From Deinococcales bacterium (GTDB taxonomy: Bacteria > Deinococcota > Deinococci > Deinococcales > JAAFIG01), in assembly GCA_013298595.1 (NCBI GenBank), contig JAAFIG010000019.1, positions 49,450 to 81,002 of the forward strand: a DNA stretch of 31,553 nucleotides, in the 5' to 3' direction. This document shows, piece by piece, positions 1-31,553 of this stretch. Position numbers and translations under genes: made by a program. Positions within the stretch are counted from its first letter, which is position 1, and each line of letters opens with the position of its first letter. The notes under the pieces were generated by a model that saw only the letters and a program-made list of their open reading frames with translations, made no database searches and was not told the DNA's origin.

Positions 1-345
1 GGTTAAACCAAGATGCTGCCATTTAGCCCGATACGAAGCATCCGCGTCAAATTTGCGTTTTGTAAAACTGGCATTGGTATATTCGACATAGCGTAATTTT
101 TGATAAATCTTACCCACCCGATTATCTGCCGCTTGTGTAAAAACACTGGCTTCTGGGTCTTCATCCAAGTTGATATTTTTGATGACATTCTTGCCAGATG
201 GTGCATAATCCCAAGCTACCAATTCTACACCAATGTAATAGGTGCGAGTTTTACCCTCAGCAGCTTGACTTGGTAACAACAAGGTCAAAGGCAACAATGC
301 CAGCAAACCCAACGAACCCCATGCTAAACGATTCCAATTCATCAT
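1..345 (-). CDS. Multicopper oxidase, ceruloplasmin/hephaestin-like, N-terminal part (runs off left edge)
   Basis: The reverse strand is open from an ATG at 345 to the window edge, 115 codons. The protein starts with a signal peptide (hydrophobic run ending LLPSQAAEG, about residues 8-30). It continues with YYIGVELVAWDYAPSG and, later, ASFTKRKFDADAS and WQHLGL. These match the first cupredoxin domain of animal-type ceruloplasmin, hephaestin and factor V/VIII A domains, which bacteria also carry as secreted multicopper oxidases. Copper ligands would lie beyond the edge and are not visible. A ribosome site GGAGG lies six bases upstream of the first of two consecutive ATG codons. Such enzymes oxidise metal ions or phenolics outside the membrane; the substrate here cannot be told. 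The family call rests on motif recognition in an incomplete domain. Confidence 0.75.
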   Translation of the reverse strand, partial: MMNWNRLAWGSLGLLALLPLTLLLPSQAAEGKTRTYYIGVELVAWDYAPSGKNVIKNINLDEDPEASVFTQAADNRVGKIYQKLRYVEYTNASFTKRKFDADASYRAKWQHLGLT

Positions 346-433
346 GTATTTCCTCCCTATAAACCCTACATGAAGAATTATACACATTCAGTTCTACTCA
401 GTAAGTTCAAAACAAGCAACAGATAAAAGGTTC

Positions 434-463
434 TTGACGCACAGCGCTTCGGGATGCTACCCT
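434..463 (+). promoter_or_regulatory. Candidate sigma70-type promoter of the asd leader
   Basis: TTGACG at 434-439 and TACCCT at 458-463 are separated by 18 bases. The start would fall near 470, so the transcript would begin with the structured leader at 505-560. The -10 is weak against TATAAT but fits TANNNT. The -35 is one base from consensus. Confidence 0.4.
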
Positions 464-504
464 GACCTCGTGAACGTTTGGTATACCACCACAACAACCA
501 TATA

Positions 505-530
505 GCGACAAGTATTCACATGCTTGTCGC
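505..530 (+). other. Leader hairpin upstream of asd terminator
   Basis: GCGACAAG (505-512) pairs perfectly with CTTGTCGC (523-530) around a 10-base loop. It sits two bases before the terminator hairpin at 533-553, so the two stems are tandem. With the promoter at 434-463 this could be a short independent RNA or an attenuating asd leader. I recognise no riboswitch class. Confidence 0.5.
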
Positions 531-532
531 TT

Positions 533-560
533 CCCGCCATCCCCAGAGGCGGGTTTTTTA
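533..560 (+). terminator. Intrinsic terminator in the asd leader
   Basis: CCCGCC (533-538) pairs with GGCGGG (548-553) and is followed directly by TTTTTTA. It lies about 30 bases before the first ribosome site of the asd region and is oriented toward asd. The neighbouring multicopper oxidase reads the other way, so this is not that gene's terminator. It must end a leader or small RNA. Confidence 0.7.
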
Positions 561-580
561 TTACCAAAATACCAAGAACC

Positions 581-624
581 AAGGAGAAAAAATGAAATTA
601 GCTATTGTCGGAGCAAGTACCTGA
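581..624 (+). pseudogene. Duplicated asd start: ribosome site plus 10-codon [13 protein letters not shown]
   Basis: AAGGAGAAA and an ATG at 592 begin a ten-codon frame ending in TGA at 622-624. Codons 1-9 are almost identical to the start of asd at 683 ([10 protein letters not shown]), and the ribosome site is duplicated too, so the segment 581-618 is a near-exact copy of 671-709. The intervening bases carry a GACGC-GAA-GCGTC hairpin and a second possible promoter (TTGACG at 627-632, TAGAAA at 651-656, 18-base spacer). It is either a fossil of an insertion at codon 9 or a short upstream ORF acting as a leader peptide. Its own ribosome site is good, so it may be translated. Confidence 0.7.
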
Positions 625-682
625 TATTGACGCGAAGCGTCTGCACAACGTAGAAAGAAACCATTTTTTTAAGGAGAAAGTC

Positions 683-1699
683 ATGAGATTAGCTATTGTC
701 GGAGCAAGTGGCGCAGTCGGACACGAATTACTCAGCGTACTCGAGAAATCAAACCTCAGATACGACGAATTACGTTTATATGCCAGTCCACGCAGCGCAG
801 GCACAACCCTCGAGTGCCGAGGCAAAAAAATACTTGTCGAAGTCATGCCAGAAGGCAAAATCGACGCTGATGTGATCCTCGCTAGTGCTGGTGGCAGCAT
901 CTCAAAATCGCAAGCACCAATTTGGGTCGAAGGTGGCGCAATTGTCATAGACAACTCGAGCGCTTTTCGTTACGACGAAAATATTCCCTTAATCGTTCCA
1001 GAAATCAACGGCGATGTTCTCGAGCAACACAATTGGTCTAAAGGTGGCATTGTCGCTAATCCTAATTGCACCACGGCTGTTGCTGTCATGGCACTCTACC
1101 CAATCCACCAAAAATATGGCATTAAACGCGCCATCATCAGCACCTACCAAGCCACCAGCGGTGCAGGTGCAAAGGGCATGAGCGAACTGCTCGAGCAAAC
1201 CAAAAATGCACTCGAGAATAAACCAGTCACTAACGAAGTTTTTGCCCATAGTATTGTCTTTAATGTTATTCCCCATATAGACAGCTTCCAAGACAATGGT
1301 TACACCAAAGAAGAAATGAAAGTTGCATGGGAAACCCGTAAAATTATGCGAGCACCAAACATCAAAGTTTCCTGCACCGCTGTACGCATCCCTACACTCC
1401 GCACCCACAGCGAAGCCATCACGCTTGAACTCGAGAAACCCGCCCAACCCAACGATGTCCGCACCCTCCTCGAGACCGCTCCAGGTGTCGAAGTCCGCGA
1501 TAACCCAGCCGAAAAACTCTATCCAATGCCACTCACTGCCAGCGGAAAAAACAATGTTGAAGTCGGACGCATCCGCTCGAGCCAAGTGTTTGATGGTGGC
1601 ATAGATTTATTCGTTGCAGGCGACCAACTCTTAAAAGGAGCAGCCTTGAATGCTGTACAAATCGCCGAGTATATGCAGCAAAAAGGTTTAATTAAATAA
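683..1699 (+). CDS. asd: Aspartate-semialdehyde dehydrogenase
   Basis: This enzyme reduces aspartyl phosphate to aspartate semialdehyde with NADPH, the second step toward lysine, threonine, methionine and diaminopimelate, in the cytosol. The 338-residue length is usual for the family. The N-terminus has the dinucleotide motif VGASGAVG (6-13). The catalytic cysteine is C129 in ANPNCTT, and the histidine that aids catalysis is H242 in RTHSEA. The start ATG at 683 is chosen because AAGGAG lies nine bases before it and [10 protein letters not shown] is the usual N-terminus; an open extension to 605 is in frame but runs through the duplicated leader. It stands alone, separated by repeats from the operon that contains aspartate kinase. 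CTCGAG occurs nine times within it. Assignment is secure. Confidence 0.95.
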
Positions 1700-2163
1700 C
1701 CGACAATCAACGCCAATAAATCACCAAAAAATTGTAGGTCTCCCTGCCCCATAAGAGTCTCAAGAATCCAATACCAACCAACTCGTAGGGATAGACCCTG
1801 TATCTGCCCTACAAAACAGCAAAACACTAACCATCACCAATCAATCGTAGGGGCGACCCGTGTGGTCGCCCTGCCATACACGCAAAATACCAAAATAATG
1901 ACAGAGAATATGCTCTTTTCGGCAACAAACAATTGAATCTGTTTCACAAAGGCAAGGTACGCAGTTTGGTATAGATTTCTCGAGAAAAGATTTTTGCTAT
2001 AAGGGCGAGGCGAGGCAAGCCCCGCCCCTACAGTTTAATACTCAATTGGTCATTGGCTCGAGAAATATTTGTTAGGAATCAATAATTGATTTGTTGCATA
2101 AAGGCGAGGCATGCCTCGCCGCTACGGTTTAGGTTTTACAGTGCAGTTCTTGGAGAGAAAATC
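1700..2163. repeat. Repeat-rich spacer with degenerate palindromic units
   Basis: No gene is seen. At least five short palindromic units lie here. GGGCGACC (1851-1858) pairs with GGTCGCCC (1864-1871). A degenerate relative lies at about 1791-1810, and a weaker one near 1732. GGGCGAGGC (2003-2011) pairs imperfectly with GCCCCGCCC (2019-2027). GGCGAGGC (2103-2110) pairs perfectly with GCCTCGCC (2113-2120). The last two units share an AT-rich upstream flank and a downstream CTACnGTTT. The 18-base segment 2113-2130 recurs exactly, inverted, at 20338-20355. The units resemble REP or small MITE elements. The final one is directly upstream of the exporter's ribosome site. Confidence 0.7.
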
Positions 2164-3051
2164 GTGATTACACCAATTCATTTTGCATTGATTCTTTTTG
2201 TGGTTTTTAATTGGGGTCTGAGTTTTGTGGTGATTCATTTTGGCTTGCAGGGCATGCCGCCATTGTTGTTGGCAACCTTGCGTTTTGCATTGGCGGCATT
2301 TCCCTTGGTGTTTTTTGTGCGTCGTCCAAATGTGTCAAGTATTTGGTTTGCTGCGTACGGAATTTGTACAGGTGTGATCCAGTTTGGTGTGGCGTTTACT
2401 GCCATGAATATTGGTATCAGTGCTGGACTTGCCAGTTTGGTGATTCAGATGAACGGCTTTTTTACAGTTATTCTCTCGAGCGTATTTTTTGCCGAGCAAA
2501 TCAAATGGTTTCAATGGCTTGGGTTGGGTGTGGCTTTTTCTGGGATTGCTTTGATTGGTACAACCAAAGATTCAAGTGCAACATTACCAGCAATTCTTCT
2601 GATGCTAATTGCAGCTCTGGGTTGGGCAGGTGCAAATTTGGTGGTGCGGCGTGTCTCGAGTTTTGTGCCTAAACCCGATTTGTTTGCATTTGCGGTGCAT
2701 GGTAATGCGTATGCGCCATTGCCATTGCTGGGGTTTTCTTTGTTGCTCGAGGGAGGGGTACGCGACTGGGATGCACTCAGCCATTTGAGTTTACTTTCTG
2801 GACTGAGTGCCTTGTACCTTGCTTGGATTGCGACTGTGGTTTGTTTTGGCGCTTGGGCATTTTTGATCGGGCGTTATAGTGCCAGTCAGATTGCTCCGTT
2901 TAGTCTACTTGTACCTGTTTTTGGCATGGTGCTAAGTGCACTGATGCTCGGTGAACAATTTACCAGCATAAAATTATTTGCTGCTTTTTTGGTGGTACTA
3001 GGTTTAATTATTAATGTTTTTGGTTCGAGAATATCTTGGAGGAAAGTATGA
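2164..3051 (+). CDS. EamA-type drug/metabolite transporter (amino-acid or metabolite exporter)
   Basis: A 295-residue inner-membrane protein of about ten transmembrane helices formed by two repeated EamA domains (roughly 8-135 and 150-285). The N-terminus VVFNWGLSFVVI followed by PPLLLATLRFALAAFP is typical of the family that includes E. coli EamA, an exporter of cysteine-pathway metabolites. The GTG at 2164 is chosen because GGAG lies about ten bases upstream and the first helix begins right after it. An upstream in-frame extension from 2086 would translate a palindromic repeat. It is the first gene of a coupled operon; its TGA overlaps the next ATG (ATGA). Substrate unknown; placement before aspartate kinase suggests export of an amino acid, which is inference. 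Confidence 0.88.
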   Translation: MITPIHFALILFVVFNWGLSFVVIHFGLQGMPPLLLATLRFALAAFPLVFFVRRPNVSSIWFAAYGICTGVIQFGVAFTAMNIGISAGLASLVIQMNGFFTVILSSVFFAEQIKWFQWLGLGVAFSGIALIGTTKDSSATLPAILLMLIAALGWAGANLVVRRVSSFVPKPDLFAFAVHGNAYAPLPLLGFSLLLEGGVRDWDALSHLSLLSGLSALYLAWIATVVCFGAWAFLIGRYSASQIAPFSLLVPVFGMVLSALMLGEQFTSIKLFAAFLVVLGLIINVFGSRISWRKV

Positions 3052-3542
3052 ATTACGCAACACTTTTACAAACCGCGACGCTCAAAGGCGCAATTGCCGA
3101 ACTCGAAGCATTACTCGAGTCTGGTCAAGAAACCTTTTTGGCTTTTGATGAAACTAATCTCGAGCAACCTTTGGCAAAAAGTAAATGGTCACGTAAAGAA
3201 ATCATTGGGCATTTAATAGATAGTGCCTTAAACAATCTGCAACGCTTCACTCGAGCGCAAATCCCCGCACACCTCGAGAATGGTCAATTAATCGCACAAG
3301 ATTACGCACAAAATGATTGGGTCAAACTTGGTAAGTACAACTTGCGTAGCAGTGTCGAATTGATTGAACTTTGGGATAATCTGAATATGCAGATTCTCAG
3401 TGTGATGCAAGATATTAGTGCCTCGAGTTTAGCTGTGCTTTGTGTATTTGGTAGCAACGAGCCTGTTCGTCTCGAGGATGTGTTTATCAGTTATGTTGGT
3501 CATGTCAAGCATCATTTAATACAATTGGGAGGTCAAGAATGA
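3048..3542 (+). CDS. DinB/YfiT-like putative metal-dependent protein
   Basis: A 164-residue soluble four-helix protein of the DinB superfamily, whose members bind a divalent metal with three histidines and include thiol transferases and many of unknown function. Candidate ligands are the histidine in KEIIGHLIDSA near residue 55 and the cluster HVKHHL near the C-terminus, spaced as in the family. The start ATG at 3048 overlaps the exporter stop (ATGA) and has GGAGG at 3038-3042. An in-frame TTG at 3036 would start inside that ribosome site. Its own stop overlaps the aspartate kinase ATG. A relic of a second DinB-like gene lies at 11814. The reaction is not deducible. Confidence 0.8.
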   Translation: MNYATLLQTATLKGAIAELEALLESGQETFLAFDETNLEQPLAKSKWSRKEIIGHLIDSALNNLQRFTRAQIPAHLENGQLIAQDYAQNDWVKLGKYNLRSSVELIELWDNLNMQILSVMQDISASSLAVLCVFGSNEPVRLEDVFISYVGHVKHHLIQLGGQE

Positions 3543-4936
3543 ATTTAATAGTTATGAAGTTCGGCGGTACACTCATGGGTAGTACTGAAGCCATTAAACA
3601 CAGTGCCAGTTTGGTTGCAGCCAGTGTCAAGAACGGTTCTCGAGTGGTAGTTGTTCCGAGTGCCATGAGTGGTGTAACTGACCAACTGCTTAAAATCGCC
3701 AGCAGTGCTGAACAAGGCGAAATTGATTTTGCCAATGATGAAATTGCGATGATTCAAAAACGTCATCTCGAGACAGCAGCGGCTTTAATGGCTCGAGAAG
3801 ATGGTTTGCATAAACTCGAGGTGATGTTTAATAGTTTATCGCAAACCATCAACGGTATTTATTTGCTGCGTGAACTTTCTAAACGAAGTAAAGATTTAAT
3901 TGTGTCTTTTGGAGAGCGCTTATCTGCGCCACTGATGAGTGCCGCCCTCGAGCAGCATGGTGTTTCTGCTCATGACCTGACTGGCGGACAAGCTGGAATG
4001 CTGACCAACAATAATTTTGGCAATGCCCGTCCGCTTCCAGAAGCCTATAACCGCATTCCTAAACGGCTCGAGGGTTTGTTCCAACAAAATGTTACACCTG
4101 TGGTGACTGGTTTTATTGGCGAAACTGAAAAAGGTGCGATTACCACACTCGGACGTGGTGGTTCGGATTACACAGCCACCATTCTAGGCGCGGCATTAAA
4201 TGCCACCGAAGTTTGGACATGGAAGGACGTGGACGGGGTTATGACCACCGATCCGCGCATTGTGCCAGAAGCGCAGAATCTCGAGCAACTTAGTTACGCC
4301 GAAATCATGGAAATGGCGTATTTTGGCGCGAAAGTTCTGCATCCACTGGCAGTCGTGCCATTGCAAGAAAAAGGCATTCCGCTCCGAGTTAAAAGCGCTG
4401 CCGATCCGAGTTTTGCGGGTACGCTTGTCTCGAGTGAATCACGCCCCCTCAAAAATGGTGTGAAAGCCGTGACGGCTGTCCGAAATGCCAATATCATAGA
4501 CATTGGTGGAGCGGGCATGGTTGGCGCAGCCAACATTGTCAGTCAGATATTTGATGTCCTCGCCGAACTCGATGTCAATGTGATAATGATTAGTCAATCC
4601 TCGAGTATGGCAAATATTTCGATTGTGGTGCAACAAACCGATGGCAAACGGGCTTTAGAAGCCTTACAAAAACAATTCGCCGAATCCGATAGCGTAGGCA
4701 CAATCGAATTCTGGGAAGCAATCAGTGTCATTGCCATAGTTGGCGAAGGAATGCGAGGTGCAAAAGGCGTAGCTGCCAAACTTTTTACGGCTGTTGCCAA
4801 CGAAGGTATTTCCATAGACATGATTTCGCAAGGCTCGAGTGAGTTAAACATTTCTTTGGCAATAGATGACGAACACACGGTGCAAGCGGTGAAAGCCATT
4901 CATAAAGCTTTTGGGTTGGATAAACTCGAGGTGTGA
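3539..4936 (+). CDS. lysC: Aspartate kinase (monofunctional, two ACT domains)
   Basis: Phosphorylates aspartate with ATP, the first step of the lysine/threonine/methionine pathway, and feeds asd located upstream. The 465-residue protein has the kinase motif KFGGTLM (8-14), FGERLSAPLM, and the nucleotide-binding GRGGSDYTATILG. It also has the catalytic-loop region WTWKDVDGVMTTDP. Two C-terminal ACT domains follow, from about residue 315 (GAGMVGAANIVSQIF) and 395 (VGEGMRGAKGVAAKLF), which normally bind the feedback amino acid. No homoserine dehydrogenase domain follows. The gene starts in an ATGA overlap with a GGGAGG ribosome site at 3527-3532. It is the long-type aspartokinase rather than the alpha/beta overlapping type. 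lysC is the general symbol; the feedback class (I, II, III) is not assigned. Confidence 0.93.
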   Translation: MNLIVMKFGGTLMGSTEAIKHSASLVAASVKNGSRVVVVPSAMSGVTDQLLKIASSAEQGEIDFANDEIAMIQKRHLETAAALMAREDGLHKLEVMFNSLSQTINGIYLLRELSKRSKDLIVSFGERLSAPLMSAALEQHGVSAHDLTGGQAGMLTNNNFGNARPLPEAYNRIPKRLEGLFQQNVTPVVTGFIGETEKGAITTLGRGGSDYTATILGAALNATEVWTWKDVDGVMTTDPRIVPEAQNLEQLSYAEIMEMAYFGAKVLHPLAVVPLQEKGIPLRVKSAADPSFAGTLVSSESRPLKNGVKAVTAVRNANIIDIGGAGMVGAANIVSQIFDVLAELDVNVIMISQSSSMANISIVVQQTDGKRALEALQKQFAESDSVGTIEFWEAISVIAIVGEGMRGAKGVAAKLFTAVANEGISIDMISQGSSELNISLAIDDEHTVQAVKAIHKAFGLDKLEV

Positions 4937-4938
4937 GC

Positions 4939-5523
4939 ATGAACTGGTTTGAACCTGTGACACTCGAGGGGAAATACATTCAGCTCGAGCCATTACAACC
5001 AGAAGTTCACGCTGCACCGATGTACGAATTCTTTGAACCTCGAGTAACAGAATTTTTGTCTCGAGGTGGTGCACCTGTGCAAAGTGCTACGGATTTACAA
5101 GCGCATCTCGAGGGTATAAACGCTTTACCTAAGCGTTTGAATTGGGCAGTGCGAATGCTCGAGTCTGGCGCAGTGGCTGGGCGTATTTCGTACTCAGAAA
5201 TCAATGAAAGCAATAAATGGCTCGAGATTGGCACAATGTTAATGCCAGCGTTTTGGGGCAGTATGGCAAACCCAGAGGGAAAATTGCTTTTGATGACTCG
5301 AGCTTTTGAAGTGCTGCAAGTCAATCGGGTGCAATTCAAAGTGGATATACGCAATGAACGTTCGCAGGGCAGTATGGCAAAAATTGGTGCAATAAGGGAA
5401 GGTGTGTTGCGTCAGTACCAAATTCGGGCTGATGGTTTTGTGCGCGATAGTGTGATGTACAGTGTTCTCAAATCTGAGTGGGCAGATGTTAAAGTCAAAC
5501 TCGAGGCTCGGGTGCAATCATGA
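4939..5523 (+). CDS. GNAT-family N-acetyltransferase, RimJ/RimL-like (paralogue 1)
   Basis: A 194-residue acetyl-CoA-dependent N-acyltransferase of the subgroup of RimJ/RimL and protein-N-terminal acetylases. Typical segments are VTLEGKYIQLEPL at the N-terminus and LNWAVRMLESGAVAGRISYSE, the central strands. The region AFEVLQVNRVQFKVD then NERSQGSMAKIGAIREGVLR covers the acetyl-CoA helix and the usual C-terminal signature. ATG at 4939 is preferred, with GAGGTG five bases upstream; a GTG at 4933 overlapping the kinase stop is also possible. The stop overlaps the next ATG. A close paralogue lies at 11194-11796, sharing LLMPAFWGS and VQF segments. The substrate is unknown. Confidence 0.87.
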   Translation: MNWFEPVTLEGKYIQLEPLQPEVHAAPMYEFFEPRVTEFLSRGGAPVQSATDLQAHLEGINALPKRLNWAVRMLESGAVAGRISYSEINESNKWLEIGTMLMPAFWGSMANPEGKLLLMTRAFEVLQVNRVQFKVDIRNERSQGSMAKIGAIREGVLRQYQIRADGFVRDSVMYSVLKSEWADVKVKLEARVQS

Positions 5524-6479
5524 AAGCCCTGACTTTTTCGGTGTTTGGTACCCCTGATGTTCTCGAGTACAAGGATGTTCCTGACCCATTGCCGCAGCCG
5601 AATTGTGCGATTGTTCGTACTAAAGCAATTGGCTTAAATTTTGCTGATGTGTATCGTCGGCAGGGTCGGTATCATTTGCGTGGTTCTCCACCGTTTATTG
5701 CTGGGTACGAAGCGGCTGGCATCATTGAATCAGTTGCGGCGGACTCGAGTTTCAAAGTTGGAGACCGAGTAGCTTTTGCCGATGTGCCTTTTGCCAATGC
5801 CGAATTGGTTTCCGTGCCACTCGAGCATATGATTCCATTGCCTACAGATATTTCTTTTGAAATTGCAGCGGCTTTATTATTGCAAGGTTTGACTGCACAA
5901 TACCTTGTACAAGATAGCCACAAGTTGCAAGCAGGTGAATCGGTGGTGATTCATGCGGCGGCTGGCGGTGTTGGTTTACTTTTGGTACAACTTGCCAAAG
6001 CCAAAGGTGCGAAGGTACTGGGTTTAACCTCAAGTGAGGAAAAAGCCAGTGCAGCTCTGGCTGTTGGTGCAGATGAAATGGCATTGTACTCGAGCGATTG
6101 GGTCGCGGCTGCACAACGTTTCTCGAGTGGTGGTGCAGATGTGATTTTTGATTCGGTGGGTAGTACCCTAATGCAAAGTTTTGATGCGACTCGAGTGGGT
6201 GGTCATGTGGTGTTTTATGGCATGGCTGGTGGCGACCCACCACATGTTGACCCGCGAATGCTGATGGACACTTCTAAAACTTTAACAGGTGGGGATTTAT
6301 GGAATTACCTGACCAGTGCCAAGGAACGAATTTCTCGAGCCAGTGCCTTATTCGCGCTTGTTCAAGCAAGAAAACTTGAGGTGCACATTGCAGCAAAATT
6401 TGCTTTATCTGAGGGTGCGGCAGCCCATCGGTTACTCGAGGGGCGGGGCAGTAGCGGTAAAGTGTTGTTGATGCCATAA
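5520..6479 (+). CDS. NADPH:quinone oxidoreductase-like (zeta-crystallin family)
   Basis: A 319-residue zinc-free medium-chain dehydrogenase/reductase. An N-terminal GroES-like domain (1-120) contains AIGLNFADVYRRQGRY, the family signature. The Rossmann domain carries HAAAGGVGLLLVQLAK at 145-160 for NADPH binding. No structural zinc cysteines are visible, as in quinone reductases and related enoyl reductases. It starts in an ATGA overlap with the acetyltransferase and ends the coupled operon. The C-terminal stretch HRLLEGRGSSGKVLL is duplicated as a relic at 9972-10052. The natural substrate (quinone or reactive enal) cannot be told. Confidence 0.9.
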   Translation: MKALTFSVFGTPDVLEYKDVPDPLPQPNCAIVRTKAIGLNFADVYRRQGRYHLRGSPPFIAGYEAAGIIESVAADSSFKVGDRVAFADVPFANAELVSVPLEHMIPLPTDISFEIAAALLLQGLTAQYLVQDSHKLQAGESVVIHAAAGGVGLLLVQLAKAKGAKVLGLTSSEEKASAALAVGADEMALYSSDWVAAAQRFSSGGADVIFDSVGSTLMQSFDATRVGGHVVFYGMAGGDPPHVDPRMLMDTSKTLTGGDLWNYLTSAKERISRASALFALVQARKLEVHIAAKFALSEGAAAHRLLEGRGSSGKVLLMP

Positions 6480-6509
6480 ATTCACTGAGGAATTAGTGCT
6501 TGTCAGCAT

Positions 6510-6515
6510 TATACT
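6510..6515 (+). promoter_or_regulatory. Leaderless -10 element for the LuxR-type regulator
   Basis: TATACT ends seven bases before ATG 6523, so transcription would begin at or next to the start codon. No convincing -35 is seen. This separates the regulator from the upstream operon despite the short gap. Confidence 0.45.
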
Positions 6516-6522
6516 GGTACAT

Positions 6523-7758
6523 ATGGAGAAAGTAGTGACACAAGCGGCGCTGACAGATTGGTCTTTAGCGCTTAAACTTGGGTTGCAAAATGCGGAATCG
6601 AGTCAAGAGATTTTTGCATTACTCGAGTTATATTTCATTCCCAATTTTACGGATTGGTACGTGATGTACTTATTGCATTTAGGGCAAGGTCTGGAAGCTG
6701 TGGCTGCGGCTCATGTATCTCCAGAATTTTCCTTGGATATTCTTAAAAAAATTCGTTTTTTCACACCAACATTATCGGATCGGGTTGGTGTTGGTATGGT
6801 CATTCGCACTGGTCAAACCGAGTTTCTTCCCGAGATTCCTGTGGCGTTGTTGCCTGCTTTATGTCACAACGACGAGCATCTGGCATTGATTCGTCAATTT
6901 GGAATGAATTCTAGTTTGATATTACCTGTGCAACACGGACAGAAAACGTTTGCAGTTTTACAGTTGGTGAGGAGTACAACTGTGTTTGAAAGAACCGATG
7001 TGACACTTGCAGAGGAGATCATCCATTTTATTGGTAATGCGTTAGCGGTTCAAATCGAACTTGAGGAAAGACGTTTGGTTTTGGCACAGGAACGCCGTCA
7101 GCGTCGGATTGCTCAGGTAGGTCAATTGCGTTACAAAACCCTGTTCGTAGCCAATCCAATCAGTACGCAAATTCTAAATCAGGAAGGACGTACCCTTGAG
7201 GTTAACCATGCTTGGGAAACGTTTTGGGGTATTCGCATTGAAGATGACCCAAGTTATCATCGTTCGCTTTTTGAAAATAAACAATTGCATGAAACAGGAG
7301 TGATTGATTTTTTTACTCGAGCCTTATCAGGCGAAGAACTAATCGGACCTCCAACGCTTTATGACACTTCGCAACATACCCCTGGTGGACAACTACGCTG
7401 GATTCAGACTCGAGCCACACCTGTGCGTGGCTCAAGCGGTAAGGTGCGGGAAGTGATTGTGCTGCACGAAGAACTCTCTGAACCAGAACAAGCCCAAGCT
7501 ATTAAACGATTGCGGGCATTGGGTGTGCGAATACCTGAAATTCGAGGTCATTCAATTCATATTCATAATCCACTTAGTCCTCGAGAACAAGCTGTATTGC
7601 AACTGATTGCTGCTGGGCATAGCAATAAAGAAATTGCTCGGATACTGACAATTTCTGAGCATACTGCTAAGTTTCATATCACAGGTTTGTTTAATAAATT
7701 AGGTGTCAATTCAAAGGCGATGGCTGTTTCAAATGCTGTGCAGAAAGGATTACTCTAA
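6523..7758 (+). CDS. GAF-PAS-LuxR transcriptional regulator
   Basis: A 411-residue cytosolic regulator. A GAF-like sensor spans about 20-185 (SLILPVQHGQKTFAVLQLV, IGNALAVQIELEERR). A short charged linker helix is followed by a PAS domain at about 200-320 (YKTLFVANPISTQILN, GRTLEVNHAWETFWGI). A C-terminal LuxR/NarL helix-turn-helix ends the protein (LSPREQAVLQLIAAGHSNK, SEHTAKFHITGLFNKLGV). No receiver aspartate or kinase is present, so it likely senses a small molecule directly. Start ATG 6523 fits a leaderless -10; GTG 6496 with GAGG upstream and GTG 6535 with GGAG are alternatives. It could control the coupled operon upstream or the SnoaL genes downstream; nothing in the sequence proves either. 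Confidence 0.85.
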   Translation: MEKVVTQAALTDWSLALKLGLQNAESSQEIFALLELYFIPNFTDWYVMYLLHLGQGLEAVAAAHVSPEFSLDILKKIRFFTPTLSDRVGVGMVIRTGQTEFLPEIPVALLPALCHNDEHLALIRQFGMNSSLILPVQHGQKTFAVLQLVRSTTVFERTDVTLAEEIIHFIGNALAVQIELEERRLVLAQERRQRRIAQVGQLRYKTLFVANPISTQILNQEGRTLEVNHAWETFWGIRIEDDPSYHRSLFENKQLHETGVIDFFTRALSGEELIGPPTLYDTSQHTPGGQLRWIQTRATPVRGSSGKVREVIVLHEELSEPEQAQAIKRLRALGVRIPEIRGHSIHIHNPLSPREQAVLQLIAAGHSNKEIARILTISEHTAKFHITGLFNKLGVNSKAMAVSNAVQKGLL

Positions 7759-7787
7759 ACATTTTTGCTTGCCAAAACAAAGCCACC

Positions 7788-7832
7788 TACCTGTTTGGGT
7801 AGGGTTAGACTGCCTGCCTGTTCGGGCGGTTA
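7788..7832. repeat. Two related degenerate palindromes in spacer
   Basis: CTACCTGTTTGGGTAG and, about 20 bases later, TGCCTGCCTGTTCGGGCGG are diverged copies of a CCTG-loop-GGG hairpin. They lie between the regulator stop and the next gene and resemble short interspersed repeats. A weak terminator role is possible but there is no T run. Confidence 0.4.
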
Positions 7833-7868
7833 CGTGACCTCATTTTTCAGTCAAACTATTGTCAGTCA

Positions 7869-7885
7869 ATTGGTTAAACACCAAT
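7869..7885. promoter_or_regulatory. Operator-like inverted repeat upstream of SnoaL gene
   Basis: ATTGGT and ACCAAT flank TAAAC, a perfect 6-5-6 inverted repeat about 40 bases before ATG 7925. Size and position suit a regulator half-site pair. No partner can be assigned. Confidence 0.3.
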
Positions 7886-7924
7886 AGATTCAGATTTGAA
7901 AACTGCAGTGCCAACGGAGAAACT

Positions 7925-8491
7925 ATGAAAAAAATTGTTAAAGCAACTCTGCAAATACTCACTTTTGGATTTGGTGGAGTAATGATAAGTCTTATAATTT
8001 CACAATTCGATGCCATAGCCCAAACCTCGAGTGCTATGACAACTTCGATGGTGATTGCTCAATTAGAAACAAAGGCTGTGATTGATGAATTGTTTGTGGC
8101 ACTAGACCGTAAGGATTGGGGGCGTACTAAGAGCCTTTTTGCTACTAATATTGCCATTGATTTCACTTCGCTGGGTGGGGGTAAAGCCACTATTCCTTCG
8201 AGTGATCTTGTAGCTGCTTGGACAAAGAATTTGTATGCAGACAAACAAAGTTTACATATGACCAGTAATCATCAAATCCAAATTACAGGTAATCGAGCCG
8301 AGGCATACTTGCACGGGTATGCTTATAACAAACTTATCAGTACCACAGGTTCAGATGTCTGGCAGACATGGGGTACATATCGTATCAATCTCGAGCGTAC
8401 TACTCAAGGGTGGAAAATTAATACCTTAGAGTATTTTGCTAAGCGAAACGAAGGCAATGAACGTGCGCGTGATTTTGTGCCCAATAATTAA
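7925..8491 (+). CDS. Secreted SnoaL/NTF2-like protein
   Basis: 188 residues with a cleavable signal peptide (KKIVKATLQ then a hydrophobic stretch to about residue 35, ending near AIAQTSS). The mature part is an NTF2-like alpha-beta cone: VIDELFVALDRKDWGRTKSLF, a first helix pair, then HMTSNHQIQITGNRAEAYLHG and WQTWGTYRINLERTTQGWKI, strands typical of SnoaL-like polyketide-cyclase and dehydratase relatives. ATG 7925 has GGAG six bases upstream; a longer in-frame ORF from 7859 lacks support. It is followed 27 bases later by a second, smaller NTF2-like gene and then an aldo/keto reductase. The function is unknown; ligand binding in the periplasm is inferred. Confidence 0.75.
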   Translation: MKKIVKATLQILTFGFGGVMISLIISQFDAIAQTSSAMTTSMVIAQLETKAVIDELFVALDRKDWGRTKSLFATNIAIDFTSLGGGKATIPSSDLVAAWTKNLYADKQSLHMTSNHQIQITGNRAEAYLHGYAYNKLISTTGSDVWQTWGTYRINLERTTQGWKINTLEYFAKRNEGNERARDFVPNN

Positions 8492-8518
8492 AATATTAGG
8501 TTTACAAAAAGGATTGTT

Positions 8519-8920
8519 ATGAATAACTTCAAAAAATGGCTTATCTTGGTTAGCCTTGTTGTATTAATAGTAGTTGGCTCGAGCATCCAAGCGCAATCAT
8601 TCAAATTACCCTTTGCAGTAGCTTGTTATTTCGATATGGTAGCTGCTAAAGACCTCGAGAAATTTTCTGCTTGTTTTGATGTTAATGCCGTAATTATTGA
8701 TGTTTCTCGAGAAATTAAGGGACGAGAAGCCATTCGTGTTTGGGCAAAGAACGAAGTTATTGGCGGTAAGTACACGATTCTCGAGGTCAAAGAAATCAAA
8801 GATGGAGCGAGTATTTTGCTACGATTTGCTCCAAATGGTGTGGGTGATGGTTTTCGAGCGCGGTACGTTGTGACTTGGAAAAATAATAAAATCGTCAAAA
8901 TGGATTTGCAATACGCATAA
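8519..8920 (+). CDS. Secreted SnoaL/NTF2-like protein, short
   Basis: 133 residues with a signal peptide (FKKWLILVSLVVLIVVGSS, cleavage near IQAQ). The mature domain AVACYFDMVAAKDLEKFSACF, DVNAVIIDVSREIKGREAI and RARYVVTWKNNKIVKMDL follows the NTF2-like order: helix, pocket loop with an added-substrate strand, and a final antiparallel sheet. The ribosome site AAGGATT lies before ATG 8519. Probably transcribed with the gene on either side (27-base and 10-base gaps). No catalytic residues can be named. Confidence 0.7.
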   Translation: MNNFKKWLILVSLVVLIVVGSSIQAQSFKLPFAVACYFDMVAAKDLEKFSACFDVNAVIIDVSREIKGREAIRVWAKNEVIGGKYTILEVKEIKDGASILLRFAPNGVGDGFRARYVVTWKNNKIVKMDLQYA

Positions 8921-8930
8921 GGAGTTCATC

Positions 8931-9959
8931 ATGCAATACACTCGTTTAGGAAATACTGGTTTAATCATTAGTAAGCTCTGCTTTGGCACAATGACTTTTG
9001 GGCAAGGTGAAGGTGCTTTTGCCAGTGTTTACAAAGTAGATCAAGCAACTGCTAAACAAATGGTGGATAAGGTGCTCGAGGCAGGGATTAATTTCTTTGA
9101 TACTGCTGATGGTTATGCTGATGGTCAATCGGAAGTAATGCTTGGTTGGGCGCTTAATGGTCGTCGTAAAGATGTGGTGATTGCTACCAAAGTCGGTTTT
9201 CGTACAGGTGCAGCCTTGAACCAAGCAGGGCTTTCTAAGCGTCATATCATCGCTAGTTGTGAAGCCAGTTTGAAACGGCTTGGCACAGATTACATAGACT
9301 TATACCAAGTACATCGGTTTGACCCGTACACACCCATCGAAGAAACCCTTGAGGCACTAGATTTTCTAGTTCGGACAGGGATGGTACGTTACATTGGCTT
9401 TAGTAATTGGACAGCATGGCAAGCTGCTAAAGCCCTGACCATGCAACGTGAACGCAGCCTTGCAGCATTTATCAGTGCTCAAATGTATTACAGCTTGGTT
9501 GGACGTGACCTTGAGCAAGATGTCATACCGATGCTCGAGTCCGAAGGTTTAGGACTGATGGTTTGGAGTCCATTAGCTGGTGGTTTTTTATCGGGTAAGT
9601 ACACCCCTCAGACACTATTGGATAAAGAAAATCGCTTATCGGGTTTTGATTTTATCCCGATCGACAAGGAAAAAGGCTTTACCTTACTTTCGCATCTTAA
9701 AGACATTGCTGCTAGTCATCAAGTCAGTGTTGCCCAAATCAGTTTGGCTTGGTTATTGCAACAGCCTGTTGTCTCGAGCATTATTGTCGGAGCAAGTAAA
9801 ATCGCTCAACTTGAGGATAATTTAGGTGCAGTAAACATAAGCTTTTCGAGCGAAGAAATGCAGGTTATGAAGGACGTAACTGCCTATCAGTTCTTGTACC
9901 CGCACTGGTTTGCTCGAGCCACAGCAGATGCTATGACTGAAGCAGCCTTGGCTCGTTAA
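8931..9959 (+). CDS. Aldo/keto reductase 1
   Basis: A 342-residue NADPH-dependent (beta/alpha)8 barrel reductase. The catalytic tetrad is complete: D57 and Y62 in FFDTADGYADG, K87 in IATKVGF, H128 in LYQVHRFD. The closing segment SSIIVGASKIAQLEDNL is the usual cofactor-binding signature. AAGGAG lies seven bases before ATG 8931, ten bases after the second SnoaL-like gene, so the three are likely one transcript. The family resembles YajO/Tas-type and L-glyceraldehyde reductases; the substrate is unknown. A second member, quite diverged, lies at 12679-13662. Confidence 0.92.
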   Translation: MQYTRLGNTGLIISKLCFGTMTFGQGEGAFASVYKVDQATAKQMVDKVLEAGINFFDTADGYADGQSEVMLGWALNGRRKDVVIATKVGFRTGAALNQAGLSKRHIIASCEASLKRLGTDYIDLYQVHRFDPYTPIEETLEALDFLVRTGMVRYIGFSNWTAWQAAKALTMQRERSLAAFISAQMYYSLVGRDLEQDVIPMLESEGLGLMVWSPLAGGFLSGKYTPQTLLDKENRLSGFDFIPIDKEKGFTLLSHLKDIAASHQVSVAQISLAWLLQQPVVSSIIVGASKIAQLEDNLGAVNISFSSEEMQVMKDVTAYQFLYPHWFARATADAMTEAALAR

Positions 9960-9971
9960 GGTCAAGGTTTC

Positions 9972-10052
9972 GTATTTGCATTATCCTTATCAGACGGTGC
10001 AGTAGTGTATCGTTTACTCGAGGGGCATGGCAGTAGTGGTAAAGTGTTGTAG
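9972..10052 (+). pseudogene. Relic of a quinone oxidoreductase C-terminus
   Basis: Read from 9972, the frame encodes VFALSLSDGAVVYRLLEG, then HGSSGKVL and a TAG at 10050. This aligns without gaps with the end of the intact oxidoreductase (FALSEGAAAHRLLEG, RGSSGKVLLMP). There is no start or upstream portion: it begins 12 bases after the aldo/keto reductase stop. It is the tail of a lost second copy, not a new gene. Confidence 0.8.
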
Positions 10053-10099
10053 AAATTACTCGAGGCTGTGTTGTTTGAGGTAAAGTTGTGACTATCTCG

Positions 10100-10133
10100 A
10101 GAAAAAGCACCTCGGTGTGTGACCGAGGTGCTT
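10100..10133 (-). terminator. Intrinsic terminator of the small lipoprotein gene
   Basis: AAGCACCTCGGT (10105-10116) pairs perfectly with ACCGAGGTGCTT (10122-10133) around a five-base loop. Read on the minus strand it is followed by TTTTT, so it ends the lipoprotein transcript. It may also stop rightward transcription. Confidence 0.85.
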
Positions 10134-10151
10134 GCTTTGGTGTAGCTTCGT

Positions 10152-10727
10152 TCAATTGAGTTCGCTAAAGCTATAGGTGTCGTTAAAGGTTTGTGTTTGA
10201 CCATCTACACTGACAGAACCAGTGAGTCTAACAGAACCAGATTCTCCACCACCTGTGGATGTAATTGTTATGGCAAAATTATTGTAGACAAATGTTTGGG
10301 TTGCACCATCGGCTGTAATGGTCACAGAACCGTTGAAGGTCATGGTCAAAGTAAAGTTTGTATCTAACGCGCCACTGCCAGTAAAACTCAGGCTGAAACC
10401 ACTGGCACCTGTTCTGATAGTTGTATCGCCATTGGTGCAACCGCCAGTAGATGTGAGTGTGATTGAAGCGCTGGTTGGACTATCTGTGAATGAAATAGTA
10501 CCTGTTTGACCACCGCCACTACAAGACAATGGATCAGTGGTTGTGGCTTGTGGGCGCATTGATTTTGAAGCTGTGTTAACTGCTGTAGCAATTGATGGTC
10601 CGAAAGCTGATATCGCACCAAATGAAGTGGCGGCTGTTTTTTTCTTGGCTGCACTATCTATACCTGTTGCACCACAAGACACCATGACGAACGCCAATGC
10701 TGCTGCTAAAAGTAACTTCAATTTCAT
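10152..10727 (-). CDS. Small secreted lipoprotein, Thr/Ser/Gly-rich
   Basis: 191 residues. The N-terminus KLKLLLAAALAFVMVSCGAT is a lipoprotein signal with C18 as the lipidated residue. The mature part is poor in charge and very rich in Thr, Ser and Gly. Alternating strands such as ITLTSTGGCTNGDTTIR, FTLTMTFNGSVTITADG and AITITSTGGGESGSVRLTGS suggest a beta-sandwich or beta-roll. Two further cysteines (in LSCSGG and GGCTNG) could form a disulphide. AGGAGG lies seven bases before ATG. It has its own terminator at 10100 and nothing co-oriented next to it. No family is recognised. Confidence 0.75.
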   Translation of the reverse strand: MKLKLLLAAALAFVMVSCGATGIDSAAKKKTAATSFGAISAFGPSIATAVNTASKSMRPQATTTDPLSCSGGGQTGTISFTDSPTSASITLTSTGGCTNGDTTIRTGASGFSLSFTGSGALDTNFTLTMTFNGSVTITADGATQTFVYNNFAITITSTGGGESGSVRLTGSVSVDGQTQTFNDTYSFSELN

Positions 10728-10885
10728 AATTGAGCCTCCTACCGCTTTCGAGCGATGCCAAATTCTATAACAAGTTGCGTCAAAAAACCGTCAAAGCTCT
10801 ATTGGTGTTGTGCCCAAGGCAGTATTTTGCTTGCCTTTATGAATAAAAATGAAAAATCTCACTTTTGTTAAACTCCAAAGGCGGC

Positions 10886-11197
10886 ATGTTAAAGTCTATC
10901 TTGATGAATTTTGTCTGTCCTGCTTGTGGTTTTATGGCTCTCGAGAATGTGCCTTGGTATCAAAAAACCTTGGTTTCAGGGCAAATGGTTTGGCGAACTT
11001 CGCATGAGATTTGTGTGTGTTGTGGTATTGAATTTGGTTGTGATGATTGGGCGGGCGGCAATCTCGAGGAACGTGCTAAAGTACATAAAATATGGCGTTT
11101 ACGATGGGTGAAATCGGGAATGCGTTTTGTGGACATGGCACGAAAACCAGCAGATTGGAGTGCAGAACAAAATGGTTTGTGGCAAACTAAACCATGA
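10886..11197 (+). CDS. Cysteine-rich CPCC-like zinc protein
   Basis: 103 residues with two Cys pairs, CPACG and CVCCG, separated by about 33 residues. The second is followed by an acidic-aromatic segment FGCDDWAGGNLEE, as in the CPCC-type small zinc-ribbon proteins; four cysteines would hold one zinc. The ATG at 10886 has AAAGG five bases upstream and a TAAACT element at 10869-10874; ATG 10904 is an alternative that starts two residues before the first Cys pair. The stop overlaps the start of the second acetyltransferase (ATGA), so the two are co-translated. The role is unknown. Confidence 0.65.
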   Translation: MLKSILMNFVCPACGFMALENVPWYQKTLVSGQMVWRTSHEICVCCGIEFGCDDWAGGNLEERAKVHKIWRLRWVKSGMRFVDMARKPADWSAEQNGLWQTKP

Positions 11198-11796
11198 CCC
11201 TTCAAGAAACTTGGCTCGAGCCTGTGTTGCTTTACGGTAAACACATTCGGCTCGAGCCGCTTGACCCGATTAAACACGCTGCTGCAATGTTTGAATTTTA
11301 TGACGCTACAGCAACAACTTTTTTAGGTCCAAGTATCAGTGCGCCAATTGAATCTGTCGAAGCCATGATTGTGCATCTCGAGCAACAGCGTTCACGTCCT
11401 AACCGAGTGAATTGGGCAGTGCGTATTCTTGGGTCAAATGCTGTGGCTGGACGAGTTGTTTTTGCTGATGTGCAAATTAAGCACTTATCACTCGAGCTTG
11501 GAACTTTATTGATGCCTGCTTTTTGGGGCAGTGTTGCTAATGTCGAAGCTAAGTTGCTTTTAATGACTCGAGTTTTTGAAGTATTAGGTGCAAATCGGGT
11601 GCAATTTACGGTAGAAGCCGAGAATTTACGTTCGATTGCTGCTTTGCAAAAAATGGGTATCACCAAAGAAGGTGTGCGAAGGCAGTGCCAAATTCGGCTT
11701 GATGGTTCGGTCTGCGATCTGGTGCTTTTTAGTGTGATTAAATCCGAATGGGCATCTGTCAAAGCCCATCTTGAAGCTCGAGCCAATGGTGTTTGA
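11194..11796 (+). CDS. GNAT-family N-acetyltransferase, RimJ/RimL-like (paralogue 2)
   Basis: 200 residues, collinear with the acetyltransferase at 4939-5523. Shared blocks are YGKHIRLEPL, VNWAVRILGSNAVAGRVVF, LLMPAFWGSVAN, KLLLMTRVFEVL, ANRVQFTVEAENLRS and the C-terminal KSEWASVKAHLEARA. The acetyl-CoA helix region SIAALQKMGITKEGVRRQ is retained. The start overlaps the zinc-protein stop. It is therefore a duplicated and diverged enzyme now in a different partnership. The substrate is unknown. Confidence 0.87.
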   Translation: MTLQETWLEPVLLYGKHIRLEPLDPIKHAAAMFEFYDATATTFLGPSISAPIESVEAMIVHLEQQRSRPNRVNWAVRILGSNAVAGRVVFADVQIKHLSLELGTLLMPAFWGSVANVEAKLLLMTRVFEVLGANRVQFTVEAENLRSIAALQKMGITKEGVRRQCQIRLDGSVCDLVLFSVIKSEWASVKAHLEARANGV

Positions 11797-11813
11797 CTTT
11801 TGGTAATGGTGTT

Positions 11814-11960
11814 TTAGCGCTCAAAGAAAAAAGGTGGTTCGACACCGAGTAGGCGCAAGTAAACATAGCCTTGCCCTCGGTTATGAATTTCGTTGCCGAT
11901 ACCGCAGAGCAGTACAGCTAAACGCGAAAAATAGTAGCACGTGTATCCGTTGTAACCGAA
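11814..11960 (-). pseudogene. Relic of a DinB-like gene C-terminus
   Basis: On the minus strand the frame ending in TAA at 11814-11816 reads RLAVLLCGIGNEIHNRGQ, then GYVYLRLLGVEPPFFFER. This is the typical end of DinB-type proteins (a metal-binding HEIHHRGQ-like motif then YLRLLGVEPP). The first histidine of the usual pair is replaced by asparagine and the upstream 100 or so residues are missing. The frame stays open to about 11960, where a WYL relic begins on the other strand. Confidence 0.65.
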
Positions 11961-12094
11961 ATAACCTCGAAGCATTTGCAGCCATGCTGCTGGGCTTGGG
12001 CTGCATGGTACGGATTGAACAACCCGCAGAATTACTCGAGGCTTTTCAGCAAGTACAAAGGCGTTGCTCGCAGATTCTCAAGGCGAATACCTGA
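11960..12094 (+). pseudogene. Relic of a WYL-domain regulator C-terminus
   Basis: From 11960 the plus frame reads NNLEAFAAMLLGLGCMVRIE, then QPAELLEAFQQVQRR and a TGA at 12092. This matches the last 40 residues of YafY-type WYL-domain regulators (a run ending in LGLG..V.V..P.EL). The helix-turn-helix and most of the WYL domain are absent; the upstream frame is open to 11834 but does not resemble the family. WYL regulators commonly neighbour DinB-like genes, so this and the adjacent relic may come from one lost pair. Confidence 0.6.
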
Positions 12095-12105
12095 ACAGGT
12101 AATGT

Positions 12106-12672
12106 TTAAATTAACCAGCCTCGAGTGACTGCTTGTGGAATAACTGTATTTTGAAAGTATGCCCATAATGCTGGGTAGGCAGCAAGGTGTGGTTCTTTGA
12201 GTTTTAAAAGTTGCTCCTCGGTAATTGGGGTTTCGTTTGTAATGTTTTTTGCATGTAACCAAGCTGGCAAGAAGGCATCTATGGCTTTGACAAATTTGGC
12301 TTCTTCGCTGCTTTTTGTTTCAAATTCATGCCAGATTGCGTGGAAATGTTCAGCTTGGGTTGCGGGTAATAAGGCAAATAATTTCTCAGCCGCTGCTTGT
12401 TCTCGAGTGGCTTGGCTTGTGTCATTAAGGAAAATATTGGTATCACCTGCATAAACTTCAACCAAATCATGAATAATTGCAAGCTTGAGTAATTTGGTTG
12501 TATCAAGTGGTTTTCCTGCTAATTCATGAAGCGTTATTACTGCCACTGCTAGATGCCATGAGTGTTCGGCACTATTCTCGAGCCGTAAACCACTGGGGAT
12601 AACAGTTGTGCGTTGCGTGTTTTTTAATTGATCAATTTCGAGTAAAAATTCTAGTTGTCGCAGTAAATCCAT
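12106..12672 (-). CDS. HD-domain phosphohydrolase (YfbR/HDDC2-type 5'-deoxynucleotidase-like)
   Basis: 188 residues with the full HD signature of the HD_3 group. H37 lies in NSAEHSWHLA, H67-D68 in IIHDLVEVYAGD, and a later D lies in FVKAIDAFLPAW. Family members are metal-dependent and hydrolyse deoxynucleoside 5'-monophosphates. It begins six bases after the stop of aldo/keto reductase 2 and is most likely translated from the same message; no strong ribosome site is visible. The exact nucleotide specificity is not decidable from sequence. Confidence 0.85.
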   Translation of the reverse strand: MDLLRQLEFLLEIDQLKNTQRTTVIPSGLRLENSAEHSWHLAVAVITLHELAGKPLDTTKLLKLAIIHDLVEVYAGDTNIFLNDTSQATREQAAAEKLFALLPATQAEHFHAIWHEFETKSSEEAKFVKAIDAFLPAWLHAKNITNETPITEEQLLKLKEPHLAAYPALWAYFQNTVIPQAVTRGWLI

Positions 12673-12678
12673 TTGGTG

Positions 12679-13662
12679 TTACCAACTTCCATGAACGTGC
12701 TGGCGAATCAGATTGTCATAAATGGCTTGAACAGCTTGCATGGTGCTTGCCTCGAGTGGTGGCAGGTCAGCGGCGGCAAAGTTTTGCTCGGCTTGAGTTG
12801 CATTTTTTGCTCCTGGAATACTGCATGTCACTTCAGGGAACATACCAATCCAGCGCAGTGCAAATTGCGTTAAACTCGAGCCATTAGGTACAAGCGGGCG
12901 CAAACGTTCAACGGCTTCAAGCCCAATAGCGTAAGGCACACCAGAGAATGTTTCGCCTTTGTCAAAAGCTTCGCCGTTGCGGTTAAAGGCACGGTGATCG
13001 CTTTTCTCAAAACTCGAGTTGGCATTCATTTTGCCTGTTAGCAAACCGCTGGCAAGTGGTACTCGAGCCAGAATACCAACTTGGCGTTTGGCAGCTTCGG
13101 TAAAGAAAGTATCGCTTGGTTTGAGGCGAAACAAATTAAAAATAATTTGTACGCTTTGCACACCCTCATACTGAATACCAAGCATGGCTTCTTCGACGGT
13201 TTCAACACTTATGCCATAATGCCGAATCATGCCATCGCTTTTCATTTCCTCGAGAATGCTAAAAACTGTATCAGAACGGTACAAATCTGTGGGTGGGCAA
13301 TGCAATTGCAGTAAGTCAATGGTCTCGAGTTTAAGGTTATCTAAGCTGCGTTTCACCCATGCGTGCAGGTTTGCTTTGCTGTACCCTTCGACTGTTTGTT
13401 TAGGTAATCTGCGCCCTGCTTTGGTGGCAACAAAAAATGGTTCAGTGCGTTCGCTGCGAAGTTGAGCAATTAACCGCTCGGAGCGACCATCACCATAAAC
13501 ATCGGCGGTATCAATAAAATTAACGCCCATATCCAAGGCTTTATGTAGCGCACCAAGGCTATCTTCATCCCGCACCTCGCCCCAAGTGCCACCGATCGCC
13601 CATGCACCAAAACTGATGCTCGAGACGTTAAAACCTGTACGACCCAATGTTCTGTATTCCAT
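12679..13662 (-). CDS. Aldo/keto reductase 2
   Basis: 327 residues with the complete catalytic tetrad: D51 and Y56 in FIDTADVYGDG, K81 in VATKAGR, H121 in LLQLHCPP. The barrel closes with VTCSIPGAKNATQAEQN. It is closer to the L-fucose/galactose-dehydrogenase-like and YgdS-type AKRs than to the reductase at 8931. The start ATG has GAGGT about eleven bases upstream. It heads a two-gene minus-strand unit with the HD protein and is divergent from the aminotransferase. Confidence 0.92.
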   Translation of the reverse strand: MEYRTLGRTGFNVSSISFGAWAIGGTWGEVRDEDSLGALHKALDMGVNFIDTADVYGDGRSERLIAQLRSERTEPFFVATKAGRRLPKQTVEGYSKANLHAWVKRSLDNLKLETIDLLQLHCPPTDLYRSDTVFSILEEMKSDGMIRHYGISVETVEEAMLGIQYEGVQSVQIIFNLFRLKPSDTFFTEAAKRQVGILARVPLASGLLTGKMNANSSFEKSDHRAFNRNGEAFDKGETFSGVPYAIGLEAVERLRPLVPNGSSLTQFALRWIGMFPEVTCSIPGAKNATQAEQNFAAADLPPLEASTMQAVQAIYDNLIRQHVHGSW

Positions 13663-13683
13663 GAATTCAGTCTACCTCGAGTC

Positions 13684-13710
13684 AAGATGTCTATGGCAAC
13701 CAGACATCTT
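13684..13710. promoter_or_regulatory. Inverted repeat in the divergent AKR/aminotransferase promoter region
   Basis: AAGATGTCT (13684-13692) and AGACATCTT (13702-13710) are perfect complements around nine bases. The spacer is divergent, so no terminator is needed. The symmetry suggests a shared operator, although the T run that follows on the plus strand would also allow attenuation. Confidence 0.4.
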
Positions 13711-13727
13711 TTTCAGATTTGGCTTGT

Positions 13728-13733
13728 TACAAT
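13728..13733 (+). promoter_or_regulatory. Leaderless -10 element for the aminotransferase
   Basis: TACAAT ends eight bases before ATG 13742 and no ribosome site is present between them, so the message likely begins at or beside the start codon. Confidence 0.5.
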
Positions 13734-13741
13734 GCTTTTGT

Positions 13742-14815
13742 ATGCAAACGATTCAATTAACCCGTGGCGTTCCTGCCGACGAATCCTACCCACTCGAGTT
13801 GGTGCGTGAATGCGCGGCAGCTGTGATGCAAGACCCCAAACTTTCGCTCGAGGCTATGCGTTATGGCACTGGTTATGGTTTTAATCCGTTGCGTGAACTT
13901 CTGGCAGCGCAAAATGGTGTGACTGCCGATCAAGTGTTAATTGGGAATGGCAGTTTGTCATTTGTGGATTTGCTTGGTTTAATTCTTACACCCGGTGCAA
14001 CTGTGCTCGTCGAATCTCCTACTTATGACCGCACAATTACACTCCTTAAACGTCATGGGGTGAATATCGTAGCTGTGCCACTCGAGCCTGACGGCGTTCA
14101 TCTCGAGGCGTTCACCAAAGCCGTGCAAACCTATAAGCCTACACTGGCGTACTTAATTGCCGATTTTCAAAACCCAAGTGGTGCGACCATGAGTTTGGAA
14201 AAACGCCAAGCTGTGCTTGCATTAGCCGAGACGCACAACTTTATGATTCTCGAGGATGCACCGTACCGTCCATTGCGTTTTCGGGGTACCAGTATTCCCA
14301 GTTTATTTGAGTTAAACCCCGCTAAGGTCATGCAAATGAGTTCGTACACCAAGCAAATCTCGCCTGGAGTGCGGGTTGGTACGTTGGTTGGTGATAAAAC
14401 TTGGTTAGCTAAATTTGCCAAAGCTGCCAACGATACCTATATTTCTGGGGCATTTTTAGGGCAAGCCACTGTTTTTGAATTCCTCAAACGCGGTCATCTC
14501 GAGCCACAACTGGCGCGTTTACGTGCCTTGTACGCCCCGCGTCTCGAGCGAATGGCAGCGGCATTACGTACCAATGGTTTAACCGATTTCCTCGAGCCTG
14601 ATGGTGGTTTTTTCTTATCGGTGAATTTGCCAAGTGGCTCGAGTATTGCCGATATTCTGGGTAAAGCTGCCAATGCTAGTTTAGCTCTAACCGATGGACG
14701 TGGTTTTTTTGTCAATCCAGCCGATGGTAATCAATTCTTGCGTTTACCATTTTGTGCTTTATCGTTTGAAGAAATTGATGAAGGTATGAAACGCTTAGCT
14801 GGTCTGCTGGCTTGA
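13742..14815 (+). CDS. PLP-dependent aminotransferase, class I/II (MocR/2-aminoadipate-type catalytic domain)
   Basis: 357 residues, fold type I. PLP is expected on K204 in SSYTKQISPGVRVG. NPSG in LIADFQNPSGATMSLEKR, and ILEDAPYRPLRF with the cofactor-ring aspartate, are classic. The family comprises 2-aminoadipate and valine/aromatic transaminases and the catalytic half of MocR regulators; here there is no DNA-binding domain. The ATG at 13742 is chosen because the homology begins right after it and a -10 element sits just upstream. The long in-frame extension to 13586 lies inside the divergent gene. The amino-acid substrate is not known. Confidence 0.9.
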   Translation: MQTIQLTRGVPADESYPLELVRECAAAVMQDPKLSLEAMRYGTGYGFNPLRELLAAQNGVTADQVLIGNGSLSFVDLLGLILTPGATVLVESPTYDRTITLLKRHGVNIVAVPLEPDGVHLEAFTKAVQTYKPTLAYLIADFQNPSGATMSLEKRQAVLALAETHNFMILEDAPYRPLRFRGTSIPSLFELNPAKVMQMSSYTKQISPGVRVGTLVGDKTWLAKFAKAANDTYISGAFLGQATVFEFLKRGHLEPQLARLRALYAPRLERMAAALRTNGLTDFLEPDGGFFLSVNLPSGSSIADILGKAANASLALTDGRGFFVNPADGNQFLRLPFCALSFEEIDEGMKRLAGLLA

Positions 14816-14880
14816 GGCATTCTTTAACTTGACTGAATATTAGACATTTGGCGGATGATTTTGTAATGAACGGGGGTAGA

Positions 14881-15354
14881 ATGTTCGATGTGACAGCAGT
14901 CAATTCTCAAACAGTCGAAAAATTCTTTGGTGAGTACGGATGGAGCTTTGAAACCATTGGTGATGGTGTTTGGCGTACTGGTTTCAAAGGCGAAAATGGT
15001 TTTTTCACCATTTACATGCGTTTAACCGACGCGTGGCTATACATGACCATCTCGCCTTTTGTACCCGCTCCTGAACTCGAGAAAACCCGAGTTCATACCA
15101 TGGAAGCCATGTTGCATTTTAACCGAGAAATGAACTTAGCCAAATTTGTGCTCGACGAAGACGAAGATGTGACTTTAACCGTCGAGTTACCCATTTCCGC
15201 TATTCGGTACGAAGTTTTTGCTGAAGGTTTAACTGCACTAGCCTATTATGCCGATGATATTTACCTTGATATGCTCGAGTTAGCCAACGACCCCCATGCT
15301 GTGTCGAGGTTTAGAAGTTTGAATGGTAAAACCAGTAAACCAATGGTGGCATAA
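14881..15354 (+). CDS. YbjN-domain protein
   Basis: 157 residues resembling the YbjN family, a fold shared with type III secretion chaperones. TVEKFFGEYGWSFETIGDGV, YMRLTDAWLYMTISPFVP, AMLHFNREMNLAKFVLDEDE and LAYYADDIYLDML reproduce the usual order of helix, sheet and long helix. The ATG at 14881 has GGGGGT five bases before it; earlier in-frame starts (14848, 14866) are weaker. It lies 65 bases after the aminotransferase and converges on the sugar-isomerase gene with one base between stops. Function in the family is poorly defined, likely protein-protein interaction. Confidence 0.75.
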   Translation: MFDVTAVNSQTVEKFFGEYGWSFETIGDGVWRTGFKGENGFFTIYMRLTDAWLYMTISPFVPAPELEKTRVHTMEAMLHFNREMNLAKFVLDEDEDVTLTVELPISAIRYEVFAEGLTALAYYADDIYLDMLELANDPHAVSRFRSLNGKTSKPMVA

Positions 15355-15355
15355 C

Positions 15356-16171
15356 CTATGCCACCAATTCGCGTAAAAATTGAACGCTTTTTCGCACACC
15401 ATCAGCACCATCGTTAATCTCGAGGTTGATCGTGCCTTGGAAGTTGCGTAACCAATCCTTGTATAGAAGCCACGGTACCCCATTAACGCTGCCGAGGGTG
15501 TGATGTGCGTCGGAAGTACCATCGTTATCTTGCAAGTGCAAATGAATGGTATTGCTCAGTCCATGCACGTACTCGGCTAAGCGGGCACGCCCAAACTCGA
15601 GACCACCAGTGCTGGTGCCATCTTGTAATTCGGTAGTGCAACCTTCGACAAGGGCATGACCCACATCTATGCAGTTGCCCCAACCAACACTTTTGGTCAA
15701 AGCTTCGAGTTCGTTCACCCCACGCAATAAATCGTAACTATCTAATGCTAAATTCTCGAGCGCAATTGGTACAAGAGGCGTAATTTCTTGCAAACTCTGC
15801 TCGAGTTTAGCTCTGGCATACGGTAACAACAACTCGTGACGCAAAGGAATCAAACCACTATGCAAGACTGCACAAATAGCACCAACTTCGGCAGCGTACT
15901 CGAGACCTCGGTTGGTACGAGCCACGCTGTTTTCACGGACTCCTGGCATTAAACTAGCTAAATTCAAATCGATGTAACTGAGGTGCACAGTCACCCCAAT
16001 TCCTGTGGCTCGAGTTAATTCATGTACCAATTTAATATCTTGGGCTGCGGGCAGAATTTCGTGGACATCAAAAGCCAATTCAATAAATTGCAACTCGAGT
16101 TCAGTTGCTAATTTAAAAGCTTCTTGTAAATCCAGAATTCTGGCATTGAGTGGCGTGAAACCTAAACGCAT
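15356..16171 (-). CDS. Sugar phosphate isomerase/epimerase-like TIM-barrel protein
   Basis: 271 residues of the xylose-isomerase-like/AP-endonuclease 2 barrel superfamily. Motifs follow the barrel strands: FIELAFDVHEILPAA, VTVHLSYIDLNLASL, ICAVLHSGLIPL, PIALENLA, NCIDVGHALVEG, TIHLHLQDNDG and TINLEINDG. The H, E and D residues in these strand ends are the usual divalent-metal ligands. AAAGGA lies before ATG. It begins 18 bases after the sugar-binding protein stop, on the same strand, so the two are probably an operon for uptake and processing of a sugar or sugar derivative. Confidence 0.83.
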   Translation of the reverse strand: MRLGFTPLNARILDLQEAFKLATELELQFIELAFDVHEILPAAQDIKLVHELTRATGIGVTVHLSYIDLNLASLMPGVRENSVARTNRGLEYAAEVGAICAVLHSGLIPLRHELLLPYARAKLEQSLQEITPLVPIALENLALDSYDLLRGVNELEALTKSVGWGNCIDVGHALVEGCTTELQDGTSTGGLEFGRARLAEYVHGLSNTIHLHLQDNDGTSDAHHTLGSVNGVPWLLYKDWLRNFQGTINLEINDGADGVRKSVQFLRELVA

Positions 16172-16189
16172 GTTGTCCTTTCAGGAGAG

Positions 16190-17413
16190 CTACTTTACCG
16201 CTAAAGCACGCTTTTGGGCTTCCTCAAGGGTGGCTTTGACATCTCCGCCACCTTTCAAAATACGTTCCAAGGCTTCCTCGAGAATAATTTTTTGGGTGGC
16301 ATAAGCAGCCGTTCTGGGGCGCGGTACCGCTTCGTCAAATTGCTCGAACGCCACTTTGCGATACGGATTTTCTTTATACCAATCGTTTAAGAGCGGTAAC
16401 ACACTACGACGCACAGGCACGTAATAAGCAGCTTTAGTCCAACGCACAATATTCTCGGATTTCATTAAGAACTGCCAAAAAGCCCATGCACCAGCTCGTT
16501 CTTCGGGGCTGGAGTCCTTTAAAACTACCAATTGTGCGCCACCAAAAGGCACAATGCGTTTACTGACAATTGGCATTGGTGTTGCACCAAGTTCAAAAGT
16601 TACACTGTACGGCAAGATATCGGGCCAATTAGCAATGCTGGCAATTGCCATGTGTGCTTTGGTTCGCACAAAATCCAGAATCGCAAATTGAGCCTCGCCA
16701 AGCGAACGCGGAATCGCCGAGCCTTGCTTGGTTAAATCTTGCAAGAACTGCGCTGCCTCGAGCACCTCTTTGCTATTAAAATTGGCTAAACCATTCGGCA
16801 ATACCACATTGCCACCTCGAGTTAAAACCATTTGCTCAAACTGCCAAGAATCAGCAATGGCAATAAATCCTTTGCCTGTGCGGTTGGTTAGGGTTTTCGC
16901 TAAGGTTGCAAATTCAGCCCAAGTGTTCGGCGGGCGCAAACCCTTAGAACGCAACAACGAAGCATTGTAAAACAGCACAGGCGTACTCGAGTTAAATGGT
17001 AAACCAAAACGTTTGCCTTCGTACACACCATAATTCCAAACAGCAGGAAAGAAATCTTTCTCGAGAGCAGCATCTAAATTCTTTTCAAACGAAGCTAAAT
17101 CGGCAAGCACACCATCTTCGGCAAGTTTCGGAAAAAAACCGATCTCGGCTTGGTACAAAGTTGGCGCATTCTTTGCCCGCAACGCTGCCACCAGTTTGGC
17201 ACCACTTTCGGTATATGAACCGACTTGTTGTGCGTCCACTTCGTATTTATCTTGGGAACTATTAAAATCTTTGGCAAAAGCAGCCACGGTTTTATCTGCC
17301 CCTGCCATTGAATGCCAAAACACCACTTTGGTTGGATTGCGTTGCGCTTGGGCTACCAGTAACGCAGCACCAAGCAAACCAGCTGCCACAAAAACAGTTC
17401 GACGAATCATCAT
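16190..17413 (-). CDS. ABC transporter sugar/glycerol-phosphate-binding protein (family 1)
   Basis: 407 residues with a signal peptide (MIRRTVFVAAGLLGAALLVA, cleavage after AQA). The mature part has KVVFWHSMAGADKTVAAFA, FGLPFNSSTPVLFYNASLL and KGLRPPNTWAEFATLAKTL, the hallmark order of UgpB-like binding proteins for sn-glycerol-3-phosphate or oligosaccharides. AGGAGG lies four bases before the first and seven before the second of two adjacent ATG codons, so the start may be 17410. No permease or ATPase genes adjoin it; they must lie elsewhere. The ligand is unknown. Confidence 0.9.
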   Translation of the reverse strand: MMIRRTVFVAAGLLGAALLVAQAQRNPTKVVFWHSMAGADKTVAAFAKDFNSSQDKYEVDAQQVGSYTESGAKLVAALRAKNAPTLYQAEIGFFPKLAEDGVLADLASFEKNLDAALEKDFFPAVWNYGVYEGKRFGLPFNSSTPVLFYNASLLRSKGLRPPNTWAEFATLAKTLTNRTGKGFIAIADSWQFEQMVLTRGGNVVLPNGLANFNSKEVLEAAQFLQDLTKQGSAIPRSLGEAQFAILDFVRTKAHMAIASIANWPDILPYSVTFELGATPMPIVSKRIVPFGGAQLVVLKDSSPEERAGAWAFWQFLMKSENIVRWTKAAYYVPVRRSVLPLLNDWYKENPYRKVAFEQFDEAVPRPRTAAYATQKIILEEALERILKGGGDVKATLEEAQKRALAVK

Positions 17414-17499
17414 AAGCCTCCTAAGGGAATGCTAAGAGTCTACCGTGAACTGGGTGTCAGCGGAAGCTAAAGCAATCTTGAGGTTGAACAAGGGAGACG

Positions 17500-17883
17500 A
17501 TGCGAACTCGAGCCAGTGATTAAGCTCGGAGCAACCGGCACCATCGTCGAAGTCAAACCCGGACTACCTTGTGCCACGCGGCTTAGCAGCTTCGAGCCAA
17601 GGTCAAACGCTTAGAAGCAATCAAGACCGATGCCGAGAAATTGGCAGGGCAATTTGCGGAGCTTGTGGTGGAACTCAAAGCCAAAGCAGGCGAAGGCAAA
17701 ATTTACGGCGCAATTACCAGTCAAATGGTGGCAGATGCCGTAGAGCAACAAACAGGTTTAGCCATTGACAAGCGCAAGATTGAAATGGGCAAAGCCATCA
17801 AAGATTTAGGCGAGTACGGCGTGGTTTACAAACCACACCCAGAAGTGCCAATTCCACTCAAGTTGAACGTAACGGCTGCGTAA
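17500..17883 (+). pseudogene. rplI: Broken rplI (ribosomal protein L9) copy
   Basis: Three consecutive frames encode pieces of L9 in the right order. EPVIKLGATGTIVEVKPG comes from about 17509. YLVPRGLAASSQGQTL follows from about 17563. EAIKTDAEKLAGQFAELVVE then runs on to KLNVTAA and a TAA at 17881. The first junction lacks the roughly four residues YARN; the second lies around 17610. The first codons after ATG 17500 are also shortened (MR instead of about six residues). A ribosome site GGGAG precedes the ATG. The last 80 codons remain open and intact from 17641. It stands outside the usual rpsF-ssb-rpsR context, so it is probably a decaying extra copy. Confidence 0.85.
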
Positions 17884-17902
17884 AAGTAGCTTGTGATGTA
17901 CA

Positions 17903-17930
17903 ATGCCCCTCGAGAATTCTCGAGAGGCAT
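17903..17930. terminator. CTCGAG-containing inverted repeat after the rplI relic
   Basis: ATGCC-CTCGAGAATTCTCGAG-GGCAT forms a nearly perfect 28-base palindrome with one unpaired base on each side. The core contains two CTCGAG sites back to back around AATT. The downstream bases (CTTCTGATTTT) are only moderately T-rich, so terminator function is possible but weak. Confidence 0.45.
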
Positions 17931-17976
17931 CTTCTGATTTTCAAGGTATCAGCGCACTGTGTTTTGGTGTTTGTAA

Positions 17977-18004
17977 TTTGCGTAACCAATTAAAAAATTA
18001 TGCT
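17977..18004 (+). promoter_or_regulatory. Candidate promoter for the three-TM protein
   Basis: TTTGCG (17977-17982) and TATGCT (17999-18004) are spaced by 16 bases. The -10 ends 12 bases before ATG 18017, so the leader would be only a few bases. Confidence 0.35.
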
Positions 18005-18016
18005 AAAGTTGAGTTT

Positions 18017-18694
18017 ATGGATTTAGTTGCGCTAATCAAATCATTTAATCAAGCAGTTGACAAAGTTCCTGCTTTGCGTCGTCTTTGGGGAGTTCTTGCC
18101 ATTATTTTTTTGTTAAGTATTGTGAATGGCTTAGGTCTCAATCCAGAACAAGCAGTATTCGGTGGAGTTATCGTAATTTCCTTACTTTTTCTACTTGTAC
18201 TTTTTACTGTTTTCGCCAACAGTAAATCATTTGATGTAACTAAACAACTTTCCGTGATTGTTTGGACTATTACCATTCTATTTTCAATTGGTTTAGCTGG
18301 ACTACTGGGATTTTATTTTTGGGATGCAGTAGTCAGGAGAATCCAACCCCCTACACAGACTGAGAAACCGAGCGAAGCTATTCCACCGTTAGTGATGGTA
18401 AGTATTGTAAAAAAGACAGTTCAAGTTGTAAATGCTAAAGTGGGAGACGACGATGGCAAAAACGATTTATATAAGTATGTAGCTCCAAGTGGGTGTATAA
18501 TTCAGAGCCATAAGTTCAATGAAATTTCTAAAGCGGGGAGTTCAGCCTACTCTTTGAAATTAAGTACAGACTCAACTCTCGAAGTGGCTTGGTCTATGCA
18601 ATCAGAGCAAAAGAAAGTGGCTGGTGTTGTTGTGGACACAAAACCTGCATGGTTAGAATTGTCGATGGATGTTGAATTGAAGTGTACATCTTAG
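18017..18694 (+). CDS. Hypothetical three-TM membrane protein with extracytoplasmic domain
   Basis: 225 residues, no family recognised. Three transmembrane segments lie at about 18-40 (LWGVLAIIFLLSIVNGLGL), 46-68 (AVFGGVIVISLLFLLVLF) and 80-102 (VIVWTITILFSIGLAGLLG). A proline-rich linker RRIQPPTQTEKPSEAIPP follows. The C-terminal region of about 100 residues is polar and strand-rich, with two cysteines (SGCIIQ, ELKCTS) that may form a disulphide if it is outside. The start ATG at 18017 is set by the beginning of the first amphipathic helix and a promoter just upstream; a longer frame reaches 17903. It contains no CTCGAG, unlike nearly every neighbour, so it may be a recent arrival. Confidence 0.6.
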   Translation: MDLVALIKSFNQAVDKVPALRRLWGVLAIIFLLSIVNGLGLNPEQAVFGGVIVISLLFLLVLFTVFANSKSFDVTKQLSVIVWTITILFSIGLAGLLGFYFWDAVVRRIQPPTQTEKPSEAIPPLVMVSIVKKTVQVVNAKVGDDDGKNDLYKYVAPSGCIIQSHKFNEISKAGSSAYSLKLSTDSTLEVAWSMQSEQKKVAGVVVDTKPAWLELSMDVELKCTS

Positions 18695-18814
18695 CCACCA
18701 ACCGCGTAGGATGGGTTATGCCAACCGCACCATTGCCCACGCTATCTCGAGTAACGAATGAGCTTTTTACCCTTTGCCTCGAGCTTGGGCTTTATTAGTG
18801 GCTCGAGCATCAGA

Positions 18815-18843
18815 TTCTTACTCGAGGGTTCTTGTTGTACGAT
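18815..18843 (+). promoter_or_regulatory. Candidate leaderless promoter of the toxin-antitoxin pair
   Basis: TTCTTA (18815-18820) and TACGAT (18838-18843) are 17 bases apart. The -10 ends six bases before ATG 18850, with no ribosome site between. Confidence 0.4.
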
Positions 18844-18849
18844 ACTCCC

Positions 18850-19047
18850 ATGAGCTTAGTTGAACTCAAAGAAAACACCAAAAAACTTCCAGAAGCCGAA
18901 TTTCTTGAATTTGCCCGTTGGGTGCGTCAACTCGAGTCGGATAACTGGGATGCACAAATAGCAGCAGACCTTGAATCAGGGCAGTTTGATGCGTTGCTTG
19001 AGGCAGTTAAAGCAGATATTGATTTTGGAAACATCAAAGCCTTGTGA
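18850..19047 (+). CDS. Antitoxin of a RelBE/ParDE-like pair
   Basis: 65 residues, acidic and helical: SLVELKENTKKLPEAEFLEF, then ARWVRQLESDNWDAQIAADL and a C-terminal tail EAVKADIDFGNIKAL. Small size, the helical N-terminus and an extended acidic C-terminal end fit an antitoxin that wraps its toxin. The stop TGA overlaps the GTG start of the toxin (GTGA). ATG 18850 is favoured over a start at 18832 because of the leaderless -10. The exact antitoxin family is not recognised. Confidence 0.65.
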   Translation: MSLVELKENTKKLPEAEFLEFARWVRQLESDNWDAQIAADLESGQFDALLEAVKADIDFGNIKAL

Positions 19048-19304
19048 ATCACTTTACTCGTCCAGGTTTTTGGGATTTCTACCATAGACTGCTACCAGAA
19101 ATTCAAACTTTGGCAGATAAAAATTATGCGTTGCTCAAAGAAAATCCACGACATCCGAGCCTGCAACTTAAACAGATTGGGCGCTTATGGTCAGTCAGAA
19201 TTAACGATGATTACCGTGCACTTGGCTTGGATGATGCCGTTGGCATTGTTTGGTTTTGGATTGGCAGACATGACGAATACGAACGATTACTTAAAAATCG
19301 TTGA
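19044..19304 (+). CDS. RelE/ParE-superfamily toxin
   Basis: 86 residues with the ParE/RelE core. FWDFYHRLLPEIQTLADKNY forms the paired N-terminal helices. KENPRHPSLQLKQIGRLWSV and RINDDYRALGLDDAVGIVWF form the beta-sheet with the conserved basic residues, and WIGRHDEYERLLKNR closes the fold. Such toxins cut mRNA at the ribosome or poison gyrase; this sequence resembles the group annotated as mRNA-degrading RelE-like endonucleases. It starts at GTG overlapping the antitoxin stop. It lies in a segment that also carries other probable arrivals. Confidence 0.75.
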   Translation: MNHFTRPGFWDFYHRLLPEIQTLADKNYALLKENPRHPSLQLKQIGRLWSVRINDDYRALGLDDAVGIVWFWIGRHDEYERLLKNR

Positions 19305-19534
19305 GTAGTTAAGACCCTCCACCTCAAGCTATGTGCTTTTTTTTGGCTTGGCTATTCTCGAGTCAGACCAAAATCTACTGTCTCGAGCAGGATGTCGCTG
19401 GGTATTCAGTGGCGCTTGGAGGCGATGCACCTTAATTTCTATCAATCAGCTATTTTGAGTAGGGGAGACTAAGCTGTTACTAGCATTGTGTAATCTCGAG
19501 TTGCAGATTAGAGTAACCAGTAGGAGACATTATC

Positions 19535-20266
19535 ATGCCTAAACTTAATCAAATCATCGCAGTCGAAAAAGGTGTCAAAAGCCGTTCCTTCCAAGAATTA
19601 ACCGAAGCCCATCATGCATTGCAAAAACCAACCTTACTTTCTGGCATCTCGAGAACATACCGTCCTAAAGACGAAGAAGGCGAGCAATTACCAGCAGAAT
19701 CTACCAAAGTTCAAGTCAAAGCCGAAGAAGTGGTTCGTGCCACAGCTGGTATTCTGACTCGTTTATTCGATGTCACAGCCAGCAAAGATTGGGCGAATTG
19801 TATTGCCAAAGCCAATGTGGTGATTGAAGGCAAAACTATTTTATCCGATGTGCCGATTTCGTATTTGCTGTTTTTAGAAAAGCAATTAACCGATTTGCAT
19901 ACCTTTATTAAAAAACTACCTGTGTTGGATGCCTCAGAAAGCTGGGTTTTTGATGCCAGTGCCGATTGCTGGGCAACCGAACCTGTGCAGACCTTACGCA
20001 CCAAGAAAATCCCTCGTAACCACGTCAAAGCCGAGGCTACCGAGAAGCACCCAGCCCAAGTCGAAGTGTACTACGAAGATGTGACTGTGGGTTTTTGGCG
20101 TACCTTGAAATTCTCGGGCGCAATGCCAGCTAAGCGTGTTAACGAATTACTTGAGCGAGTTGAGAAATTGCAAACCGCTGTAAAGTTTGCTCGAGAAGAA
20201 GCCAACGCTGTTGAAGTCACCGAGCAAAAATTGGGTGAGAAATTCTTTGAGTATTTACTTGGTTAG
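19535..20266 (+). CDS. Unrecognised cytosolic protein upstream of Y-RNA-like genes
   Basis: 243 residues, no signal peptide or membrane segment. The start has AGGAGA eight bases upstream of ATG 19535. The N-terminus PKLNQIIAVEKGVKSRSFQE then HHALQKPTLLSGISRTYRP is strongly patterned. The centre has VQVKAEEVVRATAGILTRLF and the C-terminal part NELLERVEKLQTAVKFAREE is a probable coiled helix. I believe similar proteins are widespread in bacteria as uncharacterised families, but I cannot name a domain. It ends in a CTCGAG-containing terminator and sits 143 bases before the start of two tRNA-mimic RNAs on the same strand, which may be functional linkage or chance. No catalytic motif is visible. 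Confidence 0.7.
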   Translation: MPKLNQIIAVEKGVKSRSFQELTEAHHALQKPTLLSGISRTYRPKDEEGEQLPAESTKVQVKAEEVVRATAGILTRLFDVTASKDWANCIAKANVVIEGKTILSDVPISYLLFLEKQLTDLHTFIKKLPVLDASESWVFDASADCWATEPVQTLRTKKIPRNHVKAEATEKHPAQVEVYYEDVTVGFWRTLKFSGAMPAKRVNELLERVEKLQTAVKFAREEANAVEVTEQKLGEKFFEYLLG

Positions 20267-20293
20267 GTTTTGGTCTATGCAAGGTTAAAACAG

Positions 20294-20335
20294 AATCTCG
20301 AGTGAACAGGATAGGATGTTCACTCGAGATTTCTT
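20294..20335 (+). terminator. Terminator with CTCGAG in both arms
   Basis: AATCTCGAGTGAAC (20294-20307) pairs perfectly with GTTCACTCGAGATT (20318-20331) over 14 bases, followed by TTCTTTC. It closes the unit of the gene ending at 20266. Confidence 0.75.
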
Positions 20336-20337
20336 TC

Positions 20338-20355
20338 AAACCGTAGCGGCGAGGC
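20338..20355 (-). repeat. Inverted copy of the 2113-2130 repeat
   Basis: These 18 bases are the exact reverse complement of 2113-2130, the right half of the palindromic unit before the EamA gene. They are a dispersed repeat of this genome. Confidence 0.8.
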
Positions 20356-20373
20356 AATAAGCCAAAACGCGAG

Positions 20374-20402
20374 TTGTCAGACTAACCCAGCCCTGTTACA
20401 CT
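20374..20402 (+). promoter_or_regulatory. Strong promoter of the Y-RNA-like locus
   Basis: TTGTCA (20374-20379), a 17-base spacer and TACACT (20397-20402) make a near-ideal vegetative promoter. The predicted start is at about 20409-20411, precisely where the closing stem of the first tRNA-like RNA begins. There is no ORF with a ribosome site downstream, supporting an RNA product. Confidence 0.75.
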
Positions 20403-20410
20403 GCTCGAGA

Positions 20411-20568
20411 AGTGCAAGCTCATGTTGAAGCTGAAGCTCACAGAGATCACGGTACCCAGTGCAGGTTCGAGTCCTGCGACCGCCACCAATGGCGGAATAG
20501 CCCAATGGCAGAGGCATACCGTCCTCGAAACATAATTTCAGATTATCACTTCAAGCTACGCATTCACT
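20411..20568 (+). ncRNA. YrlA-type Y RNA-like, tRNA-mimic RNA 1
   Basis: The order of tRNA parts is permuted. A T arm comes first: GCAGG-TTCGAGT-CCTGC at 20461-20477. Then come GACCGCC (20478-20484) and A-CCA, two cap bases, and GGCGGAA (20491-20497). A D arm follows: GCC/GGC with AATGGCAG-type loop, 20500-20515. The two acceptor strands pair over five bases, GGCGG with CCGCC, with mismatches at the inner two. At the anticodon-stem position TACCGT (20517-20522) pairs with ACGGTA (20449-20454). Further out TTGAAG (20425-20430) pairs with CTTCAA (20549-20554), and AGTG (20411-20414) with CACT (20565-20568), with bulges. Bacterial Y RNAs that bind the Ro60 orthologue Rsr have this plan: a tRNA-like module on a bulged stem formed by the RNA ends. 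No rsr gene is in the window. A permuted tRNA is the alternative. Confidence 0.7.
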
Positions 20569-20573
20569 GCCGA

Positions 20574-20709
20574 ACACCAAGTCAACCGCTCGAGGTCGGC
20601 AATCGTTGGATACCGGTGCATCTCCGGTCTGCTGCTCCACATGCAGCGGTAGTTTAATAGTAAAACACGACGATCTCAGAATGAACCTTTGGCTTAAACG
20701 TGTTGGTGT
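20574..20709 (+). ncRNA. YrlA-type Y RNA-like, tRNA-mimic RNA 2
   Basis: The same permuted plan repeats. A T-arm-like stem-loop ACCGG-TGCATCT-CCGGT (20612-20628) comes first. Then come CTGCTGC (20629-20635), T-CCA, three cap bases, and GCAGCGG (20643-20649). The D arm is GTTT-AATAGTA-AAAC (20652-20666). The acceptor strands pair over all seven positions (one G-U). CGACGAT (20668-20674) pairs with ATCGTTG (20602-20608) over seven bases with one G-U. An outer stem joins ACACCAA (20574-20580) to TTGGTGT (20703-20709), with AGGT/ACCT (20593-20596/20685-20688) between. The T loop departs from the TTCRANN consensus, unlike copy 1. No separate promoter is obvious, so it is likely co-transcribed from 20374 and ended at 20732-20760. 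Pairing of four independent segments makes a chance structure unlikely. Confidence 0.68.
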
Positions 20710-20731
20710 GTGCAAATGGGCAGTAAAAACG

Positions 20732-20764
20732 AGTCGGGGCGATGGACATTCGCCTCGACTTCCT
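20732..20764. terminator. Bidirectional terminator between the RNA locus and hisN-like gene
   Basis: AGTCGGGGCGA (20732-20742) pairs with TCGCCTCGACT (20750-20760), one G-T. The plus strand continues TCCTTATTTT, suiting the end of the RNA transcript. The minus strand continues CGTTTTTA, suiting the end of the phosphatase gene. Confidence 0.75.
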
Positions 20765-21522
20765 TATTTTAAGAACTCGAGTACTTCTTGGTGCAGTGCT
20801 GCATTGGTACCCACGGCATCTTTGCCATGAATCGTGGCTTCGCCTGCCCACGTGGTGAAATGCCCACCAGCTTCTTCAAGAATCGGTTGCATTGGCGCAC
20901 AATCCCAGACGTTCATACCAGCGTCCAGCATAATATCGGCTCGACCTGTTGCCAGCATCACATAGCCGTAACAATCGCCCCAACCACGTACCAGTTGCAC
21001 TCGAGCTGCCAGCGCATCGTATTGCCCGCCGCGTTTGCGACAAGATTCTGAACTGGTAGTCAGCAGTGTCGCTTCGGCTAAGTTGTTGGTTGTTGAAACT
21101 CGAGCCACCCGCCCATTGAGGTACGCTCCCATGCCTTTGGCAGCGTAGAGCATTTCATTTTGCACAGGTAAGTACACCGCGCCAACACTGGCAACCCCTG
21201 CAATCTCGAGGGCAACCAGTGTGCCGTACAGTGGCACACCGCGTATAAAGGATTTTGTGCCATCCAGCGGATCAATAATCCAGCGCATATCAGCATCGCC
21301 GATTTCGAGTCCAGCTTCTTCACCAATGATGCTGTGGCTGGGGTAATCGCGTTTAATGCGCTCCCGAATGACAGTTTCGGCTTCGCGGTCAGCAATGGTG
21401 ACGGGGGTGTCGTTGGTTTTGGTTTCGACAGTCACACCCGTATTAAAGTACGCCAAGGTGCGTTTACCACCAAGGTAAGCTGCTTCGATACAAGTCTCGA
21501 GATATGCACGTAAATCTGCCAT
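20764..21522 (-). CDS. hisN: Inositol-monophosphatase-family phosphatase, probable histidinol-phosphatase
   Basis: 252 residues. Metal-binding residues are in order: D45 in TIADREAE, E68-E69 in IIGEEAG, D84 and D87 in WIIDPLDGTKSFIRGVP, and the late aspartate in NVWDCAPMQPILEEAGG. FIRGVP after the DGTK motif and GWGDCYGY.LATGRAD favour HisN (histidinol phosphate to histidinol) over generic inositol monophosphatase or CysQ. No other histidine gene adjoins, so the substrate is inferred from motif only. A TACACT element lies six bases before the ATG (21529-21534), suggesting leaderless expression. Confidence 0.85.
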   Translation of the reverse strand: MADLRAYLETCIEAAYLGGKRTLAYFNTGVTVETKTNDTPVTIADREAETVIRERIKRDYPSHSIIGEEAGLEIGDADMRWIIDPLDGTKSFIRGVPLYGTLVALEIAGVASVGAVYLPVQNEMLYAAKGMGAYLNGRVARVSTTNNLAEATLLTTSSESCRKRGGQYDALAARVQLVRGWGDCYGYVMLATGRADIMLDAGMNVWDCAPMQPILEEAGGHFTTWAGEATIHGKDAVGTNAALHQEVLEFLK

Positions 21523-21528
21523 GCCTCG

Positions 21529-21534
21529 AGTGTA
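21529..21534 (-). promoter_or_regulatory. Leaderless -10 element for the hisN-like gene
   Basis: On the minus strand TGTTACACT precedes six bases and then ATG 21522. There is no ribosome site in the six bases. A clear -35 is not seen. Confidence 0.45.
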
Positions 21535-21636
21535 ACATTTGCCCAGCTCGAGTTTTGACTAAATGGTGGGTTTTCTCACAACAAAGGCTTTGGGGTACGC
21601 ATAAACTGCTTACATAGATTTCTCGAGGAGTGATAT

Positions 21637-24015
21637 ATGCGTTTTTTGGGTTTGGTTTGTGGTCTTCTTTTAGCGGCGTGTAGTGGTAATCAAAGCATTC
21701 CTAGTCTGACCTCGAGCACAGGCAATTGGTCTGACCCTGCCACTTGGGGTGGCAAAGTTCCAACATCAGGAACCAACCTCGAGATTCCAGCAGGGCAAGT
21801 GGTAACACTAGACACCAATGCCGTGGTGGGTGGTTTAACTGTTTATGGCACACTAAATTTTGCGCGTAAAGATCTGCAACTCGAGGCGCGTTGGATCATG
21901 GTTGAGGGTAAAGATGCTGCCTTAAAAATTGGGAATTCATTGGAGAGTTTCAAAAACCGTGCCAGTATCACCTTAACAGGCAGCAACGAAACCGAGAACA
22001 TTATGGGCATGGGAACCAAATTCTTAGCTGCCATGAATGGTGGTCGTCTCGAGATTTACGGTGAGCAACGGATGGCTTGGACAAAATTAAATCGGAGTGT
22101 AGCCAAAGGTGCCACCCAACTCGAGCTTGCCGAAACCCCAGATTGGCGTGTTGGTGAAAGTATTGTGCTTGCCTCAAGTGCCTTAGACCCCACCCAAGCC
22201 GAAACTCGAGTGATTACAGCGGTAAATAATAAAACGATTAGCTTCGATCAACCACTCGAGTTTGCTCATTATGGGCAGTTACAAAGCTTTGCAGGGAAAA
22301 CACTGGATGAACGAGCCGAAGTCGGTTTGCTCAGTCGTAACATTGTGATTGAAGGCGATGCTGCCAGCCAAACTAAGCAATTTGGTGGTCATGTCATGGT
22401 CATGGGTGTAACTGGGAGCACTCGAGAAACCAATATTGCTGCTAGCAGCACAGCTAAAATCCAAGGCATTGAATTTCGTCGGCTAGGACAATTTCAGAAA
22501 CTCGGGCGTTACCCGTTGCACTGGCATCGAAATGGCAACTCGAGCAGCAGTTTTGTAGCAGGCTCGAGTTTTCATCAGAATTATCAACGGGGCGTGGTGG
22601 TTCATGCCTCCGATCAGATTCGTATTAGTGAAAATGTTGTTTATGGCAGCGTCGGACATAGTTATATGACCGAGGATCGTTCAGAAATCGGTAATACGTT
22701 CGAGCGTAATTTGGGCATACTGACTAAACCTTTTCCAAAACCCTCGAGTAATGCCGAACAAGCTGCCCAAAACGATGAACAAGCCGCAACTTTTTGGATT
22801 CGTGGTCCGAATAATAAATTTATTGCCAATCATGCCGCTGGTGGTTGGCATTCAGGATTCTGGTTTGATGGTGCTTTAGCCACCAATAACGATTTTGTTT
22901 TCCGCGATAACACCGCCCATTCGTATTTGGTGGGGCGAGGAATCAAAGGGTCTTGTTGCTTTGGCGAAAAAGGTGCATTGTGGATCACACCAGAAAAAGA
23001 TACATACGGCACTTTCCACGGACCATTTGAATTCACCAATACAACACTTTATAAAAACCGTGAAGCTTTCTGGGCATTACCAAAAAGTGGCGATGGCACA
23101 GGAGCTTCCAGCGTAGACCTGAACAACGCCATCCTTGCCGATAATGCCCTCGGACTCTCGAGTCAAGGTTTACGTGACAGCATCATCATTGGACGCAGTG
23201 CCAACACTGATGCAGACCCCGAAGTTGGACGAGCAGGTGTCCAAGAATACGGCAACACCAGCCGACTCGAGAACATCACTTTTGTCAATTTTACCGATGG
23301 AGGCACAGCGTTAGAGACACGAAATTGCTTTAGAGAAGCCCCCAACGTTATCAGCAAAGGGATTCAACTGATTAACGCCGAATTAAACCTGTGTTCAGGC
23401 TCGAGCGACCTCAGTATCCTTGATGATGGCACACTGTCTGGCACAGGACAAATCAGTACTATCACACCAGCTTCAAACGAAAGTGGTTCTCGAGCCATGT
23501 GGACAGCCGATTGTCCACTTAGTGCCAATAAAACCACTCGAGCCTGCCCTGGAAAACTCGAGTACTGGCATTTGTACGTACAAACCGCTGGTGGTACAAC
23601 CCCATCGTTAATTCGTGATGATGGCGTGCAACTCGACGCAAGCGATGTCGAAAGCTACCCGTTTTATTGGACGATGATTCAAGGGCGCATTTATGCCTTA
23701 TCCCAAGATTTAAGTGTCACCAGTGCCATACGTTTACGAGCAGGAATCAAATACAACAATGAAGCCGATGAAAACATGATTCGTACTGGACGAGTGACCG
23801 TGCCAGTCGCAGGCAATTACAGCATCACCCAATGCGATTATGGAGCTTACGATGGTATGACCTGCAAAAACAAAACCACATTACCAAGTGTTGCCAATGC
23901 TGCGGCACTCGAGGGTAGACAAACCCCAGCATACTATTACGATATCAGCAACAAAAAACTGCATATTTGGTTAGTAGCAGGAACAGACACATCAGTCATA
24001 CTCGAGCGCAAGTAA
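21637..24015 (+). CDS. G8-domain lipoprotein with right-handed beta-helix (CEMIP/TMEM2-like)
   Basis: 792 residues. The signal RFLGLVCGLLLAACSG is a lipobox with C15, so the protein is anchored by lipid at the surface. Residues about 28-150 form a G8 domain, beginning NWSDPATWGGKVPTSGTN and LEIPAGQVVTLD with regularly spaced glycines. Residues about 230-620 contain short strand repeats (YPLHWHRNG, GVVVHASDQIRISENVVYG, WHSGFWFDGALATNNDFVF) typical of a parallel beta-helix. The same pair of modules occurs in animal CEMIP and TMEM2, linked to hyaluronan depolymerisation, and in polyductin. Several Cys occur in the C-terminal half. GAGGAGT lies before ATG. Polysaccharide binding or cleavage is inferred, not shown. 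It carries many CTCGAG sites, hence looks resident. Confidence 0.82.
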   Translation: MRFLGLVCGLLLAACSGNQSIPSLTSSTGNWSDPATWGGKVPTSGTNLEIPAGQVVTLDTNAVVGGLTVYGTLNFARKDLQLEARWIMVEGKDAALKIGNSLESFKNRASITLTGSNETENIMGMGTKFLAAMNGGRLEIYGEQRMAWTKLNRSVAKGATQLELAETPDWRVGESIVLASSALDPTQAETRVITAVNNKTISFDQPLEFAHYGQLQSFAGKTLDERAEVGLLSRNIVIEGDAASQTKQFGGHVMVMGVTGSTRETNIAASSTAKIQGIEFRRLGQFQKLGRYPLHWHRNGNSSSSFVAGSSFHQNYQRGVVVHASDQIRISENVVYGSVGHSYMTEDRSEIGNTFERNLGILTKPFPKPSSNAEQAAQNDEQAATFWIRGPNNKFIANHAAGGWHSGFWFDGALATNNDFVFRDNTAHSYLVGRGIKGSCCFGEKGALWITPEKDTYGTFHGPFEFTNTTLYKNREAFWALPKSGDGTGASSVDLNNAILADNALGLSSQGLRDSIIIGRSANTDADPEVGRAGVQEYGNTSRLENITFVNFTDGGTALETRNCFREAPNVISKGIQLINAELNLCSGSSDLSILDDGTLSGTGQISTITPASNESGSRAMWTADCPLSANKTTRACPGKLEYWHLYVQTAGGTTPSLIRDDGVQLDASDVESYPFYWTMIQGRIYALSQDLSVTSAIRLRAGIKYNNEADENMIRTGRVTVPVAGNYSITQCDYGAYDGMTCKNKTTLPSVANAAALEGRQTPAYYYDISNKKLHIWLVAGTDTSVILERK

Positions 24016-24092
24016 ATTAAAACAATACTGAAAAGCGCAGCTTGAAGTTAGCTCGAGTTAATATCTCAAATTTGCTCCCCCCTTGTTTGGTG

Positions 24093-24788
24093 CTAAATGG
24101 ATTGTGCAAGTCGAAATCCAAGGTCATCCACACGAAAGCTTGGATGACTTTTACGGCGGCATGAGGCACGGCAGCTTCGTGCTGGGTCGCTCCATCCACC
24201 TCCACGGAAAACACGGTACGAACCATAGACAGCGCTGTCATAGATATCCCAACACCATTCCCATACATTACCAATCATGTCGTAGAAACCCCAAGCGTTT
24301 GGTGCTTTGGTACCAACCTTGTGCAATTGTGCCTCCGAGTTTTCAACAAACCAGGCAATATCGTTTAACTCACCATACCGAACGGTATTGTCCCCTGCTT
24401 TACAAGCCAATTCCCACTCGGCTTCTGAAGGCAAGCGAAAACCATTGGCATGCCAATCACACAGTGGTTCACCTGCGGAATCCCACGAATAGCATTCTGC
24501 TAAACCTGCTTTTTTTGATAACAGATTGCAAAAATGTATTGCCTCGAGCCAAGAGATTTCAACGATTGGCTTTTGACTATTTTCAGCATATTCCATCTGG
24601 CTTTGACTAAACAACAAGTATTGCTCTTGTGTGATAGCAAATTTACTTAACCGAAACGAAGGCAGATCAACAGTCCAACGAACGTTACTGCCCTCATCTT
24701 TTAACGTTATTTTGGCAGCAACAACTGGTAGCATCTGTGCGATTATTGTTTGCATAACCGCACCTTGCCGAATTTCTAAGTTTGGCAT
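24093..24788 (-). CDS. SUMF1/formylglycine-generating-enzyme-like protein
   Basis: 231 residues of the sulfatase-modifying-factor fold. FRLSKFAITQEQYLLFSQSQ is the opening. VEISWLEAIHFCNLLSKKAG, NGFRLPSEAEWELACKAG, YDMIGNVWEWCWDIYD and RVFRGGGWSDPARSCRAS-to-LGFRLA are canonical blocks. The cysteine pair that binds copper in true formylglycine-generating enzymes sits just after RVFRGG; here only SCRASC, displaced and oddly spaced, is present. It may therefore be an EgtB/PvdO-like or non-catalytic member. It starts three bases after the cysS stop, so it is co-transcribed; an alternative ATG at 24755 has AAGGTG upstream. No sulfatase or ergothioneine gene is nearby. Confidence 0.8.
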   Translation of the reverse strand: MPNLEIRQGAVMQTIIAQMLPVVAAKITLKDEGSNVRWTVDLPSFRLSKFAITQEQYLLFSQSQMEYAENSQKPIVEISWLEAIHFCNLLSKKAGLAECYSWDSAGEPLCDWHANGFRLPSEAEWELACKAGDNTVRYGELNDIAWFVENSEAQLHKVGTKAPNAWGFYDMIGNVWEWCWDIYDSAVYGSYRVFRGGGWSDPARSCRASCRRKSHPSFRVDDLGFRLAQSI

Positions 24789-24791
24789 CTG

Positions 24792-26240
24792 CTAACTCTC
24801 GAGTTTCCAACGCGTACCTGATGCCGTATCCTCGAGCGAAACGCCTAGGGCTTTTAAGCGTTCTCGCAGCCCATCTGAACGACTAAAATCACGATTTTGG
24901 CGGTACACCCCTCGGGCTTCAATGGCAATTTGCATTAACCCCTTGAGTAACTCGGCATCATCTCGAGCTGAGTTCTGCGTGGTGTGGTACAAACCAAGTA
25001 CCCCACCAACAAAGGTGTTATAAAAATGCAGGGCTTTCTCGAGGCTGCTTTTCCCCGCTCCAGCGGCTAATGCTGCATTGACTTCTCGAGTCAAGTCAAA
25101 CACGGCTGCCAGTGCTTTTGGTGTATTAAAATCATCATCTAGGGCAGTTTCAAATTCGTGGATGGCTCGAGCAATGGCTTGCTCGAGGGTTGCGCTTGTG
25201 CCTTCGTTGGCTTCTGGGATGCGTCGCTCGAGTTCACGTTTGACTTCTCGTAAACGCCCAAGGGCGGTTTTTGCCCCTTCGATGGTGTCATCGCTGACTT
25301 CGGCAATACTGCGGTAATGGCTTTGAATATAAGCAAGTCGTAAGACCATTGGCTCAGCTTTTTGCGTATAAAAATCGGCAAGCGAAATATAATTGCCTTT
25401 GGACTTGCTCATTTTTTCGCCACCAATGGTCAGCATATTGCCATGCAACCAATACTTGGCAAATTTATAGCCAGCTCCTTCGGCTTGGGCAATCTCGGCT
25501 TCATGATGCGGAAATTGAATATCTAAACCACCTGCATGAATATCAAAACCTTCGCCCAAGTACTTTAACGCCATTGCCGAGCATTCGATATGCCACCCAG
25601 GAAAACCTTCGCCCCACGGCGAATTCCAACGCATAATATGCTCGGGTTCAGCAAATTTCCATAACGCAAAATCAAGCGGATCATCTTTTTCTTCACGCAC
25701 ATCCTCACGCGTTCCATGCTCGAGATCATCAATTTTCTTACCGCTCAACTGCCCATATGCAGCAAAACTCCGCACCCGAAAATAGACATTACCATCACGT
25801 TCATACGCATGACCACGATCTATTAAACGCTGCACCATCTCGATTTGCTCGAGAATATGCCCAGTGGCACGTGGTGTAATACTTGGTTTTTTAATGCCTA
25901 ATTGCTCGAGATCACGAAAATACGCCCACATATACTTATCAGCAATTTCCATTGGCTCGAGTTGCTCGAGTTTAGCCCGTTGCCCAATACGATCCACACC
26001 TTCATCATCCGATTCGGTGGTGATATGCCCAACATCGGTGACATTAGAAACAAAACGCACTGTAAAACCACGGTACTCAAACCAACGACGAATCACATCA
26101 AACGAAACCCCTGTACGACCATGCCCAAGATGAGATTCCGAGTACACCGTCGGACCGCACAAATACATACCAATGTGATTTGGGCTACTCGGCACAAACA
26201 CTTCTTTACTACGCGACAACGAATTAAAAACAGTAATCAT
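24792..26240 (-). CDS. cysS: Cysteinyl-tRNA synthetase
   Basis: 482 residues, class I synthetase that charges tRNA-Cys in the cytosol. The zinc cysteine C28 is in [10 protein letters not shown] and the HIGH motif is HLGH (37-40). [17 protein letters not shown] and [13 protein letters not shown] supply the other zinc ligands, KMSKSKGN the second ATP motif, and a helical anticodon-stem domain follows to the end. AGAGG lies seven bases before ATG. A SUMF1-like gene follows at once. It is intact and resident, with many CTCGAG sites. Confidence 0.96.
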
Positions 26241-26263
26241 AAAACCTCTTTATTAAAAACTTG

Positions 26264-26298
26264 AAAATAAAAAACGCTCGAGAGGACCACCTCGAGCG
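26264..26298 (-). terminator. Terminator with CTCGAG arms before cysS
   Basis: CGCTCGAG (26275-26282) pairs with CTCGAGCG (26291-26298). On the minus strand the stem is followed by TTTTTTATTTT, so it ends the small gene starting upstream and insulates cysS. Confidence 0.75.
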
Positions 26299-26383
26299 AG
26301 CGAAAACCAACACAACATTACGCCACTCGGACTCGAGGGCAACAACACAATAACAAAGCGTTCATACCAAGAGTATACACAAT

Positions 26384-26683
26384 TTACAACCGAACACCAG
26401 TCCAATGCGCTTCCCAAATCTCAGGTTCAAGCGCAGCATCCCAATCGGCACGAGAAACAGGCAAAATCACCAATTCAACATGCACAGTCGAATGTAACCG
26501 CGCCACAGGCTCGACCCGCAGAATTTCACGCACAGTATTCATCTCACCTTCAAGCACCAACAAGCACTCGAGCAACTCGGGTTTTTTAGTCTCGAGTAAC
26601 ACCAACAAACCAAAACGCGCCCCATAATGAGAACGTAAGGCACTGGCTACACCACGCAATTGCTCGGGGCTAAGTGAAGTCAT
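26384..26683 (-). CDS. Small protein of unknown function
   Basis: 99 residues if it begins at ATG 26683, which is preceded by a TTAGATT -10-like element five to six bases upstream. In-frame coding potential extends to 26752 but overlaps the tRNA promoter. It reads MTSLSPEQLRGVASALRSHY then GARFGLLVLLETKKPELLEC, LLVLEGEMNTVREILRVEPV and ends VSRADWDAALEPEIWEAHW. A sheet-helix alternation is likely, compatible with an EVE-like or ferredoxin-like small fold, but I recognise no family. No signal peptide. It lies between the tRNA promoter and cysS with its own terminator. Confidence 0.6.
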   Translation of the reverse strand: MTSLSPEQLRGVASALRSHYGARFGLLVLLETKKPELLECLLVLEGEMNTVREILRVEPVARLHSTVHVELVILPVSRADWDAALEPEIWEAHWTGVRL

Positions 26684-26734
26684 ACCATAATCTAAAATAC
26701 CAACCCTACCTTCACCCACCCCCAAATGGACGCA

Positions 26735-26763
26735 TTGACACCAAACCCACACCCTGATACACT
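26735..26763 (+). promoter_or_regulatory. Promoter of the tRNA-Gln/tRNA-Glu pair
   Basis: TTGACA (26735-26740), 17 bases, and TACACT (26758-26763). The start would be near 26771, about 28 bases before tRNA-Gln. The -10 is the same as in the Y-RNA-like promoter. Confidence 0.8.
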
Positions 26764-26798
26764 CCTACTGCCCAAGTCATTGGGTACTGCCGACGCGG

Positions 26799-26872
26799 TG
26801 GGGAATCGTCTAACGGCAGGACAACAGTTTCTGGATCTGTTTATCGTGGTTCGAATCCACGTTCCCCAGCCA
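26799..26872 (+). tRNA. tRNA-Gln (anticodon CTG)
   Basis: Acceptor TGGGGAA pairs with TTCCCCA; discriminator G and CCA are encoded. The D arm GTCT/GGAC has a T-G pair. The anticodon CTG is at 26831-26833 with T at position 33, and the T arm is CGTGG-TTCGAAT-CCACG. One T-T mismatch closes the anticodon stem. Confidence 0.92.
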
Positions 26873-26920
26873 AAGCCCTCGAGAACGTCCGCCTCGAGCC
26901 AGCTTGTACCAACCCACGAT

Positions 26921-26996
26921 GGTCCCATCGTCTAGCGGTCTAGGACGGTGCCCTCTCAAGGCGCAGACACGAGTTCAAGTCTCGTTGGGATCACCA
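26921..26996 (+). tRNA. tRNA-Glu (anticodon CTC)
   Basis: Acceptor GGTCCCA pairs with TGGGATC (one G-T), discriminator A and CCA are encoded. The anticodon CTC at 26955-26957 lies in the loop CTCTCAA, and the T arm is ACGAG-TTCAAGT-CTCGT. It is 48 bases after tRNA-Gln and shares its transcript. Confidence 0.93.
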
Positions 26997-27001
26997 AAGC
27001 A

Positions 27002-27028
27002 ACCACACTGTCAAATAGTGTGGTTTTT
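27002..27028 (+). terminator. Terminator of the tRNA operon
   Basis: ACCACACT (27002-27009) and AGTGTGGT (27017-27024) form an eight-base stem followed by a T run, five bases after the CCA of tRNA-Glu. Confidence 0.85.
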
Positions 27029-27329
27029 GCTATTTAGACTATGTTATAGAAAATCATTTGATCTGCAACTAAATCACTGTATATAAGAGTGACTTGAGAG
27101 TGAATCAAGCTATTTGCGAGTAAAATGTAATCAGAGCTACAGTATAGTAAGCGTGATTAAAAATTGATGCTGTATTGTTGGTAACACCTTTTTCCTTCAA
27201 TATCAGAACCTTATTCTAAGTTAATTAAAAGCGGTTGTTCTCATAATTGCTAGGTGAAACGTAACGCTAACGTTACTGAGATTTTTGTACCCTTTCTCGG
27301 ATTTCTTCGGAAATCGAGTAAAGGGGATA
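27029..27329 (+). promoter_or_regulatory. AT-rich control region before the di-haem peroxidase unit
   Basis: No gene is seen in about 300 bases, and no CTCGAG. A weak promoter may be TTGATC (27058-27063) with TATATA (27080-27085). An operator-like inverted repeat GTAACG-CTAA-CGTTAC lies at 27261-27276. It is followed by a long hairpin at 27290-27325: CCCTTT pairs with AAAGGG, CTC with GAG, and GATTTC with GAAATC around a TTCG tetraloop. The 3' arm contains the AAAGGGG ribosome site of the next ORF, so folding would block its translation. Confidence 0.55.
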
Positions 27330-27449
27330 ATGATGAAGCAAAATTGGGTTATTTGGTTGTGGCGTGAACTTCATGCCTGGATAGGTATACGGGCAAAATA
27401 TGACCCCGTTCTGATTGTGTTTCAGTTGGCAAGGTGTTGGTTTTTATGA
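27330..27449 (+). CDS. Trp-rich 39-residue ORF (leader peptide or small protein)
   Basis: ATG at 27330, with AAAGGGG four bases upstream inside a hairpin arm, and TGA at 27447-27449 overlapping the ATG of the peroxidase (ATGA). The product begins MMKQNWVIWLWRELHAW, with four tryptophans in the first 17 residues, then continues IGIRAKYDPVLIVFQLARCW. The overlap suggests translational coupling. Trp clustering recalls leader peptides, but no pause-sensitive terminator follows, so a regulatory role is only a suggestion. It may also be a vestige of a longer gene. Confidence 0.45.
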   Translation: MMKQNWVIWLWRELHAWIGIRAKYDPVLIVFQLARCWFL

Positions 27450-28906
27450 AATCAGCATTGTGTTTTGTGATCGTATCTCAAATGAAGCTTTTTTTGGCTC
27501 GAGTGAAGTGCTACATGGGAAAACATTTTTTGTATTCCATTCGGTTTTCTCGAGTTTTTATGATTGTACTTGGTTTGAGTGCGTTGACCTTGGTTTTTGG
27601 GCGGAGTCAGGCGAATTGGTCGGCAAAGGAATTACAGATTATTCGGCAGTTGTGGTTAGGGAGTTTAGGAGCACAACCAGCAGACCCTACCAATGCTGTA
27701 TCTGAGGATGCTCGAGCAGCGGCGTTGGGTCATAAAGTTTTTTTTGATACGGTTTTTTCTGAGGATGGTTCGGTAGCATGTGCGACTTGCCATAAACCCG
27801 AGATTGCTTTTGCCGATCATAATCAATTGGCTGAAGGTCTTGGTACGGCTGCTCGAAATACACCAACAATAATTGGCAGTGCTTTTCAACCATTTCAATT
27901 TTGGGATGGACGGTCTGATTCTTTGTGGTCTCAAGCTCTTGGACCGATGGAAAGTGCTGTTGAGCATGGCACTAATCGAATTTTTGTGGCTCGACAAATC
28001 TTTAAAAAATACCGAGCTGAGTACGAAGCATTATTTGGTGAACTGCAAAATCTCGAGGATAAAACGCGTTTTCCACCACTGGCTGAATCATTTGCATCTT
28101 CAGATGTTCGTGCTGCTTGGGATAATATGCGTTTTACTGATCAAAAAGTGGTATTGCGAGTTTTTACCAATGTTGGAAAAGCTATTGCTGCTTATGAACG
28201 CTTACTTCGTCCTGCGGCTGCACCTTTTGATCAGTATGCAGAGGCTATTCTCGAGACCAATGACTCGAGTGGTTTAACCGCGATTTCTGCGGAGGCACAA
28301 GCTGGGTTACGATTATTTATTGGTAAGGCAAATTGTGTAGCTTGTCATAGCGGGGCTTTATTAAATGATGGCAATTTTTATAACACAGGTATTGGTGTTA
28401 ACCCAAGTTTAGGTGAGGCTGATTCTGGGCGTGCTCAAGGTTTAGGTCTTTTGGGGCGTAGTGGGTTTACATGTCTATCTGAGTTTAGTGATTCGACTAA
28501 CTTGTGTGAAGCCACTCGTGCAGCATTGGGTTTAACCAATGAAACTGCAATCAATGGTTCTGAAAATACTGCAACCACTTTGCCCCAAAAGACTTCTTCA
28601 AGTAATAGTCCTGATGATGTGGTTGAAGTTGTTCAGACTTCTTCTTTTGCTGCGTGGCTTGGTGCCTTTAAAACTCCGAGCTTGCGTAATGTGGCTCGAA
28701 CTGCACCGTATATGCACGCAGGTCAGCTCAACACCTTAAGACGAGTGGTTGAACATTACAATCGTGCACCAGTGGCTGCAACAGGGAAAACACAAATTAC
28801 ACCACTTGGTTTGAGTGATCAGGAGGTGGAACAATTGGTGGCATTTTTGCAAACACTTAACAGTGGTGTTGATGCTGCAACGATGTGGCTCGAGCCACCA
28901 CATTAA
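27446..28906 (+). CDS. Di-haem cytochrome c peroxidase / MauG-family protein
   Basis: 486 residues, exported. After a basic N-terminus the signal anchor is RVFMIVLGLSALTLVFG (about 41-57). Two c-type haem sites are C112-ATC-H116 and C297-VAC-H301. FADHNQLAEGLGTAARNTPT and QFWDGRSDSLWSQALGPMES are standard for the bacterial peroxidase family; YMHAGQL offers a methionine ligand. An insertion of about 55 residues (330-390), with Ser/Asn-rich stretch SSSNSP and two cysteines, is unusual. The ATG at 27446 overlaps the preceding small ORF; internal ATGs at about residues 13 and 28 are possible starts, since the N-terminus is longer than a typical signal. Peroxide reduction in the periplasm or a quinone-cofactor role is inferred. 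Confidence 0.85.
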   Translation: MKSALCFVIVSQMKLFLARVKCYMGKHFLYSIRFSRVFMIVLGLSALTLVFGRSQANWSAKELQIIRQLWLGSLGAQPADPTNAVSEDARAAALGHKVFFDTVFSEDGSVACATCHKPEIAFADHNQLAEGLGTAARNTPTIIGSAFQPFQFWDGRSDSLWSQALGPMESAVEHGTNRIFVARQIFKKYRAEYEALFGELQNLEDKTRFPPLAESFASSDVRAAWDNMRFTDQKVVLRVFTNVGKAIAAYERLLRPAAAPFDQYAEAILETNDSSGLTAISAEAQAGLRLFIGKANCVACHSGALLNDGNFYNTGIGVNPSLGEADSGRAQGLGLLGRSGFTCLSEFSDSTNLCEATRAALGLTNETAINGSENTATTLPQKTSSSNSPDDVVEVVQTSSFAAWLGAFKTPSLRNVARTAPYMHAGQLNTLRRVVEHYNRAPVAATGKTQITPLGLSDQEVEQLVAFLQTLNSGVDAATMWLEPPH

Positions 28907-28953
28907 GCATTTGAACAATTGTCGTTTAGCTTTTTTGGTTCTAAAGGAGATTT

Positions 28954-30447
28954 ATGAAAATACTATCTGTTGTTGTGGTACTTGTGGCAGTTGGGGCGTT
29001 GATTACTTTTGCACAGGAGCGAACTTTAAATGTTGGTTTGGATGCCGATCCGCCTAACCTTGACCCAGCAGTCTCGAGTGCTTTTGTGGACAGACAAGTG
29101 CAAAATCAGATTTATGACAAACTTGTTGATATTAATTCACAATTAAAAATTGTCCCAATGTTAGCAACTGCTTGGAAAGTTAGTGATTTAGGAACCTCTT
29201 ATACATTGACATTGCGGCAGAATGTCATATTTCATGATGGCACACCGTTTGATGCGGGTGTTGTGAAATTTAATTTAGAACGGTACCTGAATTTAGAGAC
29301 TTCCAGACGTAAAGGTGAATTGGCTGCAATTAAGGAGATTAAAGTGTTAAGTCCCACTTCGATTCAACTCAATCTTAAATTTCCTTTTGCACCGTTGTTG
29401 TCTGTTCTAGCCGATCGTTCTGGGATGATGGTTTCACCTACTGCTGTGGCTAAATTTGGTAAAGACTTTACCAATAACCCAGTAGGAACAGGGGCGTTTC
29501 GTTTTGTTGAACGCCGTCGTCAGGATCGTATTGTGCTTGAGAATTATGCACAGTATTGGGATACATCCAATCGAGCAAATTTTGATAAGTTAGTGTATCG
29601 CCCATTTCCCGATGGTGATGTCCGAACGGCTAATTTGTTGTCTGGCGCAGTTCAAGTGATCACACCAATAGACCCTAAGGATCTAAAAACAATCGCTACT
29701 AATACTCGAACGGAGGTATCTTCGATAGCAGGGCTTGGTTACCAAGGCATTCCTTTAAACACTGCCCGTGCACCATTTAATAATAAAGCCTTGCGTCAAG
29801 CATTTGCTGCGACCATAGACCGCGAAGCTGTTGACCGAGTTGTGTTCCTTGGAAGTGTCATCCCTGCGATGACTCCATTTCCACCAGGTTCCCCTGCCTA
29901 TAGTAAGCTTTTTGCGGTCACACCACCTAATCTGGAATTGGCTAAGAAAAAACTGATCGAAGGTGGTCGTCCTAATGGATTTAGTTTCACCATGTTGGTT
30001 GCAACAGGTACCGTCAATGCACAATTAGCACAACTGTACCAAGCCTTTGCTAAAACTGCGAACATAGACCTCAATATTGAACAAATCGAGTTTGGTACTT
30101 TGCTGGCTCGAGCTGATAAAAAAGACTTCGACGCACTTGCTTTAGGTTGGAGTGGACGACCCGACCCAGATGGCAATATCTTTGATTTCTTCACCACAGG
30201 TGCTGCTAATAATTATAGTGGTTACAGCAATGCTAGAGTGGATCGTTTGTTGCAATTAGCTCGTCAAACCCGCGACATTGTTATTCGTAAAGACATTTAT
30301 GAAGATGCGCTCGAGAATATCGTTGCAGATGCGCCGTACTTAATTATGTATTTCCAAAAGATCAACATTGGTAAGCTCAAAACTGTGGATGGTTTACCAC
30401 TCAATCCTGACGGCATTATGCGTTTCAAGTTTGTTAAACTTAACTAG
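28954..30447 (+). CDS. ABC transporter peptide/nickel-type substrate-binding protein (family 5)
   Basis: 497 residues with a signal peptide (KILSVVVVLVAVGALITF, cleavage near AQ). TLNVGLDADPPNLDPAVSSA is the usual first strand; FVDRQVQNQIYDKLVDINSQ and LAAIKEIKVLSPTSIQLNL follow, then PVGTGAFRFVERRRQDRIVL, the family signature. ALRQAFAATIDREAV and FDALALGWSGRPDPDGN complete it. AAAGGAG lies seven bases before ATG. It should work with inner-membrane permeases, but the permease gene directly downstream is broken, so either it uses permeases elsewhere or the system is dead. A strong terminator follows the gene. Confidence 0.9.
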   Translation: MKILSVVVVLVAVGALITFAQERTLNVGLDADPPNLDPAVSSAFVDRQVQNQIYDKLVDINSQLKIVPMLATAWKVSDLGTSYTLTLRQNVIFHDGTPFDAGVVKFNLERYLNLETSRRKGELAAIKEIKVLSPTSIQLNLKFPFAPLLSVLADRSGMMVSPTAVAKFGKDFTNNPVGTGAFRFVERRRQDRIVLENYAQYWDTSNRANFDKLVYRPFPDGDVRTANLLSGAVQVITPIDPKDLKTIATNTRTEVSSIAGLGYQGIPLNTARAPFNNKALRQAFAATIDREAVDRVVFLGSVIPAMTPFPPGSPAYSKLFAVTPPNLELAKKKLIEGGRPNGFSFTMLVATGTVNAQLAQLYQAFAKTANIDLNIEQIEFGTLLARADKKDFDALALGWSGRPDPDGNIFDFFTTGAANNYSGYSNARVDRLLQLARQTRDIVIRKDIYEDALENIVADAPYLIMYFQKINIGKLKTVDGLPLNPDGIMRFKFVKLN

Positions 30448-30455
30448 TTTTAGGT

Positions 30456-30496
30456 GCAGGCTCGAGATCATTTACTCGAGCCTGCTAATTTTTTTT
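30456..30496 (+). terminator. Strong terminator with CTCGAG arms
   Basis: GCAGGCTCGAG (30456-30466) pairs with CTCGAGCCTGC (30475-30485) around eight bases and is followed by TAATTTTTTTT. It separates the binding-protein gene from the broken permease. Confidence 0.88.
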
Positions 30497-30509
30497 AAAA
30501 GACAAAATA

Positions 30510-31233
30510 TGCTGAGGTTCGCGCTGCGTCGCTTGTTATATACCACACCGACACTGCTGATTGTTACAATCATGGTTTTTTCTTTGGTGCGAGTACTACC
30601 TAATAGCCCTGCACTGTTGATGCTAGGAGAGGAAGCTTCACCTGAGTTAATTGCTGCTTTGAACCGTGATCTTGGACTTGGTCATGCTTTACCCGAACAG
30701 TAGTTTCATTGGATTTTCAATGTTTTTCAGAGTAATTTAGGTTTGTCGCTACGCAATAATGAATCAATCACCAAATTGGTTCTCGAGAAATTACCCACTA
30801 CCCTAGAGTTATCTTTTTTTACTATGCTGATTGCAATTCTACTTGCAATTTTATAGCAGTTAAACGCGGAGGTGTAGCAGATGGTGTGATGACAGTCCTT
30901 GTACTATCTGGTATTTCATTGCCTAATTTCTTTTTAGGTGTGTTGCTGATTTATGTCTTTTCGGTGCAACTTGGTTGGATTCCACCCTCAGGGTATGTGA
31001 CACCTACTGAGAATCTTGGTCAGAATTTACGGCTGATGGTTCTGCTAGCAATTACCCTTGGTACAGGTACAGCCGGTGTTTTAACTTGTTTTTTGCGTGG
31101 CTCGATGTTTGAAGTGTTAACTCAGAATTTTGTGCGAACCGCTCGAGCTAAAGGCGTTGGTTCACAGGATGTGATCATTCCTCGGGGTATGATGAATGCC
31201 TTAATCAAATTTTGTTCGATTGACACTATCTAA
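30510..31233 (+). pseudogene. Decayed dppB-type ABC permease
   Basis: The frame from ATG 30510 begins MLRFALRRLLYTTPTLLIVT, the standard DppB/OppB N-terminus. It meets an in-frame TAG at 30700-30702 after LGHALPEQ. It then continues in the same frame (LGLSLRNNESITKLVLEKLP, TTLELSFFTMLIAILLAIL) to a second stop near 30855. There a deletion of roughly the residues IPAGVLAA shifts the frame to AVKRGGVADGVMTVLVLSGI, which stays open through FLRGSMFEVLTQNFVRTARA to NALIKFC. Homology ends about there, with the last transmembrane segment missing. Three independent lesions make it non-functional. The companion dppC is absent. Confidence 0.88.
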
Positions 31234-31277
31234 AAATTTAACCCTAAAAATCAAAACACAACATTAGGTTCAATTTA

Positions 31278-31553
31278 TTAGATTAGTCCAGCGTATTGTG
31301 GGTGCTGACGTAATTCATGAAGAACTTGCTTGACATCTTGTGCTCGGTCTTTTGGCATGACCAAGGTGACATCATTGCAATGCACAACCACGACATCTTC
31401 TAAGCCTAGGGTAACTACTAATTCTTTGGATTGATTGACGATGATCGAACGGTGTGTCTCGAGTGAAATATGCTTTCCCACACTGATATTATCATGATGA
31501 GATAAGCGTTTTAGGGCAGCCCAATCGCCAAGGTCATCCCACCCAAAGCAGTT
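31278..31553 (-). CDS. Mannose-1-phosphate guanylyltransferase, C-terminal part (runs off right edge)
   Basis: The last 91 residues, read leftward from the edge. FGWDDLGDWAALKRL near the start is the conserved end of the nucleotidyltransferase domain. ISVGKHISLETHRSIIVNQ and KELVVTLGLEDVVVVHCNDV form the usual left-handed helix, then DRAQDVKQVLHELRQHP ends the protein. The enzyme makes GDP-mannose from GTP and mannose 1-phosphate for surface polysaccharides or mannosylglycerate. It is the short monofunctional type with no C-terminal isomerase domain. Confidence 0.85.
   Translation of the reverse strand, partial: NCFGWDDLGDWAALKRLSHHDNISVGKHISLETHRSIIVNQSKELVVTLGLEDVVVVHCNDVTLVMPKDRAQDVKQVLHELRQHPQYAGLI

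What the first reader, a model, noticed from the sequence alone, without database searches (positions are those of the whole stretch)
20411..20709. Two tandem tRNA-mimic RNAs with permuted tRNA order, matching bacterial Y RNA (YrlA) architecture
Seen directly: two blocks 3'-to-5' permuted. Each has a T arm, 3' acceptor strand ending in NCCA, 2-3 cap bases, then 5' acceptor strand and D arm. In copy 2 the acceptor strands pair 7 of 7 (GCAGCGG with CTGCTGC) and the stem at the anticodon position 7 of 7 with one G-U. In copy 1 acceptor 5 of 7, anticodon-position stem 6 of 6. Outer flanks pair too (ACACCAA/TTGGTGT; TTGAAG/CTTCAA). A promoter at 20374-20402 puts the start at the first base of the outer stem, and a terminator follows. 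Established: YrlA RNAs carry a tRNA-like module on a Rsr-binding stem. Inference: these are a tandem, probably co-transcribed Y RNA pair. Neither T nor D loops of copy 2 match tRNA consensus well, so it may be a diverged subtype.
Basis: partly seen in the sequence, partly recalled or inferred. Interest (0 to 1): 0.92.

Follow-up and report, generated by a model that had tools for sequence, protein, structure and literature searches.

The report
Double tRNA-mimic RNA with partner protein
Bacteria of many phyla and their viruses carry a small unit made of one gene for an uncharacterised protein and, usually right behind it, an RNA that folds into two scrambled-order copies of a tRNA body; nothing about this unit was found in Rfam or the papers searched, and its strict pairing suggests the two work as one particle.

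Summary
Two modules in permuted tRNA order (T arm, 3' acceptor strand, cap, 5' acceptor strand, D arm) lie at 20450-20521 and 20602-20674. In an alignment of 132 loci, 119 of 130 (module 1) and 128 of 132 (module 2) acceptor stems pair 7/7, against about 4 to 5 of 7 in controls; module 2's helices have compensatory changes in 35 of 37 pairs. The 'Y RNA for Rsr' reading is only half right. The architecture is that of YrlA, but the RNA follows another protein, DUF7873, encoded just upstream (19535-20266). Among 101 Streptomyces genomes the same 50 have DUF7873 and the RNA, always adjacent and on one strand (Fisher 5e-30); rsr shows no significant association (34/50 vs 26/51, p = 0.11) and is absent from all nine DUF7873 records searched whole, six of them phages. 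Three genomes whose DUF7873 lacks the RNA next door carry the pair elsewhere. rsr-linked YrlA RNAs in a related genome score 45-49 bits with Rfam YrlA; this RNA scores 13.7 or nothing. Best reading: a DUF7873 RNP presenting two tRNA mimics. Binding, transcription and function are inferred, not shown.

The parts
19535..20266 (+). Gene for DUF7873 protein (PF25283), 243 aa, predicted partner of the RNA
   Evidence: Pfam E 9e-118; followed by the RNA in 70 of 80 genome loci and 53 of 80 viral loci as a recognised pair
20374..20402 (+). Sigma-70-like promoter TTGTCA-17-TACACT; start expected at about 20409, first base of the outer stem
   Evidence: consensus scan; consensus match only. Across relatives a TANNNT -10 at the matching distance was found in only a minority
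20409..20763 (+). Predicted single transcript: module 1, module 2, 3' hairpin
   Evidence: inferred from promoter, stems and terminator; not measured
20409..20552 (+). Module 1 with outer stem 20409-20414/20547-20552
   Evidence: outer stem paired 86.5% vs 79.5% shuffled, slid 35-51%
20416..20440 (+). Conserved 6-nt periodic UNANNN tract (A20416, U20420, A20422, U20426, A20428, U20432, U20438, A20440), opposite strand 20534-20546
   Evidence: each of these columns at least 90% identical in 132 loci; no covariation
20450..20521 (+). Permuted tRNA-like module 1: anticodon-position stem 20450-20454/20517-20521, T arm 20461-20477, acceptor 20478-20484/20491-20497, ACCA 20485-20488, D arm 20500-20515
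   Evidence: acceptor 7/7 in 119 of 130 relatives, 67 distinct stems among 132 loci
20574..20709 (+). Module 2 with outer stem 20574-20580/20703-20709 and inner stem 20588-20596/20685-20693
   Evidence: outer 93.5%, inner 80.6% of cells paired, every pair with compensatory change
20581..20587 (+). Conserved internal loop, 5' side (consensus AUCRA)
   Evidence: columns 20581-20583 and 20585 at least 92%
20694..20702 (+). Conserved internal loop, 3' side (consensus UUAAACG)
   Evidence: U20694, A20696, A20697, G20700 at least 95%
20602..20674 (+). Permuted tRNA-like module 2: anticodon-position stem 20602-20608/20668-20674, T arm 20612-20628, acceptor 20629-20635/20643-20649, TCCA 20636-20639, D arm 20652-20666
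   Evidence: acceptor 7/7 in 128 of 132 relatives, 87 distinct stems
20731..20761 (+). 3' hairpin with loop ATGGACAT, terminator-like
   Evidence: a strong hairpin follows in 125 of 129 loci, with a GGnYA loop in 104

Best explanation
The locus makes a two-part ribonucleoprotein: DUF7873 and a roughly 350-nt RNA with two permuted tRNA-like modules. Each module is a tRNA body without an anticodon arm: where the anticodon arm would be, the chain runs on into a longer stem with invariant internal loops. Shown: the RNA structure, its linkage to DUF7873 and its separateness from rsr. Inferred: DUF7873 binds the conserved stem loops (the UNANNN tract of module 1 and AUCRA/UUAAACG of module 2), taking the place that Rsr has in a Y RNP, while the two tRNA-like arms are held out to a tRNA-recognising enzyme. 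I think it most likely that they tether or occupy such an enzyme (in phages, perhaps shielding translation from a tRNA-directed nuclease, since the unit often sits inside tRNA gene islands). That last step is a proposal.
For: Covariation of acceptor, T, D, outer and inner stems. Same 50 of 101 Streptomyces genomes with both DUF7873 and RNA, same strand, module 2 beginning 143-348 nt after the DUF7873 match. DUF7873 in only 3 of 111 genomes of the order, all three with the RNA pair behind it. RNA kept in trans in three genomes where it is not adjacent. DUF7873 in at least 511 bacterial and 324 viral stretches, the RNA following in most loci examined. rsr absent from nine records. Invariant loop columns that do not covary, as a protein site would give. 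Known YrlA RNAs tether Rsr by the stem and PNPase by the tRNA-like domain and are substrates of tRNA-modifying enzymes (PMC8394870).
Against: No binding, transcript or phenotype is known. DUF7873 is not basic overall (pI 6.6) and has no confident fold match, so RNA binding is not supported by its sequence. Adjacency and co-inheritance would also arise if the protein acted on the RNA (an enzyme) or if the RNA regulated the gene. Decoy against tethering cannot be told apart here.
Confidence: 0.62

Rival explanations
1. A tandem pair of ordinary YrlA Y RNAs that bind Rsr from elsewhere in the genome, DUF7873 being an accessory of the Ro RNP.
For: Same permuted module order as RF02553; rsr in the window's genome and in the other order genomes with the RNA pair; slight, non-significant excess of rsr with DUF7873 in Streptomyces (34/50 vs 26/51).
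Against: No rsr in 16 of 50 DUF7873+ Streptomyces, in 19 of 30 other DUF7873+ genomes (counting matches over the cut-off) or in nine records including six phages. YrlA model 13.7 bits or none against 48.7 and 45 for the rsr-adjacent RNAs of G012. With R2 the rsr-neighbouring RNAs of Streptomyces match only about positions 36-99, the tRNA-like module. G001 has rsr but neither DUF7873 nor the RNA pair.
Confidence: 0.12
2. A decoy: the RNA is a sponge for tRNA-cleaving or tRNA-modifying toxins and defence nucleases that read the elbow and acceptor stem; DUF7873 stabilises it. (This overlaps with the last step of the best explanation.)
For: In phages it lies in or beside tRNA islands; present in about half of Streptomyces genomes; CCA kept after the acceptor strand in 54 (module 1) and 48 (module 2) of 132 loci; phages are known to escape tRNA-targeting defences through their own tRNAs (titles and abstracts of PMC10264068, PMC11555353).
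Against: No anticodon arm, so anticodon nucleases could not cut it; CCA lies inside a closed cap and is often lost; most bacterial loci have no tRNA genes nearby.
Confidence: 0.35
3. Circularly permuted tRNA genes that mature into working tRNAs through a circular intermediate.
For: Order of halves and intact acceptor, T and D arms; permuted tRNA genes exist in algae and archaea (PMC3978253).
Against: No anticodon arm; the ends continue into covarying outer and inner stems; two modules come together in nearly all loci; many caps lack CCA.
Confidence: 0.03
4. An RNA that regulates the DUF7873 gene in cis.
For: Usually directly behind the gene.
Against: Downstream with its own promoter-like site here; kept in trans, far from the gene, in Herpetosiphon and a Chloroflexota MAG.
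Confidence: 0.06

Closest known systems
YrlA bacterial Y RNA (Rfam RF02553)
   Same: Permuted tRNA-like module (T arm, closed acceptor stem, D arm) carried on a long stem with internal loops; D, T and acceptor arms mimicked
   Different: Two modules in one RNA, different stem loops, third 3' hairpin, below the Rfam threshold, linked to DUF7873 and not to rsr, common in phages without rsr
Rsr/Y RNA/PNPase machine (RYPER) of Deinococcus radiodurans
   Same: Proposed logic: a protein on the stem, a tRNA-like arm held out to an enzyme
   Different: Rsr replaced by DUF7873, which has no detected sequence relation to TROVE; enzyme partner unknown
Circularly permuted tRNA genes (algae, archaea)
   Same: 3' half before 5' half
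   Different: No anticodon arm, stems continue outward, paired modules
Permuted (two-piece) tmRNA
   Same: 3' acceptor piece precedes the 5' piece
   Different: No tmRNA match in the window; D arm is tRNA-like; two modules

Membership tests
YrlA / bacterial Y RNA | Permuted tRNA-like domain: T arm, closed acceptor stem, D arm | tested here: met
YrlA / bacterial Y RNA | Score at or above the Rfam RF02553 gathering threshold (69 bits) | tested here: not met
   module 1 13.7 bits, module 2 no match; rsr-adjacent RNAs of G012 reach 48.7 and 45, also under 69
YrlA / bacterial Y RNA | Encoded near rsr (TROVE) and inherited with it | tested here: not met
   different contig here; 0 of 9 records; 34/50 vs 26/51 Streptomyces, p 0.11
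YrlA / bacterial Y RNA | Stem bound by Rsr | not testable with these tools
   needs pull-down
YrlA / bacterial Y RNA | RNA of about 90-150 nt | tested here: inconclusive
   each module with its stems is about 140 nt, but promoter and terminator suggest one RNA of about 350 nt
RYPER | tRNA-like arm binds PNPase | not testable with these tools
   needs binding assays
Circularly permuted tRNA gene | Halves rejoin to a tRNA with an anticodon arm | tested here: not met
   no tRNA called here; outer and inner stems of module 2 covary instead
Linear tRNA spanning the two modules (5' half from module 1, 3' half from module 2) | Acceptor of module 1 pairs with that of module 2 | tested here: not met
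   mean 4.19 and 4.17 of 7, at chance
tmRNA | Match to the tmRNA model | tested here: not met
   no tmRNA in the window by Rfam or ARAGORN
DUF7873 (PF25283) | Score above Pfam gathering cut-off | tested here: met
   392.8 bits against 27

The most novel reading that the evidence does not exclude
A new class of ribonucleoprotein: DUF7873 builds on a dual tRNA-mimic RNA, possibly several copies along the 6-nt UNANNN tract, independently of Ro60 and PNPase, and is traded between phages and bacteria as a tool that acts on tRNA metabolism.
Probability: 0.5. Interest if true: 0.96.

Novelty: new variant of a known kind. Interest (0 to 1): 0.92.

Why it matters
It suggests that the Y RNA design, a scrambled tRNA body on a protein-binding stem, is not tied to the Ro60 protein: a second, unrelated protein may have its own double version, spread over several bacterial phyla and many phages. 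No Rfam family and no paper found here covers it, and DUF7873 has no known function. Because both parts are small, usually adjacent and present in culturable Streptomyces, Herpetosiphon and phages, what a bacterial tRNA mimic does becomes directly testable outside Ro60 biology.

Tried and rejected
Rfam search at gathering threshold: only the two ordinary tRNAs of the window. Rfam YrlA over the whole own genome: none. Folding energy of the whole region: not distinctive. R1 hits of about 30-46 bits in tRNA arrays were rejected as permuted modules where they span two adjacent ordinary tRNAs. An 'array of modules beside rsr' in the own genome proved to be mostly an ordinary tRNA array. Duplex pairing of the UNANNN tract was tested (register sum 40960): no covariation beyond shuffles, so it is reported as conserved sequence, not as a helix. 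A hand-written motif detector was too strict and was dropped. DUF7873: no PHROG, NCBIfam, PADLOC or PDB sequence match; AlphaFold2 model good (mean pLDDT 92.7) but Foldseek best E 2e-3 with TM 0.14 (Cas7 chains) and VIA-align Z at most 6.7 (TolC), neither meaningful. A -10 box at fixed distance across relatives was seen only in a minority. Papers: no mention of DUF7873; the key YrlA papers (PMC4201824, PMC6281776, PMC6047535) are not in the library.

Full report
What is there. At 20409-20763 lie two blocks in the order T arm, 3' acceptor strand, cap, 5' acceptor strand, D arm.

Is it more than chance. A homologous double locus was found in G002 (73% identity), G012 and G008. A covariance model of the module (R1) then found pairs of modules behind the neighbouring gene in actinomycete plasmids and phages, and in 70 of 80 bacterial and 53 of 80 viral loci, the two starts usually 140-160 nt apart. 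The counting used anchor columns and not pairing: in 132 loci the permuted acceptor stem pairs 6.85 of 7 (module 1) and 6.95 of 7 (module 2), against 4.8 and 4.2 when strands come from different loci, and 4.2 when the strands of the two modules are crossed. There are 67 and 87 distinct acceptor stems. On an independent MAFFT alignment of module 2 with its stems (46 rows) 87.2% of cells pair, shuffles give 63.7% and slid versions 39-46%; 35 of 37 pairs show changes on both sides; none of 500 shuffles reaches any of the five measures. Outer and inner stems behave alike. The anticodon-position stem is the weakest (54.5% of cells).

What it belongs to. The gene just upstream, 19535-20266, is Pfam DUF7873. 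Of 111 genomes of the order only three have it, G000, G002 and G008, and all three have the RNA behind it; G012 has the RNA at a contig end, with the upstream side missing. In 101 Streptomyces genomes the full-length module-2 model R2 finds 50 genomes at 55 bits or more and DUF7873 finds the same 50; all 50 pairs are on one strand with a gap of 143-348 nt. The other 51 have only partial R2 hits or none. In two Herpetosiphon genomes and a Chloroflexota MAG, where DUF7873 has no RNA next to it, the module pair sits elsewhere in the genome. Distant phages (Klebsiella FBKp24, Rhizobium Y65 and Y1_11, Gordonia Ziko) also have one or two modules behind DUF7873; in Vibrio D517 and Pseudanabaena PA-SR01 the hits are weak. 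In a Microcoleus phage R1 reported none.

Is it a Y RNA. The Rfam YrlA model has the same order of elements, so the likeness in design is real. Membership fails: 13.7 bits for module 1 and none for module 2, while RNAs right upstream of rsr in the related genome G012 score 48.7 and 45 (still under the threshold of 69). rsr is absent from nine whole records with DUF7873, over the cut-off in 11 of 30 other DUF7873 genomes, and 34/50 against 26/51 in Streptomyces (p 0.11). In Streptomyces many partial R2 hits lie about 1.2 kb from rsr and match only the tRNA-like module (for example G156:C15, G173:C5, G161:C5): the rsr-linked RNAs share the module and not the stems.

How it may work. Outside the tRNA-like bodies the most conserved letters are unpaired or non-covarying: A20416, U20420, A20422, U20426, A20428, U20432, U20438, A20440, a 6-nt rhythm of UNANNN; A20534, U20538, A20540, U20544; in module 2 AUCRA opposite UUAAACG. 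This is what a sequence-reading protein would leave. A 3' hairpin with a GGnYA loop closes most loci. DUF7873 is a 27-kDa protein with a confident predicted fold and no known relative. I infer an RNP in which DUF7873 holds the stems and the two tRNA-like arms face a tRNA-recognising partner. Tethering of an enzyme, as in the Rsr/PNPase machine (PMC8394870), and a decoy role, suggested by tRNA islands in phages, are both open.

Limits. No expression or binding data exist here. The literature library lacks the main YrlA papers, so an earlier description of this RNA cannot be excluded. R1 and R2 were built from these loci and match them by construction; the independent evidence is the covariation, the genome-wide co-occurrence and the unlinked copies. 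The Streptomyces genomes are related, so the Fisher value overstates the number of independent events.

Noticed in passing
window, whole: The palindrome CTCGAG occurs 189 times against 3.4 expected, a HIP1-like over-represented site; one copy falls in the inner stem of module 2 (20589-20594). It is also frequent in the related loci L004, L045 and L048.
   Followed up: no
L045 4355-12931 (G000:C20), L046, L047: rsr in this family sits at the end of an array of 21-27 tRNA genes; several have T loops GTGCRA in place of GTTCRA.
   Followed up: partly
L045 6330-6465, minus strand: Between tRNA-Ser and rsr lies what reads as an unpermuted tRNA (acceptor GGGGCGG/CCGCTCC, ACCA) with a long Y-like insert in place of the anticodon arm.
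   Followed up: no
L048 180-940; L049 6600-6950: Tandem permuted YrlA-like RNAs directly upstream of rsr in G012 and G008; one in G012 has its acceptor stem closed by a GAAA loop.
   Followed up: partly
L244 2518-2597; L085, L086, L101-L103, L105 near 3753-3845; L098 2023-2111: Annotation or ARAGORN calls false tRNAs (suppressor, Ser, Phe, Leu) over the modules of this RNA.
   Followed up: no
window 20294-20331: Strong 15-pair hairpin AATCTCGAGTGAAC...GTTCACTCGAGATT between the DUF7873 gene and the RNA promoter, probably the terminator of DUF7873.
   Followed up: no
window 21637-24015: 792-aa protein with G8 and CEMIP beta-helix domains, next to a sulfatase-modifying-factor-like protein (24093-24788).
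   Followed up: no
G115:C36:96228 and G115:C44:235938: An Actinosynnema genome has both systems: a module about 0.8 kb from rsr and the dual RNA beside DUF7873.
   Followed up: partly
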